A stretch of DNA of 64,000 bases from Phycisphaerae bacterium. GTDB lineage: Bacteria > Planctomycetota > Phycisphaerae > UBA1845 > UTPLA1. The notes under the pieces were generated by a model, which had not been told where the DNA came from, did no database searches, and worked only from the letters and a program-made list of their open reading frames with translations. The stretch lies in NCBI GenBank assembly GCA_019636475.1, contig JAHBXN010000001.1, positions 124,001 through 188,000 on the forward strand. Reading direction: 5' to 3'. Both the position numbers and the translations under genes were made by a program. Below are positions 1 through 64,000 of this stretch, piece by piece. Position 1 is the stretch's first letter. Each line of letters opens with the position of its first letter.

Positions 1-2
1 AG

Positions 3-3000
3 ACGGTCAAGGGCCATTTTTATCACCTGAAGTACCCGATCGAGAATCCGCCGCCCGGCGGGCCGGCGTTTGTGCACGTCGCCACGACGCGGCCCGAGAC
101 GATGCTGGGTGACACGGCCGTGGCAGTCCATCCGCGGCCGGATGTCGCGCTGGACAGGGCCGAGGCCGCCCTGCGCGAGAAGCTCAAAAGCGCGCCGGAA
201 AAAGAAAAAGCGGACCTCGCGGCCCAGATCGACGCGATCATCGAGCGCCGCACGGCGATCCTGCCCGCGCTGCTGAAACTGCGCGACCTGGCCAAGGCCG
301 GAGCGAAGATACGACTCCCGCTCACGAACCGCATCATCCCGCTCATCCTCGACGAATGGGCGAAGCCGGAACTCGGCAGCGGCTGCGTGAAGATCACCCC
401 GGCCCACGATGCCAACGACTACGAGGTCTACAAGCGCCACCCCGGGATCGGGATCATCAACGTCCTGACGGCGGACGGCAAAATCGCGGAAGTGGTCGAG
501 CTGGATGGCAGTGCCAACCCGGCGTCACCCGCGTATGCCGGTCTCAAGTTCGCGACGGCCGGGCGCGAAAAAGTGGTGGCCGACCTCACCGCCGGCGGCT
601 TCATGGAGAAGATCGAAGACCGCCAGATCGAGATCGGGCATAGCGACCGCAGCAAGTCGATGATCGAGCCGTTTCTCTCGGATCAATGGTTCGTGAAGAT
701 GGGCGACCTCACCGCCGGGGAGGCGGCCCGCATCAGCCCCGGCCCGTTCCGCGACTATCTGGATGGGCACTCCGATGCGCAGGAATTGCCGGATTCCGCC
801 GGACAAGGCCCTTCGGCGGCCTCCGGGAGCCCTTCGGCGGCCTCCGGGAGCCCTTCGGCGGCCTCCGGGAGCCCTTCGGCGGCCTCCGGGAGCCCTTCGG
901 CGGCCCGGCGCAGCCCGCTGCCGGAACAAATAACCCACTTTTCATCGCAAAAAGTGGATGATTTGTCGCAAAACATGTCAGATTCGGCGCAAAACTCAAA
1001 TGATTCGTCGCAAACATTGCAGGATTTGGAACTAAAATCACTGCTTTTGTCACAAAAGCAGGATGATTTGGGACAAAACTCGACCGATTCGGGACAAATG
1101 TCGGCAGATTCGGTGCAAGGTGGCCCTGTGGCGCCGCGCCGCGGTACTGCGGCGCCGCGCCGCGGTACTGCGGCAGCGCGCCGCGGGCCTGCGGAGGAGC
1201 GCCAGGAGGACGCGGCCGCGCAAAAAATGCCCGGCCTGGCCCAGTTCGCCATCGACGCGGTGGCCGATGGCCGCGTCAAGTTTCACCCCGACCGCTACGC
1301 GAAGACCTACATCGACTGGCTCAGCGAAAAGCGCGACTGGTGCATCAGCCGCCAGCTCTGGTGGGGGCACCGGATTCCGGTGTGGACAGGCAGGACTCCC
1401 GCTCAAATCGGCGCTTGGGGTGTTAAGCCGGATAAGCTAAAAAAATTATCCGTCGAGTATTTCATCCCTGATGACATCGTGCCTGAAGTCAAGAATACGA
1501 CGATCCCGGAGACAAGCGGAGATAACGCAGCTCGCACTTGGTTTGTGTGCCTGCGAGGCGAACCCAATGCGGACGACTTGAAGATCCTTGAAGAAGCCGG
1601 CTTCACGGAACGAGACCCCGACGTCCTCGACACGTGGTTCTCCTCGGCGCTCTGGGCGCACTCGACGCTGGGCTGGCCCGAACCGCAGCGGTATGACAAC
1701 CTGCTCGCCACCTTCTACCCAACGAGTGTCTTGTCCACGGCACGCGAAATCATCACGCTCTGGGTCGCCCGCATGGTCATGTTCGGCCTCTACAACCTCG
1801 GAAAAGTGCCCTTCAAGGACGTGGTGATTCACCCGGTCATTCAGGATGGCCAGGGCCGCAAGATGTCGAAGACGCTCGGCAACGGCGTCGACCCGGTCGA
1901 CATCATCGACAAGTACGGCGCGGACGCCCTGCGCTTCACGCTGGCCGAGCTGGCCACCGAGACGCAGGACATCCGCATGCCGGTGACGAAGGAGCGGCAG
2001 GCCGATGGGCGGGAGATCAACGTCAGCACGAAATTCGAGAAGGGGCGGAACTTCTGCAACAAGCTCTGGCAGGCCGCGACCGGCTACGTGCTGCCCAACG
2101 CCGAGGGCCACACGCCGCGGCCGCTGCATCGCGATCAACTGAAGCTCGAGGACCGCTGGATTCTGTCACGCATGACCAGTTGCCTGATCCGGGTCGATGA
2201 GGCGCTGGCGACGTATCGCTTCAGCGATGCGGTCGGCGAGCTCTACCGCTTCATGTGGGACGATTATTGCAGCGCCTACATCGAGATGACCAAGTCGAGG
2301 CTGTCGGCGGATCAGGGCGATGTCGCCAGGCAGGTGCTGCTGTTCGTGCTGGATCGGCTCCTGCGGATGCTCCACCCCGTCACGCCCTATGTGACCGAAG
2401 CGATCTGGCAGGAGATCAACCGGGTCGCCCCGCGGCGCGGACTCTATGTGATCGAACAGCCCGATCAGCCGCTGATCTCATCCCACTGGCCGGCGGTCGA
2501 CAAATCGTGGCAGGATGCCGGCGTCGAGAATGAGATGGCGCACATCCAGGACATCATTCGGACCGGGCGCGAGATTCGAACGAGGGTGAATGAGTATCGC
2601 TCGCAGGCCAAACAGCCGACGATCCGCTCGCTGCCCCGCATGGTGGTGACCTCGGATGCCGCGACGTGCGCCTCGTTCAAGGCGCATGCGGAGTTCATCC
2701 GCTCGCTGGCCGGGTGCGATGAACTCGTGGTGAGCGAATCTGCCGCCAAGCCGCCCGGCAGCCTGTCGCGCGTCGTCGGGGCGATGATCGTGCATGTGCC
2801 GGCGGCCGATCTGATCGATCTGAGCCTCGTGCGGGCGACGGAGGAAAAGAAACTGGCGGAGCTTCGGGCCGCGCTGGAGCGCGCTGAGAAGCAGTTGGCG
2901 AACCCTAACTTCGTGCAGCGGGCGGACCCCGGCATCGTCGAGCAGGCGCGAAGCCGGGCGGCCGAGCTTCGCATGCAGATCGAAGCGGGAGAGCGGCACC

Positions 3001-3017
3001 TGTCGGAACTTGAATGA
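3..3017 (+). CDS. valS: Valyl-tRNA synthetase, 5'-truncated, with large repeat insert
   Basis: Charges tRNA-Val with valine in the cytoplasm. The gene enters from the left edge; the frame is open from base 3, so the N-terminus (with the HIGH motif) is missing. Visible in order: editing domain (VATTRPETMLGDTAVAV at the left edge, with an extra charged helix around nt 150-300), QWFVKM near nt 680, RDWCISRQLWWGHRIP near nt 1340, DVLDTWFSSALW near nt 1620, the KMSKT signature near nt 1860, the anticodon-binding domain, and a C-terminal coiled-coil arm (about nt 2830-3010). Between QWFVKM and the DGRVKFHP segment, which are nearly adjacent in ordinary ValRS, lie about 170 extra residues (about nt 714-1226) made of heptad repeats. 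The frame stays open through the insert, so the gene is probably functional. Convergent with etfB. Confidence 0.96.
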   Translation, partial: TVKGHFYHLKYPIENPPPGGPAFVHVATTRPETMLGDTAVAVHPRPDVALDRAEAALREKLKSAPEKEKADLAAQIDAIIERRTAILPALLKLRDLAKAGAKIRLPLTNRIIPLILDEWAKPELGSGCVKITPAHDANDYEVYKRHPGIGIINVLTADGKIAEVVELDGSANPASPAYAGLKFATAGREKVVADLTAGGFMEKIEDRQIEIGHSDRSKSMIEPFLSDQWFVKMGDLTAGEAARISPGPFRDYLDGHSDAQELPDSAGQGPSAASGSPSAASGSPSAASGSPSAASGSPSAARRSPLPEQITHFSSQKVDDLSQNMSDSAQNSNDSSQTLQDLELKSLLLSQKQDDLGQNSTDSGQMSADSVQGGPVAPRRGTAAPRRGTAAARRGPAEERQEDAAAQKMPGLAQFAIDAVADGRVKFHPDRYAKTYIDWLSEKRDWCISRQLWWGHRIPVWTGRTPAQIGAWGVKPDKLKKLSVEYFIPDDIVPEVKNTTIPETSGDNAARTWFVCLRGEPNADDLKILEEAGFTERDPDVLDTWFSSALWAHSTLGWPEPQRYDNLLATFYPTSVLSTAREIITLWVARMVMFGLYNLGKVPFKDVVIHPVIQDGQGRKMSKTLGNGVDPVDIIDKYGADALRFTLAELATETQDIRMPVTKERQADGREINVSTKFEKGRNFCNKLWQAATGYVLPNAEGHTPRPLHRDQLKLEDRWILSRMTSCLIRVDEALATYRFSDAVGELYRFMWDDYCSAYIEMTKSRLSADQGDVARQVLLFVLDRLLRMLHPVTPYVTEAIWQEINRVAPRRGLYVIEQPDQPLISSHWPAVDKSWQDAGVENEMAHIQDIIRTGREIRTRVNEYRSQAKQPTIRSLPRMVVTSDAATCASFKAHAEFIRSLAGCDELVVSESAAKPPGSLSRVVGAMIVHVPAADLIDLSLVRATEEKKLAELRAALERAEKQLANPNFVQRADPGIVEQARSRAAELRMQIEAGERHLSELE
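809..905 (+). repeat. 21-bp tandem array A (4.6 copies) inside valS
   Basis: Perfect copies at 809-829, 830-850, 851-871 and 872-892, then a 13-bp partial copy at 893-905. Each unit encodes the heptapeptide PSAASGS. The copies are identical, which points to recent expansion or active slippage. Confidence 0.95.
939..1118 (+). repeat. Degenerate 21-bp array B inside valS
   Basis: About nine diverged units in step at 939, 960, 981, 1002, 1023, 1044, 1065, 1086 and 1107 (the last partial). The usual codon pattern is GAT-TYG-x-CAA-AAx-x-x, giving a heptad of the form D-[LS]-x-Q-[NKT]-x-x. It is clearly more AT-rich than the surrounding gene. An odd palindrome lies at 1044-1058. Confidence 0.85.
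1128..1190 (+). repeat. 21-bp array C (3 copies) inside valS
   Basis: Units start at 1128, 1149 and 1170. The first two are almost identical (VAPRRGT, AAPRRGT) and the third has diverged (AAARRGP). It has the same 21-bp period as arrays A and B but an unrelated sequence, very GC-rich and Arg-rich. Confidence 0.85.
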
Positions 3018-3069
3018 CCCGCCGGAGTGAAGGACCGCCGCGCGTGAAAAAATCTCAAGCGATGCGGCG

Positions 3070-3870
3070 CTAGATCAGCTTCTCCTCATCCCGCAGGATG
3101 CGGACGAGTTCCTGGACGACCTGCTCGGGCTCGCCCTCCAGCTTCCGGCCGGGCGGGCGCGGTGGCGGCGGCGTGAAGCCGTCCATCTTCGTCGTCCAAT
3201 TGTCACCGCCGAGATCCGCGGCCGAAAGGCCCAGGGCGGCCGCGTTCTTCGTGTCGACCGGCTTCTTCTTGGCCTTCATCAGGCCCGGGAGCGAAGGATA
3301 GCGCGGCTCGACATAGCCCTTTTCGATCGTGAAGAGACAAGGCAGTTGCACCTCGACAACCTCCTCGGCGCCCTCGATTCGTCGGCGGGCGATCGCGGAC
3401 TTGAAGCCGCCCCCCCACTCGATCGCCGTGACCGCGCCGACATGCGGCATGCCCAGCAGTTCGGCCAGCGCGGGGCCGACCTGCCCCCGGTCGTAGTCGA
3501 TCGCATGCTTGCCGGTGAAGATCACATCGAACTTCTGATCCCTGACCGCGGCGGCAAGCACCCGGGCGACGCCCAGATCATCGAGGCCGTCGAAGAGCGG
3601 ATCGCACAGATGGACGCCATTTTCGACGCCCATCGCGAAAGCGGTTCGCAGGACATCCACCGCGGCGGCCGGACCGAGCGTCATGACGGTGAGTTCCGCG
3701 GAGGCGGCGGCATTTTTTTCCTTGAACTGCAGCGCGGCCTCCACGGCGAATTCGCAGAACGGATTCATCACCAGCTTGACGCCGGCGGCTTCGATGCCGC
3801 TGCCGTCGGCCTTCACCTTGATGGCGGCCGTGGACTCGGGAACATACTTGACGAGAGAGAGAATCTTCAT
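3070..3870 (-). CDS. etfB: Electron transfer flavoprotein beta subunit (FixA/EtfB)
   Basis: Small subunit of the ETF heterodimer, which carries electrons from acyl-CoA and related dehydrogenases to the membrane quinone oxidoreductase; it binds AMP or FAD. The 266-residue length is normal. It starts MKILSLVKYVPE, has the NPFCEFAVEAAL segment near residue 37 and the family signature with FTGKHAIDYDRGQVGP near residue 120. The usual partner etfA normally follows directly, but downstream here (minus strand) is only convergent valS, and upstream is a gap of about 600 bp. The alpha subunit must be encoded elsewhere or this paralogue has another partner. Confidence 0.93.
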   Translation of the reverse strand: MKILSLVKYVPESTAAIKVKADGSGIEAAGVKLVMNPFCEFAVEAALQFKEKNAAASAELTVMTLGPAAAVDVLRTAFAMGVENGVHLCDPLFDGLDDLGVARVLAAAVRDQKFDVIFTGKHAIDYDRGQVGPALAELLGMPHVGAVTAIEWGGGFKSAIARRRIEGAEEVVEVQLPCLFTIEKGYVEPRYPSLPGLMKAKKKPVDTKNAAALGLSAADLGGDNWTTKMDGFTPPPPRPPGRKLEGEPEQVVQELVRILRDEEKLI

Positions 3871-4487
3871 ACTGCCCTCGCGAAATCGGAACAGTGGCCT
3901 GGCTCAAACCCGGCATGGAATGTTAACGCAATCGCGGAATTCCTCAAACGCGCGGGGGCTGCGGATTCTTCCGGCAGCAGGTGCGCCAAAGTGGGCGATT
4001 TCCCTCGTCGATCGTCACGCAGCGCACCACGATGGCGATCAGCCACGATCAGAATCCGACTCTCGCTGATTTCATTTGACATCGCGCAATGAGCGTGCAG
4101 ACTTTAGGTATCCGAATGACACAGCGGAGCACGGCGCGGCACCGTTCCGAGACGCGCTCGAATGAGGCAGTTGTCAATCCTCCAAGTCGCGAAGAACACC
4201 TCTTTCTCAACGCAGGCGATGTCGCACCGGTCCGCAGCGGCCCGGCCAGGCAAGTCGATCGCGCAACACGCTGAATCGGCCGATTAAAAAAAGCCTGCGG
4301 CAAATCCCAGCTCATGCGTGATCGAGTCAACCTGGCCGGCGTGGGCGAACCGTGCCCGCGCGGGAGCCACCTGGTCTTCCTCAATCCGGCTCAGGCTTGA
4401 GCGTATTAAGTCTGATGTTCCAGCCTTCGGGCGCCACATCGGGTCTCGCGCGGTTCGCCGGTAAATATCATGAACACCAAACTGGAT
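3871..4487. other. Intergenic region without convincing gene
   Basis: About 617 bp between divergent etfB and the GEVED protein gene. Short open frames here have arginine/serine-rich, non-protein-like translations and no ribosome binding sites. No tRNA-like or terminator-like structure was recognised. It must hold the promoters of both flanking genes. Confidence 0.6.
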
Positions 4488-4493
4488 AGGAGG
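4488..4493 (+). promoter_or_regulatory. Shine-Dalgarno AGGAGG deciding a GTG start
   Basis: A perfect AGGAGG lies 6 nt before the GTG at 4500. It falls inside the longer open frame that begins at ATG 4470, so GTG 4500 is the better start. Confidence 0.8.
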
Positions 4494-4499
4494 TATACC

Positions 4500-7400
4500 G
4501 TGTCAAGCAAATCGTCGCGGGCTGCCCAACTGCTCGCCATCGGCATCGCTTTCGCGCTGATGCCGATCACGGCACGGCCGGCTGCCGCACAAGAGATGAT
4601 CGATCACTTCTCAGTCAATTTTACGCCCGCAGGAGAGGCCGTAAACGGGACCGGCACGGGTTACGCGGACGGCACCTGGTTCTACTATCCGAACACGCAA
4701 TGGTGGAACGTGTGGTTTGCCAATCCACCCATGATCCCGAATGCGCTGAAAACCATCCATGTGGAATTCGACGCGATGCCGCTCATTCCGGGACCGAACA
4801 ATCTGACGATCGTTTACAACTGGGCGACGCCCGAATGGTCGGCGCAAGGACTGGTTCGTCCGCCGCTACCAACGGATGTACCCAGTCCCTTGCTTGAAGA
4901 ACTATTCATCCGGCGATCAGATCCGCCATTCTTCAGCGGCAGCCTGATCGGGCCGGTTCATATCGTCCATGAATTCCAGATCCAGCCCTACTGCCCAGAT
5001 TGGATTTCGCTCGACATTCGCGGCATGAATCTGCGAATCATCGGCGGCGTCATTATTCATGAGTGCCATCCGGGTCCGACGCCCTGTGAGCCTGCGCCGG
5101 ATCGACAGTCGTGCCTGTTGACGAACTGTCCGGCGGCAGAGGAAGTCTGCCTGCCGACCCGGGTATTGGTCGACAACACCGTCTTGCCGCCGACATACCA
5201 GATTCTCGCGTGCGAGTGCAGGAGTCCCAACGCGTGCCACACCGAAGTCGGTCCGGGGGCGATAATCATGTGCGTAGGGGATTGTCCGGCAGGACAGATG
5301 TGCGTGATGAATGTCATCGATAACGGTGACGGGACCCTGACATACAGCTGTCAATGTGAATCGAACGACCTGGGTGCATGTTGTTATCAAGACCAGACCA
5401 GCATTCAATGCGTAATCGCAACGGAAGCAGATTGCCTACAGCTCTTCAACGGTCAATATATGGGCGCGAATACAAACTGCGATGACGCGGACGGTGACGG
5501 CGTCGCCGATGTCTGTGAATCGCCTCCGCAGCTCGGTGCGTGCTGTTCGCTCGATACGCCCGGCGCCTGTGCCTTAACGGACCCGGTAACCTGCCAGCAA
5601 CTCAACGGTTTGTTCATGGGAGCCGGGACAAATTGCGATGACACAAATGGAAACGGCAAGGCGGATATCTGCGAGCTCATCCAGGAAGACAATGATTATG
5701 GCGATGCTCCGGAGGGCGCCTTGGCCTATCCGAGTACCGGCATCATGGGAAGCTTTCCCACCTGCCTGCTGGCCGGACCGGCGACGTTCATACGACATGC
5801 CAACTTCGGCGGAACCTTCGGGGGCTTCGACTTCGACCTGGAAGGGAATGGAGGACTGTGCCCTGTCTTCACGCCGAACAACTACGACAAGGATGAGTGC
5901 TTCGGAGATGGAGATGCCGGATTGATCCGGCCCGGCGCGTTCACAATTCAGGGGCCAGTCGGCAGCGAAATGGTTGTCCCATGCCCGAATAGTCCGGGCA
6001 CTTCACTTGGACCGGCTTGCACCAACGCGGTATGGGGAGTCAACGTGGACATCCAGATCTCCAACCTGATGCCTCCAGGCGCACCCAAAGCCTATGTCAA
6101 CGTCCTGTTCGATTGGGATCAGAACGGCATGTGGTCTGGTGCATCCGGCTGCGGAGTTGCCGCTGCACCGGAGCATTCATTGGTGAATTTCGAAGTGCCG
6201 AACGGCTACATCGGGCCAATTTCCGGCTTGGTTCCACCGCCGCCGAATTTTCTGATCGGGCCGAACCCGGGGTACGTCTGGACACGCTTCACGCTGACTG
6301 AGCGGCCGGTGCCAGCGGCCTGGACGGGAGACGGGATTTATGAAGATGGTGAAACGGAGGACTACCTGCTGCTCGTGGCGGGCGCTGCGACGGACGATTT
6401 CGGCGATGCGCCCGATCCACCCTACCCGACTCTGATTACAAGCAACGGCGCACGGCATACCGTCGGCAACCTTTTCCTCGGCGCCCTCGTCGACCCCGAA
6501 GCTGACGGCCAGCCGAATGCAAACGCGACCGGCGACGATCTGAGCGGATTGCCAGACGAAGATGGTGTGGTGTTCAACACATTGCCGCTGATTCCCGGTC
6601 AGGGTGGCGTGGTGACCGTGACGCTCCTCGCGCCGGTGGGCGGTGCACTCTTGAGCGTCTGGGTCGATTTCAATGGTGACGGTTCCTGGGGGACGCCCGG
6701 CGATCAGATTTTTGTTGCGCAGCCGCTTGCAGCCGGCCCGAACCCGCTGCCTTTCATGGTTCCGCCCACGGCGACGCCGAACATCATCACGTTTGCGCGC
6801 TTCCGTTTGCATACGAATCCGGGTGGCGTTCCATATGTCGGTGGAATTCCGTACGGCGAAGTGGAGGATTATCAGGTGCCGATTGGAGAGTTGCCGCTCA
6901 CACCGAAGTGGCGGCAATCACCGGCATTTGGGCTTGGATTTGATGCCGAATCCGACTTCTGGTGGAACGAACCGATCCCACTAAGCAAATGGTCGCAGCC
7001 GCCGGACCCGAGCCTGCCCGGCCTGCATGCACACGACTACGACATCGGCATGGGGCTGCAACGGGAAACGCTTGCCGACGACTGGCAATGCGAGGGCGGC
7101 CTCGTCAATTCTCTGAGTTGGTGGGGAAACTACGAGGTTGACGCGACGGGCAACGAACTGCGCGGAGCCGGCATCCAGAGCTTCCAGGTCAGCATCCATA
7201 CTTGCGCGCCTGGGCCAATCCCGCCGTGGTGCGTTCCGATGGTCCCACCTCTGGCGATCTGGACGATCCCATTTGTTTCGGGAAACGAGACCGATTCGGG
7301 ACTTGTCAATAACGAGGGCTCGAAAATCTACTTCTACAAGGTGAGTCTCCCCGTGGAGTTTCCGCAACAACTGGGCAACTTCTACTGGTTCGATCTCTCC

Positions 7401-8537
7401 GCCACCGCTGTAAATCCGCTGAGTCCGCCGCTGTGGCGATGGCAGGAAGCCCGACGCGCGCCGGCTCCGCCGCTCGGCCATGCGCCTGCGGCCGAGCAGT
7501 CCGATCAACAGCCGTGGCGAACCATCGTTTGGCCACCCATACCGCCCGAAAACCTTGAGCGGTTCAGTGACATGGCCTTCGAAGTGATTTCGACTTCCGA
7601 TCCTGCGATGCCGCCGGTCAACAAGATTGTGGCCGACGATTTCCGTTCTGATGGCCGGCCGATCAAGGCTGTACGCTGGTGGGGTAGCTACTTCGACGAG
7701 CGCTACGCGCCCGGACCTTCAATCGATCCGCGCCATGTCATTGATGGGTGGTTCATCTCCTTCCATCCGACTGATCCATCGGCGACCGCCGTCTGCCCGC
7801 CTGGGTTGGCAACGGTCGATTGGCCGTCGGTGCTCGGCGTTTACTTCGCACCGGCGGAGGCGGTCCAGATCACGATGACGAATCTGACGGACTGCATGCA
7901 GCATGCCGTCTATGAATACTCGATCGATCTGGATCGGTGCTGTCTGCTTTGTGCTGCATCCGATCCGCGCACCGGTGAGACGCCTGCACAAACCGAGGAA
8001 TTCGAGGAGACAAGCAATCTCGTCTATTGGCTGGGCATTCAGGCTGTGACGGGCGTCAAATGGCAAGCCGGCGGATGCGGCTACGACGATCGCATCGCGA
8101 CGGGCCATTGGCCGTCTGATCTGACCGGCCAAGGCGAATTCTGGGGCTGGCATACGAGTCTTGGCATCGACACGCCGTACCCGGCGATGAAAACGGCCTG
8201 CACCGGCCGCATCCTCGACATGACCCCTCCAGTGCCGTATCCGCCAGATTGCTGGAGATATGACGCCTGGATGAAACAGCCGTGGATGTGCCCGAACCCG
8301 ATGCCTCCGTTTCCACCGGTACAAATGTCGTTCGAGCTTTACGCCGAGCCGTGTCAATTGCCTGGCGATGTCAACCAGTCCGGCTCATTGACGCTCGACG
8401 ACATTCCGTGCTTTGTTGACTGCCTGCTCGGCTCGATGGCGCCCGGTTGTGTCTGCGGGTGCGCGGACATGAACCTGGATGCGAAGGTAGACGGACAGGA
8501 CATCCAGATCTTCGTGAATGCGATCCTCGGGCTGTAA
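4500..8537 (+). CDS. Large secreted protein with Cys repeats, GEVED domains and dockerin tail
   Basis: 1345 residues from the GTG start. An N-terminal signal peptide ends near ARPAAAQ. Two Cys-rich repeats follow (about residues 288-345 and 346-395), each of the form GACC...GA.TNCDD..G.G.AD.CE, a style common in Phycisphaerae. Next come two modules beginning DYGDAP and DDFGDAP and closing with DGETEDY and GEVEDY, which is the GEVED domain. The C-terminal 60 residues form a dockerin-type I pair of Ca-binding loops (GDVNQSGSLTLDD; DMNLDAKVDGQD). The protein is secreted or surface-attached; its ligand or substrate is unknown. It stands alone between a gap and a strong hairpin. An alternative start at ATG 4470 would put five charged residues ahead of the signal peptide. 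Confidence 0.85.
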   Translation: MSSKSSRAAQLLAIGIAFALMPITARPAAAQEMIDHFSVNFTPAGEAVNGTGTGYADGTWFYYPNTQWWNVWFANPPMIPNALKTIHVEFDAMPLIPGPNNLTIVYNWATPEWSAQGLVRPPLPTDVPSPLLEELFIRRSDPPFFSGSLIGPVHIVHEFQIQPYCPDWISLDIRGMNLRIIGGVIIHECHPGPTPCEPAPDRQSCLLTNCPAAEEVCLPTRVLVDNTVLPPTYQILACECRSPNACHTEVGPGAIIMCVGDCPAGQMCVMNVIDNGDGTLTYSCQCESNDLGACCYQDQTSIQCVIATEADCLQLFNGQYMGANTNCDDADGDGVADVCESPPQLGACCSLDTPGACALTDPVTCQQLNGLFMGAGTNCDDTNGNGKADICELIQEDNDYGDAPEGALAYPSTGIMGSFPTCLLAGPATFIRHANFGGTFGGFDFDLEGNGGLCPVFTPNNYDKDECFGDGDAGLIRPGAFTIQGPVGSEMVVPCPNSPGTSLGPACTNAVWGVNVDIQISNLMPPGAPKAYVNVLFDWDQNGMWSGASGCGVAAAPEHSLVNFEVPNGYIGPISGLVPPPPNFLIGPNPGYVWTRFTLTERPVPAAWTGDGIYEDGETEDYLLLVAGAATDDFGDAPDPPYPTLITSNGARHTVGNLFLGALVDPEADGQPNANATGDDLSGLPDEDGVVFNTLPLIPGQGGVVTVTLLAPVGGALLSVWVDFNGDGSWGTPGDQIFVAQPLAAGPNPLPFMVPPTATPNIITFARFRLHTNPGGVPYVGGIPYGEVEDYQVPIGELPLTPKWRQSPAFGLGFDAESDFWWNEPIPLSKWSQPPDPSLPGLHAHDYDIGMGLQRETLADDWQCEGGLVNSLSWWGNYEVDATGNELRGAGIQSFQVSIHTCAPGPIPPWCVPMVPPLAIWTIPFVSGNETDSGLVNNEGSKIYFYKVSLPVEFPQQLGNFYWFDLSATAVNPLSPPLWRWQEARRAPAPPLGHAPAAEQSDQQPWRTIVWPPIPPENLERFSDMAFEVISTSDPAMPPVNKIVADDFRSDGRPIKAVRWWGSYFDERYAPGPSIDPRHVIDGWFISFHPTDPSATAVCPPGLATVDWPSVLGVYFAPAEAVQITMTNLTDCMQHAVYEYSIDLDRCCLLCAASDPRTGETPAQTEEFEETSNLVYWLGIQAVTGVKWQAGGCGYDDRIATGHWPSDLTGQGEFWGWHTSLGIDTPYPAMKTACTGRILDMTPPVPYPPDCWRYDAWMKQPWMCPNPMPPFPPVQMSFELYAEPCQLPGDVNQSGSLTLDDIPCFVDCLLGSMAPGCVCGCADMNLDAKVDGQDIQIFVNAILGL

Positions 8538-8565
8538 GAAACGAGGACACCACATTTACGAACCT

Positions 8566-8614
8566 GCGCGGCATCCGAGTTCCCGAATGGAGGTCGGAAC
8601 TCGGGTGCCCGCGC
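8566..8614. terminator. Long imperfect hairpin between convergent genes
   Basis: Left arm 8566-8583 pairs with right arm 8596-8614: 9 bp, a G-T pair, 4 bp, a one-base bulge and 4 bp, around a 12-nt loop. There is no U-tract on the plus side. It sits between the ends of the dockerin gene and the B12/GTPase gene, so it probably serves as a bidirectional terminator or RNA 3'-end stabiliser. Confidence 0.6.
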
Positions 8615-8638
8615 ATTAATGGTGCATCACGTGCAGAA

Positions 8639-9778
8639 TTAAGCCTTCAGGATGACATCGGCGAGTTCCGCGATGCCCTTGCCGTGGGAGGCCACGGTCT
8701 TGACGATGGGTCGATTCGAGCCCATGGACTCGACAATTTCAGATGCCAGCTTGTCGGCACCAGGCAGGTCGGCCTTGTTGATCACAAAGACATCCGCCAC
8801 CTCGGTAATGCCCGCCTTCTCCATCTGAAGGCCATCGCCCGCGCCCGGCATCATCAATAGCACGAGCGGCCTGGCCCACTCGCGAATGGCCACGTCGTTC
8901 TGTCCTGCTCCGACGGTCTCAATCAGTAGCACATCGAACTTCGCGCGACGGATGACTTCGACCATCGCACCGGTGGTCGGAGCGAGACCGCCAAGCTGAC
9001 CACGGCTGGCGGCCGAGCGAAGGAATACGCCGGCATCGCCTGCGTTGATCGTCATGCGAGCGCGATCACCCAGAAGGGCTCCGCCCGTGAGCGGACTAAC
9101 GGGGTCCACCGCGACCACCGCGACGGACTTCCCACGGTTTCGAATTTCCCTGAGCAGCCGGCCGATCAGCGTACTCTTGCCGACGCCCGGCGAGCCCGTA
9201 AAGCCGACTACGGCGGTCCTGCCGTCGCCCCGGGGCAGCGTCCGATTCACCTGTTCAATCGTCGCGCCGTCTTCGACCCAGGTCAGAACGCGGCCAAGGG
9301 CTACGCGGTCGCCGCTGCACATGGCGGCGATCCATCGATCGAGGTCACCGTTCTCGGCGCAGCGCCGTCGCTGATCATGCACCTTGATGGCGAGCGCCTT
9401 GACCTGCTCGACAATCTTTGCGAGGGACACCTCGGTCTCGAAGACGATCGCGACCCCCGCATCCTTCATCGCCTGGACATCGTCAGGTGGAATAATGCCG
9501 CCGATGACAACCGGAATATCGGGCCGGCCGAGTTTCTTCATTTCGTCCATCAGGATCGGAACGAGCGTCAGATGAGCGGCACTGTGGAAACTGGCGCCAA
9601 GGATGTCGACATCCTCCTCGACCGCCGCCTTTGCGGCGGTTGCAGGCGACTGCCAGAGGCCGGTATAGACCACTTCCAAGCCGGCGTCTCGCAAACCGCG
9701 GGCAAGCACCTTGACGCCGCGATCGTGCCCGTCGAGTCCGATCTTCGCCAACAGTATCCTCGTAGGTGTGTGTTGCAT
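8639..9778 (-). CDS. B12-binding domain fused to MeaB-type G3E GTPase
   Basis: 379 residues. Residues 7-130 are a methylmalonyl-CoA-mutase-type cobalamin-binding domain with the DGHDRG motif (His18 is the expected lower axial ligand), a GASFHSAAH segment and the GGIIP motif. Residues 140-379 are a MeaB/ArgK-family GTPase with Walker A GSPGVGKS (195-202), ETVGAGQND (switch/Walker B, 287) and NKAD (334). MeaB chaperones load or protect B12 in acyl-CoA mutases. The order B12-binding then GTPase is that of the N-terminal half of the fused mutase IcmF, but no substrate-binding TIM barrel follows, and the protein stops after the KGIAEL segment, lacking MeaB's C-terminal dimerisation arm. The open frame continues upstream to 10360, but that part does not look like protein. 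ATG 9778 is chosen because the B12 fold begins there; its Shine-Dalgarno is weak. Confidence 0.85.
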   Translation of the reverse strand: MQHTPTRILLAKIGLDGHDRGVKVLARGLRDAGLEVVYTGLWQSPATAAKAAVEEDVDILGASFHSAAHLTLVPILMDEMKKLGRPDIPVVIGGIIPPDDVQAMKDAGVAIVFETEVSLAKIVEQVKALAIKVHDQRRRCAENGDLDRWIAAMCSGDRVALGRVLTWVEDGATIEQVNRTLPRGDGRTAVVGFTGSPGVGKSTLIGRLLREIRNRGKSVAVVAVDPVSPLTGGALLGDRARMTINAGDAGVFLRSAASRGQLGGLAPTTGAMVEVIRRAKFDVLLIETVGAGQNDVAIREWARPLVLLMMPGAGDGLQMEKAGITEVADVFVINKADLPGADKLASEIVESMGSNRPIVKTVASHGKGIAELADVILKA

Positions 9779-9856
9779 CCCCGATCCAGAAAAGCCTTGA
9801 CTACTGGTTGTTCGCGGCTTTCCTCGAAGCGAGCAAGCATCGCGCAACTCTATCTT

Positions 9857-9872
9857 GGCAGGTTTCCGTGGT
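9857..9872 (-). promoter_or_regulatory. B12-box-like sequence in leader of the B12/GTPase gene
   Basis: Read on the minus strand, these 16 bases agree with the cobalamin-riboswitch B12 box (AGYCMGGAGACCKGCC) at 13 of 16 positions, 79 nt ahead of the start codon. Other expected elements (GGGAA, CACTG) occur upstream but with unusual spacing, so a complete riboswitch is not established. Confidence 0.2.
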
Positions 9873-10559
9873 CGCGCCAAGAGCATCGGTACGACGCGCC
9901 GACAGGAGTTTGCAGATGGATGATCTTTTCGGCAATTTTCGCTGAATTTTCCCTGGGGTGATCCGGCCGAATCCGAGTCATGCGTATTACGATGCTTTGT
10001 CGGCCAGTGGGAGCGGCACGAAGCCAACAGCCGCAAGCCGGCTGCCGGCCTACGTCTCTTTCGACTCCCGAGCAGGATTGGCCAGTGGCCACCAATATGC
10101 CTCTGCGTAAAAACGGCGAAGGACCAGCCGTGTCGGACGACTTCCATCGCGTGGGTAGATTGGTTCTGGGTCGCGCTCCGTGCTTCCTGCTTGGACAATG
10201 ATGAATCGGGATGTCTCTGAACATGAGCTCCCGATCGGCCACGGGGGCTGGCTGAAAGGAGTTCTCGCGAGCCATCCAAAACGGTTGTCGCTTCGCCGGA
10301 AACGCTGTGTTTAGCGCGCGCCGACATGGCCATTTTCAGAAATGTGGTTGCATCCAACACGGAACACGACGATGCGACAATACATAGGCACCAGAGAATT
10401 GTGATCTGACCCTTGCTCGATCGGCTTCGTATCGAACACCTCGCCGCCCCGGCTTCCGGCAGCGTTTCTTTGTTTCCTGCGACCGTATGAACTTAGTTGC
10501 CACAACCAAGAATTGTTCAACCGTCTGAATTTCGCGGCAATAATGACTGTATTTTTTCC
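9873..10559. other. Intergenic region, no convincing gene
   Basis: The remainder of an 864-bp gap between divergent genes. Several short frames are open on both strands, but all have low-quality translations and lack ribosome binding sites. No tRNA was recognised. It could hold a long leader RNA for the minus-strand B12/GTPase gene. Confidence 0.5.
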
Positions 10560-10586
10560 TTGATTTCCTTAGGGGGGGGGTAAACT
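10560..10586 (+). promoter_or_regulatory. Possible promoter with a G9 tract as spacer
   Basis: A TTGATT (10560-10565) and a TAAACT (10581-10586) are separated by 15 nt that include nine consecutive G (10572-10580). The start codon follows at 10643 after AGGAGG at 10631-10636. The -35/-10 assignment is inference; the G9 tract and the Shine-Dalgarno are visible. Confidence 0.3.
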
Positions 10587-10642
10587 ATTGGATGTTCGGG
10601 CGGATGGCTTTTTCTTAATCAGAGAATAAAAGGAGGAAGATC

Positions 10643-11143
10643 ATGTCACGATCTCGTAAGACATGGCTTGGGATGATAATTGTTGGTGCGATTACGATGA
10701 TCGTCATCAGCAAGGCTGGTGATACTCGGGCTTGCCCGCACATTCCTTGCGAGACCGGGCTGTGTATGTACGATCCAGTGATTGACAACACCACCTGCTT
10801 TCACGCAGAAATCATTTCTGGGCCTTGTAAGTGCGAGGAGCCAGGTCATCGGTGTACTCCTTGGTACCGGAAGGTCGTGGCGTCTCGAATTGAACTCGTG
10901 ACTGGCCAGGAAGATGGGACGCCTCCCCCATGCGCCTGGGATGGGCCATGCTATCAGTGCTTTAGGCTGAACACGCTCATACCGTGTTCAGTTGTATACA
11001 AGTGTCGGAACTGGTATCAGGAGGGTATCGAAAAATGCAATCCAGTGAGTTTGTATGAAGAATGTGGCACTTGGTATTCGCGTACGAATCATACTTCTGG
11101 CTTCGAGCTGACCGGACAGATCTGCTGTTATTGGATCCAGTAA
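10643..11143 (+). CDS. Small secreted cysteine-rich protein, unknown function
   Basis: 166 residues. An N-terminal signal or anchor segment (LGMIIVGAITMIVIS) is followed by a mature part with 16 cysteines, among them a C-terminal CC pair, which suggests a disulfide-stabilised exported domain. No known family was recognised. The start is supported by AGGAGG 6 nt ahead of the ATG. The coding sequence has visibly lower GC and more varied codon use than its neighbours, and the upstream G9 tract could affect expression. The next gene starts about 100 bp downstream on the same strand. Confidence 0.7.
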   Translation: MSRSRKTWLGMIIVGAITMIVISKAGDTRACPHIPCETGLCMYDPVIDNTTCFHAEIISGPCKCEEPGHRCTPWYRKVVASRIELVTGQEDGTPPPCAWDGPCYQCFRLNTLIPCSVVYKCRNWYQEGIEKCNPVSLYEECGTWYSRTNHTSGFELTGQICCYWIQ

Positions 11144-11245
11144 TCGCAACCCTGACTAATGCTGCGCTCTTGTCGCAAGTAACGTCGTGATGGCTATCAT
11201 TAGCTTGACCATTAGGTCAGTCGTGACCGAGGAAGGCGGCCCCAT

Positions 11246-12733
11246 ATGCAAAGTCTCCTGCTTGTACTGTGCGCCACTCTCTCATGCGGTGACACGAAGA
11301 CCGCCATGCCCGATTCACTCTCAAGAGCCTTTGCGCAGCGGATGCGCTTTCAGACCGCCTATTTCGAATATGAGTATCGCGCGTTCTGTTCGAACGCCAA
11401 ACAGCGCCCGAAACTTCGTTACGAAGCCAGATTCGCCGGCAAGGACCTCTATTGGGCAGAGCTGGGTGACGAAGACGGTATCCGTTCACACGAAATCACC
11501 ACCGGCCAGCCGATTCTCGGCGTGCGGTACGCATGCACACCGGAACGGGCCGTTCGTTGCAATGACGGGAAGGACGAATGGTCGATCCGGGATGGTGAAT
11601 TCACCGTACGTGCCCAACCGACGCCGGAACGCTTTCTTATCCGCGGCACGGCGCCGGAGCGTTTACTCGACCCCCGTTCGGCCGGCCTCTGTCCAGTGAC
11701 TTTTTCAGAAACGTCGCCCGACGATTTGCTTCAGGAAATTCAGCAAAAAGGCTACGAATGGTCGGAAAAGAGTGCGAACGGAATCATTGAAGTATCCGGT
11801 TCACTGAAAAAACAGGCCGCAGAAGGGGAACCTTTCAGAATCGTCGTTTGGCGGATCGACCCGGAAAAGGATGATGCGATCCTCGAGATGCGGGTGTACG
11901 CCGGCTACCCCGATGGCAGACGCGAACTGTTGGAACGGATTGAGGCTGACCATGCGCAATTCGATGGCCGATGGTGGCCGACGAGGTGCATCACCACGCT
12001 TGAGTCCAGGCCCGGCAGCGAGGAGTTCACCTTCACGCGCGTCGAGTTCGATCGCAAGGAACATCCGAGCAAGCTGGGGCCTGATATCCTCGGAATTCCG
12101 CCGGGGCTTGCCGCAGTCGACCGAATCCGTCGCACCTCCGGCTCGGGCCCACTGAAAATGGGACGTTATGTTGGAGACGGACAAATCGTGTCCGTCAATG
12201 AATGGTACGAGCATCACAAGGAGAAACACAACTCTCCCGAGCTGACGAACTTCCTGTCGAGAGCGCAAGCAATCGGCGACGGTGAGTATCCAAAGTGGTG
12301 GAGTGCCGGAGAAGAGACACTTGGTTTGGAGAACGTCGCACGAACACCCGATTTGTGGGAAGTTTATCTCCGCCGTTGGATTATCCGCCACAGCTACGCA
12401 GTAGAGGCCGCGCAGGGCGCGAGCACCGCCCAGAGCCTCACTCCCGCTCAGGTCGATGCGGCATGGGCGATACTCAAGGACTGCCGTAAGCGCACCGTGC
12501 CCGTTCTTCTCCGAATGAAGGAAGACCCCGGTTTGTCCCCGCCGGATGCCTCGGCAAACAAAGAGATGCAGTTGCCGACCACGATGCCGGGGAATAACGA
12601 AATGCCAGCAAACTCACAAACACCTAATCGATACGAAAAAGAGCTAGACACGATATTCCAGTCGCTGAAAACGCGACTGAGTGCATTGCTGTCAACAAAA
12701 CAGAAAAATGCCGAGGCCAAGGAGCCGTCATAG
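11246..12733 (+). CDS. Predicted exported protein of unknown function
   Basis: 495 residues starting MQSLLLVLCATLSCG, a short hydrophobic leader with cysteines. It might be a lipoprotein signal, but the lipobox is not canonical. The middle (about residues 25-300) alternates short beta-type strands and aromatic residues, as in LolA/LolB-like half-barrels, but this is only an impression. The last 80 residues are Pro/Thr/Asn-rich, then Lys-rich. The start is supported by GAGGAAGG about 9 nt upstream of the ATG. It is convergent with lpxB, 25 bp away. No function can be assigned. Confidence 0.7.
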   Translation: MQSLLLVLCATLSCGDTKTAMPDSLSRAFAQRMRFQTAYFEYEYRAFCSNAKQRPKLRYEARFAGKDLYWAELGDEDGIRSHEITTGQPILGVRYACTPERAVRCNDGKDEWSIRDGEFTVRAQPTPERFLIRGTAPERLLDPRSAGLCPVTFSETSPDDLLQEIQQKGYEWSEKSANGIIEVSGSLKKQAAEGEPFRIVVWRIDPEKDDAILEMRVYAGYPDGRRELLERIEADHAQFDGRWWPTRCITTLESRPGSEEFTFTRVEFDRKEHPSKLGPDILGIPPGLAAVDRIRRTSGSGPLKMGRYVGDGQIVSVNEWYEHHKEKHNSPELTNFLSRAQAIGDGEYPKWWSAGEETLGLENVARTPDLWEVYLRRWIIRHSYAVEAAQGASTAQSLTPAQVDAAWAILKDCRKRTVPVLLRMKEDPGLSPPDASANKEMQLPTTMPGNNEMPANSQTPNRYEKELDTIFQSLKTRLSALLSTKQKNAEAKEPS

Positions 12734-12758
12734 TGAATAGTGGGGCCGTAGAATTTTG

Positions 12759-13988
12759 CTATTCAACGGTCCCGGGGCCATGCTCGCTGCCAGGCCCCCG
12801 CCGCCGCGCGACGCCGGCCTGCGATTCACTGAGCAGTTGCGCCAACTCCATCGCCGCATTCCTCGCCGCATTCGGCTTTGAAACCCCTTTGATCATCTCC
12901 TGCAATTCCCCGCGCACCCGCGCGAGCGTATTCAGATTCGACAGCCACTCAAACGCCCGCGCAATGATCGGCCCCGTGCTGTCGTAATACGGCATGAACT
13001 CGGGAACGATCTCTCGCCCCGCAAGAATGTTTGGCAGCGATAAGTACGGCGTATGAATAAGCCATCGACCGACAAGCAGGTATCGCCATTTCGGGGTCTG
13101 ATACATGACGATCATCGGAGTGCCCCAGTAGGCAACTTCGAGCGTGACGGTGCCGGACGCCGCGAGGCACAGGTCGGCGGCTCGGATCGCGGCAGCGCGA
13201 TCGTGTTCGCCGGTCACGATCGTCGCGTCGATGCGTTGCCGCGGGTTGGAAATGCATTGCTGAATCATCGTTCGGGTATCTTCGTTGGCCGCAACGATGA
13301 CGATGTTCATGCGAGAGAATCGGCCGCGAAGCGCGGAAGCAATCTCCAACTGCCCCGGAAGCACTTCTTCAACAACGTGTTTTCGAGAGCCGGGAAGGAG
13401 CGTCAAAACGGTCGTGGCCGAGCCGCGCAGCTGTGCGATCCGAACATCGCTGATATCAGAAGCCGCCAGTCGATCGAAGGTGGGATGGCCGACGTATTTC
13501 GCCTGGATGCCGGCCGCCTGGAAATAGGGCTCTTCGAATTTCCAAAGGCAGGCGAGCCGATTAACGCGTCGCCGAACGCGATTGTTTCGCCAATTCCTGG
13601 GCCCCCAGGCCCACGTCTGCGGCGCGATGTAGTACATCACGGGAATATTGTTGCGACGGCAGATTTTGGCGATCGGCAGATTGAGTGCGGGAGAGTCCAC
13701 CATCAAGGCCGCGTGGAAGCCACCTTCACGGATGAATCGCTTCAATCTGCCAAGCAGCCCGAGAACTTCCGGAATGCGGTAGAACGCCGCGTGGGCCATG
13801 GCGGATCGAGCCGTCATGTCGAAAAAACACGTGGCGCCCTCCCGCTGAAGCGCAGGGCCAGCTAGTCCGTGGAAACTGGCGGATGGGTGAAATTCCCGCA
13901 ATGCGCGAAGGAGCGAGGCGGCATGCTCATCGGCGCTCTGCTCGGCGACGCTGACGAAAATCCGTGGATGACCGGCCTCGGGCTTCAT
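12759..13988 (-). CDS. lpxB: Lipid-A-disaccharide synthase
   Basis: Glycosyltransferase (GT19) that joins UDP-diacylglucosamine and lipid X to form the lipid A disaccharide on the inner membrane face. The 409 residues run from an IFVSVAEQSADEHAASL start segment (GE.SGD-like in the family, somewhat diverged) through MYYIAPQTWAWGPRN near residue 125 and KYVGHPTFD, to the C-terminal nucleotide-sugar site (LLPGSRKHVVEE; AASGTVTLEVAYWGTPMIV), all LpxB hallmarks. ATG 13988 is chosen over the longer open frame from 14081 because the family N-terminus begins there. Its presence indicates an LPS-type outer membrane. Divergent from rpsB; no other lpx gene is in view. Confidence 0.92.
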   Translation of the reverse strand: MKPEAGHPRIFVSVAEQSADEHAASLLRALREFHPSASFHGLAGPALQREGATCFFDMTARSAMAHAAFYRIPEVLGLLGRLKRFIREGGFHAALMVDSPALNLPIAKICRRNNIPVMYYIAPQTWAWGPRNWRNNRVRRRVNRLACLWKFEEPYFQAAGIQAKYVGHPTFDRLAASDISDVRIAQLRGSATTVLTLLPGSRKHVVEEVLPGQLEIASALRGRFSRMNIVIVAANEDTRTMIQQCISNPRQRIDATIVTGEHDRAAAIRAADLCLAASGTVTLEVAYWGTPMIVMYQTPKWRYLLVGRWLIHTPYLSLPNILAGREIVPEFMPYYDSTGPIIARAFEWLSNLNTLARVRGELQEMIKGVSKPNAARNAAMELAQLLSESQAGVARRRGPGSEHGPGTVE

Positions 13989-14167
13989 GAGGGGCTCTGG
14001 GGGGTGAATCAGGGCTAAAGACGGCCGGGACACGATACCGCGGACTCCGGATGGAGCAAGCCAGACAGTAATCAACTCCACGGACTCCTCGGGACCAGAT
14101 TCGGATCGGCCGCTCGGGGGAGCCGACGCACTGCGCCACGGGCCCCGGATGCCACCGTTGGCTGATC

Positions 14168-14194
14168 TTGACGCGAAAGGCCGATTCCTATACT
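14168..14194 (+). promoter_or_regulatory. Candidate sigma70-like promoter of rpsB-tsf
   Basis: TTGACG at 14168-14173 and TATACT at 14189-14194 with a short 15-nt spacer, about 65 nt ahead of the rpsB start. The hexamers are good and the spacer is shorter than ideal. Confidence 0.45.
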
Positions 14195-14257
14195 CTTATG
14201 GGTCTCGCTACATATTCAGCAGATTTGGACACTTACGTTTTTTTCAGGAGGTGACAT

Positions 14258-15133
14258 TTGTCGCAAGCGTTGGTCCGCGAGTTGATCGATGCGGGCATCC
14301 ATTTCGGCCACCGCGCGAGCCGGTGGAACCCGAAGATGGGGCCGTATCTGCTCGGCAAGCGGAATTCGATTCACATTGTCGACATTCGCCAGACCGTGAA
14401 AGGACTGCTTCGCGCGAAGAAGTTCCTCGCCGCTGTCGTGGCCAATGGTCAAGATGTCTTGATCATCGGCACCAAACGACAAGCCAAGGACAGCGTTGAA
14501 AAGCATTCCAAGCGCGTGGGTATGCCCTACGTGACTGAGCGGTGGCTGGGCGGCACATTGACCAACTTCAAGACGATTCGATCGCGACTTACGCGGCTGG
14601 AGTATCTTGAAGAGCTCGTGAACACAGGCAAGATTGAAGAATTCAGCAAGAAAGAAAAGGCCCGCGCAGGTCGAGAGCGAGAGAAGATCGCCCGAAACCT
14701 CGACGGTATTCGCACCATGACGCGATTGCCCGGCGCCATCGTGGTGGTTGACGTAAAGCGCGAACATAACGCAATTCGTGAAGCGCAGAAGCTCAGCATC
14801 CCGACGGTCTGCCTGGTTGATACGGACAGTGACCCGGAAGGCGCGGACATCGTCATTCCAGGCAATGATGACGCGATGCGTGCCATTGAACTGGTCGTTG
14901 CGGCGTTGGCCGACGCGATCGAGGAAGGCAAGCGTGGGCGACAGGCGATGGCGGAAAAAGCCGGCGAGCAATCAGCCGGCGGTCCCGGTCATCCGCGACG
15001 ATCAAAGCGCGCCTCGACCTCGAGCATTGCCGCATCACAGACCGAGGCCGAGATGGGCGGCGATTTTGAGCCCAAAGCAGAGCTTGAATCGCCCACCGGC
15101 TCGTCATCCGAGACAACCGAGAGCGTATCGTAA
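14258..15133 (+). CDS. rpsB: 30S ribosomal protein S2
   Basis: Binds late to the 30S subunit head and is needed to recruit S1. The N-terminus has the family's LIDAGIHFGHRASRWNPKM; later come RWLGGTLTNFKTI near residue 95, a central basic coiled coil and PGAIVVVD near 160. The start is a TTG at 14258 with a very strong AGGAGGT at 14247-14253. The protein has 291 residues, longer than the usual 230-260 because of a low-complexity Ser/Glu-rich tail after about residue 230. It is in the standard order ahead of tsf, with 161 bp between them. Confidence 0.97.
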   Translation: MSQALVRELIDAGIHFGHRASRWNPKMGPYLLGKRNSIHIVDIRQTVKGLLRAKKFLAAVVANGQDVLIIGTKRQAKDSVEKHSKRVGMPYVTERWLGGTLTNFKTIRSRLTRLEYLEELVNTGKIEEFSKKEKARAGREREKIARNLDGIRTMTRLPGAIVVVDVKREHNAIREAQKLSIPTVCLVDTDSDPEGADIVIPGNDDAMRAIELVVAALADAIEEGKRGRQAMAEKAGEQSAGGPGHPRRSKRASTSSIAASQTEAEMGGDFEPKAELESPTGSSSETTESVS

Positions 15134-15294
15134 TCGCGCGGACGGGTACGTCCCGCTGGTCGCGACATTGTGTCCACCCGAATAACTGACTGACGGCCGC
15201 AAGCTGTTGTGCCGTCGCTATGGGGGCCCCGCGCGAAGACGCGGTTCGCGTGGGGTTCGCCATTTAACGACCGATTCTTAGGAGTAAACACCCA

Positions 15295-16110
15295 ATGGCT
15301 GAGATCACCGCATCGCAAGTTCAGGCCCTTCGTGCCAAGACCGACCTCGCGATGATGGACTGCAAGAAAGCGCTTGTTGAAGCAGGCGGCGACGAGAAAG
15401 CCGCTCTCGAAATTCTTCGAAAGCGATTCGCCGACAAGATGACGGAACGAGCCGAGCGAGAAACCGCAAACGGACGCATCGGTGTGTATGGCGGTCCGGA
15501 AGGCGCCGCGATGTGCGAGCTTCGCTGCGAAACGGACTTCGTCGCAACGAACACCGACTTCAAAGCGGTTGCAGACAAACTCGCTGAGCACTGCGCCAAG
15601 TCCGGCATCACCGACGTCGACAAGTTCAAGGCATCCAAAATGGCCAGCGGGCAGACAGTGCAGGAACTCCTGGTCGATGCTTTCGGCCGCATGAAAGAGA
15701 ACCTGAATCTCGTCCGCCTTGTGCGGCTCGACGGCGCCGGTTCATCGTATGTCCACCACAACGGCCGCATCGGAACGATCATCACAGCGGATAAAGACCC
15801 CGGAGATTCCGGCCGCGGAATCTGCATGCACATCGCATCCGCCACCCTTCTGCTCGGACGGGTGCGGGAGGATGTCGACAGCAAGCTGGTCGCCGAAGCG
15901 CGCGAGCGCGCCGCGGCGGAAGCCAAGGGCAAGCCCGATCAGATTCTGAATAAAATCGTGGACGGCAAGCTGGATAAGTGGTTTGCCGAGCGCGTGCTGG
16001 TGGAGCAGCCGTTCGTGATGGACGACAAGAAAACCGTCGGCCAGTTTGCCCGGGAGAACGGCTTCGAGGTGAAGTCGTACCTGAAGTACGAAGTCGGCGT
16101 CGTGGGTTGA
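15295..16110 (+). CDS. tsf: Elongation factor Ts
   Basis: Guanine-nucleotide exchange factor for EF-Tu. 271 residues. The N-terminal UBA-like domain carries LRAKTDLAMMDCKKAL; the ETDFVA segment near residue 78 marks the core that inserts into EF-Tu; the C-terminal core ends with LEQPF-like VEQPFVMDDKKTVG. AGGAG lies upstream of the ATG. Part of the rpsB-tsf operon and followed by a clear intrinsic terminator at 16147. Confidence 0.97.
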   Translation: MAEITASQVQALRAKTDLAMMDCKKALVEAGGDEKAALEILRKRFADKMTERAERETANGRIGVYGGPEGAAMCELRCETDFVATNTDFKAVADKLAEHCAKSGITDVDKFKASKMASGQTVQELLVDAFGRMKENLNLVRLVRLDGAGSSYVHHNGRIGTIITADKDPGDSGRGICMHIASATLLLGRVREDVDSKLVAEARERAAAEAKGKPDQILNKIVDGKLDKWFAERVLVEQPFVMDDKKTVGQFARENGFEVKSYLKYEVGVVG

Positions 16111-16146
16111 TCCGGCACGCTCATCGATTACGTTGATTGCACAAAT

Positions 16147-16191
16147 GCGACCGCGAGATGCCGTCGGAAGGCGTTTCGCGGTCGCTTGGTT
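16147..16191 (+). terminator. Intrinsic terminator of the rpsB-tsf operon
   Basis: A perfect 10-bp inverted repeat (16147-16156 with 16176-16185) around a 19-nt loop, followed by TTGGTTTT. It lies 36 bp past the tsf stop, which argues against a start at ATG 16137 for the next gene. Confidence 0.8.
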
Positions 16192-16250
16192 TTCACGCGT
16201 CGTCCGCATTTTCTGCCGACGCAACGCATCAAGGAAGGCGCAACGAGGCC

Positions 16251-17105
16251 GTGAACCTATCGCTCGCATACAGTTGCAATGCCTATATGCGTCATACGCT
16301 GGATGATGCATTGGAACGCATTGCGGCGATCGGATACCGCGGTGTGGAACTGATGGCAGACACGCCGCATCTGTGGCCGGCCGACACCTCGGAATCGACA
16401 ATTGATGCCGTCCGATCAACACTCGATCGCCTCGGTCTACAGATTGCCAACATCAACGCATTCATGATGAACAAGATCGGTGACCGGCGCCAACCCTATT
16501 GGCACCCCAGTTGGATTGAACTGGACCGCGACTACCGCCGCATCCGCACGGAACACACGCGGCAGGCGCTGACGCTCGCCAGACGACTTGGCGCGCCCTG
16601 CATCACGACTGAGCCCGGCGGTCCCGTCGAAAGCGGACAGAGCCACGCCGCTGCGTTGCACCTGTTCGTCGAAGAGCTCAAACCGGTGGTCCACCATGCC
16701 GAGCGCGAAGGTGTGCTCCTACTGATCGAGCCGGAGCCGGGCTTGCTCATCGAAAGATTCGAACAGTATCTGGAATTGCGAGATCGCGTGGATTCGCCGT
16801 TCATGCAGCTCAATTTCGACATCGGCCACGCCTTCTGCGTCAATGAGGAGCCGGCTGATTGGATTCCCCGAATGGCCCGGCACATCCGCCATTTTCATGT
16901 CGAGGACATTGCCGCGACGCGGGGCCATCATCATCTCGTGCCCGGCTCAGGCGCGATCGACTTCACGGCGACATTCAAGGCCATTCACGAAATCGGTTAC
17001 ACTGGATGGGTCACTGTCGAACTGTATCCTTTCGTTGGCGATCCGGACCGCGCCGGTCGTGAAGCCATGCAGCACCTGGAGCAAGTCGCACGTTCGATCA
17101 CTTGA
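16251..17105 (+). CDS. TIM-barrel sugar isomerase/epimerase-like protein (Ebo-like context)
   Basis: 284 residues of the AP-endonuclease-2/xylose-isomerase-like TIM barrel: AIGYRGVELM near residue 30, LGAPCITTEPG near 118, LLLIEPEPG near 158, NFDIGHAF near 192, HFHVEDI near 215 and GWVTVELYPF near 255. The acidic and His residues at strand ends fit a divalent-metal site. GTG 16251 is preferred (AGGAAGG about 12 nt upstream) because the longer frame from 16137 runs through the tsf terminator. The stop lies 5 bp before the UbiA-type gene, so the pair is surely one operon. The exact substrate is unknown; the pairing with a prenyltransferase recalls the ebo clusters. Confidence 0.8.
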   Translation: MNLSLAYSCNAYMRHTLDDALERIAAIGYRGVELMADTPHLWPADTSESTIDAVRSTLDRLGLQIANINAFMMNKIGDRRQPYWHPSWIELDRDYRRIRTEHTRQALTLARRLGAPCITTEPGGPVESGQSHAAALHLFVEELKPVVHHAEREGVLLLIEPEPGLLIERFEQYLELRDRVDSPFMQLNFDIGHAFCVNEEPADWIPRMARHIRHFHVEDIAATRGHHHLVPGSGAIDFTATFKAIHEIGYTGWVTVELYPFVGDPDRAGREAMQHLEQVARSIT

Positions 17106-17110
17106 TCGCG

Positions 17111-18031
17111 ATGTCCACGCTTAAGACCCACTGCGAACTCGTCCGACTGCCGAATCTCTTTACGGCGGCCGCCGATATTCTCGCAGGCTACTACCTTGTC
17201 ACCGGTGAGCTTCATGTATCCTGGACACTGCTGCTTCTCATCGCTGCATCCTGCTGCCTCTACGCCACCGGAATCGTGACCAACGATCTTCGCGACGTGG
17301 AATTGGATCGGCTGGAACGACCGAATCGGCCGTTACCATCGGGTCGTGTGTCGCCGACTCGAGCCCGTTGGATCGCACGTATGCTGGCAGTTGCGGGCGT
17401 GCTGACTGCCGCGCTTGCGTGGTCGCCGACTGAATTGCCCGCAGCATTGACCATTGAAAACCGGGCAGCCGCGTGTGCATTGGTGCTTCTCGCGTCAATA
17501 CTCGCGTACAATTTTCTGCTGAAGCAGACTCCTCTCGGCCCAATCGCCATGGGCGTCTGCCGGGTGCTGAACCTCGGAATGGCCATGTCCATCGCACGGT
17601 TCTCCGATGAAGGCACTCGCAATGCCATGTTTGCGATTGCCGGCGCATTCGGACTCTATGTCACGGCGCTTACCTATTTCGGACGAGAAGAGACGGGCGC
17701 CGCCCCGCGGCGACATCTTGTCATCGGTCTCGGAGGAATGGTCACAGCGTTGGTTGTAATCGGGGCTCTCGCGATCGCCGAAGGCGACAGCTCCGGATTC
17801 AACACCGTAATCTGGCTGGCCACTGTCATTCACATCTTTCGCGTCGGGCTTCGAACGATTCGGCGCCCCACGCCCAACATGGTTCAATACGCCATGAAAA
17901 CTTTCATCCTTGCGATCATTGCGGTTGATGCCGTCATTGCCGGTACGACGGCAGGCACGCCGGCCGTGCTGGTCACGCTGGCCCTGCTGGTCCCCGCCGC
18001 CACCATCGGCCGCTGGGTTTATTCGACGTAA
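17111..18031 (+). CDS. UbiA-family prenyltransferase, EboC-like
   Basis: 306 residues with eight or nine hydrophobic helices. The first Asp-rich motif NDLRDVELDRLERPNRPLPSGR (about residues 57-78) is typical of UbiA transferases, which move an isoprenoid chain onto an acceptor in the membrane. The second motif is AYNFLLKQTPLGPIAMG-like, resembling EboC rather than UbiA or MenA. It starts 5 bp after the TIM-barrel gene, and a TTG at 17102 would overlap that gene. Other ebo genes (eboA, B, D, F) are not in the window, so the name is only suggestive. Confidence 0.82.
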   Translation: MSTLKTHCELVRLPNLFTAAADILAGYYLVTGELHVSWTLLLLIAASCCLYATGIVTNDLRDVELDRLERPNRPLPSGRVSPTRARWIARMLAVAGVLTAALAWSPTELPAALTIENRAAACALVLLASILAYNFLLKQTPLGPIAMGVCRVLNLGMAMSIARFSDEGTRNAMFAIAGAFGLYVTALTYFGREETGAAPRRHLVIGLGGMVTALVVIGALAIAEGDSSGFNTVIWLATVIHIFRVGLRTIRRPTPNMVQYAMKTFILAIIAVDAVIAGTTAGTPAVLVTLALLVPAATIGRWVYST

Positions 18032-18165
18032 GTCGCCTGCTCATCGCTCAACGCCCTGACGGCACTTTTATGGGTTCTTCTGCGATGGCGGCGCGCTCGC
18101 GTCGCCCGGCTACTCAATCCTCTGATTTTCGGCTAAACTGATCGCTTTTCGCAGATACACCTGGG

Positions 18166-21100
18166 ATGCAGATCACCGTGAAAAGCCAATTCATACAGCA
18201 AATGGAGTCCCGCGTACTGGTTATCGACGGCGCGATGGGGACCAGCATCTACTCCTACGACCTCAACCTGAATCGAGACTACCTCGGCTGCGAAAATTGC
18301 CCCGAGGTCATCACCGAAACACGCCCCGAAATCATCGAGGAGATTCACGAGTCCTTCCTGAAAGTCGGTGCGGATTGCGTCGAGACGAACACATTCGGCG
18401 CGAACAAGATCGTCCTCGCGGAATTCGATCGCGCGCACGAAACGTATCGATATAACCTCGACGCTGCTCGTGCGGCGCGCCGTGCAGCCGATCGTTTCAG
18501 CACGAAGGACAAGCCTCGCTTCGTGCTCGGAAGCATCGGCCCCGGCACAAAGCTGCCTTCGCTTGGAAACACCACGTTTGACATTCTCGAAGACAGCTAC
18601 GCTGAACAATGCCGCGGACTAATCGACGGCGGCGCGGACGCATTGATCATCGAGACCTGCCAGGATCTGCTTCAGATCAAGTCGGCGATCTCAGGTGCGA
18701 CGCTCGCCATGCAGGAAAAAAGCCGCGAACTGCCGATCATCTGCCAGGTCACGATCGAATTGAACGGCGCCATGCTTGTCGGCACGGATATCGCCGCCGC
18801 GCTCGTGGCACTCGAAGCCTATCCGCAGGTTAAAGTCATCGGCATGAACTGCGCGACCGGACCTCAGGAGATGGCGGAACATGTGCGCTACCTCTGTCGA
18901 AACAGTTCCCGGTACATCAGCGTCGTGCCGAATGCAGGCCTTCCACAGCTTGTCGAAGGCCGAACCCATTACGCACTGACGCCCGATGAAATTGCAAAAT
19001 GGGCACGCGAGTTTGTCGTGACGGACGGTGTGAACATCGTCGGCGGCTGCTGCGGAACGACGCCGGCGCACATTGCGGCGATTCACGAAGCGGTCCGTGA
19101 TCTCAAGCCACGGGCTCGGATTCCAGCCAGACAACCGAGCGTTTCAAGCCTATATCAGGCCGTGACCCTCCGTCAGGACAATAGTTTTCTCATCGTCGGC
19201 GAACGGAGCAATACAAACGGCAGCAAGAAATTCCGCGAGCTGCTCCTGGCGGGCGATATCGACGGATTGGTCGAAGTCGGACGCGAGCAGGCGCGCGAGG
19301 GCGCGCATGTCCTGGACGTGTGCGTTGATTATGTCGGGCGCGACGGCGTACCCGACATGCAGGCGGTCGTCACTCGCTACGTCAAGGACGTGACAGTCCC
19401 CTTGATGCTCGATTCGACTGAAGCGCCCGTCCTCGAGGCGGGCCTCAAACTTGCCGGTGGAAAGTGTATCGTCAACTCTGTCAATCTGGAGGACGGCGAG
19501 GAGAAGATGGAGAAGGTGTGCCCCATGTTGCGCAAGTACGGGGCCGCCGTCGTGGCGTTGACCATCGATGAAGATCCACAGGAGGCAATGGCGAAAACGG
19601 CTGAGCGTAAACTCCTGATTGCGACACGCATCCATCAACTACTGACCGTGAAATACGGCATCCCGGAGGAAGACATCCTTTTCGATTGCCTGACTTTTCC
19701 GGTCACCACCGGCAATGAGGCGGATCGCCGGCTCGCGCTAGAAACACTTGATGGGATCGAAGCCATCATGGAGAAGTTTCCTCGCTGCGGCTCCATCCTC
19801 GGCGTGTCGAACGTCAGCTTCGGACTCCTGCCGGCCGCCCGTGCGGTGCTCAACTCGGTGTTTCTGCACGAGGCAACCCAGCGCGGCCTGACGGCGGCCA
19901 TCGTCCATGCCAGCAAGATTCTCCCCCGCAACAAGATTTCCGACGAGCGCTGGGACGCCGCACTCGATCTGATCTACGACCGCCGGCGCGAAGGATTCGA
20001 TCCTCTTCAGCATTTCATCGGATTGTTCGACAAGGGCGAGAAGGTCGGCGAACGGAAAATTGCCGCGGATCTCCCGGTCGAAGAGCGCCTCAAACAGAGA
20101 ATCATCGACGGCGAGCGAATCGGCATCGACAAGGATCTCGACGCGGCCATGAAACAGTACAAACCGCTGGAGATTATCAACAACATCCTGCTCGACGGTA
20201 TGAAAGTCGTCGGTGATCTTTTCGGCACCGGCAAGATGCAGTTGCCGTTTGTGCTCTCCAGCGCGGAAACCATGAAGACGGCAGTCGCCTATCTCGAACC
20301 ACATATGGAGCGCGTCGAGGGCGATAGCAAGGGCAAGATCGTGCTCGCAACGGTCAAGGGTGATGTGCACGACATCGGTAAGAACCTTGTGGACATCATC
20401 CTCACGAATAATGGCTACACCGTGCATAACCTCGGCATCAAACAGCCGATCAATGACATCATCACGGCATATCAGAAGCACAACGCTGATGCGATCGGCT
20501 TGTCAGGTCTCCTCGTCAAATCCACGCTGGTCATGCGAGATGACCTGCTGGTCCTCAATGAACGCGGCCTGAGGGTCCCGGTCATCCTCGGCGGCGCGGC
20601 GCTCACGCGCGGCTACGTGGAGAACGATCTGCGACTCCAATATGAAGGCGATGTCGCCTACGCGAAAGACGCCTTTGAAGGTCTCGCGCTGATGAACCGA
20701 CTTGCTGAGGGTAAGCCCCTTGTCGACACAGCGGCTGCGAAGGCCGCCACGCGCTCGCGTGTCGATTTACAGGCATCGAAGGGCGAACGCCCCATTCTGG
20801 AACTTCCGGCTCGAAGTGCCGTGTCGACATCCATTCCGATACCGACGCCGCCGTTCTGGGGATCTCGCGTCATCCAGAAGATCGAGTTGAAGACGATTCT
20901 CCCCTACATCAACGAGAAAATGCTTTTCGGTGTCCAATGGGAATACAAGCCCGGCGGCCGCAAGCGCGAGGAATACGAAGCGTACATCAAGAACGAAATT
21001 CGGCCGATCCTGTTTGATCTGGCGCGGCAGTGCGCGAATGAAAACATTCTCTTGCCGCAGGCCGTCTACGGCTATTGGCCATGTAATTCCGAGGGCAATG

Positions 21101-21744
21101 ATCTCATTATTTATGAGCCGCCCGAAATGTCAGCTGCCAACGGTGACAGTCGCCCCGCCGGAGCACCCCCCATCGATGCATCCCGCTTTTCTCGGAGGGA
21201 GCTGCTTCGTTTTTCATTCCCTCGCCAGGATAATCCGCCCTATTGGTGCCTGGCAGACTTCTACCGCCCGATGGAAAGCGGTGAAATCGACGTCGTCGCG
21301 TTCCATCTGGTGACAGTCGGCCGTGCAGCCAGTGACGTGGCGCGCAATTGGTTTGCACAGAACAGATACCGCGATTATCTGCACCTTCACGGTCTCGGCG
21401 TCGAAGCCGCCGAGGCGCTGGCGGAATACATGCACAAACAGATCCGCATGGAATTGGGTATCGCCCAGCAAGATGCAATGGAGGTTCGCCGGCTCTTTCA
21501 ACAGGGATATCAAGGCAGCAGGTACAGCTTCGGCTACCCGGCATGCCCCAATCTGGAGGACCAGGCGAAGCTCTGGCCGCTGCTGAATCCGGAGCGAATC
21601 GGCGTGACGCTGAGCGATGAATTCCAGCTTGACCCCGAGCAAAGCACGAGCGCGATTATCGCGCACCATCCCGAAGCGCGATATTTCAATGTCCGCTCAA
21701 AGACGGATGGTCAGCTTGAAATGCGCCTCGGTCAAGCCGAATAG
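18166..21744 (+). CDS. metH: Cobalamin-dependent methionine synthase
   Basis: Transfers methyl from methyl-tetrahydrofolate to homocysteine through cob(I)alamin. The 1192 residues carry all four modules: homocysteine domain (DGAMGTSI near residue 22; zinc Cys in MNCATGP near 228 and GGCCGTTP near 293), pterin-binding barrel (about 335-590, VGERSNTNGSKKF), cap plus cobalamin domain (about 640-870; DVHDIG with His735 as the lower ligand) and the C-terminal AdoMet reactivation domain (about 885-1190; RYSFGYPACP). Full length, no damage visible. The Shine-Dalgarno is weak and there is no obvious riboswitch. It stands alone on the plus strand after the Ebo-like pair. Confidence 0.97.
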   Translation: MQITVKSQFIQQMESRVLVIDGAMGTSIYSYDLNLNRDYLGCENCPEVITETRPEIIEEIHESFLKVGADCVETNTFGANKIVLAEFDRAHETYRYNLDAARAARRAADRFSTKDKPRFVLGSIGPGTKLPSLGNTTFDILEDSYAEQCRGLIDGGADALIIETCQDLLQIKSAISGATLAMQEKSRELPIICQVTIELNGAMLVGTDIAAALVALEAYPQVKVIGMNCATGPQEMAEHVRYLCRNSSRYISVVPNAGLPQLVEGRTHYALTPDEIAKWAREFVVTDGVNIVGGCCGTTPAHIAAIHEAVRDLKPRARIPARQPSVSSLYQAVTLRQDNSFLIVGERSNTNGSKKFRELLLAGDIDGLVEVGREQAREGAHVLDVCVDYVGRDGVPDMQAVVTRYVKDVTVPLMLDSTEAPVLEAGLKLAGGKCIVNSVNLEDGEEKMEKVCPMLRKYGAAVVALTIDEDPQEAMAKTAERKLLIATRIHQLLTVKYGIPEEDILFDCLTFPVTTGNEADRRLALETLDGIEAIMEKFPRCGSILGVSNVSFGLLPAARAVLNSVFLHEATQRGLTAAIVHASKILPRNKISDERWDAALDLIYDRRREGFDPLQHFIGLFDKGEKVGERKIAADLPVEERLKQRIIDGERIGIDKDLDAAMKQYKPLEIINNILLDGMKVVGDLFGTGKMQLPFVLSSAETMKTAVAYLEPHMERVEGDSKGKIVLATVKGDVHDIGKNLVDIILTNNGYTVHNLGIKQPINDIITAYQKHNADAIGLSGLLVKSTLVMRDDLLVLNERGLRVPVILGGAALTRGYVENDLRLQYEGDVAYAKDAFEGLALMNRLAEGKPLVDTAAAKAATRSRVDLQASKGERPILELPARSAVSTSIPIPTPPFWGSRVIQKIELKTILPYINEKMLFGVQWEYKPGGRKREEYEAYIKNEIRPILFDLARQCANENILLPQAVYGYWPCNSEGNDLIIYEPPEMSAANGDSRPAGAPPIDASRFSRRELLRFSFPRQDNPPYWCLADFYRPMESGEIDVVAFHLVTVGRAASDVARNWFAQNRYRDYLHLHGLGVEAAEALAEYMHKQIRMELGIAQQDAMEVRRLFQQGYQGSRYSFGYPACPNLEDQAKLWPLLNPERIGVTLSDEFQLDPEQSTSAIIAHHPEARYFNVRSKTDGQLEMRLGQAE

Positions 21745-21790
21745 AAATGTGAGTCAGAGATGTTCGCGCATCCCTTCAAAACCGTACCCG

Positions 21791-21817
21791 CTCGGACGGC
21801 TCATTTTCTCGTCCGAG
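21791..21817 (+). terminator. Hairpin downstream of metH
   Basis: A perfect 8-bp stem (21791-21798 with 21810-21817) around an 11-nt loop, 47 bp past the metH stop. The tail is only mildly T-rich, so termination efficiency is uncertain. Confidence 0.5.
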
Positions 21818-22142
21818 TTCAGCTTTCGCCTCGTTTCTCAGTTGTGCGTGTTTACGAATCCGGCATAATCGTACGGCGCAAGTCGCTCAATGCCGGAAAG
21901 ATCCCACACGATCAGCCTCGGCTGCACAATGTAACGGCGGCCGAAATGCGACTCTCATTGCAGATCTCGATTAGCTTCTCGGCCGGTTCCCGCAGCAAGT
22001 TCGCCCGAACAACGCATCCATGCCCGTGTCCTGAATCAGCGACAGCTGGTCAACTGACTCGAATTGGCTGGAGTTGTTGACGCGCCGATGCCTTTGTAGA
22101 ATCCACGCTTGGGAGCTTTATTTCGGTCGGAAAGGTGAAGCC
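21818..22142. other. Intergenic region, nothing recognised
   Basis: 325 bp between the metH hairpin and the next gene. No plausible coding frame with a ribosome binding site and no structured element was recognised. It presumably contains the promoter for the alkylation-repair gene. Confidence 0.5.
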
Positions 22143-22808
22143 ATGAAGTCCAAGGACGTCCTCGCCCAACTCAAGTCCCTCGGCGACGCCGCTCGCCGAA
22201 AGCACAACATCAAAGCCGGGGCACCCGAAAACCAGTTTGGTGTGAAGCTCGGCGACATTCGCACGATCGCGAAAAAAATCAAGACCGATCAAGCACTCGC
22301 CCTCGAACTCTGGTCCACTGGAAACGTGGACGCACAGCTTCTGGCCACACTTATCATCAAAGTTACGTCCTTGTCCGCAGAGCAACTCGACACGCTGACT
22401 CGCTCCGCCACCTGCACGCAGGTGGCGGACTGGCTGAATGCCTATGTCGTTGCACAACATCCCGAAAAGGATGCGCTACGCGAAAAGTGGATGAAAGACA
22501 AAGATCGCTGGGCCGCTCGTGCGGGATGGAACCTCACCGCCAACGGCGTGAACAAAGCCGCGACAGATTTCGACCCCGCTGCATTGCTCGACCGCATCGA
22601 AAAAGAGATGCCCAACGCCCTGCCGGAGGTGCAGTGGACAATGAACAACACCCTCGCCGCAATTGGCATCAAGCACGCCGCACATCGGAAGCGCGCAATC
22701 GCCATCGGCGAGAAGATTGGACTGTACCGCGATTGGCCGGTTTCCAAGGGCTGTACGCCGCCTTACGTGCCGGTTTGGGTCGAGGCGATGGTGAAACGGG
22801 AAAAGTGA
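22143..22808 (+). CDS. DNA alkylation repair protein (AlkD-like HEAT repeats)
   Basis: 221 residues, all-helical HEAT-like repeats typical of AlkC/AlkD-family glycosylases that excise bulky or cationic alkylated bases without base flipping. Visible markers: GVKLGDIRTIAKKIK near residue 36, LWSTGNVDAQLLATLI near 58, ADWLNAYVV near 97 and KDRWAARAGWNL near 118. The start ATG 22143 has AAAGGTGA upstream; the open frame extends to 22074 without support. It is followed 59 bp later by a small NTF2-like gene on the same strand. Confidence 0.82.
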   Translation: MKSKDVLAQLKSLGDAARRKHNIKAGAPENQFGVKLGDIRTIAKKIKTDQALALELWSTGNVDAQLLATLIIKVTSLSAEQLDTLTRSATCTQVADWLNAYVVAQHPEKDALREKWMKDKDRWAARAGWNLTANGVNKAATDFDPAALLDRIEKEMPNALPEVQWTMNNTLAAIGIKHAAHRKRAIAIGEKIGLYRDWPVSKGCTPPYVPVWVEAMVKREK

Positions 22809-22867
22809 GCCTGGCTGCGGCGATATTGTCCGCCCGTGCGAGTCATCATGGACAGGAGAAACGGCCT

Positions 22868-23236
22868 GTGCAGTCGGATGTGCTGGACTTAAGCGAGCGC
22901 TGGTTTCAGGCGTGGCTTGATAAGGATGCCGCGACTGTGATACGCCTGGCGTCTGAGGACTACATCTACATTGGCCCGAGCGGGCTGTTCATGGACCGTG
23001 ATGGCATACTGGCGGTCATCCGCTCTCCCGGCTACTCCCTGGATCGCGGCACGCGCACCGAAGTCGTGGTCCGAGCGATGGGCCCCGATGCCGCCGTGGT
23101 GCGCCACCGTTATCAGGGAGTCGGCTCGTTTGAGGGCACCACCTTCACGGACGATCATCGGTGTGTCATGGTCTGGCAAAGAAACGCCAATGAATGGCGG
23201 CTGGTCATGGAGCAATGCTCCTTCACCAGCCCATAG
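22868..23236 (+). CDS. NTF2/SnoaL-like small protein
   Basis: 122 residues with the pattern of the nuclear-transport-factor-2 fold found in ketosteroid isomerases and YybH-type proteins: an N-terminal helix (LSERWFQAWLDKDAATVIRL), DYIYIGPSG, then long beta strands (VVRHRYQG; RCVMVWQRN; WRLVMEQCS). The catalytic role cannot be read from the sequence. GTG 22868 has AGGAGA 8 nt upstream and fits the family N-terminus; a GTG at 22805 overlapping the previous stop is the alternative. Probably co-transcribed with the alkylation-repair gene. Confidence 0.72.
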   Translation: MQSDVLDLSERWFQAWLDKDAATVIRLASEDYIYIGPSGLFMDRDGILAVIRSPGYSLDRGTRTEVVVRAMGPDAAVVRHRYQGVGSFEGTTFTDDHRCVMVWQRNANEWRLVMEQCSFTSP

Positions 23237-23384
23237 TGACCGCCGGCATTCTTCTACGACGATTCATGCAATCATCAATTTTCGAAACGCATTCCCGGCT
23301 CTCGGCCCCGGTGCTCTGAATCAAAAAGCACTCATTGCGTCCTGGCGCCGCGTGTGTCACCCGGGCACTTTCGCGGAACAATAA

Positions 23385-23417
23385 GACCGGAGCGGCGTTC
23401 TTCGCGCCACTCCGGTC
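23385..23417 (-). terminator. Strong hairpin between convergent genes
   Basis: An 8-bp plus 4-bp stem with a single mismatch (23385-23397 with 23405-23417) and a 7-nt loop. On the minus strand it is followed by TTATTGTT, so it fits best as the terminator of the minus-strand gene ending at 23511. It can also stop plus-strand transcription. Confidence 0.7.
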
Positions 23418-23461
23418 ATGTCTCATCAAATGAGTTGCCCAAATTGAATGGGCCAGCGTCA

Positions 23462-23506
23462 TGATGAGCAGTCACTGTCGTTGCAGTAACTGTCTTTGCA
23501 GTAACT
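23462..23506 (-). repeat. Three 15-bp tandem units just past a stop codon
   Basis: Units at 23492-23506, 23477-23491 and 23462-23476 (minus-strand order). The first two differ by one base and the third is diverged. They begin 4 bp after the stop of the periplasmic protein gene. Confidence 0.7.
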
Positions 23507-23510
23507 CGTT

Positions 23511-23984
23511 CTACTTCCCGCTATGATTCGTTTTGGGGTTGGCGGTTGCGTGCATCGGAGGCGTGACCTTCTCGATCCTCTCCATGTCAATGTAGCGGAC
23601 GCCGGCGCGATCATAGAGCTTGCCCGTGATCTTGGCGTTCTCCAACGCAAATGGAAAGAGCTGGGCTGACGGAGACTTTGTGCCCATGCCGATCAAGACA
23701 AGTCCCGATTTCGTTTCGATCGCTGCGGGGACTCCCGCCTTAATGCAATCGGCCGTGCACTTGGCATGGTCCGAATTGGCAAACTTCTCTGACATGAAGC
23801 ATTGCAGATCGACGACTCGGCCTTCCAAGGTGACTTCCTTTCCCTGCACAACAGGAACAGGAGGCGTGCTGGTTGCAGGCTTCTGGGTACCCTGTGGGTT
23901 TTCCATCGCCATCAGAGCCGCGACGCCGAGTCCCGCCGTAACAAAGCATGCGACTGCCAATCCCGAGAACCTTCGTGTAAACAT
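23511..23984 (-). CDS. Small exported protein with conserved Cys motif
   Basis: 157 residues. It has a signal peptide or anchor (SGLAVACFVTAGLGVAAL) and a Pro/Thr linker. A compact domain follows: GRVVDLQCFM near residue 56, HAKCTADCIKAGVP near 74, then LVLIGMG. I have seen this C...H-x2-C-x3-C arrangement in unnamed exported proteins of planctomycetes and other bacteria; it looks able to bind metal or form disulfides. No function is established. ATG 23984 is chosen because the signal peptide begins there and AAGGG lies 8 nt upstream. A hairpin terminator follows at 23385-23417. Confidence 0.75.
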   Translation of the reverse strand: MFTRRFSGLAVACFVTAGLGVAALMAMENPQGTQKPATSTPPVPVVQGKEVTLEGRVVDLQCFMSEKFANSDHAKCTADCIKAGVPAAIETKSGLVLIGMGTKSPSAQLFPFALENAKITGKLYDRAGVRYIDMERIEKVTPPMHATANPKTNHSGK

Positions 23985-24439
23985 ACACACACCCTTAAGC
24001 CATGGACCGCCGAATATCACGGCGCGTCCCCATTCCTTCGAGCCGTGTGACGCACGCCACAACTCGCTCGATTCCTAGATTGCGTCTATTCTGCTCCATG
24101 CTCGAATCTTGACATCCGTTTTGAGCTGATTGGAGCAGACGTCTGAGGGATTTCGTTGAATTCTTTCACGGCTAGCACACCGCTTAGATTGGATCGAACC
24201 TCTTTAAGTACCTACGTTTCATGAATCGCCCGGTTCCATGCGTCGCCGTTTGGTTCGCAAGTAAAGTCTTCGAGATCGCTAACCTTCGATCGAATGGTCC
24301 ATTACAATCAGTAACACCGATGTAACTGACGAGTGACCGAAACGAAGTGTTGAATGTCGCTAGTGGCGATAGTGTGCTCCGATTGCGCCGTCCGCATTCC
24401 AGGCACGAAACGTTCATATCATTCACGAGGGACTAACTG
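23985..24439. other. Intergenic region between divergent genes
   Basis: 455 bp, no credible gene. An imperfect palindrome (7 of 8 positions) lies at 24308-24315 and 24322-24329, about 110 bp ahead of the DinB-like gene. Its role, if any, is unknown. Confidence 0.5.
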
Positions 24440-24937
24440 ATGGCCGCGGCATATCCCGGCGCACCAAATGCGATTCCCGAAATACTGGCGATGTACGAAC
24501 GACAGATCGTTGATCTGGAGTCGATGTGTGCGGAATTGTCGCCTCAACAGTACCGCGCCAGACCCGTGCCCGGAAAGTGGTCGACTCTTGAGCTGTTGTG
24601 CCATCTCGCTGACAGCGAAATGGTCTGGGCCGACCGAATCAAGCGCACCATCGCGCTGCCGAACCCAATGTTGCTTGCCTACGACGAGATGCTCTACGTC
24701 AACGCACTGGCTTATGAGCAGCGAGACCCCGCCGAAGAGCTTGCCGTCATCCGCGCGACCCGCATGCAGACGGCTCGGATTCTCTCTTCGATCAAGCAGG
24801 ACGCATGGGAGCGAACCGCTGTTCACTCGGAACGGGGCATCACCAGCGTGAAGGACATCGCCCAGACGGCGATCGGCCACACGCATCATCACCTGCCGTT
24901 CCTTCTCGCCAAGCGAACGGCCATGGGGCTGCGGTGA
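24440..24937 (+). CDS. DinB-like four-helix metalloprotein
   Basis: 165 residues of the DinB/YfiT superfamily: long helices with spaced His ligands, CHLADSEMVWADRI near residue 54 and AIGHTHHHLPFLL near 146, giving the three-His metal site of the family. Members include thiol-dependent S-transferases and many uncharacterised stress proteins. The sequence does not show a substrate. ATG 24440 follows a GAGG a few bases upstream. It stands alone and is convergent with the fatty-acid operon. Confidence 0.82.
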   Translation: MAAAYPGAPNAIPEILAMYERQIVDLESMCAELSPQQYRARPVPGKWSTLELLCHLADSEMVWADRIKRTIALPNPMLLAYDEMLYVNALAYEQRDPAEELAVIRATRMQTARILSSIKQDAWERTAVHSERGITSVKDIAQTAIGHTHHHLPFLLAKRTAMGLR

Positions 24938-25098
24938 GCGACATGGATTCAGCAGTCAGCGTCCGGATTTCTCAGTCGTTGGAAAAACCGATCGCGAAGT
25001 TTCTGTGCGTGACCGCCGAAGCAGCCCAGCGGCATGAGCGCCGCTTGCACGCTCTGCTGGCTGACGTCTCGCGATTCAGAAGAAAAGTCGCACGCGCG

Positions 25099-26397
25099 TC
25101 AGTTCGTGAATTCGCGGATCACGAGCGTGTCGTTCTGCCCGCCAAAGCCGAAAGAATTGCTGAGGCAGGTCTTGACCTGGGTTTTGCGCGGTTGGTTCGG
25201 AACGTAATCCAGATCGCAGAGCGGGTCGGGATTCTTGTAGTTGATCGTCGGCGGCAGCACCTGGTCGCGAATTGCAAGCACGCAGGTGATCAGTTCGCAT
25301 GCGCCGGCCGCTGCGATCAGGTGCCCCAGCATGCTCTTGACGCTGCTGACGGGCACATTCCGGGCGTTCTCGCCAAAGACACCCTTAATCGCGAGTGTCT
25401 CGATCTTGTCATTCTCCTGCGTACCGGTGCCGTGGGCGGAGATGTAGTTGATCTCTTCGGTCTTGATACCCGCATCGCGAATCGCCATTCGCATGGAAGC
25501 GATGCCCCCGCGACCATCCTCGTGAATATCGGTGATCCGGAAGGCATCGGCCGTCGACCCGAAGCCGAGCACCTCGCACAGAATCGTCGCGCCGCGAGCC
25601 TGAGCATGCTCCAACTCTTCCAGAACGATCATGCCGGCGCCTTCGCCAAGAACAAAGCCGTCGCGCGTTCGATCGAACGGACGCGAGGCCGAAACACACG
25701 AATCGTTTCGCGTGGAGAGCGCGGTGAGCCGGTTGAAACCGGTAACGCCAAGCGGATGGATCATCGAGTGGCAGCCGCCGGAAATCATCACATGGGCATC
25801 GCCGCGTCGAATCATGTTCATGGCTTCGCCGATGGCTTGTGTGCTCGCGGCGCAGGCCGTCAGCGTATTGAAATTGGGTCCCTCGATGCCAAATAGCTCC
25901 GCAATGTGAGCCGCGGCCATGTTGGGGTCTTGCTCGCTTTCGCTTACCTCGGACAGCCGCTTCAATGCGACATCGGCCCAATGATTGCTGTCAAGCTTGC
26001 CGACCGAGTAATCCCATCCATCGACCGCAGCGGCGACGAAATTCTCGAAATCAAGCGGCCCTTCGCCGCCGCCGAGATAGACGCCCACCTGAGTCCGATC
26101 CAGATCAAGCTTGTCACCGAGTCGAGACGACTCCCATGCCATCTTTGCGGCAGCCAGCGCAAAACGAGCCTGCCTTGACGCGGTCTTATGCTGCTCAAAC
26201 TCCTCGGCCGTCAGAAATTTGCGTAGGTCGAACTCCTTCACTTCGGCGGAAAACTGCGTCGGAAACGTAGCGGCATCAAAGATGGTCGTTGCGGCAATGC
26301 CGCTCTCACCACCGAGAATTCGGCGCCAGACCGTCTCAATATCGTGACCAAGCGGAGTCACCCATCCCATGCCTGTAATAACAACTCGACGACTCAT
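25099..26397 (-). CDS. Beta-ketoacyl-ACP synthase (FabF-type), catalytically intact
   Basis: 432 residues. Condenses malonyl-ACP with an acyl chain by decarboxylative Claisen condensation. The triad is complete: Cys182 in TACAASTQ, His322 in AHGTGTQEND and His359 in KSMLGHLIAAAG. Last gene of a five-gene minus-strand operon; its ATG overlaps the stop of the previous KS-like gene by 4 bp (ATGA), with GGAGG 9 nt upstream, so the two are translationally coupled, as expected of a KS/KS-like heterodimer. Together with the ACP and two dehydratases it probably builds a specialised acyl chain rather than the bulk fatty acids (no reductase or FabD present). Confidence 0.92.
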   Translation of the reverse strand: MSRRVVITGMGWVTPLGHDIETVWRRILGGESGIAATTIFDAATFPTQFSAEVKEFDLRKFLTAEEFEQHKTASRQARFALAAAKMAWESSRLGDKLDLDRTQVGVYLGGGEGPLDFENFVAAAVDGWDYSVGKLDSNHWADVALKRLSEVSESEQDPNMAAAHIAELFGIEGPNFNTLTACAASTQAIGEAMNMIRRGDAHVMISGGCHSMIHPLGVTGFNRLTALSTRNDSCVSASRPFDRTRDGFVLGEGAGMIVLEELEHAQARGATILCEVLGFGSTADAFRITDIHEDGRGGIASMRMAIRDAGIKTEEINYISAHGTGTQENDKIETLAIKGVFGENARNVPVSSVKSMLGHLIAAAGACELITCVLAIRDQVLPPTINYKNPDPLCDLDYVPNQPRKTQVKTCLSNSFGFGGQNDTLVIREFTN

Positions 26398-27743
26398 GGC
26401 TGCCACCTCCGGATGACGAGGGCCGCCGTCTGGCCGCCCGAAAGAGCCGTCGCGACAGACACGGCGAAGCTCGCCCGGCAATCGATCGGATCGCCGCGAA
26501 CGACATTCAATCCGCATTCGGTGTCGATCGATTCAGTGTTCAGGGACGGCGGAATCACGCCGCGATGAATCGCATTCGCGGTCACGGCAAGGTCGATAGC
26601 CCCGGCGCCGGCGCCGTTGTTTCCGATGGATCCTTTGGTGCAGAGTATCGGAATCTGGCCGGTCCGTTCGCCGAAGACGCCGCGGATTCCCTCCGCTTCA
26701 ATCCGATCGGATTCCCGTGTCCCGATTCCTGATGCATTCAGCAGATCCACCTGATCCGCCGAAGTGCCGGCATCCACCAGCGCTTTGCGAACCGCGAGGG
26801 TCACGCCGCGACCCTCATGCCGCGATCGACCGCGACCGCCGACGTTGGTCGATGCACCGAAGCCGACGATTTCACCATAAATTCTTGCACCGCGTGACCT
26901 GGCCCGCTCCAGTTCCTCCAGGATCACTAATCCGCCACCCTCGCTGATCACCGTACCAGTGCGATCCCGGTCGAACGGGCGACATGCAGACTGCGGCGTG
27001 TCGTTTCGATTGTTGGCCAGCCGATTTAGCAACTGCTGCCGAGCAAGGCCCATCGGATTCAGTTTGCTCTCGGCCCCGCCACAGATGCAAATGTCCGCCG
27101 CGCCGCGCTCAATGGTTCGGAAGGCCTCGCCAATTGCGAGATGGGAGCTGGCCTCACCGCAAGTAATTGTGTTGGAGGGGGCCTGACAATCATGAACAAT
27201 GGTCACATGGCAGGCGAGCATGTTGGGCAGAAACTTGAGCAGCCAGAGCGGCGTCAGGTTTTGCATGCCCTCATTGCCCCACTTTGCGAGGCTGAAGTTC
27301 CGTTCGGACGAAGCGGCGGGATTGTCCACCGCCGAAGCCAGAGCGCCGGCCAGTTCGTTCAGATCGGCACAGATCAGACCCGCGCCGATGTTCGCACCGA
27401 AGCGGGTCGAGTCCACATCTGTTTTCTCGGCCTCGCCGCGATCGACGATGCACTTGGTCTTGATGCCGGCATCCTTCACGGCGTGATAGGCGGCAATAAC
27501 GGCCAGCTCGATATCGCGGGCCATGACCTTCGTGGCCTTACGATATCCCTTCGGCACACAATCCTTGACCTCAGCCCCGCGAATCTCGCCGGCGATCTGG
27601 GCCGGGAAGTGCGACGGGTCGAATGCGGTGATTCGCCCGATGCCGCTCTTCTTCTCGACGAGCGCATCAAAGGTTTCGGTAATGCCGAGGCCGACGGGCG
27701 AGACAACGCCCATTCCCGTGATCACGACTCGGTTTTTCTTCAT
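26394..27743 (-). CDS. Ketosynthase-like protein lacking both catalytic His (CLF-like)
   Basis: 449 residues with a full thiolase/KAS fold (starts RVVITGMGVVSPVG; ends SGGQTAALVIRRW). The active-site region keeps Cys195 in NTITCGEASS, but the first catalytic His is replaced by Ser (Ser338 in NASGIGT instead of AHGTGT) and the second by Asn (Asn375 in GSIGNNGAGAG instead of the GH motif). Decarboxylative condensation is therefore unlikely. By analogy with the chain-length factors of type II polyketide synthases, I infer a non-condensing partner of the coupled intact KS, which starts inside this gene's stop codon. The retained Cys differs from classical CLFs. Confidence 0.88.
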   Translation of the reverse strand: MKKNRVVITGMGVVSPVGLGITETFDALVEKKSGIGRITAFDPSHFPAQIAGEIRGAEVKDCVPKGYRKATKVMARDIELAVIAAYHAVKDAGIKTKCIVDRGEAEKTDVDSTRFGANIGAGLICADLNELAGALASAVDNPAASSERNFSLAKWGNEGMQNLTPLWLLKFLPNMLACHVTIVHDCQAPSNTITCGEASSHLAIGEAFRTIERGAADICICGGAESKLNPMGLARQQLLNRLANNRNDTPQSACRPFDRDRTGTVISEGGGLVILEELERARSRGARIYGEIVGFGASTNVGGRGRSRHEGRGVTLAVRKALVDAGTSADQVDLLNASGIGTRESDRIEAEGIRGVFGERTGQIPILCTKGSIGNNGAGAGAIDLAVTANAIHRGVIPPSLNTESIDTECGLNVVRGDPIDCRASFAVSVATALSGGQTAALVIRRWQP

Positions 27744-27783
27744 GACAATCGCTCCCCGCGCTCCGCGAGCGCCGATGCGGAAT

Positions 27784-28266
27784 CTATGAGGCCGCGGAGG
27801 TGGAAACGTTATAGGATTGCAACAGCGACTTGAAGTCGTCCGTGAAGACGAAATTCTCTTCCGGGAACACCAGGCCGCTCATGTTGTTGTCGATGTGCGA
27901 AAAGACGATGTCGATCTCCGCAAGGGGCTCACCGTTGACCGAAACCCGGCCGGTGGTCATCGCGGCCTCTTCAGTGACTTGTTCGATGGCCGCCTCATAT
28001 TTCAGTTGGTCACCGGGGCGAACTTCCCTTAGAAACTTCGCCTGCTTGACCTTGGCGAGAATGACCTTCTCCTTGAACTGCCGCGCTTCGCCAACGAGGA
28101 TTCCGGCGGTCTGTGCCATACCCTCGACGATCAGGCTGGCGGGCATGACCGGATACGCGGGAAAGTGGTCGTGCAGATGCTCCTCGGCCATGCTGACGTT
28201 CTTGACCGCCGTCGCGCGAACACCGGAAACAAAGTCAACAAACTTGTCGATCCAGATCCAACGCAC
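27784..28266 (-). CDS. Hotdog-fold 3-hydroxyacyl-ACP dehydratase (FabZ/FabA-like), second copy
   Basis: 160 residues. The hotdog core has the dehydratase pair intact: His34 in DHFPAYPVMP and Glu48 in LIVEGMAQ. It should dehydrate a 3-hydroxyacyl-ACP. It starts with GTG at 28266, 4 bp after the ACP stop, and ends 40 bp before the KS-like gene. It carries about 30 extra C-terminal residues compared with compact FabZ. It is paralogous to, but clearly different from, the dehydratase at the head of the operon, so the two may act on different intermediates. Confidence 0.87.
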   Translation of the reverse strand: MRWIWIDKFVDFVSGVRATAVKNVSMAEEHLHDHFPAYPVMPASLIVEGMAQTAGILVGEARQFKEKVILAKVKQAKFLREVRPGDQLKYEAAIEQVTEEAAMTTGRVSVNGEPLAEIDIVFSHIDNNMSGLVFPEENFVFTDDFKSLLQSYNVSTSAAS

Positions 28267-28270
28267 GCGA

Positions 28271-28660
28271 TTAGGCCGCCATCTTGGTAGTCAGGTAGTT
28301 CACGATGGTCTTGACGGTGAAGAGCATCGACATTCGGTTGATGTCCGGGTCGGTCTCGAATTCCGTGAAGTCGGCATGCGGCATTGCGGACTTCAGCGCG
28401 GACAGTCCCTTCGAAGTCAGCTTACCGCCCTCGACGTACTCCGGATTACTGACGATCGCCTCGGGGAACAACTCGCCGCGAGGAATCTTGATGGCAAACG
28501 TCTTTTCGAGACGGAAGACGATGTCGAGAAAGTCGATCGATTCCGCTCCGAGATCAGCCTGCAAAGTCGCCTCCTCGGTGACTTCGTCGTCGTCCACACC
28601 CAGCGCGTCGACCAGCACATCCTTCACTTTCGAATACACTTCGTCTCGGCTCATCGCCAT
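28271..28660 (-). CDS. Acyl carrier protein, long form
   Basis: 129 residues. Carries acyl intermediates on a phosphopantetheine arm attached to Ser41 within DLGAESIDFLDI. It is about 50 residues longer than AcpP because of an insert and tail (about residues 60-115) before the last helix VKTIVNYL. ATG 28660 is chosen because GGGAGG lies 10 nt upstream and the ACP helix begins directly after; the frame is open further to 28753. It sits between the two dehydratases, which ties all five genes to one ACP-bound pathway. Confidence 0.9.
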   Translation of the reverse strand: MAMSRDEVYSKVKDVLVDALGVDDDEVTEEATLQADLGAESIDFLDIVFRLEKTFAIKIPRGELFPEAIVSNPEYVEGGKLTSKGLSALKSAMPHADFTEFETDPDINRMSMLFTVKTIVNYLTTKMAA

Positions 28661-28757
28661 GTCTATCGGTCCTCCCTGCGGACTTATCTGCATAGTTTTG
28701 TGTTCGTCACCACTGCCGCTCCGAACCACGGTGCAGCCGTTCGACGCATTCAACGAA

Positions 28758-29276
28758 TCAAACTGAACCCGTGCCCGTCAAAGCCCCGGCCAACTTAAGC
28801 GCCGATGGACCGCCGAGCAACTTGAACTTCCCACGAAGGTCATCGATCAGCCGCTCGTCCGTTTCGGCCCACATCGAATTCGAATCCGCGAGATTGTAAT
28901 GACGCAATTTCAAACGAGCTTTCACGATTTCATCACCATCCGGCGAACGCCCCAACGCCTTGAAATCACTCGAATCGTCCTCGATCCGAACCGCCTCGCA
29001 GACCACTTCCAGCGCACGGCCCGGCGAGACAAAGCTCTTGTAGTTAACGTTCTTCGCCTCCTCCAAGACAACCATGCTCCGACTGAAATCCTGCGTCGCC
29101 CTGACCAGCCACGCCGAAGCCTGAACCATGGCCTCGAGCATCAGCACACCCGGCATCACCGGAAATGTCGGGAAGTGGTCAGCCAGGTACTCCTCCGCGA
29201 GTGAAAGCGTTTTTCTCGCTACGATGCGCGTGGGTGGCTCAATCGAGATAATCTTGTCGAGGAGAATAAACTTCAT
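28758..29276 (-). CDS. Hotdog-fold 3-hydroxyacyl-ACP dehydratase (FabZ-like), first gene of operon
   Basis: 172 residues. FabZ signature with His34 in DHFPTFPVMPGVLMLEAM and Glu48, both catalytic residues present. The C-terminal extension of about 45 residues is Lys/Leu-rich. First gene of the fatty-acid-type operon. ATG 29276 is used because the family begins MKFILLDKI; the open frame continues to 29444 over the operator-like palindrome and has no ribosome binding site. 97 bp separate it from the ACP gene. Confidence 0.87.
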   Translation of the reverse strand: MKFILLDKIISIEPPTRIVARKTLSLAEEYLADHFPTFPVMPGVLMLEAMVQASAWLVRATQDFSRSMVVLEEAKNVNYKSFVSPGRALEVVCEAVRIEDDSSDFKALGRSPDGDEIVKARLKLRHYNLADSNSMWAETDERLIDDLRGKFKLLGGPSALKLAGALTGTGSV

Positions 29277-29305
29277 TCCAGACCCAGTAACTACCACGAC
29301 ATGGC

Positions 29306-29325
29306 ACCGATTCGACCGAATCGGT
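29306..29325 (-). promoter_or_regulatory. Perfect 8-4-8 palindrome upstream of the acyl-chain operon
   Basis: ACCGATTC, 4-nt spacer, GAATCGGT: a perfect inverted repeat whose near edge is 29 bp ahead of the first start codon of the operon. The size and position suit an operator for a dimeric repressor, or a leader hairpin. No regulator gene lies next to it. Confidence 0.5.
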
Positions 29326-29661
29326 ATCCGCGCAAGCCCCTCCCGACAACCTGCCGCGGGGGGTCCAAAGTAGAGCGGCTTTTTTAGTGGAACGAGGCCG
29401 TTTTGGCAAGCGAGATTTGCCGGACCAAGGCTCCGGTGCATCAAAGGCCCCGGTTTCGCGGCTCATATCGCCGGGCTTTCAGGCGATTCATTCGACGAGC
29501 TTGACTTAGTGTGTTCACGCGAAGCGGGTACCACTGCACATGCCCGCCGGATCGCGTCGCACCCCATCCAAGGCAGTTAATTCGCGCAACATTTTTCTTG
29601 GTAAGCAGTTGCACGAAATCACGCCAAATCCAGAAATCTTGATTTGGTCCGAAAACTACGC

Positions 29662-29691
29662 TTGAGCCGCGCGATTCGATTGTGATACAAT
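29662..29691 (+). promoter_or_regulatory. Sigma70-like promoter of the dockerin protein gene
   Basis: TTGAGC at 29662-29667 and TACAAT at 29686-29691 with an 18-nt spacer. The -10 overlaps an upstream ATG (29690), which supports the later start at 29894 and implies a leader of roughly 195 nt. Confidence 0.55.
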
Positions 29692-29716
29692 GAAACCGAG
29701 AAAAAATTCTGAGTAT

Positions 29717-29791
29717 GGCGTGCCCGCCCGAGACGCGAGACCTCGAATGAGGCTCTCGAAAGGGGGTGTCTCAATTCCGTCACAGCACGCC
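29717..29791 (+). promoter_or_regulatory. Nested hairpin in the 5' leader
   Basis: Nested complementary segments: 7 bp (29717-29723 with 29785-29791), 5 bp (29730-29734 with 29768-29772), 5 bp (29736-29740 with 29754-29758) and 4 bp (29741-29744 with 29749-29752) closing a GAAT tetraloop. It matches no riboswitch family I recognise. Confidence 0.45.
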
Positions 29792-29893
29792 GATTCGGAT
29801 TTCATTCCAACTTCAACGATCTTCCAACGGCTCGGAAGGTCAGCAAACTACAAACGGCGCGCCTTGTCACATTTTAGGGAGGAACCTAAGTCA

Positions 29894-32704
29894 ATGTCGA
29901 AGCTTTGTCTCCGCGCAATCGCATCTGCATTTGTGGCGATCGGTTCGACAACCGTCGCAGCACGTGCCGACTTCACTTGGTCCACGCTGGACGGCCACGC
30001 CGTTCTACTTCTGGATCAAGGCACGGTCGCCGATCTCGGCCTCGTAATCGCACCGGACCTGGGATTCGGTGACGGGGACTTGCCATCCGCGATCGTGATG
30101 GACCTTGATCCCGGATCGGACCTGACATTCCTGACGGCCTCCAATCAGATCATCGAAATGATCCGCGGGAAGGTTCGATCGGGCACCGGTCTTTCGATCT
30201 CCTTCGGTTCGAATCACTTCAAGCTATCCGGGATTCAGGTCGCGGTGCCAGAGGGAACGAAACCGACTTCGTTTGAAGGGCAGATCGTTGCGTCCGAGGA
30301 CGCTTTCCCCCTCTTCTCGCTTTCAGATGGCAAGGCTTCTTTCATGAACAATGCGATCGGGCGAATTCTCGAAATTCGCGGTTCGAACGTTGCCATCACT
30401 GCGGAACTCGCGGCCGCGCTCGGAGAGCCGAAGCTCGAAGGCGTCTTCATCGGCCGACTGGACATTCACTCCGATGTCGTTTTCGCCGGCGGCGATGAAG
30501 AACCGGCCCCGCAGCCTGTCCCGGGCATCGGCGGCGATCCGCGAGCTCCTTCAGGCGCGGACGTGATTGTCGGCGGCGTTGGCGTATCCGGTTTCAACGG
30601 CAGCAATCCGAATGACGTCATCAACAATTTTGCAATTGCGGACTCGATCAAGGCGTACTCCGTCGCGACGACTTCCTGCAACCTCGGTGACGCCGAGTTG
30701 AACTGGTTCGACTGCAGCGACCAGAACAACCCCCAGTGCGCGCGACACCCCGTGATTTCTCAAAACATGTATCGGCTCAAGGCCGGTCGCTTTGAGCAGT
30801 TGGGGCAGAGCTGGCTCAAGCACGGTTTCTGCGCCCTGAGCGAGAACCTCTGCCAGTTGGGTTGCAGCGCCACCGGTTGCGATACGCTCGGCATAGGCTG
30901 CTCCGATCCCTACACGGCGTCGCGTAATAGCAGCGGCCTTGGCCCCAAGTCAGAGGTCAACGCATTTACCGGCGTCTTCCCCTATCCATTTAATCTACAG
31001 CCGAGCGGTAACTCAAACATACGAGCGCGACTGCAAGTCAAAGTGGATGACCTGACGCCCTCTTTAAATCCGGGCGCCCTCTATTTCGTCGAGGCTCAAT
31101 ACACCGCACAGGATGACGCGGCAGCGGGAAATGCCGACAACAACGCCTCGCACCGCCCCATCAGCATCAATGCCAGCCTGAATGTGTCATTCACCGGACC
31201 GACCGTTCAACAGATCCCGGCAATTCGGGCATGGAAAGCGAACGACAGTGGTGTCGTCGAGACCGACGTTCGAGTACCCGGTGAAGGGCTCATGATCCTG
31301 GCTTCGAAGGCGTCGGACAACGGCAACGGCACATGGCACTATGAGTACGCTCTTTACAATCAGAACTCCGACCGCTCGGCGCGATCCTTTGCGATCACCG
31401 TCGGCGCAAACACCGTCGTGACCAACATCGGCTTCCGCGATGTCGATTACCACAGCGGCGAGCCTTACAGCGGCACGGATTGGACCTCTTCAATCGTGGG
31501 CGGAGTCCTGACGTGGTCGACGCAGACCTTTGCTCAGAACGTCAATGCCAATGCGCTGCGGTGGGGAACGCTCTACAACTTCCGATTCGATGCCGACAAA
31601 CCCCCGGCCCAGAGTAACGGCAACGCCACCATCGGCCTTTTCAAGCCGGGCACGCCGACTTCTGTCACCGGTGCGGCTGTCGTTCCTCAGCCGGCGGCAT
31701 TGTTCATTTCGCTTTCGACCTCGCCGCCGACCACGCTCATGACACCCTGTACGCCATATACTTTCAACGTGACGATTTCACCCGGCGCGGACACGCTGGC
31801 TCCGGGAACAGCGCTTCTACACTACACCTACGACGGCGGCCCGGCTCAGTCAGTCCCGCTGACCTCGCTCGGCGGAACGCTCTACCGGGCCGATTTGCCG
31901 CCCGCGCGCTGTGGTGATACGCCCCGCTTCTATGTCTCCGGGCAGGGCACGCTGGGCGAGACGGTGTACTTCCCGGCATCGGCTCCGGCACTGGGCTACC
32001 AGCCGCAGGTCGCCACGATTCAGAACAGCACGCTTGTCCAGGCTGACTTTGAAAACGGTCTGCCCGCGGGCTGGTCGGCGAACGGACTCTGGAATTTCAC
32101 GGCGTCTTGTCCGGTCGTCCCGGCCAACTGCAGTTCCGGTCAGTTTGCGTACTATGGACAGACTGGCACATGCACCTATGACACGCCGGGGCAGGCAAAC
32201 AGCGGATCACTGTCGCTGACGGTGAATGTACCGAACTCATATAGCGCAGAGTTGCGGTATTGCTCGAATTTCCAGCGCGAAGGATTCGGCGTGTCGGACT
32301 GGCCGTCGGTCAAGATCGGCGCGACGAACATTGATCAGCCGGCACAGGGCGGCTCGACTTCGTCCGGTTGGGTCGAGCGAGTCGTCAACCTCAACAACTA
32401 TCGCGGCCAGACCGTCACCATCAACTTCAATTTTGATACCATTGACGATCAGGACAACGCATACCGCGGGTGGCAGATTGACAACGTTCGCATCAACATC
32501 GCCGAATTGGTCTGCAACGTCGTTGCTGGCGACCTGAACGGGGATGGCGTCGCAGACGGTCGCGATCTGCAACTCTTCACCGAAGCCGCGATGCAGCAGT
32601 CGACAAATCCGTCGCACCTCTGCACCGCAGACTTTAACGACGACGGCATGATCAGCCATCTCGATATTCCGGGTATGGCCGATTTGCTTGTGAATCTTCC
32701 CTGA
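29894..32704 (+). CDS. Secreted protein with dockerin tail
   Basis: 936 residues from ATG 29894 (GGGAGGAA 9 nt upstream). Signal peptide about residues 1-24 (AIASAFVAIGSTTVAARA). The N-terminal third resembles no family I can name; a Cys-rich stretch lies near residues 265-345. A long beta-rich region and a possible jelly-roll segment (about residues 715-870, ending YRGWQIDNVRIN) follow. The C-terminus is a dockerin type I pair: GDLNGDGVADGRD and ADFNDDGMISHLD. A secreted or surface component; no catalytic motif was recognised. It has its own promoter, a structured leader and a good terminator, so it is a single-gene unit. Confidence 0.82.
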   Translation: MSKLCLRAIASAFVAIGSTTVAARADFTWSTLDGHAVLLLDQGTVADLGLVIAPDLGFGDGDLPSAIVMDLDPGSDLTFLTASNQIIEMIRGKVRSGTGLSISFGSNHFKLSGIQVAVPEGTKPTSFEGQIVASEDAFPLFSLSDGKASFMNNAIGRILEIRGSNVAITAELAAALGEPKLEGVFIGRLDIHSDVVFAGGDEEPAPQPVPGIGGDPRAPSGADVIVGGVGVSGFNGSNPNDVINNFAIADSIKAYSVATTSCNLGDAELNWFDCSDQNNPQCARHPVISQNMYRLKAGRFEQLGQSWLKHGFCALSENLCQLGCSATGCDTLGIGCSDPYTASRNSSGLGPKSEVNAFTGVFPYPFNLQPSGNSNIRARLQVKVDDLTPSLNPGALYFVEAQYTAQDDAAAGNADNNASHRPISINASLNVSFTGPTVQQIPAIRAWKANDSGVVETDVRVPGEGLMILASKASDNGNGTWHYEYALYNQNSDRSARSFAITVGANTVVTNIGFRDVDYHSGEPYSGTDWTSSIVGGVLTWSTQTFAQNVNANALRWGTLYNFRFDADKPPAQSNGNATIGLFKPGTPTSVTGAAVVPQPAALFISLSTSPPTTLMTPCTPYTFNVTISPGADTLAPGTALLHYTYDGGPAQSVPLTSLGGTLYRADLPPARCGDTPRFYVSGQGTLGETVYFPASAPALGYQPQVATIQNSTLVQADFENGLPAGWSANGLWNFTASCPVVPANCSSGQFAYYGQTGTCTYDTPGQANSGSLSLTVNVPNSYSAELRYCSNFQREGFGVSDWPSVKIGATNIDQPAQGGSTSSGWVERVVNLNNYRGQTVTINFNFDTIDDQDNAYRGWQIDNVRINIAELVCNVVAGDLNGDGVADGRDLQLFTEAAMQQSTNPSHLCTADFNDDGMISHLDIPGMADLLVNLP

Positions 32705-32755
32705 TCTGATTCTCTGAATCGATCACCACGATTCAAAGAAACTGTGTTCACTCAG

Positions 32756-32791
32756 GAGGCCGCTCGATCGCTCGGGCGGCCTCTTTCTTTT
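32756..32791 (+). terminator. Intrinsic terminator of the dockerin protein gene
   Basis: A perfect 8-bp stem (32756-32763 with 32776-32783), 12-nt loop, then TTTCTTTT. It lies 52 bp past the stop. Confidence 0.8.
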
Positions 32792-32868
32792 CAGCCTCTC
32801 ATCTCCGGTGGCGTGACCAGCGCCATACGCGGCGACCGCCCGGACTTACGGGCTAATGTGTTCTGGCG

Positions 32869-32874
32869 TATAGT
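32869..32874 (+). promoter_or_regulatory. Possible -10 element of the deiminase-fold operon
   Basis: TATAGT lies only 8 nt before GTG 32883 (17 nt before ATG 32892). No convincing -35 and no Shine-Dalgarno are present, so translation may be leaderless or start at the ATG. Confidence 0.3.
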
Positions 32875-32882
32875 CTCACATT

Positions 32883-33464
32883 GTGCGATTGATGATTGGT
32901 CATATCTGTATTGCCGCTTTCGTCATCGCCGGTATGCCGGACATGGCAGCGGCCCAATCGCCAGCATCGAACTTATCAGAAACAACAATCGACGACGCCG
33001 ACAAATTGGCGCAATCCGGACCGATTCACGATCTCAAGGCCATGCAGATCGACGACGTGCAAACCGTCGGAAATCTGCACGCCGACGATGAGTTACTAAG
33101 GCGTGTTGCCGATCGGCTCCTACGCGCCACGTATCAAGGGCGATATCACGTCGTTGTCCGTGATGACGAATTTCTGGGTGCGCAGCCGTCATCCAGGAGC
33201 GCCGCCCCCATCGAGATGGATGCAACGCCAAATGAGAACAAGCTCAAATATGAGCCGTCGCTCCCGGTCCATAAGCCGATTTCACCCTTTTGGTATATGC
33301 TAATCCCCGCGGTATCGGCATTCGTTCTCTTGCTGATTGTCCTGCGAATACTTGGGTGGGCTTTGCACAAGACCAAAGCCAGCCACGCCGACAACGGTGA
33401 ATCGGCGCCACGCCGAAAGCCAACGGCATCGAAACGCGCCGCCGGCAGGAGACATCAAAAATGA
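32883..33464 (+). CDS. Exported single-TM protein of unknown function, coupled to deiminase-fold gene
   Basis: 193 residues. Signal peptide (HICIAAFVIAGMPDMAAAQ), a periplasmic part of about 115 residues with an amphipathic helix LLRRVADRLLRATYQG, then a strong membrane helix (about residues 139-160, WYMLIPAVSAFVLLLIVL) and a very basic cytoplasmic tail. No family was recognised. The stop overlaps the next start by 4 bp (33461-33464), so it is translationally coupled to the secreted deiminase-fold protein and may anchor or assist it. GTG 32883 or ATG 32892 are both possible starts. Confidence 0.68.
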   Translation: MRLMIGHICIAAFVIAGMPDMAAAQSPASNLSETTIDDADKLAQSGPIHDLKAMQIDDVQTVGNLHADDELLRRVADRLLRATYQGRYHVVVRDDEFLGAQPSSRSAAPIEMDATPNENKLKYEPSLPVHKPISPFWYMLIPAVSAFVLLLIVLRILGWALHKTKASHADNGESAPRRKPTASKRAAGRRHQK

Positions 33465-35437
33465 AAGCTCACGCGGTGTCTTGGCCGTGGCCTACCCGAC
33501 TGAGTCGTCGCCCCCGCCTTTATTGGGTAGCCACCGCCCTTCTGTTGGCATCGATTGCACCACCGGCCGTGGCAGCATCCGATCCGCCAACCACAGCCTT
33601 CGATCCGATCGTCGTCGTGCCCGATCGTCCGACCGGGGAAGCGGCTGAACTCCTCAAGATGGGTGACATGATTCCTCCGCTTCGGGGTTTTCGAGCGCCG
33701 ATACTTCAGGCGGCCGATGATCCGTGGCCGATCGGTCCCGATCCTGCTGAGAACGATTCACTTCGATCGAGCCGCAGAATCGTTGCCACGAATCTCGCCA
33801 CGCGGGGCCTGATCTGGACAACGGCGGCGGCCATTCGTGAACATGGCGCGGCCGCGTTCACCACAATGTCACCTGCCCAGCAACGACGACATCTCCGCAA
33901 GATCGGCATTCCGGCGGACCTGCTTTCCCATTTCGGCCTGTCGGACAACCCGATCCCTGCATCGACGGGCGATCGAATTACGCTCAGCGAATTCTCAAGA
34001 CGAGTGAGCCAGATCATCGATGACGACGCGATCGACGAGTTCGCACATCGGTTCACCTTCTCTTTCCGGCCGACCAATCCGCGGTTTCGCGTTGTCGCCG
34101 AGTCCGGTGAAATGGAAATTGGCGAGGCCCGCGTTCAGTTCACGCGCGGCGATGACTGGCTTGGTCAAGGCGACGGCGGATGCGTGGACATCGTCAGGCA
34201 ATTCGCGTCCGAATTCAAAAGTGCCTCAATCGTGGCATCAATACAGGATCTTCACCTCCCCACGCTGCTCGATACGGCACGTGACTGGCGTCTGACCGGC
34301 GAGCCGCCTACGTTGATCGTCGTGCCCTACCCGCTTGCGCAGTGGGCGCAGGATAATGCGAAGGCCGGCGTTCAGGTCGGCCTCAACGGGAAGCCTGAGA
34401 CAACCGCAACGCTCGCGCCGCGCTACGCAAGCCGGCGAGATGAAGTCACCGTATTCGTGCCCGGCGAATCACAGGTAATCGACGCACTGTCGGCGACGGG
34501 TGGCCGTGTATTTCAGTCGAGCCTGCTGTTTCAAGGTGGAAATCTCCTGGCCGTCCGCGAGCCGAAGACCGGCCGAACCATACTTCTTGTCGGCGAGGCA
34601 GAGATTGCGCGCAATGTCGCGCTGGGGCTTAGCGTGGAACAGGCAACCACCGCTTTCACCGCGGAATTCGGCGTGGACGAAACGCGAATTCTGCCGTCCG
34701 TGTCGTTTCATGTCGATTACGATGTGTCGGTTCGGGCGGTCGACGGCCGCCTGACGGCTTTCGTGCAGGATGTCCCGGCGGGTGCGAAGCTCGTTCTCGC
34801 GGCGGGCATTCGGGCAATGCGGTCCGCCGAACGAATCACGGTATCAGATGCGGATGGTGCGATCGCGGCACTGGAAGCGAACGATCCGGACACGTTGCTT
34901 AAGCGGATTGCGCCGGCGCTTGCCCGCGGCGTTGATCGCGCCGGGCATTTTTCGGAGAGTTTTGCGCGCACTTTCTCAATATCTCCGACGGACTCACACG
35001 TCGGCAACCTTCGAATCTTCCTTGTAGCGATGGACTCATTCGTCCATCGAGTCGTACGGTCTTCCAACGCGGATACCCGCGCATATCTCGAATCGTTCAG
35101 TCGCCTGGATGCCGATCGAAACAGACTGCACCAGTTGATCGAGAGTTGGGGCTGGAAGGTTGTTCCGGTGCCGTGCGTCGGCGAAGGCGAGCGCGCAATC
35201 AACCCGCTTAACGGAATCCACACCACGCGACAATACCTGATGCCCGCCATCGGCGGACTTTACGCGGCACTCGACGACTCCGCGTCCGCGATTTTTCAAC
35301 GTGAGTTGGGCTCCGGCGTTGAGATCGTGCCGATTCGCTGCGCTGAAAGTCAGCGCCGCGCGGGGGCGCTCCACTGCTCGGTCGCGGTTTATCCGAAGCT
35401 GGATGACTCGAACTCCACCGCGGCAGAGCCGGAGTGA
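33461..35437 (+). CDS. Secreted guanidino-modifying-enzyme homologue (agmatine/peptidyl-arginine deiminase fold)
   Basis: 658 residues. Signal peptide about residues 1-38 (ending PPAVAAS). About 200 residues of unknown structure precede the catalytic-type half. That half shows, in the order expected of the agmatine deiminase/PAD superfamily: WAQDN near residue 294 (for W-x-x-D substrate Asp), FQGGN near 358 (the GGN motif), FHVDYDV near 416 (His-x-Asp) and ALHCSVAVYP near 638 (nucleophilic Cys). Family members hydrolyse or transfer guanidine groups of arginine, agmatine or protein arginines. The assignment rests on motifs only, with Gln where deiminases often have Arg in the first motif. Coupled to the upstream single-TM protein gene and convergent with a PDZ protein. 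Confidence 0.68.
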   Translation: MKAHAVSWPWPTRLSRRPRLYWVATALLLASIAPPAVAASDPPTTAFDPIVVVPDRPTGEAAELLKMGDMIPPLRGFRAPILQAADDPWPIGPDPAENDSLRSSRRIVATNLATRGLIWTTAAAIREHGAAAFTTMSPAQQRRHLRKIGIPADLLSHFGLSDNPIPASTGDRITLSEFSRRVSQIIDDDAIDEFAHRFTFSFRPTNPRFRVVAESGEMEIGEARVQFTRGDDWLGQGDGGCVDIVRQFASEFKSASIVASIQDLHLPTLLDTARDWRLTGEPPTLIVVPYPLAQWAQDNAKAGVQVGLNGKPETTATLAPRYASRRDEVTVFVPGESQVIDALSATGGRVFQSSLLFQGGNLLAVREPKTGRTILLVGEAEIARNVALGLSVEQATTAFTAEFGVDETRILPSVSFHVDYDVSVRAVDGRLTAFVQDVPAGAKLVLAAGIRAMRSAERITVSDADGAIAALEANDPDTLLKRIAPALARGVDRAGHFSESFARTFSISPTDSHVGNLRIFLVAMDSFVHRVVRSSNADTRAYLESFSRLDADRNRLHQLIESWGWKVVPVPCVGEGERAINPLNGIHTTRQYLMPAIGGLYAALDDSASAIFQRELGSGVEIVPIRCAESQRRAGALHCSVAVYPKLDDSNSTAAEPE

Positions 35438-35446
35438 ATCACGGGG

Positions 35447-36670
35447 CTATCTGGATTCCAGGCGCCACACTGCATCGGAATCCGTTCGATCCGATGCGAG
35501 GCCGGGCAACGCGAAGGTCTCGCGCCACATCTGCACGAACGAATCATCGGCATCGCTGATCGCCCTCGGTGACGTGTTCCGCTGAAATGCCCGTCCCCCT
35601 CGAAGACTTGATGGCCGCGCAAGCAGTGTCACTTCGAAATCCCTGACCTCGCCTCCGCGAACAATCTGAACAGACGGTTTGATGTTGGTCGCATTGTTGT
35701 TCACGACGATTCCGCGATTCAGCAATGGCACAAGCTGAACCTGCGGCTGGCGATTCGGATCGTTTTCGTCCTCATCCGGATCGGTCAACGCCTGTTCGTG
35801 AATCAGTCGCTCGAAATCTGACAGTGCGGTTTCCGGCACGAGTCGCCGGCCGTTGATTGCAACGATCAAGTCACCGGATCGCAGGTCCAGCCGCTTGTCC
35901 GCCCGTTCGACCTCCGTCAACTCCAGACCCACTGCGCCATCGGGCAGGCGGCGATCGGTCTCCCATGTGATGAGGCGGGTCGATGCCCGCTGAAAGCCGC
36001 GCACGTCAAAGCCGGCGACCGTTTCGCGATTCAGTGTACGGCCCGCTCCGCCGCGAAATACGGTGACGACGCAGCTCGTGCCCGGAATCTGACCGGCAAT
36101 CCACGAGACGAAAGATGCCGCCGATTCAGCCATTGTGCCGCGCCGGCCGTTCAGACCGATGAGTACATCGCCCTTGCGAAGGCCAACCAAAGCTGCCGCA
36201 GAACCCGGCACGATGTCCGTGAAAAGCAGGCCTGTCGCGCCGGGAGTCAAACGCGGATCCGCCTCAAAAGTGACATCCGCCGGATAATGAGAGATGCCAA
36301 GAAATGCACGAACAGGACCGACGTTCTGATTCAGATGGATCTCGTACACAACGCGCTTCAGGCGATTGCGAACCTCAACCCGATCGGTGGTTCGGTATGC
36401 CTCGCGCAGCACGTCGTAGATTGCCGGCCCATACCGCTCCAGCTTCACCGCTGCAAATTCGCGGGCGGTCCATTCCTCGTGGCCCAGTGAGTCGATGAGA
36501 CCCTTGATCTCCTCGTTCGCACTGACGGACTGTGTGGCATTGGAGATTGACGCATCGTTCGGAAGTTCATCATGCGTTGCAGCGACGACCAATGCGGACC
36601 GAAAGAGCAGCAGCGCCGCCGCAAGCGAGATGCCTCGAATCGAGCGGGTTCGGGTGCGATCAACCACCAT
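35447..36670 (-). CDS. Exported PDZ-domain protein
   Basis: About 407 residues. Signal peptide (GISLAAALLLFRSALVVAA), then a short HEAT-like helical segment (WTAREFAAVKLERYG; VEVRNRLKRVVYEI), then one clear PDZ domain (about residues 135-215: PGATGLLFTDIVPGSAAALVGLRKGDVLIGLNG, cut here into parts in the protein) and a second diverged PDZ (VGLELTEVE ... LRSGDLIVAINGRR). No protease triad is present, so it is probably a periplasmic binding or scaffold protein. GGAGG lies so close to ATG 36670 that the GTG just after it (36667) may be the true start. Divergent from the TIR-like gene. Confidence 0.75.
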   Translation of the reverse strand: MVVDRTRTRSIRGISLAAALLLFRSALVVAATHDELPNDASISNATQSVSANEEIKGLIDSLGHEEWTAREFAAVKLERYGPAIYDVLREAYRTTDRVEVRNRLKRVVYEIHLNQNVGPVRAFLGISHYPADVTFEADPRLTPGATGLLFTDIVPGSAAALVGLRKGDVLIGLNGRRGTMAESAASFVSWIAGQIPGTSCVVTVFRGGAGRTLNRETVAGFDVRGFQRASTRLITWETDRRLPDGAVGLELTEVERADKRLDLRSGDLIVAINGRRLVPETALSDFERLIHEQALTDPDEDENDPNRQPQVQLVPLLNRGIVVNNNATNIKPSVQIVRGGEVRDFEVTLLARPSSLRGGRAFQRNTSPRAISDADDSFVQMWRETFALPGLASDRTDSDAVWRLESR

Positions 36671-36848
36671 GCGCCTCCGTGAAATCCCTCGATGGCAGAA
36701 TAATGCCTGCACGCTCTATCTTATTATCTATCGACGAAAAAGTCGGGAAAACGTGCTGGGGTTTTTCAGAACATCGCAATACATCCCCTGGTTCCGAAAA
36801 TTCCACCGCTCGCCGCTCCGGCGTCCCCGTCATATTATCTTACACCCG

Positions 36849-37295
36849 ATGAACGCGTCTGCCGCAACAAAACTCTACATCTGCCACGAACCGGATCACG
36901 ACCTGATCGCAGCGAAGCTCGATGCATGGCCAAGGACCAATTCCGACATCGCCCGATACAACCAACGCCACAGTATCAACCCCGAAAGCGAGTTGGCAGA
37001 GCCGCTCAAGACGGAACTTCGCGCGCAGATCCACGCCGCCGACGTGGTCGTCTGTGTCGTCGGACAGGCGACCTTTCTGGACCCCTGGATCAAATGGGAG
37101 CTGACGACGGCTCGATCAAAGACCCATCGTGGCGGCTTTGTCGCCGTCATGCTGGATGATCTCTACGCGCACCCGCCGTCGCTGATTGGCGCGGGGACCA
37201 TGTTCATCAAGCTAAAGCGGACTTTCGTAATGGACGCGATCGCATGGGCGGCGGATCAGCAGGACCCCTGCGAGGATTTTATCTTGGAGGACTGA
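36849..37295 (+). CDS. Orphan TIR-like protein (ThsB/DUF1863 type)
   Basis: 148 residues. A Rossmann-like TIR variant: strand 1 KLYICHEPDHDLIAAKL, a helix with ELRAQIHAADVVVCVVGQAT (the strand followed by G-x-x-T is typical of DUF1863/ThsB), then DPWIKWELTTARSK and FVAVMLDD. In Thoeris systems ThsB senses phage and makes a cyclic ADP-ribose signal for ThsA, but no ThsA-like (SIR2/SLOG or TM effector) gene is near. Neighbours are a PDZ protein and a DUF1501 protein. ATG 36849 is used because the fold begins there and a TATTAT (36833-36838) just upstream suggests a leaderless transcript; there is no Shine-Dalgarno. Confidence 0.7.
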   Translation: MNASAATKLYICHEPDHDLIAAKLDAWPRTNSDIARYNQRHSINPESELAEPLKTELRAQIHAADVVVCVVGQATFLDPWIKWELTTARSKTHRGGFVAVMLDDLYAHPPSLIGAGTMFIKLKRTFVMDAIAWAADQQDPCEDFILED

Positions 37296-37334
37296 GCGCC
37301 TCGAAAAGGCCGGCTCGCACGCGGTCGGCGGCCG

Positions 37335-38816
37335 TCAGTCCACCAGCCGACGGACAAATTCTTCAATATCGCGGCCATCTATCAATCCGTCGTTGTTCAG
37401 ATCGGCGGAATTAATCGAACAGGTCGGATGATCACGGCGATAGCCATCCGCATCGATCACCGCTTGTGAGAATGGCTCGACGTCTTCGACAGTGACCGCG
37501 CCATCGCAATTCAGATCGCCACGAACACAGGCCCGCGTGACGCCGGGGAAGGATGGCGTGTAATCGGGGAACACTGCCGAGAGATTCGGATTGCCGAGCC
37601 TCAGTTGCACCACTTCCGCCAGCACGTCACGGAAGTCCGTCGTCACTTCAAGATCGCGTCCTTCGAAGAGCTGCCCGGCCTCCAGGCCCGGCCAATCGGC
37701 CAGCACCCGGCCACCGTCGATTCCCGGTCCCATCAGGAACATGACGTTGCCGTGTCCGTGATCGGTCCCAAGACCTCCGTTCTGCAGCAGGCGCCGACCA
37801 AATTCCGACATGACAACCACCGTCACATTACGGGCGGCGGTCGAAAACATGTCGGCATGAAACGCGGCAAGCCCGCGGGCCAGAGCGTCCATCAGCCGAT
37901 GCATTCGCCCGCCTTCAGTCACACCCTGCTCAACATGTGTATCCCAACCGCCGACATCGATCGCGACAGCCTCTACTCCCAGATCCGCCTTGATAAGCGC
38001 GGCTGTCGATTTGAGTGACATCCCGAAGTCATTCTCGGGGTAGATCGCCGAACCCTCAGGCATGTAGCCGTCGAAGTTGATTGACCCGAGAAGGTCGATG
38101 GTTTCCTGGGCGGTTGATGCGGCCGCCCGAAGCGGATCCGGTGTGATCGCATGCATGGCTTCGATCACCGCCCGCCGCGCGCCGACGGTGCTGAGCTGCC
38201 CGCCCAGGTCGTATTGATTGAGCTTGGGAATCGGAATCGTCTTCGGTCCTGCCTGCAAGGATCGCTGCAAGCCGTACCCGATTCCGATCCCGCGCAGGAC
38301 GGCCTCCGGTTGCATCGGCGCCATGCTCAGCAGGTGACGGCCAAGCCAGCCGGTGAATATCGTGATATCGCCCGGCTTGCCGACTTCCATGAATCGCTGT
38401 CCGTCGAAGTGCGACCGTGACGGATCGGTCGAACCGGAAGCGTGGACGAGCAGCAAATCGCCGTTCTGATAAGCGGGAATCAATGGCGCCAACTGCGGCG
38501 GGAATCCAAAGAAACCGTCGAGATCGATGGCCTTGAAGCTGCCCGGCGCATCGGGCCGAGGAATCGCCAGCGTTGGCCGTGCCGCGTAGTAGAGATTATC
38601 CCCGTGCGGAACGCAGAGCGTCAGTCCATCCGCCGCACCACGAAGGAAAATGGAGACGATGACATCGCGCTCGCCACAGCCTTCATCAGCATATGCGACG
38701 TTCGGCAGCCACGAGGGCATTCCCAGCGCAACTGCCATACCACCGGTCGTCGCTAGAAACTGCCGGCGCGACAGGTTCATGTACTCCGAACAGCCGTAGC
38801 TGTCATTCGAATCCAT
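37335..38816 (-). CDS. DUF1501 protein with Tat signal and dockerin tail
   Basis: 493 residues. A twin-arginine signal (LSRRQFLATTGGMAVALG) precedes a DUF1501 sulfatase/alkaline-phosphatase-like domain: VSIFLRGAADGLT near residue 55, GGWDTHVEQG near 275 and VVMSEFGRR near 318, which supply metal-binding Asp, His and Glu. The last 65 residues are a dockerin pair (GDLNCDGAVTVED; ADLNNDGLIDGRD), which is unusual for the family. DUF1501 proteins nearly always follow a DUF1800 gene, as here (97 bp apart). The substrate is not known. GGAG 6 nt before ATG 38816 supports the start. Confidence 0.88.
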   Translation of the reverse strand: MDSNDSYGCSEYMNLSRRQFLATTGGMAVALGMPSWLPNVAYADEGCGERDVIVSIFLRGAADGLTLCVPHGDNLYYAARPTLAIPRPDAPGSFKAIDLDGFFGFPPQLAPLIPAYQNGDLLLVHASGSTDPSRSHFDGQRFMEVGKPGDITIFTGWLGRHLLSMAPMQPEAVLRGIGIGYGLQRSLQAGPKTIPIPKLNQYDLGGQLSTVGARRAVIEAMHAITPDPLRAAASTAQETIDLLGSINFDGYMPEGSAIYPENDFGMSLKSTAALIKADLGVEAVAIDVGGWDTHVEQGVTEGGRMHRLMDALARGLAAFHADMFSTAARNVTVVVMSEFGRRLLQNGGLGTDHGHGNVMFLMGPGIDGGRVLADWPGLEAGQLFEGRDLEVTTDFRDVLAEVVQLRLGNPNLSAVFPDYTPSFPGVTRACVRGDLNCDGAVTVEDVEPFSQAVIDADGYRRDHPTCSINSADLNNDGLIDGRDIEEFVRRLVD

Positions 38817-38913
38817 CGCTCACTCCACACGACGTCACGGCATCTCGCCGCGGGTCGAAATTCGGTTACAAATCCGCGATGTCAATCCGGGACGAGGCGG
38901 TCTTGTCGTCGAA

Positions 38914-40428
38914 TCAATACCACTGGAATGTCGGTGCGGCGATCGCCAGGCTGATCGCTTCGCGCCGCGTCGTCTCGGATCCCGGATTCGTCGCCAGATA
39001 ATCACGGATGAGCAACCGCTCCTCCGAGGACAGCAAACCGCCGAACATCTTGAGATTGATGCGATTGACCATGGCATCCGCCGTGGTCGCATTGCCGAAA
39101 AACTGGTTTACATCCACGATTACGCTCTGAATCTGGTTATTCAGCAGCGCCGCGCCATAATTCCACCGGGCAAGCGGCAATCCAACCCAGAAATCCATAC
39201 GATCCGGATAGCCGTCCGGAGGTGCCCAGTTAAACGGCAACTGTCCCATCGAAATCAATTGGTCAAGCATCGCCTGCGAGACCGGGTTGCCGGTCGAATC
39301 GTAGTTCGCATTCGTCACCCGAAGCGAGGAGACTGCAAGATCAAACGGCCGTTTGAATTTTGGATCAGCCGTAAGAGGATCGAGCGTGGTGAAAATGGTC
39401 CGCAACATGGATTTGATATCGCCATCGGTGGCCAGATAGGTCGCGGTGACGGCGTCGACAAGGGATGAAGGCGGATTCTCGCTCCAGAATTTCTTGCACA
39501 GCTTTGTCGAAATAAATCGGGCCGTGCTGGGATGCGATGCGAGAATATTGCAAACCATCTCGCCATCTTCGATGCCCTGGCCAGCGGGAATGGCATGGCC
39601 GAGAACGGTCTTCGGGCCGTAATCATGGTTCTGTGGAACGAAACGGAACATCTTGATCAACGGCCCATCGGAATAGTAGCGATAGAAGCTCCACCCAGTC
39701 AGGCAGCGTGCAACTTCGACCACGTCCTGCTGGGTATAGCCGCCGTCAACGCCCATCGTATGCAGTTCGAGCAATTCGCGAGCATAATTCTCGTTCTGGT
39801 TCCCAACGACACTCAGTTCGTTGTTCAGATAATGCAGCATGCAGCCGCTGTGCATACTCGCCGAGAGCAGGTCACGAAACTTGCCCATCGCATGCGGGCG
39901 GATCACATGCTCGTCTTCCCAGTTCTTTACCCACGCGCAATCGCCCATGAAAAGAAAGATATTGAAATGGTCGCTCCAGAATTCAACCATCTTTTCATAA
40001 AGTTGCCGCTTGCTGTAAGTCGCCCGAAGCACTGCGGCCTCGTACAACTGATAATACGCAAGCGAAACATTGACGAGCAGATGTGCGAGGTACGGCAGAA
40101 GGCCGAGGTATTGATAGCTGCTCAGACGATTCGCCAGGGCGCTGTCGTCGATGCCTGACGGATTGAGGTGATGTTCAAGGTATTGATGATACCCAAGCGA
40201 TTCCGCAAGCGTCTGTTCTTCCTGGGTCCAGCCAAAGGTCAGACGATCAACTAGGAATCGAAGCTGCGCCTGCGATGGCGCGGCATTCGCTTCCTTTGCC
40301 CGGCCGGCCAGCGCCCCGAGAGCTGCCGCTCCGCCGAAGAGCAATCGCCGGCGCGACAGAATTGAATCCGATCGCGATGCTCGATCCAGTTCCGCAAGTT
40401 TCCCGATCAGAGCGCGGCCGACATCCAT
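38914..40428 (-). CDS. DUF1800 protein with twin-arginine leader
   Basis: 504 residues. A Tat-like signal (LSRRRLLFGGAAALGALAG) lies about 25 residues in. The DUF1800 core shows FLVDRLTFGWTQEE near residue 57, KMVEFWSDHFN near 144, NYARELLELHTMGVDGGYTQ near 216 (the family hallmark) and VARCLTGW near 240. It is exported together with DUF1501 and is very common in planctomycetes; a role in handling sulfated polymers or surface structure has been guessed, but no activity is established. First gene of the two-gene unit. Confidence 0.9.
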   Translation of the reverse strand: MDVGRALIGKLAELDRASRSDSILSRRRLLFGGAAALGALAGRAKEANAAPSQAQLRFLVDRLTFGWTQEEQTLAESLGYHQYLEHHLNPSGIDDSALANRLSSYQYLGLLPYLAHLLVNVSLAYYQLYEAAVLRATYSKRQLYEKMVEFWSDHFNIFLFMGDCAWVKNWEDEHVIRPHAMGKFRDLLSASMHSGCMLHYLNNELSVVGNQNENYARELLELHTMGVDGGYTQQDVVEVARCLTGWSFYRYYSDGPLIKMFRFVPQNHDYGPKTVLGHAIPAGQGIEDGEMVCNILASHPSTARFISTKLCKKFWSENPPSSLVDAVTATYLATDGDIKSMLRTIFTTLDPLTADPKFKRPFDLAVSSLRVTNANYDSTGNPVSQAMLDQLISMGQLPFNWAPPDGYPDRMDFWVGLPLARWNYGAALLNNQIQSVIVDVNQFFGNATTADAMVNRINLKMFGGLLSSEERLLIRDYLATNPGSETTRREAISLAIAAPTFQWY

Positions 40429-40688
40429 ATCACTACATTCCTGATGGTAGCTCGCTCCGGTGCATCAGAGCCTCATCACCGCGCGATCAGATCAGAGTCC
40501 GAACCATTGAACAGGGGTTTGCGATAGAGGGCCAAGGCGGATCGGCTGGCGGGCACTCCACACCATGCCTTTGCCGAAAGCCTGATTTCGCCGCGAAACC
40601 ACCTCTTTTCAATCATACCGGCATTGGCTGGTTGGATTCAATGTCCAGATAAGATTTGCCGCCACGCGGGTGCCTCCCGTTCCGCGTA

Positions 40689-41189
40689 TCATTTTCGGAC
40701 AAACGTCATCCTCTGGCGATCCTTCACCACTCCGGGAAAGCGAAGCGCCTGATTGTGCATCACTACATACACCCCGCAATCCAGCAGCCGGCAGGCGAGC
40801 AGCGCCTCCGTCATGTTCTGAAATGCGTCGCTGTCCCGAAATTCGAACGGCCGCATGGCTCCGGTCAGCACGACGGGCTTCGTTAGTTGCGGCAGATTGG
40901 AACAAAGATATTCGCCGGTCACGGACAGCGTATCCGTACCGTGAACCACCAGCACGGCATCTGCCTTCGGCAACGCATCCCGAACAGCTGCCAGGATCGC
41001 GCCGCGATCGTCGTCGGTCATCTCCAGCGAATCCTTCGACATGACCCGAACATGACCGAACGTCAGATCATGCAGTCTCAGCCGGCCCAGAATGTGCTCC
41101 ATGACAGAGCCGACATTCCGCAGCGTGCCGTCGCTCTCGTTGAAGGTTTTCTCGATCGTGCCGCCGGTAGTCAGGATCATGATACGCAT
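40689..41189 (-). CDS. Half-length asparaginase-family protein
   Basis: 166 residues corresponding only to the N-terminal domain of L-asparaginase I/II. Both Thr-containing active-site motifs are present, MILTTGGTIE at residue 3 and VVHGTDTL near 81, as is VVLTGAMRPF near 102. The C-terminal domain that completes the site in ordinary enzymes is absent. Short single-domain members exist as a recognised subgroup, so it may be complete, not broken. It follows rarA: the open frame overlaps the rarA stop via a GTG at 41201 (GTGA), whereas ATG 41189 gives the usual family N-terminus. Either way it is coupled to rarA. Confidence 0.8.
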   Translation of the reverse strand: MRIMILTTGGTIEKTFNESDGTLRNVGSVMEHILGRLRLHDLTFGHVRVMSKDSLEMTDDDRGAILAAVRDALPKADAVLVVHGTDTLSVTGEYLCSNLPQLTKPVVLTGAMRPFEFRDSDAFQNMTEALLACRLLDCGVYVVMHNQALRFPGVVKDRQRMTFVRK

Positions 41190-41197
41190 ACGGTCTC

Positions 41198-42607
41198 TCA
41201 CGGCTGGTTCGGAGGCTTGGGAGACTTGAGACCGCCCACCCTCGCCGAATCTCGAATGTGCTTGAATCGTTCGAGATATTCTCGCATCGCGCGCTCGTGA
41301 CCGCGATCAGTTGGAGAATAATATACTTTGTCAACCCCAAGATAGTCCTGCGCTGCGATGCCGTCTTTCTCATCGTGCGCATATTGATAGCCCGCGCCAT
41401 GCCCCAGCTTCTTCGCGCCGCGGTAGCTCGCGTCACGCAGATGCCGAGGAACCGGAATGGTGCGACCCTCTTTCACGTCGGATGCAGCAGCCCAGATGGC
41501 CAGCGCGCTTGCATTCGACTTGGGAGCGCAGGCGATGTAGATCGCCGCTTGTGCGAGCGGCAACTGACATTCCGGCATGCCCACAAACAAGGTCGTTTGA
41601 ACAGCGGCATTCGCCAGAACAAGTGCCATTGGATCGGCATTCCCGACATCTTCGGCCGCGCAGATGGCGATTCGACGCGCCAAGAAACGCGGATCCTCCC
41701 CAGCTTCCAGCATTCGCGCGAGCCAATAGACCGTCGCATCCGGATCGCTCCCCCGCATCGACTTGATCAGCGCGCTCGCTGCATCGTAATGGTCATCGCC
41801 GGTGCCGTCATACACCACCGCCTTGCGCTGGATGGAGTCCTGCGCCACCTCGATCGTGATATGAATCGCCGGCTGTTCACCGCCGGATTCCGGCGGACGA
41901 TCGCTCGACGAACCAGCCGTTGCGCGTCCGCCCTGCGACAGCACGGCGATTTCCAGCGCCGTGAGCGCACGACGGGCGTCGCCGTCGCACAGGTTCGCCC
42001 ACACGTCGAGTGCGGCGTCATCCAAGGTCACGCGCAACCGCCCCATGCCTCGCTCCGCGTCGGTCAACGCCATCGCGATCAGCCGCTTGATCTCCGTGTC
42101 CGAAAGCGGCTCAAACTGAAAGATCTGGCTGCGAGACACCAATGCCGCATTCACCGCGAAGAACGGATTCTCCGTCGTCGCGCCAAGCAATATGAGAACA
42201 CCGGCCTCCACATCGCCGAGCAGTACATCCTGTTGCGCTCGATTGAATCGGTGTATTTCATCCAGGAACAGCACGGTGCGCCGGCCGTCTTCTTCAAGGC
42301 GTGCGGTCGCTCGGGCAATCACCTCACGAACATCCTTGACGCCGATCGCCGCGGCGTTGGCCTCTTCGAACGCCGCATGGGTTTGATTTGCGATGATGTG
42401 CGCAAGCGTCGTCTTGCCGGTGCCGGGCGGGCCGTAGAAAATCGCGCTGGAGAGGCGATCGGCATCGAGCAGGCGGCGAAGCAGTTTCCCGGGCCCCAGG
42501 AAGTGGGCCTGACCAACAAACTCATCAAGCGTGCGCGGCCGCATCCGCACAGCCAACGGCTGTACACGAGCCCGCGCCTGCCTTCGCTGTTCGGCAAATA
42601 AGTCCAT
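41198..42607 (-). CDS. rarA: Replication-associated recombination protein A (RarA/MgsA) AAA+ ATPase
   Basis: 469 residues. Clamp-loader-like AAA+ ATPase acting at stalled replication forks and SSB-coated DNA. Markers: RPRTLDEFVGQAHFLGPG near residue 23, Walker A YGPPGTGKTT near 58, Walker B LFLDEIHRFN near 112, sensor GATTENPFFAVN near 141 and arginine GDARRALTALE near 208, then the MgsA C-terminal tetramerisation domain (ARRIAICAAEDVGNADP; RDASYRGAKKLGHG). An insert rich in Ser/Pro/Glu lies around residues 222-240. Full length. Confidence 0.95.
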   Translation of the reverse strand: MDLFAEQRRQARARVQPLAVRMRPRTLDEFVGQAHFLGPGKLLRRLLDADRLSSAIFYGPPGTGKTTLAHIIANQTHAAFEEANAAAIGVKDVREVIARATARLEEDGRRTVLFLDEIHRFNRAQQDVLLGDVEAGVLILLGATTENPFFAVNAALVSRSQIFQFEPLSDTEIKRLIAMALTDAERGMGRLRVTLDDAALDVWANLCDGDARRALTALEIAVLSQGGRATAGSSSDRPPESGGEQPAIHITIEVAQDSIQRKAVVYDGTGDDHYDAASALIKSMRGSDPDATVYWLARMLEAGEDPRFLARRIAICAAEDVGNADPMALVLANAAVQTTLFVGMPECQLPLAQAAIYIACAPKSNASALAIWAAASDVKEGRTIPVPRHLRDASYRGAKKLGHGAGYQYAHDEKDGIAAQDYLGVDKVYYSPTDRGHERAMREYLERFKHIRDSARVGGLKSPKPPNQP

Positions 42608-42791
42608 CTTGTTGAATCATACGTCCCCCACGATTAGAAAACACGTCACATTGTGGAATGGCCGATACACAAAAATCGGCGTATTCTATCTACCGGTCTG
42701 CTGTCGGATCGAATGGCCGCCTGATGCGGTAGCCTTGCTATCGACAAATTGCGCCGTCACGGAATCACATTCGTGTAAGAACCGGAAAAAA

Positions 42792-43520
42792 ATGATACAG
42801 CCGCAGAAAACAAAAACGAGTGAGCTCATCCCACCCTCCATGCGTGCGGCCGTAGATGCCTATAGCGCCATGCTTCGGCAGATCGCGGGTGATCAGATCC
42901 GCGGCCTGACATTCTTCGGCCCGGTCCTGACGCCGCAGTTTGATTTCGCACGGATGGCGGCGGCCAACGTGCTTATCCTTGATCGCGTCGAACTCGGCTT
43001 GCTTCGCCGAATCGCGGAAAGAGGACCCGATTTCGGATCGCGAGGCATTGCCGCCCCGCTCATCATGACTCCGGAATACATTCGTGACTCACTCGATTCG
43101 TTCCCGCTCGAGTTGCTTGAAATTCACCTGCGCCGCGTCACTGTGTTCGGCGAGGATTGCTTCGATCAGATCCGGATTCAACCCGAACACCTGCGACTTC
43201 AGTGCGAGCGAGAACTCAAGCGTGTGCTGATACGATGCCGCCAGGCATTGCTGGAAGCGGCCGGACGTGAGGAGATTCTCAGCGAAATCGAAGCTGATAT
43301 CGGCCTCCACCTGCTCCGTACATTGCGTGGCGTGCTCTGGCTGAAGGGCAGGAAGGAATTCGTGCCTCCCGATCAGCTCATCACGCTGGTCGAGCAGACC
43401 TGGTCGGTCCCGTGCGCGGGTTTGCGCGACGTCGTTCTTGCCCACGGCGACCTGGGTTGGCCGGAGTTTCAAGCGTTCTACGCCAATGTCGAAACGCTCG
43501 CGGAGCGAATTGATGCATGA
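42792..43520 (+). CDS. Degenerate nucleotidyltransferase-like protein
   Basis: 242 residues. The region LTFFGPVLTPQFDFARMAAA near residue 39 lines up with the GS-x9-D-x-D site of polymerase-beta-type nucleotidyltransferases, but Ser is Pro and the Asp pair is lost. The following SFPLELLEIHLRRVTVFGED and a helical C-terminal half (LRLQCERELKRVLIRCRQ) match the style of such proteins. It probably binds rather than transfers nucleotides. The stop overlaps the TPM gene start by 8 bp, giving an operon NTase-like/TPM/LemA. ATG 42792 is the first Met in a credible position; no strong Shine-Dalgarno. Confidence 0.62.
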   Translation: MIQPQKTKTSELIPPSMRAAVDAYSAMLRQIAGDQIRGLTFFGPVLTPQFDFARMAAANVLILDRVELGLLRRIAERGPDFGSRGIAAPLIMTPEYIRDSLDSFPLELLEIHLRRVTVFGEDCFDQIRIQPEHLRLQCERELKRVLIRCRQALLEAAGREEILSEIEADIGLHLLRTLRGVLWLKGRKEFVPPDQLITLVEQTWSVPCAGLRDVVLAHGDLGWPEFQAFYANVETLAERIDA

Positions 43521-44352
43521 ACTTCCAACAAGCCTGACCCGGCACGACAGACTCCACGTCGCATTGGTCACCATCGTAACGCTTCTCAGCGTGACCGCGC
43601 CACTCCGCGCACAGCCAGCGTCGACGCCACGCACCGGCGTCATCGATCAAGCAGGCATTATCGACGCCCAGACAACCAACGCATTGAACGCGATTCTGCT
43701 CGAGCTGGAACAACGTAACCTTGCCCAGATGCGAATCGTTACCATCCGATCGACCAACGGCCGCGACCTGCACGAATTCGCGATGGAACTCGCGCGAGAA
43801 TGGAAACTCGGCGACGCGACAAAGCACAACGGAATACTGATGATTATCGCGCACAGCGATCGGAAGTACCGAACAATCACAGGCCAGGGCATTGAAGGCG
43901 CGCTGCCCGACCTCTTCCTTGATCGCGTGCAGAATGAGTGCTTCCTGCCAAACTTCCGCAAAGGTAATTTTTCAGCGGGTATCTATCTCGCCACGGTCGC
44001 CATCGCCAACCAGGTGGCGACGGAGGCGGGGACGACGCTGTCGGGCATGCCTGCTACGCCGCCTGCGGTCAAGTCGCGCACCGGCGAAGATAGACCGGGT
44101 GATGGCGGAGCCAGTTGTTTCTTCATGTTCATCATCGTCCTGGTGCTCGTCTCCTCATTATCACGCAGCAGTCGTCGCGGAATTCGCGGAAGCAGCGGTC
44201 TGGGCAATCTGGTGGCCGGAATGATGCTCGGACGAATGCTCGGCGGAGGAGGCTGGGGCAGCAGCCACCGAGGAGGCAGCTTCGGCGGTGGCGGCTTTGG
44301 CGGTGGCGGTGGTGGTTCGTTCGGCGGCGGCGGATCAGGCGGGAGCTGGTGA
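43513..44352 (+). CDS. TPM-domain (YgcG-type) membrane protein with Gly-rich tail
   Basis: 279 residues. Signal peptide (HVALVTIVTLLSVTAPLRAQ), then a TPM/TLP18.3 domain (GVIDQAGIIDAQTTNALNAI; REWKLGDATKHNGILMIIA; YRTITGQGIEGALPD), a second membrane helix (CFFMFIIVLVLVSSL) and a Gly/Ser repeat tail of about 50 residues. The domain is periplasmic; members are linked to membrane protein quality control and, in plants, photosystem repair. GGAG 7 nt before ATG 43513 and the 8-bp overlap with the previous gene support the start. LemA follows, a widespread pairing. Confidence 0.88.
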   Translation: MHELPTSLTRHDRLHVALVTIVTLLSVTAPLRAQPASTPRTGVIDQAGIIDAQTTNALNAILLELEQRNLAQMRIVTIRSTNGRDLHEFAMELAREWKLGDATKHNGILMIIAHSDRKYRTITGQGIEGALPDLFLDRVQNECFLPNFRKGNFSAGIYLATVAIANQVATEAGTTLSGMPATPPAVKSRTGEDRPGDGGASCFFMFIIVLVLVSSLSRSSRRGIRGSSGLGNLVAGMMLGRMLGGGGWGSSHRGGSFGGGGFGGGGGGSFGGGGSGGSW

Positions 44353-44464
44353 GTCAGGACAGCGAGTGAAAAAACGGTCCGAAATTCGAATGACCCTTTT
44401 TCCAATTCCAGACTAGAAGGTATTGGAACAACTGGTTCAGCAAGCATTCAGGAGATTTGCGAAC

Positions 44465-45061
44465 ATGCGTGTGGGAAGAATCATACTCGTCGGAGGTCTC
44501 GCGTTCTTCTTCTTTGCCGTCCTCATTGGTGGCTGTACGCTCTACGGCAGCTACACCACCGCCATCAGCCTCGACGAGGCCGTAAAGACCGCCTGGGGTG
44601 ACATCGAAACGGACCTGCAGCGCCGATATGACCTCGTGCCCAACATTGTTGAATCCGTCAAAGGCTATGCCCAGCATGAAAAGGGACTTTTGGAGACCAT
44701 CGCCAAGACTAGGGAACGATATTTCACCGCGGCCACGCCCGGCGACAAGGCCACGGCAGCCGGCGGATTCGGCGAGGTAATGTCGCGCCTGCTGGTGCTC
44801 CAGGAGAAATACCCCGACCTGAAGGCAAACTCAAATTTCCGCGATCTCATGGTCACGCTTGAAGGCACGGAAAATCGCATCGCAGAAAAGCGACGGCGCT
44901 ACAACGAAGCGGTGATGAAACTCAATACACACGTCCGCGGACCAATCGGCTCGATTGCCGCGAGTTGGGCCGGCGTCACCCCGGCACGGCGATTTGAAGC
45001 GGCCGAGACGGCCCGAACAGCGCCGAAGGTTGAGTTCACCGATACATCATCCAAGCCCTAG
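44465..45061 (+). CDS. lemA: LemA family protein
   Basis: 198 residues. An N-terminal membrane segment ends in IGGC, which may be a lipobox. The coiled helical domain has YDLVPNIVESVKGYAQHEKGLLE-type sequence (about residues 57-79, core RRYDLVPNIVESVKGY) and the NYNEAV-like RRYNEAVMKLN near 150, both hallmarks. Function is poorly known; it is often found with TPM/YgcG proteins in membrane stress or envelope quality control, as here (112 bp downstream). AGGAG 10 nt ahead of ATG 44465. Confidence 0.92.
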   Translation: MRVGRIILVGGLAFFFFAVLIGGCTLYGSYTTAISLDEAVKTAWGDIETDLQRRYDLVPNIVESVKGYAQHEKGLLETIAKTRERYFTAATPGDKATAAGGFGEVMSRLLVLQEKYPDLKANSNFRDLMVTLEGTENRIAEKRRRYNEAVMKLNTHVRGPIGSIAASWAGVTPARRFEAAETARTAPKVEFTDTSSKP

Positions 45062-45239
45062 CGGTCCACTGCTCGCCCGAGAATCGGGTGCGATCAATTA
45101 ATTGCGCTTCAGCCCCCGGTTCGCAGATGGCGAGCCCGAAAATGTACCGCTTTACAACGACCAACGTAAATCGGCAGCCCTCTCGCGCGCCAGAGTCTCA
45201 GAACAACCGTAGGTTCGCGCTTCAGCCGGTGCCTGCTCG
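45062..45239. other. Intergenic, nothing recognised
   Basis: Together with the promoter and leader listed next, this makes a 410-bp gap without a credible gene. Confidence 0.5.
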
Positions 45240-45269
45240 TTGACCCTTCAAAAAAACCCTCCATATACT
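45240..45269 (+). promoter_or_regulatory. Strong sigma70-like promoter of the glycan operon
   Basis: TTGACC at 45240-45245, 18-nt spacer, TATACT at 45264-45269. Both hexamers are close to consensus. The predicted leader runs about 195 nt to the first gene. Confidence 0.65.
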
Positions 45270-45292
45270 TGATCGCGATCATGCAGGGGGGA

Positions 45293-45316
45293 GTCGGGAC
45301 AGGGGTTCGTCCCGAC
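45293..45316 (+). promoter_or_regulatory. Hairpin in the leader of the glycan operon
   Basis: A perfect 8-bp stem GTCGGGAC/GTCCCGAC around an 8-nt loop, about 20 nt after the expected transcription start. There is no U-tract. Possibly a 5' stabiliser or a protein-binding element. Confidence 0.5.
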
Positions 45317-45471
45317 ACAAAGAATGAAACACTCCAGGAGAATGAGCCGCCCGATCGGCAACTTCCGGATCGACTTCCACGGGCCGATTCCCCGCTCCAT
45401 CTCGCACGCGACCGACTCGGGTCAATCGAATCGGCGTTCGCAAAGCCGACTCATCGGAGAGGGGATTGAAC

Positions 45472-46431
45472 ATGCGCATTGCCATCATCGGATGCGGCCA
45501 CGCTGGCCGCCGTCACGCCGACCAGCTTCGCAAGATACCCGAAGCCCGCATCGTCGCATGTTGTGATAGCGACCAGGATTCCGTTCGCAAATTCGCCGAC
45601 GAGCACGGCGCGCTCGCATTCACCAGCCTCGAATCACTACTCGCCGAACCGCTTGACGGCGTAACCGTCTGCACACCGCCCAATACACATGCGGAGATCG
45701 TGTCGGCCGCCATCGAACGCGATATAAAAGTGCTCTGCGAAAAGCCGCTCGCACCCAGCGTGGACGATTGCCTGCGAATTCCTCGCAGCGACCTGCTCGC
45801 ATGTGCATTCAAATTCCGCCACCTTTCCGGTGCGGTCATGCTCCGTGACATGATCGCCCGCGGCGAATTGGGTGACATCACTCATGTACGCGGAACCGCC
45901 ACCTCAGACGCGGACATGACCGGCAAGTGGTTCAGTAATCCTGAATGTTCCGGCGGCGGCGTGCTGCTCGACAATGGTGTACACATAGTGGATCTCGTCC
46001 ATTTCGTTCTGGGCTCCGTCGAGGACGTCATCGCCCACACAACCGGCAGTTCGCGATCACTGGAAGTCGAAGAGTCCGCTTCCATGAAACTGCGACTCAC
46101 ACGAGGAGCCGGCGCCGACATTTTCGTAAGTTGGGAGTCACCCGCTCCGATGGCGCCGCTGATCGAGATTTTCGGCACCCGCGGTTACGCCCGGCTCGGT
46201 TATGAAATGCAGGCGTTCGATTCCCAACGAAAGCTCATCCGGCACGCTTCCGCGGAGGGCGTCGACATCTGGACCGAGGTCCTTGCCAATTTCGTTTCGT
46301 TCGTCGCCGGTCGCTCTCGGCCCAGTGCGGTCTATGAAGACGGATTTGCCGCTGTTGCGGTCACTGATGCGGCTTATCGCTCATTGCTGAGCAGACGCTG
46401 CGAAGAACCGGTACAGGCGCTGACTGTTTGA
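45472..46431 (+). CDS. Gfo/Idh/MocA-family oxidoreductase
   Basis: 319 residues. NAD(P)-dependent sugar or inositol dehydrogenase: Rossmann start MRIAIIGCGHAGRRHADQL, then TVCTPPNTHAEI near residue 65, the signature CEKPLAPS near 90 and the C-terminal GGGVLLDNGVHIVDLV near 158 with its catalytic-region Asp/His. The exact sugar is unknown. First gene of the plus-strand glycan operon and 56 bp ahead of a DegT aminotransferase, so the likely product is a 3- or 4-keto sugar (or inosose) passed on for amination. ATG 45472 is preferred to TTG 45466. Confidence 0.9.
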   Translation: MRIAIIGCGHAGRRHADQLRKIPEARIVACCDSDQDSVRKFADEHGALAFTSLESLLAEPLDGVTVCTPPNTHAEIVSAAIERDIKVLCEKPLAPSVDDCLRIPRSDLLACAFKFRHLSGAVMLRDMIARGELGDITHVRGTATSDADMTGKWFSNPECSGGGVLLDNGVHIVDLVHFVLGSVEDVIAHTTGSSRSLEVEESASMKLRLTRGAGADIFVSWESPAPMAPLIEIFGTRGYARLGYEMQAFDSQRKLIRHASAEGVDIWTEVLANFVSFVAGRSRPSAVYEDGFAAVAVTDAAYRSLLSRRCEEPVQALTV

Positions 46432-46487
46432 TCTGACCATCATGCAACTGAACACGATCCTTTGGTTGAGCAATCGAGGGAGATTCC

Positions 46488-47735
46488 ATGACACAGATTC
46501 GAAGCAGCATACTCTCCACGCCGATCAACATCGTTCCAAACGATGCCGACGCATCCGGACGATCATTCGGAGAAGAGGAAATCCGTCTGATTCGCGAAGC
46601 GCTTGATCGCGGCGTGCTGATCAGTCAGTACGGAACGATCGTGCCCGCTCTCGAGCGAGCCTTCGCCCAGTGGTGCGACATGCCGCACTGCACCGCGGTC
46701 TCATCCGGGACAGCCGCACTGCACACCGCAATCGCCGCCGTCGATCCGAAGCCGGGTGACGAGATCATCTCTTCGCCGATCACGGATATGGGAGCGGTGA
46801 TGCCCATCCTCTATCAGGGCGCCATCCCGATCTTCGCCGACGTCGATCCCGAAACCTGCAACCTGACTGCCCAGACGATTGCGGCCCGCATCTCTCCTCG
46901 CACGCGGGCCATCATCGTGACACACCTCTTTGGACTGCCATGCGACATGGATCCGATCATGGCGCTGGCCCGGGAACACAACCTGATCGTGATTGAAGAC
47001 GCAGCGCAGGCATTCGGTGCAACTTACCGAGGCCGGAAAATCGGGACAATCGGCGATATCGGCTGCTTCAGCCTCCAGCAGGGCAAGCACATCACCTGCG
47101 GCGAAGGTGGCCTCGTCGTCACGCGCGACCCGCAGCGGGCTCGATTCATGAAACTGTTCCACGACAAGGGTTGGGGATTCGGAGATGCACAGCCCGACCA
47201 CGAATTTCTCGGCCTGAACTATCGAATGACCGAACTCCAGGGGGCCGTCGCCATGGCACAGCTCCCGAGACTCGATGAATTCGTCGCCAAACGGCGGGAA
47301 CTGGCCGCCCGCCTGACGGCGAAGCTCTCGAATCTCGCGGGCCTGGTCTGTCCGCCGGATCATCACGAATGTACCCATGTGTACTGGCGATACTCGATTC
47401 GCCTGATCGACCCGCTCTCCAGCTTAGAGCTGGATGCCATGTCAAATGCACTGCGGCGGATCGGTGCCCGAACCGCACCTCGCTACACTCAGAAACTCGC
47501 GTTCGAATACGGTTTCCTCCGTGATCGAAAAATGTTCGGAAACAGCGGTTTCCCCTTCTTTGAAGCCGTCCGAGCCAACGGCGCCGATTTGCGATATGAC
47601 CGCAGCGCCTATCCCGGAGCAGTCAACGGCCTCGAACATCTGCTTTGCATCGGCTGGAACGAGCGATACGACGAAAGCGTCGTCGACCTGATCGCAACAA
47701 CAATCCAGCGCGCGATTAAAGGGAATCTCTCCTGA
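46488..47735 (+). CDS. DegT/DnrJ/EryC1 aminotransferase
   Basis: 415 residues. PLP-dependent keto-sugar aminotransferase: AVSSGTAALHTAI near residue 71, DAAQAFGATYRGRKIG near 166, and the PLP lysine in FSLQQGKHITCGEGG near 193. The QQ-x-K context resembles scyllo-inosose/AHBA-type members more than the usual S-x-x-x-x-K form, but this is only a hint. It probably aminates the product of the preceding dehydrogenase. GGGAG about 6 nt ahead of ATG 46488. Full length. Confidence 0.92.
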   Translation: MTQIRSSILSTPINIVPNDADASGRSFGEEEIRLIREALDRGVLISQYGTIVPALERAFAQWCDMPHCTAVSSGTAALHTAIAAVDPKPGDEIISSPITDMGAVMPILYQGAIPIFADVDPETCNLTAQTIAARISPRTRAIIVTHLFGLPCDMDPIMALAREHNLIVIEDAAQAFGATYRGRKIGTIGDIGCFSLQQGKHITCGEGGLVVTRDPQRARFMKLFHDKGWGFGDAQPDHEFLGLNYRMTELQGAVAMAQLPRLDEFVAKRRELAARLTAKLSNLAGLVCPPDHHECTHVYWRYSIRLIDPLSSLELDAMSNALRRIGARTAPRYTQKLAFEYGFLRDRKMFGNSGFPFFEAVRANGADLRYDRSAYPGAVNGLEHLLCIGWNERYDESVVDLIATTIQRAIKGNLS

Positions 47736-47771
47736 ATCATCGGAGTCTTGGATTTGCCAGTGCAGGCTGAC

Positions 47772-48776
47772 ATGAATATTGCATTTCGCTCGTCACCGAT
47801 GGCCACGGCTTCGACGCCTGAACAGGCCTTCTCCAATGTGCGATCGCGCCGGGATGCCCAACAGGCCGGCGCGACTCGGACCATCGGGGCGATCAGCATC
47901 GATATGGACACCCTGTCGGACTACGCACGGGGCTACGGATTTCAATCCCATCTCGCGGCGGACCCTGTCTACACGCACGGCCTCGTGCGATTCCTTGAAA
48001 TCCTTGCGAAGCACGACATTCGCGCCACGCTCTTCGTCATTGCACGTGATGCGATGGTACCGGCACATGCAGCGATTCTCCGTCACGCAATCGAAGCCGG
48101 ACACGAGATTGCCAATCACACGATGACCCATCCGCGCCGGCTGTCGGCGCTCTCGGATTCCGGTCGCCGAAGGGAAATTGTCGAGGCACACGACACGCTT
48201 TGCGAACTGGCTGGCCGGCGCATCGTCGGGTTTCGAGCGCCTTGCTACGACATCTGCCAAAAGACACTCAGGACTCTCGAACGCCTTGACTATCAATACG
48301 ACTCGTCCGTGCATCCGTCGATGATTGCGCCGGTCATTGACCTGGCGGTGCTCATCAAATCTCGTTTTCGAAAATGGGATGTGCGGCCGGGCTCATACTG
48401 GCGGCTTTTATCACCTCTGCGCCCCCACCGGATTCGGCAGCAGGGCATTCTCGAACTGCCGCTCTCCGCGCTGCCCTATTCGCGACTGCCCTTCTATGGA
48501 ACATGGGTGCAGTCAACCGGGATGACGGTGTTCAGAAAATCCCTGAGTTGGCTGCGTCGATTCAGCCTCCCGCTCAACTTCCACTTCCACGCCGTTGAAC
48601 TCGTGGGGCTGAACGACACCGGAGTCGATCCGCGTTTCGCCGTGCATCCGGGAATGAAGCGAGACGTGGAGCGGCGGCTCGCGGACGTGGACGAGATGCT
48701 GTCGGCATTCACGGTTGGATACGAACTGAACACGCTCGAGTCAATGGCGTTGCGCTTCGAACGCAGCCTTAAATGA
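47772..48776 (+). CDS. Polysaccharide deacetylase (NodB-type)
   Basis: 334 residues. CE4 fold: first motif as SIDMDTLSD near residue 41, metal His in ANHTMTHP near 116, then FRAPCYD near 153, the arginine motif. It lacks the usual paired Asp-Asp of motif 1 (D-M-D). DUF3473-like C-terminal region (LPFYGTWVQSTGM; FHFHAVEL) as in exopolysaccharide deacetylases. It removes N-acetyl groups from a sugar or polymer. The start is uncertain: ATG 47772, TTG 47754 (GGAG 8 nt upstream) or TTG 47748. No signal peptide, so it is cytoplasmic. Confidence 0.85.
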   Translation: MNIAFRSSPMATASTPEQAFSNVRSRRDAQQAGATRTIGAISIDMDTLSDYARGYGFQSHLAADPVYTHGLVRFLEILAKHDIRATLFVIARDAMVPAHAAILRHAIEAGHEIANHTMTHPRRLSALSDSGRRREIVEAHDTLCELAGRRIVGFRAPCYDICQKTLRTLERLDYQYDSSVHPSMIAPVIDLAVLIKSRFRKWDVRPGSYWRLLSPLRPHRIRQQGILELPLSALPYSRLPFYGTWVQSTGMTVFRKSLSWLRRFSLPLNFHFHAVELVGLNDTGVDPRFAVHPGMKRDVERRLADVDEMLSAFTVGYELNTLESMALRFERSLK

Positions 48777-48812
48777 GTCGCAAGCCGAGGACATCGTAAG
48801 GATCGGGTCATC

Positions 48813-49556
48813 ATGAAGACGCTCACGCTCATCCTGCCCTGTTACAACGAGGAAGACGCCCTGCCGCCGCTGTTCGAACGCCTGATTGATCTCAAGCGCG
48901 CGTTCGGCCCGGACGTGGCGCTCGATTTCCTTTTCGTCGACGATGGCAGCCGGGATCGAACTGCTGAAATTCTCAACAGCATGCCGCACGAATTGCGCCC
49001 GGCCGCTATCGTTCGGCATGAAATCAACCGGGGACTCGGCGGAGCGATCGCCACGGGCTTTCGTGAAGCGACCGGCGAATTCGTTGCCATCATGGACGTC
49101 GATTGCACCTACGACCCGATGTATCTCATTGACATGCTGCCGATGATGACAGACGGAATCGATGTGGTCACAGGTTCGGAATTCCATCCGCGCGGCAGCG
49201 TCGAAAATATATCTTGTTTCAGGCTCTTTCTCAGTCGAAATCTGTCTTTGCTCTATCGAATTGCCTTCTGGTCCAACCTGTACAGCTTTTCGTGCCTGCT
49301 TCGAATCTACAGACGCGAGATTCTTGCGCACATCATGCCGACAAGCCGCGGCTTCCTCAGTTGCACGGAAGTGCTCATCAGCGCCCATCGCAAGGGGTAC
49401 AGGATCGTCGAATTCCCGCTCGTCCTCACCGAACGCCGGCACGGAGAATCGAAGATGCCCATCGTTCGATCCATCATCGATCACTGCGTTTTCATCGCCG
49501 GATCGCTGCTCGGTCGCGGACCAAAGCAGAACATCACCGAAGGAGGCGCAGCGTGA
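48813..49556 (+). CDS. Family 2 glycosyltransferase (polyprenol-phosphate type)
   Basis: 247 residues. GT-A fold resembling dolichol-phosphate mannosyl/glucosyltransferases: TLILPCYNEEDALPP at the start, FLFVDDGSRDRT near residue 45, EINRGLGGAIATGF near 73 and the metal motif IMDVDCTYDP near 95. It probably loads a sugar onto a lipid carrier at the cytoplasmic membrane, which would feed the downstream GT39 enzyme. Its stop overlaps the FAD enzyme start by 4 bp. Confidence 0.9.
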   Translation: MKTLTLILPCYNEEDALPPLFERLIDLKRAFGPDVALDFLFVDDGSRDRTAEILNSMPHELRPAAIVRHEINRGLGGAIATGFREATGEFVAIMDVDCTYDPMYLIDMLPMMTDGIDVVTGSEFHPRGSVENISCFRLFLSRNLSLLYRIAFWSNLYSFSCLLRIYRREILAHIMPTSRGFLSCTEVLISAHRKGYRIVEFPLVLTERRHGESKMPIVRSIIDHCVFIAGSLLGRGPKQNITEGGAA

Positions 49557-50890
49557 ACATTGCCATTTTGGGGGGCGGAATTGCCGGCTTGTCGGCCGCG
49601 TGGAGGCTCACCAAGCGTGGCAATCGCGTCACGCTCTTCGAAGCCTCCGGGTATCTCGGAGGTCTCGGCGCGGCATTTGAGCATGAAGGCCGGCGTCTCG
49701 ACAAATTTTACCACGTCATCCTCGACAGTGACGAACACCTGCTTGCCCTGATCGATGAAATGGGACTGAGCGACGATCTCGCATGGTCAACGACAACGAT
49801 GGGATTCATCGTCCGAGGGGAACACTACCCCTTCAATACACCGCTCGACCTGATGCGCTTCGGCGCGCTGAGCATCCCGGATCGCATCCGAACCGGTCTC
49901 GCAGCGCTCTACATCACCAGGCTGAAAAAGCACGGGCGTCCCCTCGATGATCTGCCGGCCCACGAATGGCTCAAGCGATTGTTCGGCCAGCGCGTTTATC
50001 GCGCAATCTGGGAGCCGTTGCTCAATGCGAAGTTCGGTGACCTGCGACATCGCGTCCCGGCGTACTGGATTTGGAACACACTTAATCGTGAAAAGAATGG
50101 CGGCGAGGAGGTCAAAGCGGCGCTTCGCGGAGGGCTCTGTACGCTCGTTGACTCACTGGCCGATGCAATCATCGCTGCCGGCGGCGAAATTCGCCTCGAC
50201 ACGCCGATCGAATGTCTCTGGGAAACACGCGACGGCGTGCGAGTGGCCGGTCGTGGCGCGGAGGGCGAATTTGATGCGCTGCTTTCAACCCTCCCGATGC
50301 CCCTGCTTCGAAACATCTCGGATCGCAGACTCGCGCCAAAAATCCCACTACCGGAATTGGAATATCAGGGCGTCGTGAACGTCTTGCTCGTCGCGAAACG
50401 ACGCCTCGACCGGCACTATTGGACAGCCGTCGTCGAAAGCGGCTTTCCATTCCAGGGTGTCGTGGAGACGACACATGTCATTCGCCCGGAATGGATCGGC
50501 GACCGACACCTCATCTACCTGATGAATTACTGCTCCAAAGACAGCACGCCGTACAATGCGGACGACGAATCGCAGATTCGCCTGGCCCGCGACGGACTCT
50601 CACGCCTCTATCCGAACTTTGACCCGGGCGATATCGAGGCGGCATACGTATTCCGCGCTCCACACGTCGAACCGGTGTGGCCGCGCGGATACCTGCGGAA
50701 CAGACCGGAGCCGCGCATCGCAGATACGCGGGTATTCCTTGCAACCACGGCGCAAGCCTATCCCATGGTGACTTCATGGAATACAAGCGTAAAGCTCGCG
50801 CAGGACGCGGTCAGTGCAATGCTCTCTGCAGGACTCGCCTCGCCCAGGCGCATTGAGCATCCCGTGCTGAGCCACACGGACGCGGCTTGA
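49553..50890 (+). CDS. FAD-dependent oxidoreductase (amine-oxidase/protoporphyrinogen-oxidase-like)
   Basis: 445 residues. FAD-binding start NIAILGGGIAGLSAAWRL, then a GGLGAAF segment near residue 41 and the C-terminal FLATTAQAYPMVTSWNTSV, as in NAD(P)/FAD-dependent oxidoreductases next to glycosyltransferases (relatives include UDP-galactopyranose mutase-like and carotene-desaturase-like flavoproteins). The substrate is probably a sugar or polyprenyl-sugar intermediate. GTG 49553 has AGGAGG 6 nt upstream and overlaps the preceding TGA (GTGA), so the start is firm. Confidence 0.85.
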   Translation: MNIAILGGGIAGLSAAWRLTKRGNRVTLFEASGYLGGLGAAFEHEGRRLDKFYHVILDSDEHLLALIDEMGLSDDLAWSTTTMGFIVRGEHYPFNTPLDLMRFGALSIPDRIRTGLAALYITRLKKHGRPLDDLPAHEWLKRLFGQRVYRAIWEPLLNAKFGDLRHRVPAYWIWNTLNREKNGGEEVKAALRGGLCTLVDSLADAIIAAGGEIRLDTPIECLWETRDGVRVAGRGAEGEFDALLSTLPMPLLRNISDRRLAPKIPLPELEYQGVVNVLLVAKRRLDRHYWTAVVESGFPFQGVVETTHVIRPEWIGDRHLIYLMNYCSKDSTPYNADDESQIRLARDGLSRLYPNFDPGDIEAAYVFRAPHVEPVWPRGYLRNRPEPRIADTRVFLATTAQAYPMVTSWNTSVKLAQDAVSAMLSAGLASPRRIEHPVLSHTDAA

Positions 50891-50967
50891 TAAACCAGTG
50901 AAGATTGGTCGATGGAGTGCGTCTCGAGCTTCCTGCCCTTTGATGATAGAGAGGTCGCTCAGTTCAA

Positions 50968-52719
50968 ATGGCTTCGCTCAATCGATCCATCTCAATTCAC
51001 CAATCCGCCATCGCGCCATCGCCGGACGATGCAACGACCCTCCGAACCGGGCCGACCGAAGATTCCCTCAAGCAACCGCGCGATCGGTCAACTCCGGTTT
51101 CGCCGGCGCTCCGGTTGTCAGAGCATCCGGCGTTCAGCTTGAACGGTCGCGTCGTGTTGCTCGTCGGGATCATTCTCATCGTCGGAGTCGTGCTGCGGCT
51201 CGTGAATCTCGGATCACGGTCACTCTGGGAGGACGAGGCGTGGACAGACTATGCCGCAACCGCGCGGGACGGAATCATAGCCATCGCCGGTGACGATCCT
51301 CATCCAATTTCGTTCTACTGGCTTTATCAACAGCTTCCGGACGTTTTCAAGTCCAGCGACACGCTGTTTCGACTGCCCAGCGCGATCTGCTCGATTATTT
51401 CCATGTTCCTCATGGTGCGCCTGCTCCGCCTCGCTCGGCTCGAGTCGCGAATCAGCCTGCTGGCGCTCACCCTGTATGCCGTAATGCCGGTCAATATCCG
51501 ATTCGCCCAGGAAGCGCGCGCTTACGCGCTGGCCGAGTTGCTCTCGGTCGCAGTCCTGACGGCCTACCTCTCGTTGCTCGCTCGCCCGAGAATCAAAGGT
51601 GCCCTGATTCTGGCACTAATCACCGGCCTTTCCGCACACCTTGATGGCTTCGGTCTCGCCGCGCCCTTCGCCGTCCTGATCCACGCGGCGTTCAGCGCGC
51701 TGCGAAGCAACGGCCTCACGACGGCAGGTATCAAATCGATGACGCCCAATGGCAAAGCGGATTCCAGGACCGCCATGATCGCAGTCACTGTCGGCATGTT
51801 GCTTGCATCGCCGTACTATGTCTTCCGATTCATCACCATGGCGGCGGGAGACGGCATTCATGCGGTCGGAGAAGCACCCTCACTCGTCATCTGTGTGGTC
51901 TCGCGCCTCGCCGAGCTTTCTCCATTCGGCATCGGCTTTGAGCAGGTATCGTCGCCGCATCGCTGGGTGATCTACTTATTGGCGCTGGGCGCCGCCGGCA
52001 TCCTCGGGTCGGCAGGGCTGACCGGGAAGCCCCGCAAAGCCCGATCGCCCCAGTCTCCAGCGATGCGTCTCTTCGCGATGCTTGCCATTCTCACGCCGCT
52101 GGCCTACATCGCCATGTCGGTCCTGTTCGGCGTCCACCTGATCCACCGAAAATATCTCTTGCTCATTGTTCCGGCGCTCGCTCCCCTCTTCGCAATTGGC
52201 GCGCATCGACTTTTCCGCGGCCGTCTCGCCCCGTGCATCGTTCTGCTCGTCGTGGCGCCGCTCGCCGTGAGCGCGCACTATCTCGCGTCGCCCGGATCGC
52301 GCGCCGATTGGCGGAATCTGTTCGAAGCGATGCGCTCGCGGATTCAGCCCGGCGACCGATTCATTCACGAGATGCAGGAAAATTACCCGCTCTACTCATT
52401 CGGTGCCTTCCGTGCCTACGCGCGGCGGAACGACACGCCCATCGAATCATCGCAGTTGATCGAGTATCGACCGACAAATCGCCTCAGTGACAAAATCATC
52501 ACACTTGGCGATCAAGAAGATATGCTCACGCAAACCGACCGGGCTGCTCTGATGGATTTCATTCGTTCCAATCCGAATTGCGGAATCTGGACGCTCTCGG
52601 CCGATTGGATCTGCCGCGGCCGCTCGCTGGATTTGTCGACCCTGGCCGTGCCGGAACAACACTTTGCGGCGCGAGGTGTCTCGGCGACGCTATGGCGCGT
52701 CGGTGCCGTCGCCCGCTGA
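50968..52719 (+). CDS. GT39/ArnT-like membrane glycosyltransferase
   Basis: 583 residues with about ten hydrophobic helices. The first periplasmic loop has SLWEDEAWTDYA near residue 83, the acidic catalytic motif of GT-C enzymes that use polyprenyl-phosphate sugars; RFAQEARAYALAEL near 178 is also typical. Soluble C-terminal domain of about 130 residues. It probably transfers the sugar made by the upstream genes onto a lipid or protein on the outer side of the membrane. Its 3' end overlaps the convergent kinase gene by 30 bp. Confidence 0.87.
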   Translation: MASLNRSISIHQSAIAPSPDDATTLRTGPTEDSLKQPRDRSTPVSPALRLSEHPAFSLNGRVVLLVGIILIVGVVLRLVNLGSRSLWEDEAWTDYAATARDGIIAIAGDDPHPISFYWLYQQLPDVFKSSDTLFRLPSAICSIISMFLMVRLLRLARLESRISLLALTLYAVMPVNIRFAQEARAYALAELLSVAVLTAYLSLLARPRIKGALILALITGLSAHLDGFGLAAPFAVLIHAAFSALRSNGLTTAGIKSMTPNGKADSRTAMIAVTVGMLLASPYYVFRFITMAAGDGIHAVGEAPSLVICVVSRLAELSPFGIGFEQVSSPHRWVIYLLALGAAGILGSAGLTGKPRKARSPQSPAMRLFAMLAILTPLAYIAMSVLFGVHLIHRKYLLLIVPALAPLFAIGAHRLFRGRLAPCIVLLVVAPLAVSAHYLASPGSRADWRNLFEAMRSRIQPGDRFIHEMQENYPLYSFGAFRAYARRNDTPIESSQLIEYRPTNRLSDKIITLGDQEDMLTQTDRAALMDFIRSNPNCGIWTLSADWICRGRSLDLSTLAVPEQHFAARGVSATLWRVGAVAR

Positions 52720-55700
52720 CTCGCTGCCCGCGGACGACGTCAGTGCATCCAGCCGTGCTTGCCAGTGCTTTGCTTCTTCCGCCCTTCCCGCTGTTTCATA
52801 CACGCGGATGACCGTAATGACGGCATCCTGCTGATACGCCAGCGGCACATGCCGCATCGACTGAATAAGTTCCCATCCCTCAAGCGCGAGCGGCTCGGCC
52901 TCTTCAAGACGACCTAATCCAGTGAGTACCGCGGCAAGTCGTGACACGGAATTGGCATAAAGATAGTGATTCGGAATGGTCTCCCGACGTATCGCCATCG
53001 TTTCGCGCGCCAGCGGTTCCGCCTCTTCAAAACGATCCTGCATGATCATCAAGGCTGCGAGCATCCCAAGCGTCGAGGAAATATCCCGATGACCCGGTGG
53101 CAGCGTCTTGCGACGAATGGCCAGTGCCTCTCGATGCATCTGCTCGGCGGTTTCGTAATCGCCGCGAGCACTGAGTATCGATGCCAGCCCGCTCAGATCA
53201 CTGGCCGTGTTCGGATGTCCCGGCCCTTCCGTTCCCCGGCGAATGTCCAGCGCTTCCCGATAGCACTCCTCCGCCTCGTCGAGACGATCCTCCTCCTGCA
53301 GCAACTGGCCCAGTTTCGAGAGTGTGTCGGCCAATCGCGGATTACTCGGGCCCAGAAGCCGTCGCTGTGCCTCGATCGCCTCGCGGAATGACGACTCCGC
53401 GTGCTTCATATCGCCCCGGACCTGACGCAGAATTCCGATGTTCACCAGCGATTCGATCGTGACCAGGTTATCCTCGCCGAAGTAGATCCGCCGCAATCGT
53501 TGCGATTCGGTCAGCAGCTCTTCGGCACGGTCGAAGTCCTGCCGGGCGAACGCCATGGCGCCCAGATTGTTCAATCCCAACGCGACGTACGGATGCTCCG
53601 AGCCCAGCAGCTCCGCGAAGAGCGCCACGCTCTGTTCGAGCATCGATTCGGCGTCGGCCCGCCTGCCTAATGCCATATAGACGGCACCGAGATTCTGCAT
53701 CATTCCCGCCACTTCGACATGCCGATCGCCATGCAGGACGCGCCAGACCTCCATACATTCACGAAAAACGGCTTCCGCGCCGGCATAGTCAGCCCGTTTC
53801 AGCAGGATGATGCCCCGTGTATTCAGCGCGGCCCCATAAATCCAGGAGTGGTCCTCCAATCGCCGAAACATCTCGACCGCATCAAGCGATTGCCGGTCCG
53901 CCTCTTCGAGATTGCCGATCTCGCCGTACAAGCCCGCCAGGAGCGATTTGCTCTCGGCCGTATAAGCCGAGTCCCCCGGCGTCAGATTCTGATTGATTTC
54001 CAGCGCCCGATTGAAATGCCGCATTGCCTCGTCGTATCGGCCGATTCGGCTGTAAGCTTCGCCGATCGTCAGCCGCATTTCAGCCTCGATGTCCGGCGAG
54101 TCGGTGAAGGCGCCGGCATTCATCCTCGATGCCGACTCATCAAGTAGTTCACGCAACGTAAGCTCCGGACCTCGCGCCAGCGACGGGTCGGCATGAGACA
54201 GCATCTGTTGTAGAAATCGCTTTACACTCTCAGCCCGTCCGGCCGATCGGACCGCCGCCTCCCGAGCGCCGGCCTCCAGTTCCCTCAGTTCGTTCGCACT
54301 CTTCAGTCGATCACCTGCAAGCTTGCTCGCCGCGATCGCCTTGTCGCGCTGAGACTCGACATCATTTAGCAGTTGGCCCTGTCGCTGATAAAGAACACTG
54401 AGCCACGCAGCGAATCCGACTGTCATCGCGGCGACCAGCGCCCCGGCGCCAACCAGGACGCGATACCGGCGGAGCTGTCTTCGCAGGACGTACAAAGCCG
54501 AATCCCGTTTTGCCCCGATCGGCTCGCCGGCAAGGTGACGGCGGATATCCTCCGCAAGCTCCGCCGCCGACTGGTATCGACGCTCCCGATCCTTCTGCAG
54601 CGCCTTTACGACAATCGTTTCAATGTCTCCGCGATAGTGCGCGCTGAAAGATGAGAGTGTCGGCGCTTCGACATCGCGGATCAGGCGCGCAGCCTCTGGC
54701 AGTGATTTCGCCTTCAGATCGTATGGCATCTGACCGGAGAGCAACTGAAAGAGAATCACGCCCAGCGCATAGACATCGGAGCGGATGTCAACATCCTCCG
54801 GTTCGCCGGAGACCTGCTCAGGGCTCATATAAGCCAGCGTGCCAATGAGTTGCCCCGACACCGTGTGCATCGTGGTAATCTGCTGATCGTCGCCGAAGGA
54901 GCGTGCCACGCCGAAATCAAGTACCTTCGGCTGGCCGAGCGATACGCTCGACTTCCGCAGCGACGTCGTTGCGGACGAGCCGCCTGCTGTCTGAAATACG
55001 AGACCGCTCTCGACGTTTTTGCTGAGACCCGCGTCAATCCTCCTGTCCACTCCCTCGTCCACCACGAGAATGTTGCCGGGCTTCAAGTCGCGATGAATCA
55101 CGCCGCGCTGATGAGCGTGCTGCACCGCATCGCAAACCTTCATCATCAATGCAAGCCGATCCGGCACCGACAGTTCGTGGGTGTTGGCAAATTCCGTCAT
55201 CGGCAGCCCCGCCACGAACTCCATCGCAATGTATGCCTGCCCCGATTCGTCGGTGCCCGCCTCATAGATTTGGGCGATGCCGGGGTGTTGCAGCCGGCCG
55301 AGGATGTGCGCTTCATGCTCAAATCGCTGAAGAAGTCCGGTCGAATGTGATCCGCCACGAATCAACTTCAGGGCGACGATGCGACGCGGTCTCGACTGCT
55401 CGGCTTCGTAAACGGCACCCATGCCGCCTTCGCCGATCTGGCGGATGATCCGATACTGCCCCGCGAATAGCCCCGATGCGTTCGAGGGTGGCGCTGCAAG
55501 CGACGCGCTGCCGGCCGCGGTCCCGGACTGAAGTTGCTCCTCTGCCATGTGCGCGGCCAGCAGATGCATTCCCCCGCCATTGGCGTCAAGCGGCGCCCCA
55601 CGAGCGGCATCTGCTTCCAGCATCGCCATGAGTTCGGAACGCAGCGCGCCGTCTCCGTCACAAGCCTGATCGAGATAGGCCGTACGCGCCGCGCCCTCGA

Positions 55701-55755
55701 GGACGCACGCCTCCTGGAACAAACTCATTACCTTGAAGAATCGCTGCGAATCCAT
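52690..55755 (-). CDS. Ser/Thr protein kinase with TM helix and TPR sensor
   Basis: 1021 residues. N-terminal helical region, then a Hanks-type kinase: IGEGGMGAVYEAEQ near residue 112, VIHRDLKPGNIL near 225, DFGVARSFG near 280 and MSPEQVSGEPEDVDIRSDVYALG near 310, all catalytic residues present. A membrane helix (VLVGAGALVAAMTVGFAAWL, near 435) leads to an extracytoplasmic array of about ten TPR-like units (kinesin-light-chain style) to the end. It is co-transcribed with the ECF sigma gene 54 bp upstream, the classic planctomycete pairing, so it probably controls that sigma factor. Its 3' end overlaps the GT39 gene. Confidence 0.93.
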   Translation of the reverse strand: MDSQRFFKVMSLFQEACVLEGAARTAYLDQACDGDGALRSELMAMLEADAARGAPLDANGGGMHLLAAHMAEEQLQSGTAAGSASLAAPPSNASGLFAGQYRIIRQIGEGGMGAVYEAEQSRPRRIVALKLIRGGSHSTGLLQRFEHEAHILGRLQHPGIAQIYEAGTDESGQAYIAMEFVAGLPMTEFANTHELSVPDRLALMMKVCDAVQHAHQRGVIHRDLKPGNILVVDEGVDRRIDAGLSKNVESGLVFQTAGGSSATTSLRKSSVSLGQPKVLDFGVARSFGDDQQITTMHTVSGQLIGTLAYMSPEQVSGEPEDVDIRSDVYALGVILFQLLSGQMPYDLKAKSLPEAARLIRDVEAPTLSSFSAHYRGDIETIVVKALQKDRERRYQSAAELAEDIRRHLAGEPIGAKRDSALYVLRRQLRRYRVLVGAGALVAAMTVGFAAWLSVLYQRQGQLLNDVESQRDKAIAASKLAGDRLKSANELRELEAGAREAAVRSAGRAESVKRFLQQMLSHADPSLARGPELTLRELLDESASRMNAGAFTDSPDIEAEMRLTIGEAYSRIGRYDEAMRHFNRALEINQNLTPGDSAYTAESKSLLAGLYGEIGNLEEADRQSLDAVEMFRRLEDHSWIYGAALNTRGIILLKRADYAGAEAVFRECMEVWRVLHGDRHVEVAGMMQNLGAVYMALGRRADAESMLEQSVALFAELLGSEHPYVALGLNNLGAMAFARQDFDRAEELLTESQRLRRIYFGEDNLVTIESLVNIGILRQVRGDMKHAESSFREAIEAQRRLLGPSNPRLADTLSKLGQLLQEEDRLDEAEECYREALDIRRGTEGPGHPNTASDLSGLASILSARGDYETAEQMHREALAIRRKTLPPGHRDISSTLGMLAALMIMQDRFEEAEPLARETMAIRRETIPNHYLYANSVSRLAAVLTGLGRLEEAEPLALEGWELIQSMRHVPLAYQQDAVITVIRVYETAGRAEEAKHWQARLDALTSSAGSESAGDGTDAP

Positions 55756-55809
55756 CTATCCAAATCCGAAGCGGATCGGGGCTTCCCATCGCTTGCGACG
55801 CGGTTCACG

Positions 55810-56403
55810 CTACTTTGCCAGTTCCACACTCAGCCAGGCACGGGCCGCCCGCCAATCGGCTTCGACGGTCGATTTCGAAACACCGAGAACCTCCGCCGCC
55901 TCGTCCACCGAAAGGCCGCCGAAGAACCGGAGTTCCACGATTCGGTGCTTTCTCGCATCGTAACTTGCAAGCTTGCTCAGCGCATCTTCAAGGATCACCA
56001 GATCGATCTGAGCCGCGCTGGACAAGGCAATGCCGTCATTGAGCTCGATACACCGTTGTCCGCCGCCGCGCTTGGCCGCGTTTGATCGTCGAGCATGATC
56101 CGTCAGAATATGGCGCATCGCCGTCGCGGCGACGGCCATGAAATGGGCTCGGCTTTTCCACTGGATTGATGTCTGGTCGATCAGCCGTACAAAGGCTTCA
56201 TGCACGAGCGCGGTGGGTTGAAGGGTGTGATCCGACGGCTGTCCACGAAAGTAGCTGCCGGCTAGCGCCCGAAGTTCCGCATAGACAACGGGTAATAATC
56301 GTTCCGCGGCACTTGCGTCGCCATTGCCGATCAGCCGGAGGGCTTCAGTCGCTTCTTTCGCGTCGCAATCGGACATGTCCGGGTCCCGTTTGAAGATCTG
56401 CAT
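55810..56403 (-). CDS. ECF-type RNA polymerase sigma factor
   Basis: 197 residues. Regions sigma2 (LLPVVYAELRALAGSYFR near residue 40; ALVHEAFVRLID near 68) and sigma4 (IVELRFFGGLSVDEAAEVLGVSKSTVEADWRAARAWL near 150 on) are clear. It has the features of the TIGR02999 subgroup common in planctomycetes and acidobacteria. No anti-sigma gene; the partner is the kinase downstream. ATG 56403 is given; Met10 (56376) is an alternative start. Confidence 0.93.
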   Translation of the reverse strand: MQIFKRDPDMSDCDAKEATEALRLIGNGDASAAERLLPVVYAELRALAGSYFRGQPSDHTLQPTALVHEAFVRLIDQTSIQWKSRAHFMAVAATAMRHILTDHARRSNAAKRGGGQRCIELNDGIALSSAAQIDLVILEDALSKLASYDARKHRIVELRFFGGLSVDEAAEVLGVSKSTVEADWRAARAWLSVELAK

Positions 56404-56623
56404 CCCATCAAAAATTGTAACCCGATGTGGCCGGCATTCAAAACTGCGCCGGTTCGAGGTAGGATGCGCCCGGACTTCAGGCGGATACGGCCCGCCAGTC
56501 GGCGATTTTCAAGGGTTTCAACCGCGGATTGCGTTTCCGTGTATATACCCCCCCGATTTCCAACCGAGTTTGATCGAACCAAGAAATCTGGATCGAGCCA
56601 ATTTTTCTGAAAGGATGCGAGAC

Positions 56624-57358
56624 ATGAAAAAATTGTTCCAACTGACGTTGATCGCGGCTGTCGCCCTTGCCCTGTCCGCCGCGTCATCCCATGCCGAAAC
56701 GTGGGAGAACGTCGCCAAGAAGATTGGCGAGGCGTCCGCCAAGATCAAGTCGATGCAGTACAAAATGAAGACCGTTCATGAGACCAAAGATCCCAATATG
56801 AGCAACAAGAGCGAATCCGAGATGTCCTTTGAGTACGCCGAAAAGGACGGCAAGATTCAATACCGCCAGGACCTGAAGACCAAGTCGGAAACGAAGTACG
56901 AAGGCGGAGAAATGAAGAACAACATTACCATGCTGACCATCTGCGACGGAGAATACATCTACACCTACTCCGACACCGACGGCAACAAGCAGGCCACCAA
57001 GAGCAAAGTCAAGAAGGACAGCCTCCCCAAGATGGACCAGACCGACTCGATGAAGGAGTTCGAGAAGAACTTCGAAATCAAGGTGCTTGCGGATGAAACG
57101 GTCGACGGCCGACCGGCATTCGTCGTCGAAATGACTCCGAAGGATCCCCAGATGAAGGCCTATGTCGGACGAATGGTCAGTTCCTACTGCAAAGAGACCG
57201 GCATGCCGCTGAAGAGCACCACCTATGATGGCAAAGGCCAGTTGACCTCAACGACCACTTTGACCGACATCAAGGTGAATCCGACCATCGCTCCCGATCG
57301 CTTCAAGTTCACTCCACCAGCAGGCGTTGAAGTGCAGGACCTGACGAAGGAACGCTGA
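56624..57358 (+). CDS. Exported LolA-like lipoprotein-binding protein
   Basis: 244 residues. Signal peptide about residues 1-23 (LFQLTLIAAVALALSAASSHA). The mature part is Lys-rich with alternating strands and a LolA/outer-membrane-lipoprotein-sorting pattern: CDGEYIYTYSD near 107, VDGRPAFVVEM near 163 and DRFKFTPPAGVEV at the end. It probably holds a hydrophobic ligand in the periplasm. ATG 56624 has AAGGA 9 nt upstream; an in-frame ATG at 56615 is less likely. Divergent from the ECF sigma gene and followed by an excellent terminator. Confidence 0.78.
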   Translation: MKKLFQLTLIAAVALALSAASSHAETWENVAKKIGEASAKIKSMQYKMKTVHETKDPNMSNKSESEMSFEYAEKDGKIQYRQDLKTKSETKYEGGEMKNNITMLTICDGEYIYTYSDTDGNKQATKSKVKKDSLPKMDQTDSMKEFEKNFEIKVLADETVDGRPAFVVEMTPKDPQMKAYVGRMVSSYCKETGMPLKSTTYDGKGQLTSTTTLTDIKVNPTIAPDRFKFTPPAGVEVQDLTKER

Positions 57359-57400
57359 TGCGCGAGCCGAACTGAATCATCGCGAATTCCAAAAATGAGT

Positions 57401-57438
57401 GCAGCCGGCGGATTCAGGTCCACCGGCTGCTTTTTTTT
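57401..57438 (+). terminator. Intrinsic terminator of the LolA-like gene
   Basis: GCAGCCGG (57401-57408) pairs with CCGGCTGC (57423-57430), then eight T. An inner GGA/TCC may extend the stem. On the minus strand the hairpin is followed by ACTCATTTTT, so it may also end gdhA transcripts. Confidence 0.85.
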
Positions 57439-57455
57439 GAATTCACTCGGGGCCA

Positions 57456-58856
57456 TCAAGGGAAAATGCCGCGTTCGAGATACACCTTCTCCAGTCGGCG
57501 CAACGCGACGATGTAGGCGGCCGTCCGCCAGTCGGTGTTGAACTCCTTCGCGGTGCCGCGGACCCGCTCATAGGCCGCGACAATCTTCTTTCGAAGCTTT
57601 CGATCGACTTCTTCGAGGTCCCAGGATTCGCTTCGCTTGTTTTGCAGCCACTCGAAGTAGCTGACGATGACACCGCCCGAGTTACACAGGATGTCCGGAA
57701 TCAGATCGATGCCGCGCTTCTGGAGAATGGCGTCGCCTTCCACGTTTGTCGGGCCGTTCGCACCCTCCGCCACGAGCTTGACATCCAGCCAATCCGCCGT
57801 GGCGCCCGTGATCTGATTTTCCATTGCCGCGGGGACAAAGATGTCAACCGGGGTCTTCATGAACATGATGTGGTCGATTTTTTCGCCGTGTGGATAGCTC
57901 CGGACGCCGCGCCCGCCTGACGCATGCTTGACGAGATCATCAGGATCAAGTCCGTGGGTATCCCGGATCGAACCGGTCACGTCTTCGACCGCGACGAGCT
58001 TTGCGCCCAGTTCACCGAGCAGCCTGGCCGTCCACGAACCGACATTGCCGAATCCCTGAACCGAGAATGTCAGGTGCTTGAGATCCAACCCACGATCCTC
58101 TGCCCAGCACTGAATGCAATAGACCACGCCCTGGCCCGTTGCTTTATCACGGCCAACGCTTCCACCGGATTCAACGGGCTTTCCGGTCACGACATGAATA
58201 TTGTTCTGTCGTTCATGCGTCGGTACGGTGGACAGGTACATATCCATGAACCATGCCATGATCTGGGCATTGGTGTTCACGTCCGGCGCGGGAATGTCGT
58301 ACTCCGGCCCGATGTTCTCTCCCAGCGCGAACGCAAACCGCCGGGTGATTCGTTCAAGCTCGGCCTTGGAGTATTTCGAGGGATCGATCTGGATTCCACC
58401 TTTCGCCCCGCCGAAAGGAATTCCGGCGATCGCGCCCTTCCAGGTCATCCACGTTGCCAGCGCGCGAACTTCGTCGATGTTCACCTCGGGATGAAAACGC
58501 AGTCCGCCCTTGAACGGTCCCAGCGCGTCGTTGTGCTGTACGCGATAGCCCGTGAAGATCTCGATGTGATCGTCCTTGTCCATCTTGACGGGGAAGTTCA
58601 CGACAATCTCATTCTTCGTCGTCGCGAGAATTTTGCGGACGTTGTTATCAAGCCCCATCATGTCGGCAGCGCGGTTGAACTGAATCACCACATTGCTGTA
58701 AACACCATGCGCCGGCGGCGCGGCGACGGCCGATTCCGTCGCCTTCGTCTCTGTCGCCGCGGTCGCAGCGCTCGATGGTCGTTCAATTGTCGGAGCGAAC
58801 TCGTGCCTGCTCGATCCGGTCGCATGAGGCTCGGCTGTTGTCGTTGGACTGTTCAT
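57456..58856 (-). CDS. gdhA: Glutamate dehydrogenase (Glu/Leu/Phe/Val family)
   Basis: 466 residues. Interconverts glutamate and 2-oxoglutarate plus ammonium with NAD(P). Core: QHNDALGPFKGGLRFHP near residue 110, the catalytic lysine in GIPFGGAKGGI near 148, VQGFGNVGSWTARLLGE Rossmann segment near 265 and VAEGANGPTN near 370. An N-terminal extension of about 65 residues is low-complexity (Ala/Thr/Ser-rich), so the true N-terminus may be shorter. ATG 58856 has GGAG 10 nt upstream; the open frame reaches 59078. The gene upstream on the same strand encodes a small Cys-motif protein. Confidence 0.94.
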   Translation of the reverse strand: MNSPTTTAEPHATGSSRHEFAPTIERPSSAATAATETKATESAVAAPPAHGVYSNVVIQFNRAADMMGLDNNVRKILATTKNEIVVNFPVKMDKDDHIEIFTGYRVQHNDALGPFKGGLRFHPEVNIDEVRALATWMTWKGAIAGIPFGGAKGGIQIDPSKYSKAELERITRRFAFALGENIGPEYDIPAPDVNTNAQIMAWFMDMYLSTVPTHERQNNIHVVTGKPVESGGSVGRDKATGQGVVYCIQCWAEDRGLDLKHLTFSVQGFGNVGSWTARLLGELGAKLVAVEDVTGSIRDTHGLDPDDLVKHASGGRGVRSYPHGEKIDHIMFMKTPVDIFVPAAMENQITGATADWLDVKLVAEGANGPTNVEGDAILQKRGIDLIPDILCNSGGVIVSYFEWLQNKRSESWDLEEVDRKLRKKIVAAYERVRGTAKEFNTDWRTAAYIVALRRLEKVYLERGIFP

Positions 58857-58935
58857 CGCAGGTCGCTCCTCACTGTTCTTCTTACTGCGCGGAATGCTGG
58901 ACATACTATTCCGATACCTCCGCCGTCCTGCCGGA

Positions 58936-59421
58936 CTAGCGATATTCTTCGCACCGCCAGACGCCGGACTCAGGCCTCGGGAAGGTGCAGGTTTCACGAA
59001 GTTCGCACGTCGCACAGAGGCCTTTCGCCGAAGTCGCTCTCGTCGGTTGCTCAACCTCGAGCGACACGGTCGCGGCATTCTGATCGACGATCATTCCCGG
59101 CATTTGCAATGCCGCGCCGTCTTCCTCCGTCCACCCCGTGCGGGCAGCGGTCAGATCCGGCTCCCACTGAGCCGGAGGGCGTGCGATCCCGCTAGTATAA
59201 TGCCGATCTCCCACAGTTTGGCCATGCCGCCTTCGGGAACCAATCAATCCGGGAATGGGCGTCGCGGACATCGACTCACCCTCTTCGCACGCAAAGGTCT
59301 CGCCCGTGGGGCCGGTCGCTCGCAGCGACTCCGGCCGCGCCGTGACTGGATCGTGCCGCTCAACCGGTTGCGATTCTGTTCTCATGTGTTCGCGTTCCTT
59401 TCTCGTCCCGCTCAGGATCAT
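58936..59421 (-). CDS. Small protein with C-terminal four-Cys motif, next to gdhA
   Basis: 161 residues. Mostly low-complexity, Arg/Glu/Thr-rich; only the last 28 residues look folded: GLCATCELRETC then PRPESGVWRCEEYR. The C-x2-C-x4-C...C spacing fits a small zinc or redox knuckle. I recognise the C-terminal pattern as recurring in short hypothetical proteins but know no function. ATG 59421 has a perfect AGGAGG 6 nt upstream, so the start is firm. The gene ends 79 bp before gdhA on the same strand, probably one operon. Confidence 0.75.
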   Translation of the reverse strand: MILSGTRKEREHMRTESQPVERHDPVTARPESLRATGPTGETFACEEGESMSATPIPGLIGSRRRHGQTVGDRHYTSGIARPPAQWEPDLTAARTGWTEEDGAALQMPGMIVDQNAATVSLEVEQPTRATSAKGLCATCELRETCTFPRPESGVWRCEEYR

Positions 59422-59675
59422 GATGCACCTCCTGATGTTGCATTCCGTCGGTTTGATCGAGATTCGTCGCTCGACCGGATCACCTCTAAAGCAAGGGTCG
59501 TGCCGTGCAGAAAATAAGCTCCGGCACTGGCTTCGGAATGTCACACCCGACGATCGACTCGATCGCAATCTTTTGCCTGTAAATCAATTATGGAAATCAC
59601 AGCAGCCAGGGATCGGCGGCGAGACCGTGGAGAATCTGAGAACAGGTTGGCTCTGAATTCTGGGGTGATTCAACC

Positions 59676-59698
59676 CGCTGGGGCGAAACACCCCAGCG
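59676..59698 (-). terminator. Hairpin after the sigma54 regulator gene
   Basis: A perfect 8-bp stem CGCTGGGG/CCCCAGCG with a 7-nt loop, 12 bp past the regulator stop. No U-tract follows on the minus strand, so it is a weak terminator at best. Confidence 0.45.
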
Positions 59699-59709
59699 CG
59701 GGGACCGGA

Positions 59710-61083
59710 CTATTCGGAATCCGGAATGTCGAGCGATTTGAGCTTCTCACGAAGAGTTTTTCTATCAATTCCGAGAATGCGAGCGGCCTGTGATTTGTTG
59801 CCATTCACCCCTGATAGCACCAGTCGGATGTGTTCCGACTCAATGTCCCTGAGCGTTCGATTCAGGCCCCCCCCGCGGAGTGCCGAGAATCGCATCAACT
59901 CGGGTAGGTCCGGCGCGTCGATCACCTCGCTTTCGCACATCACCACGAGACGGTGAATCACGTTCTCGAGTTCTCGGACGTTTCCCGGCCAGTGATATCC
60001 GCGCAGCGCTTCCAACGCGCGAGGTGAAAACGCCGGTTTGGGCCGCCCCGCCTCCTCGCTGAACCGCGCGGCGAAATGTTCGACCAGCATCAGCAGGTCA
60101 TCGTCACGATCGCGAAGCGGCGGAAGCTGAATCGGAATCACATTCAGCCGATAGAACAGATCGTCTCGAAAACCACCGCGCGCCACCAAAGGCGAAAGGT
60201 CCTTGTTCGTGGCCGCCACGATTCGCACGTCCACTTTGTTCGCGCGCGTTGAGCCAACCATGTAGACCTCGCGGTCCTGCAAGACGCGCAACAACTTGAC
60301 CTGCATGGTCGGACTCATCTCTCCGATCTCATCGAGAAAGATGGTGCCTCCATCCGCAGTCTGGAAGAAGCCGGCTCGCGACTCGGTCGCGCCGGTGAAG
60401 GCGCCTTTCATGTGCCCGAACAACTCGCTTTCGAGCAAGTTCTCGGGAATCCCTCCGCAGTTGACCGGAACAAATGCGGCCGCGGCCCGAGGGCCGCAAT
60501 AGTGGATCGCACGGGCGACCAATTCCTTGCCGGTGCCGCTTTCGCCAGTGATGAGAACTGTGGCCGTCGAATCCGCCGCCTTTTGAATCATGCGATGTAC
60601 AATCTGCATCGCCGAGCTATCGCCGAGTAGCCCGTTCGGCGTCCGCCGCGTCTGCAACGCGACGCGCCGCCCCGCGCGATTCGCACGTCCGCGTTCGAGC
60701 GAGCGCTCGACAGCCGCGAAAAGCTCTTCGTCTGTAAATGGCTTGGGCAGATAATCCTCAGCGCCGAGCTTCACTGCCTCGACCGCGTCTGAAATCGAGG
60801 GAAAGCCGGTAATCATCATGACCTGCATGTCGCGGTAATTCTCGCGAACGTGACGAATCAGGTCGATTCCAGTCGACTGCGGCATCTTCATATCTGTCAC
60901 GACGAGATCGACGGAAGTCTTGTTCAACACCGCGACGGCCTCGCTCACGCTGTTGGCGGTGAAGACGACGTATCCCCTGGACACGAGATTCCGTTGAAGG
61001 ACTTCCACGGTGGCTGCGGAGTCGTCGACAACGAGTATCCGATCCGGTACTTCCTTCGGTCGTTCTTTGTTCGTCGCCGTCAT
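59710..61083 (-). CDS. NtrC-family sigma54-dependent response regulator
   Basis: 457 residues. Receiver domain (phospho-acceptor Asp64 in VVTDMKMP; Lys in YLPKPFTDEE), AAA+ domain with Walker A GESGTGKE near residue 180, the sigma54-contacting ELFGHMKGAFTGA near 218, Walker B GGTIFLDEIGEM near 245, R-finger region WPGNVRELEN near 360, and a FIS-type HTH (NKSQAARILGIDRKTLREKL). It activates sigma54 promoters when phosphorylated. Its ATG overlaps the stop of the histidine kinase gene by 4 bp. Target genes are not evident; no clear -24/-12 promoter was found nearby. An 8-C run in the template lies in the linker. Confidence 0.95.
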   Translation of the reverse strand: MTATNKERPKEVPDRILVVDDSAATVEVLQRNLVSRGYVVFTANSVSEAVAVLNKTSVDLVVTDMKMPQSTGIDLIRHVRENYRDMQVMMITGFPSISDAVEAVKLGAEDYLPKPFTDEELFAAVERSLERGRANRAGRRVALQTRRTPNGLLGDSSAMQIVHRMIQKAADSTATVLITGESGTGKELVARAIHYCGPRAAAAFVPVNCGGIPENLLESELFGHMKGAFTGATESRAGFFQTADGGTIFLDEIGEMSPTMQVKLLRVLQDREVYMVGSTRANKVDVRIVAATNKDLSPLVARGGFRDDLFYRLNVIPIQLPPLRDRDDDLLMLVEHFAARFSEEAGRPKPAFSPRALEALRGYHWPGNVRELENVIHRLVVMCESEVIDAPDLPELMRFSALRGGGLNRTLRDIESEHIRLVLSGVNGNKSQAARILGIDRKTLREKLKSLDIPDSE

Positions 61084-62693
61084 GATGTTGCTCGCACGTC
61101 GAGACCCTTTTCATTTTCGACGATGTTGATCGATCTTGGCAGAGTCACGACGAATGTCGCACCTTCGCCGGGATTACTCTCGACGACGATATCGCCACCA
61201 TGCCGCGCCACGATTCCGTCCACTACCGCCAACCCGAGCCCGGTGCCCATCCCGACGTCTTTCGTTGTGAAGAATGGTTCAAAGATACGGCGCCGGATTT
61301 CCTCGCTCATACCGATTCCGGTATCCGAAACCGTGAGTCGCACCCGATCAGAAACCGTGTCCAATTCCGTCCGCACGGTGAGTGTGCCGCCACTCTGCAT
61401 TGCGTGAATGGCATTCACCGCCAGATTTACAATCACCTGTTTCAACTGCCCGGCATCTCCCGAGACAACCGTGCCGGATCGGGCAAACTCTCGCTTCAGT
61501 GCGATGCCGTTTTTCTCGCACCGGGCCTGGAGCAGGGAGATCGCTTCTGATGCCACGACACTGAGGTCGACGGGACTGCGTGCCGCCGGCGTTTGTCGAG
61601 CATAGAGCAGCAGGCTCTGGATGATCTCTCGGCCGTGAAGCGTCGCATACACGACATGCTGCAAATCGCGCTGAACCTGTTCGTCAAGCGTCGGTGATTT
61701 CTGAATCAATTGAGCGAACCCGAGAATATTGGCCAGCGGTTCGTTCAATTCGTGCGCAACGCCCGACGCCAACTGGCCAATCGTCGCCAGCCGGTCCGCG
61801 TGGCGCAACTGATCCTCCAGTCTTGCGCGCTGCTCGGCATCTCGCGTCCGCTCCATGAGTTCGCCGATTTCGAGCGCCACTCCCTCCAGCAGGCTCGTTT
61901 CCTCCCTCAGAAACGGTCCCTCGACGAACTCAGGTCGTTCACTTGTATAAAAGACCTCCACCACTCCGGTGCTTTCGTTGAAAGCGCTGATGCTCGCTGA
62001 TTGCACCGCGACGGCCGCACTCCGGTTTCCCTCCACGAATCGGCGTTCACCGAGAAGCAAGCGAGCGCCGGCGATCTCCGGAAACTGCCAAGCCGACGGC
62101 AGACGAGCAGTCACATCGGCCAGCTTTTCGTCGAGTGTCCGATTGGGAACACGCACGATGCGCGCGATATCGTAGAGACAGTCCAGTTCCTTGATCCGCT
62201 CCGCCAGTCGCGCTTGCGCACGACGATTGGTGATTGCCAATCCGAGCATGCTGACGACGAACTCAAAATAGCCCACTGCGTCGGCGGAAAAGTGATCCTT
62301 CGACTTCGACAATAATACAAGCTGTCCGATGCAGTGTTCGCCGTCGTTGATCGGCAGAGTGATATGCGAGCGATAAGCCGGGGATATCGGGGCCGACGAG
62401 CCCGCTGTCTTGCGGCCGCCGGGTTTCAAGATTTGAAACGAGGTGCGACCAAGCGGCGCTTCGCCTTGCGCGGTGGATGCCGACGCATTGTCACCCCGAT
62501 CGGCCTCCCACGAATACGCGATTTCGTCATCCCGGGATTCGATTTGAAGGGCATCACAGTCTGACAATCCGAGGAGAATTCCGGAGCATGCGCGAAGGAA
62601 TTCGACTCGAGCCAGTCCACGGCCCGCCAGCGCGACAAGCCTTTGCGACTCCGCCAAGACGTTGGCGAGTTCTCGCTGCGGGTTCTGTTTCAT
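61080..62693 (-). CDS. Sensor histidine kinase (GAF-type sensor) paired with sigma54 regulator
   Basis: 537 residues. Two GAF-like regions in the N-terminal half (about 25-165 and 185-290), then HisKA with phospho-acceptor His near residue 313 in ASGVAHELNEPLANILGF and a full HATPase (NLAVNAIHAMQSGG; DTGIGMSEE; GTGLGLAVVDGIVARHGG). No membrane helix, so it is a cytoplasmic sensor. ATG 62693 is chosen because GGTGA lies 6 nt upstream and the open frame beyond it overlaps gltA in antisense-like sequence. Operon with the response regulator; gltA is 106 bp upstream. Confidence 0.92.
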   Translation of the reverse strand: MKQNPQRELANVLAESQRLVALAGRGLARVEFLRACSGILLGLSDCDALQIESRDDEIAYSWEADRGDNASASTAQGEAPLGRTSFQILKPGGRKTAGSSAPISPAYRSHITLPINDGEHCIGQLVLLSKSKDHFSADAVGYFEFVVSMLGLAITNRRAQARLAERIKELDCLYDIARIVRVPNRTLDEKLADVTARLPSAWQFPEIAGARLLLGERRFVEGNRSAAVAVQSASISAFNESTGVVEVFYTSERPEFVEGPFLREETSLLEGVALEIGELMERTRDAEQRARLEDQLRHADRLATIGQLASGVAHELNEPLANILGFAQLIQKSPTLDEQVQRDLQHVVYATLHGREIIQSLLLYARQTPAARSPVDLSVVASEAISLLQARCEKNGIALKREFARSGTVVSGDAGQLKQVIVNLAVNAIHAMQSGGTLTVRTELDTVSDRVRLTVSDTGIGMSEEIRRRIFEPFFTTKDVGMGTGLGLAVVDGIVARHGGDIVVESNPGEGATFVVTLPRSINIVENEKGLDVRATS

Positions 62694-62799
62694 CGGATTC
62701 ACCACGTCATCCACTGCACGCGAGCGCGACAACCCATGCGAGAAGCGGTTCAATCGCGCGGCCCGCCGATTGTATCTTGCCGCGGCGGCGAAGGACCGT

Positions 62800-63948
62800 T
62801 CAGCGTTTCGAGATAGGCGGCACCTCGCGGGGCGGAACACCGATGTACTCGCTGCCGGGCCGAATGATCCGGTTGTTCTCCTGTTGCTCCATGATGTGTG
62901 CGCACCATCCGGTGACGCGTGAGCAGACGAAGATCGGCGTATAGAGCGATATCGGAATACCCATTTGATAATAAGCATGGGCTGCGGGATAGTCCGTATT
63001 CGGATGGATGTTCTTCCGCTCCAGCATGAGTTTCTGCAACTTGTCGGCAATCTCGATCCAGTGCCCCTGCCCGGTCTCTTTCGAGAGTTGCAAGGACCAC
63101 TCTCGAAGAATGCCCGCGCGGTGATCTCCGTGCTTATACACGCGATGCCCAAACCCCATGATGAGACGCTTGTTACTCGGATTGGCCTTGTTATGCGCCT
63201 CCAGGTCGTTAAACCACTTTTCCACATTGTCCGCGCTGCCGATGCTGAGAAACTGATGCATCGCGGCTTCGTTGGCACCGCCATGCAGCGGCCCCTTCAG
63301 AGCGCCGATCGCGCCGCTGACGGCCGAGTGCATGTCAGCCAGCGTGCTGGCGATGGTCCTCGCCGTGAAGGTACTGGCGTTGAATTCGTGCTCCGCATAT
63401 AGCACGAGCGTGCCGTCCATGACGCGGCCGGCGAGCTCGCTCGGTGGCTTGCCCGTCATCATGGCGAGGAGGTTGTGACCGTGCGGACGATTCGGATCGG
63501 GCTGGATTTCAGGCAGGTCTCCGATGCGTCGGCACCAGTAGCCTGTGGCATGTGCCAATTGACCGATCAGCCGCTCGCTTTTTCGAAGATTTGCGGCATG
63601 GGAATTATCCTGCGCTTCGGGATCGTAATGCCCAAGGAGCGACACCACTGACCGCAAAACATCCATGGGCGGAGTGCTCCCGGGCATGGCGTCAATCGCC
63701 TGAATAACCTGCTTCGGTAGCGACATCGAGGACTGAATGCGCTGACGGAAAGACTTGAGCTGGTCGGCGTTCGGCAATTCTCCGTGAAGCAACAGGTATG
63801 CAGTCTCATCGAAGGTTGCGTGAGCAGCCAGATCCGCGATTTCGTATCCACGATAGCGGAGGCTTGTCTGTGTCACCTCGCCGACAGCAGTCTGACCCGC
63901 GACAATACCCGCGAGTCCCGCTTCGAATTTCGATTTCTGTTCACTCAT
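62800..63948 (-). CDS. gltA: Citrate synthase
   Basis: 382 residues. Condenses oxaloacetate and acetyl-CoA. The active-site elements are visible: AEHEFNAST near residue 184 (His), MGFGHRVYKHGDHRA near 264 (His), and NTDYPAAHAYYQMGIP near 317 (catalytic Asp in the NxDF-type motif). The length and absence of an N-terminal extension fit the short type II-like/2-methylcitrate synthase group, so a methylcitrate synthase role cannot be excluded. ATG 63948 is used because GAGA precedes it; the frame continues to 63966. Confidence 0.94.
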   Translation of the reverse strand: MSEQKSKFEAGLAGIVAGQTAVGEVTQTSLRYRGYEIADLAAHATFDETAYLLLHGELPNADQLKSFRQRIQSSMSLPKQVIQAIDAMPGSTPPMDVLRSVVSLLGHYDPEAQDNSHAANLRKSERLIGQLAHATGYWCRRIGDLPEIQPDPNRPHGHNLLAMMTGKPPSELAGRVMDGTLVLYAEHEFNASTFTARTIASTLADMHSAVSGAIGALKGPLHGGANEAAMHQFLSIGSADNVEKWFNDLEAHNKANPSNKRLIMGFGHRVYKHGDHRAGILREWSLQLSKETGQGHWIEIADKLQKLMLERKNIHPNTDYPAAHAYYQMGIPISLYTPIFVCSRVTGWCAHIMEQQENNRIIRPGSEYIGVPPREVPPISKR

Positions 63949-64000
63949 GGCACTTCTCACCTTCATGCGGCCTGCAGCGATTGCGCAGACAGGTTGATCG

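Follow-up and report, generated by a model that had tools for sequence, protein, structure and literature searches.

The window that we analyzed is a 64,000-nucleotide stretch of DNA from a Phycisphaerae bacterium (positions 124001-188000 of contig C1 in a 4.4 Mb genome, G000). Within it, an ORF for a 658-residue protein with a signal-peptide-like N terminus, referred to here as the enzyme, shares an ATGA overlap with a shorter ORF upstream, whose start codon is GTG (an alternative ATG is possible at 32892). The original prediction had assigned to the product of this overlapping gene a signal peptide, one transmembrane (TM) segment, and a basic tail, and we found the same layout: a signal-like segment, a conserved stretch of ~50 residues, a proline-rich linker, one TM segment, and a basic tail. 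Directly upstream of the two genes, on the same strand, lies a gene for an exported protein that has a conserved domain of ~390 residues (approximately residues 290-680), a MAM-like stretch, and, by Pfam, a C-terminal dockerin type I domain. No model in Pfam or NCBIfam covers the ~390-residue domain. This gene probably belongs to the functional unit as well. Close to the locus, the ORF at 36495-37295 has a TIR-like or DUF1863-like look (YICHEPDHDLIAAKLDAW).

Table 1. Features of the locus, their positions in the window, and the evidence for each
Feature	Position (strand)	Evidence or note
Dockerin-tailed exported protein, candidate substrate	29690..32704 (+)	Pfam matches; adjacent homologues in 17/30 enzyme loci
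Arg412 codon CGT in CSDPYTASR-N, candidate modified residue	30923..30925 (+)	Association with enzyme presence
Partner/anchor ORF, 193 aa	32883..33464 (+)	Signal segment, ~50-aa exported domain, linker, one TM segment, basic tail
Enzyme ORF, 658 aa	33461..35437 (+)	Exported GME-fold (deiminase-type) protein; AlphaFold model and PDB matches; 23-member family
Enzyme residues 1-39, signal-peptide-like	33461..33577 (+)	Hydropathy peak VATALLLASIAPPAVAA, then A-x-A; comparable segments in homologues
Enzyme N-terminal helical region, ~residues 60-200	33638..34060 (+)	Secondary structure of the model; invariant residues
Catalytic GME domain, ~residues 205-650	34073..35410 (+)	Model; residues 205-648 aligned by VIA-align to PPAD and AgDI structures
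W295-A-Q297-D298, guanidinium-binding Asp	34343..34354 (+)	W295 and D298 invariant, Q297 22/23; aligns with W-x-R-D of PF04371 relatives
R321 and R325, candidate main-chain-binding arginines	34421..34435 (+)	23/23 and 22/23; equivalence to PPAD/PAD arginines inferred
F-Q-G-G-N, residues 357-361	34529..34543 (+)	Invariant; aligns with HGGGN of PF04371 relatives
H417-x-D419, catalytic His and second guanidinium-binding Asp	34709..34717 (+)	Invariant; aligns with H-I/L-D of PF04371 relatives
N584, counterpart of catalytic-triad Asn (PPAD N297)	35210..35212 (+)	Invariant; aligns with Y-x-N of relatives
C639, nucleophilic Cys	35375..35377 (+)	Invariant; aligns with HC of agmatine deiminases and PPAD-like relatives

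The enzyme family and its fold

Strong homologues of the enzyme (E ≤ 1e-89, 35-45% identity) were found in 18 of 61 genomes, with weak matches in two more. A profile search across the order located the enzyme in 24 of 114 genomes, and a sample of the phylum added only two further genomes. When 23 copies were aligned, W295, D298, R321, Q358-N361, E379, R384, H417, D419, N584, R632, and C639 never varied; among these, D298, H417, D419, N584, and C639 correspond to the catalytic Asp, His, Asp, Asn, and Cys, in the order typical of the GME superfamily. The deiminase motifs predicted earlier from the 658-residue protein (W295-A-Q-D298, F-Q-G-G-N361, H417-V-D419, and C639) are all there, in the right order. 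As judged from these sequences, the enzyme defines a planctomycete family and its motifs are not due to chance, because the catalytic positions are invariant across the 23 homologues.

Gln in place of Arg in the first motif had been singled out as unusual. The substitution is present, but it is no oddity: Q297, like R325, is retained in 22 of 23 copies. To go by the alignment, Gln at this position is the rule of the family, though not an absolute one, and L129, a member found later, has W-T-R-D. The N-terminal region of ~200 residues, which had been called novel, matched no Pfam model, is predicted to be helical, and is partly conserved (G76, L112, G116, G149, P151, and D153 are invariant). 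The expectation that most relatives are cytoplasmic proteins of ~350 residues fits the structural relatives and fails for the sequence relatives, which are exported and 600-800 residues long.

Of the 23 members, 16 reach E ≤ 0.01 against PF04371, the best of them 7e-13. Some relatives pass the curated Pfam cut-off of 25 bits (31.1 and 25.4 bits), and the window enzyme, at 12.3 bits, falls under it. Single-sequence searches with the window enzyme returned only PF04371 from Pfam (E 0.1) and nothing from the PDB (phmmer); an NCBIfam match to TldD was rejected as chance. Among PDB sequences, a profile search turned up no deiminase; deiminases emerged only from fold comparison. In a profile alignment, all catalytic positions (W/D, GGN, H-x-D, N, and C) were in register with those of exported PPAD-like PF04371 relatives from the same taxonomic order.

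The AlphaFold model of the enzyme (pLDDT 83.9, pTM 0.86) includes a helical insertion in the GME domain near residues 440-512. Comparison with agmatine deiminase had been proposed as a check of the original prediction, and the model returned the GME fold: with VIA-align, over model residues ~205-650, Z was 27.0 for Porphyromonas gingivalis PPAD (2.9 Å over 299 residues), followed by agmatine deiminase at 26.8 and human PAD4 at 21.8. Each of the first 11 Foldseek matches (E 1e-8 to 1e-10) was an agmatine deiminase or a putative peptidyl-arginine deiminase. For the model of a homologue that is fused to the partner domain (see below), Z was 23.4 for PPAD, 21.9 for AgDI, and 18.8 for PAD, which puts PPAD more than 1 Z unit ahead of agmatine deiminase. 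It is thus well supported by modeling that the enzyme has the five-fold α/β propeller of the GME superfamily, and the fold match together with the aligned motifs suggests that its catalytic residues share one site; no sign was seen of the outcome that the original prediction had named as refuting it. According to the paper on the PPAD structure, the Asn whose counterpart here is N584 belongs to a Cys-His-Asn triad of all citrullinating GMEs, and two arginines bind the main chain of the substrate in PPAD, ADI, and PAD, a feature that agmatine deiminase lacks (PMC4487231). R321 and R325 are conserved in the enzyme, and their spacing and alignment make them candidates for the equivalents of R152 and R154 of PPAD.

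The tie between the PPAD and AgDI structures (27.0 vs 26.8) would suit an exported enzyme for small molecules that works outside the cytoplasm, deiminating free arginine, agmatine, or a related guanidine to gain nitrogen or energy or to control pH, with the exported proteins encoded nearby being mere neighbors. So would the lack of any other PF04371 or PF03068 protein in the genome, and the fact that the exported neighbor is missing at some loci. Such a role is unlikely in our judgment: the enzyme has WxQD rather than the WxRDxxP of agmatine deiminases, it is exported and carries two extra arginines that are invariant (R321) or nearly so (R325), and a comparison of neighborhoods revealed no recurrent transport or catabolic genes. 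Action on small molecules would also leave the link between Arg412 and the enzyme, described below, unexplained. A further alternative is that this GME-fold protein is inactive and only binds arginine, as its divergent sequence and the Gln that replaces the first-motif Arg might indicate, but none of the catalytic positions varies among the 23 copies, and the same Gln occurs in vertebrate-type PADs of related genomes (W-I-Q-D); we consider loss of activity very improbable.

The enzyme shares with PPAD the five-bladed GME fold, export, the Asp/His/Asp/Asn/Cys set, and, in R321 and R325, candidates for its two arginines near the substrate site. It differs in sequence (~15% identity), in its added N-terminal helical region and the insertion near residues 440-512, in having Gln for Arg in the first motif, in its separate membrane anchor, in having a neighbor as candidate substrate, and in lacking the C-terminal Ig-like and T9SS CTD domains of PPAD, since it ends at residue 658, ~10 residues past the catalytic domain. 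Agmatine deiminases (PF04371) have the same fold and catalytic residues and a distant sequence similarity in the C-terminal part, but they are cytoplasmic proteins of ~350 residues with WxRDxxP and a closed site, whereas the enzyme has 658 residues, WAQDNAKAG, and a signal-like N terminus; the aligned PF04371 relatives (A3) lack equivalents of R321 and R325. PAD4 (PF03068) is similar in fold, in its W-x-Q-D first motif, in the helical insertion of its catalytic domain, and in acting on protein, as we propose for the enzyme. Vertebrate-type PADs have PAD_N and PAD_M domains, whereas the enzyme has neither and is exported, and PF03068 gave no match in the window protein or its own genome (hhalign E 0.38).

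Exported PPAD-like proteins of planctomycetes (A4, L074-L082) come from the same organisms, have a PF04371-type domain, and can be aligned with the enzyme over the whole domain. Unlike the enzyme, they have W-I/M-R-D-Y-G-P-R, HGGGN, and C-terminal domains of their own plus dockerin, and they lack the partner domain. We class the enzyme as the founder of an exported GME family that is new, since it falls short of full membership in the agmatine deiminase, PPAD, and vertebrate-type PAD groups; from its motifs and model, it appears to work like a protein-arginine deiminase of the superfamily.

Two other kinds of deiminase were seen in these organisms. L074-L082 constitute a second exported deiminase family of the order, 550-850 aa long and frequently carrying a dockerin at the C terminus; the genomes of 43 of 61 relatives have PF04371 matches, and that of the window has none. 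In three genomes of planctomycetes (L057, L058, L059-L062), vertebrate-type PAD_C domains (W-I/L/A-Q-D, E-V-H-C-G-T-N) lie within very long frames, the longest of 2472 aa.

The single-TM partner

A short gene of the partner type precedes the enzyme in 12 copies besides that of the window. The ~50-residue stretch has the consensus L-P-x-x-F-L-R-R-V-A-D-R-x-I-R-x-x-Y-x-x-R-x-R-x-V-V, of which R74-V-A-D-R and V91 form the core in the window partner, and a leave-one-out profile recognized this partner with E 9e-13. The domain is encoded as a separate gene in 13 copies plus one later copy, is fused to the enzyme in nine plus four, and is absent from one; in later-fetched loci with complete upstream DNA, it was present in five of five (four fused, one separate). 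In the fused form, a signal-like segment precedes the domain at the N terminus of the enzyme, and there is no TM segment. The coupling of enzyme and TM protein that had been proposed from the window alone is borne out by these fusions: given that 13 other copies carry the partner domain and the enzyme in one chain, the two are expected to work together, and comparison of the sequences strongly supports the upstream gene product as a true partner of the enzyme. A search of the PDB with the partner profile gave no match, and a match to TrbC (E 0.004, in one of 13 members) was rejected as a chance similarity of TM segments.

Two fused enzymes, L123 (G246:C30) and L039, have lipobox-like signal ends (LLPAC and LISAC), which suggests that they are tethered by lipid instead of a TM segment. 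The occurrence of a TM form and a lipid form suggests, in turn, that tethering is the point of the partner. The sole enzyme copy without a partner domain (L049, G055:C44) has no exported neighbor. At L032:2593-6447 (G028:C19), the partner domain and the deiminase share a 1284-aa frame with TPR-like repeats and a polyferredoxin-like multi-TM region that has Fe-S cysteine motifs; to judge by its composition, it is possibly a redox-linked version of the system.

The dockerin-tailed family and Arg412

The dockerin-tailed family adjoins the enzyme in 12 of 22 loci in the first set and in five of eight later ones, including one genome of another class. In 11 of the 12 adjacent loci of the first set, it is on the same strand as the enzyme, usually directly downstream. 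With ~6.5 copies per genome, chance adjacency is ~2.6% per locus, although the shared ancestry of the loci makes the resulting probability overstated. All 26 enzyme genomes encode the family, compared with 19 of 43 enzyme-lacking genomes of the first set (Fisher 1.3e-5, for the first 61 genomes only). Two copies stand in tandem behind the enzyme at L034 and L038, and at L036 the enzyme and the dockerin-tailed protein alternate twice, with one beside each enzyme copy.

The remaining ten first-set loci have no adjacent candidate substrate. Among them, L040, L045, L047, and L051 form a clade of second enzyme copies with other neighbors. They share a different exported neighbor, which we read as inherited synteny, because genes for PdxB-like and MqnE-like housekeeping proteins are equally common to the clade. 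Conserved antisense ORFs in the neighborhood comparison were rejected as shadows of the enzyme frame.

If the dockerin-tailed family is the substrate, an arginine within it should track the enzyme, and position 412 does so. It is Arg in 20 of 20 enzyme-adjacent copies and Leu in 19 of 20 copies from enzyme-lacking genomes (Arg in the other one); among unselected distant copies within enzyme genomes, it is Arg in seven of 20. In an unprejudiced scan of 319 columns, position 412 came top for separating enzyme-adjacent from enzyme-lacking copies, which are equally alike between and within groups (50%, 48%, and 52% identity). Arginines 362, 367, 447, 489, 562, 624, and 632 are conserved with or without the enzyme.

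We also searched DNA for the pattern D-P-Y-x-x-x-R-N-G. Before checking, of the genomes of the order, 21 of the 24 with the enzyme and eight of the 90 others gave a match. Five of those eight were discounted, as the dockerin-tailed family is not encoded there; G010 was discarded for an in-frame stop in the motif and G017 as a genome without a family member, leaving G004 (75% complete) as the sole genuine match among the 90. The resulting score, 21 of 24 against one of 90, covers the canonical motif only, with variant contexts counted in neither group; G008 and G028, which have the enzyme and no canonical match, carry Arg in a variant context. The third such genome, G055, has the enzyme copy without a partner domain and is alone among the enzyme genomes in having Leu at position 412 of all its family copies. 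The Leu version of the pattern was counted 82 times in genomes that lack the enzyme and 21 times in those that have it.

An enzyme of the envelope might instead deiminate other proteins, with Arg412 marking a sub-type that is co-inherited for another reason. Consistent with this, Arg412 is also found in copies distant from the enzyme (the seven of 20 above), some enzyme copies have no dockerin-tailed neighbor, and Lys420 partly tracks Arg412, as it would in a sub-type. However, on the best tree, built without column 412, the residue changed between Arg and non-Arg ~10 times, with at least five changes forced by supported branches, so the Arg412 copies, arising on several branches, are not one sub-family; and column 412 separates the groups better than any other. 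When Arg412 was compared with enzyme presence in a strict independent-pairs test, informative pairs were too few for significance to be reached. We consider other protein substrates improbable, somewhat more so than small molecules.

The residues at position 420 bear on the reaction as well. Arg412 copies have Lys420 in 30 of 49 cases and Arg420 in 18, and Leu412 copies have Arg420 in 34 of 40. As amidinotransferases belong to the GME enzymes, this pairing could reflect another reaction of the superfamily, such as amidino transfer from Arg412 to an amine such as Lys420, rather than hydrolysis. The Arg412 copies with Arg instead of Lys at 420 speak against such a transfer, as does the fact that the structural matches returned were deiminases, and we give it hardly any weight.

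A proposed system for citrullinating exported proteins

We favor, by a little over even odds, the reading of the enzyme as a protein-arginine deiminase that is exported, tethered to the membrane, and directed at Arg412 of dockerin-tailed proteins, which it would citrullinate. The partner would be exported but remain membrane-bound through its C-terminal TM helix, the basic tail lying inside, and its ~50-residue outer domain would hold the exported enzyme at the membrane, placing the reaction outside the inner membrane. There, D298 and D419 would bind the guanidinium of a substrate arginine, which C639 would attack with the assistance of H417 and N584; ammonia would be released and the protein arginine, rather than free arginine, hydrolyzed to citrulline. 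The likely substrates are exported dockerin-tailed proteins as they pass or fold at the membrane, and the likely site is Arg412 in the conserved cysteine-rich loop C-S-D-P-Y-x-x-x-R-N-G. Citrullination of Arg412 would take away a positive charge where enzyme-free relatives have Leu, and one might speculate that a neutral side chain here serves packing, assembly, or dockerin-mediated display.

The envelope-linked arginine- or peptide-modifying system of the original prediction seems the best reading of the sequences and models, and a candidate substrate and residue can now be named for it; the dockerin-tailed neighbor and its Arg412-enzyme association are new here. The broader view, of self-contained, site-specific citrullination of a cell's own exported proteins by a deiminase, an anchor, and paralogous substrates, whose target arginine is gained and lost with the enzyme, we hold more tentatively, at slightly short of an even chance.

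Bacterial protein citrullination is known mainly from PPAD of one pathogen, and what PPAD does for that bacterium is unclear (PMC6367333). Our literature searches on citrullination in planctomycetes found nothing relevant. Here, comparative genomics alone proposes an enzyme, a tether, a substrate family, and a single residue. If the proposal is true, the envelope of Planctomycetota would gain an endogenous protein modification, and protein deiminases would have a second exported lineage. The system suggests a bacterium that modifies its own surface proteins chemically.
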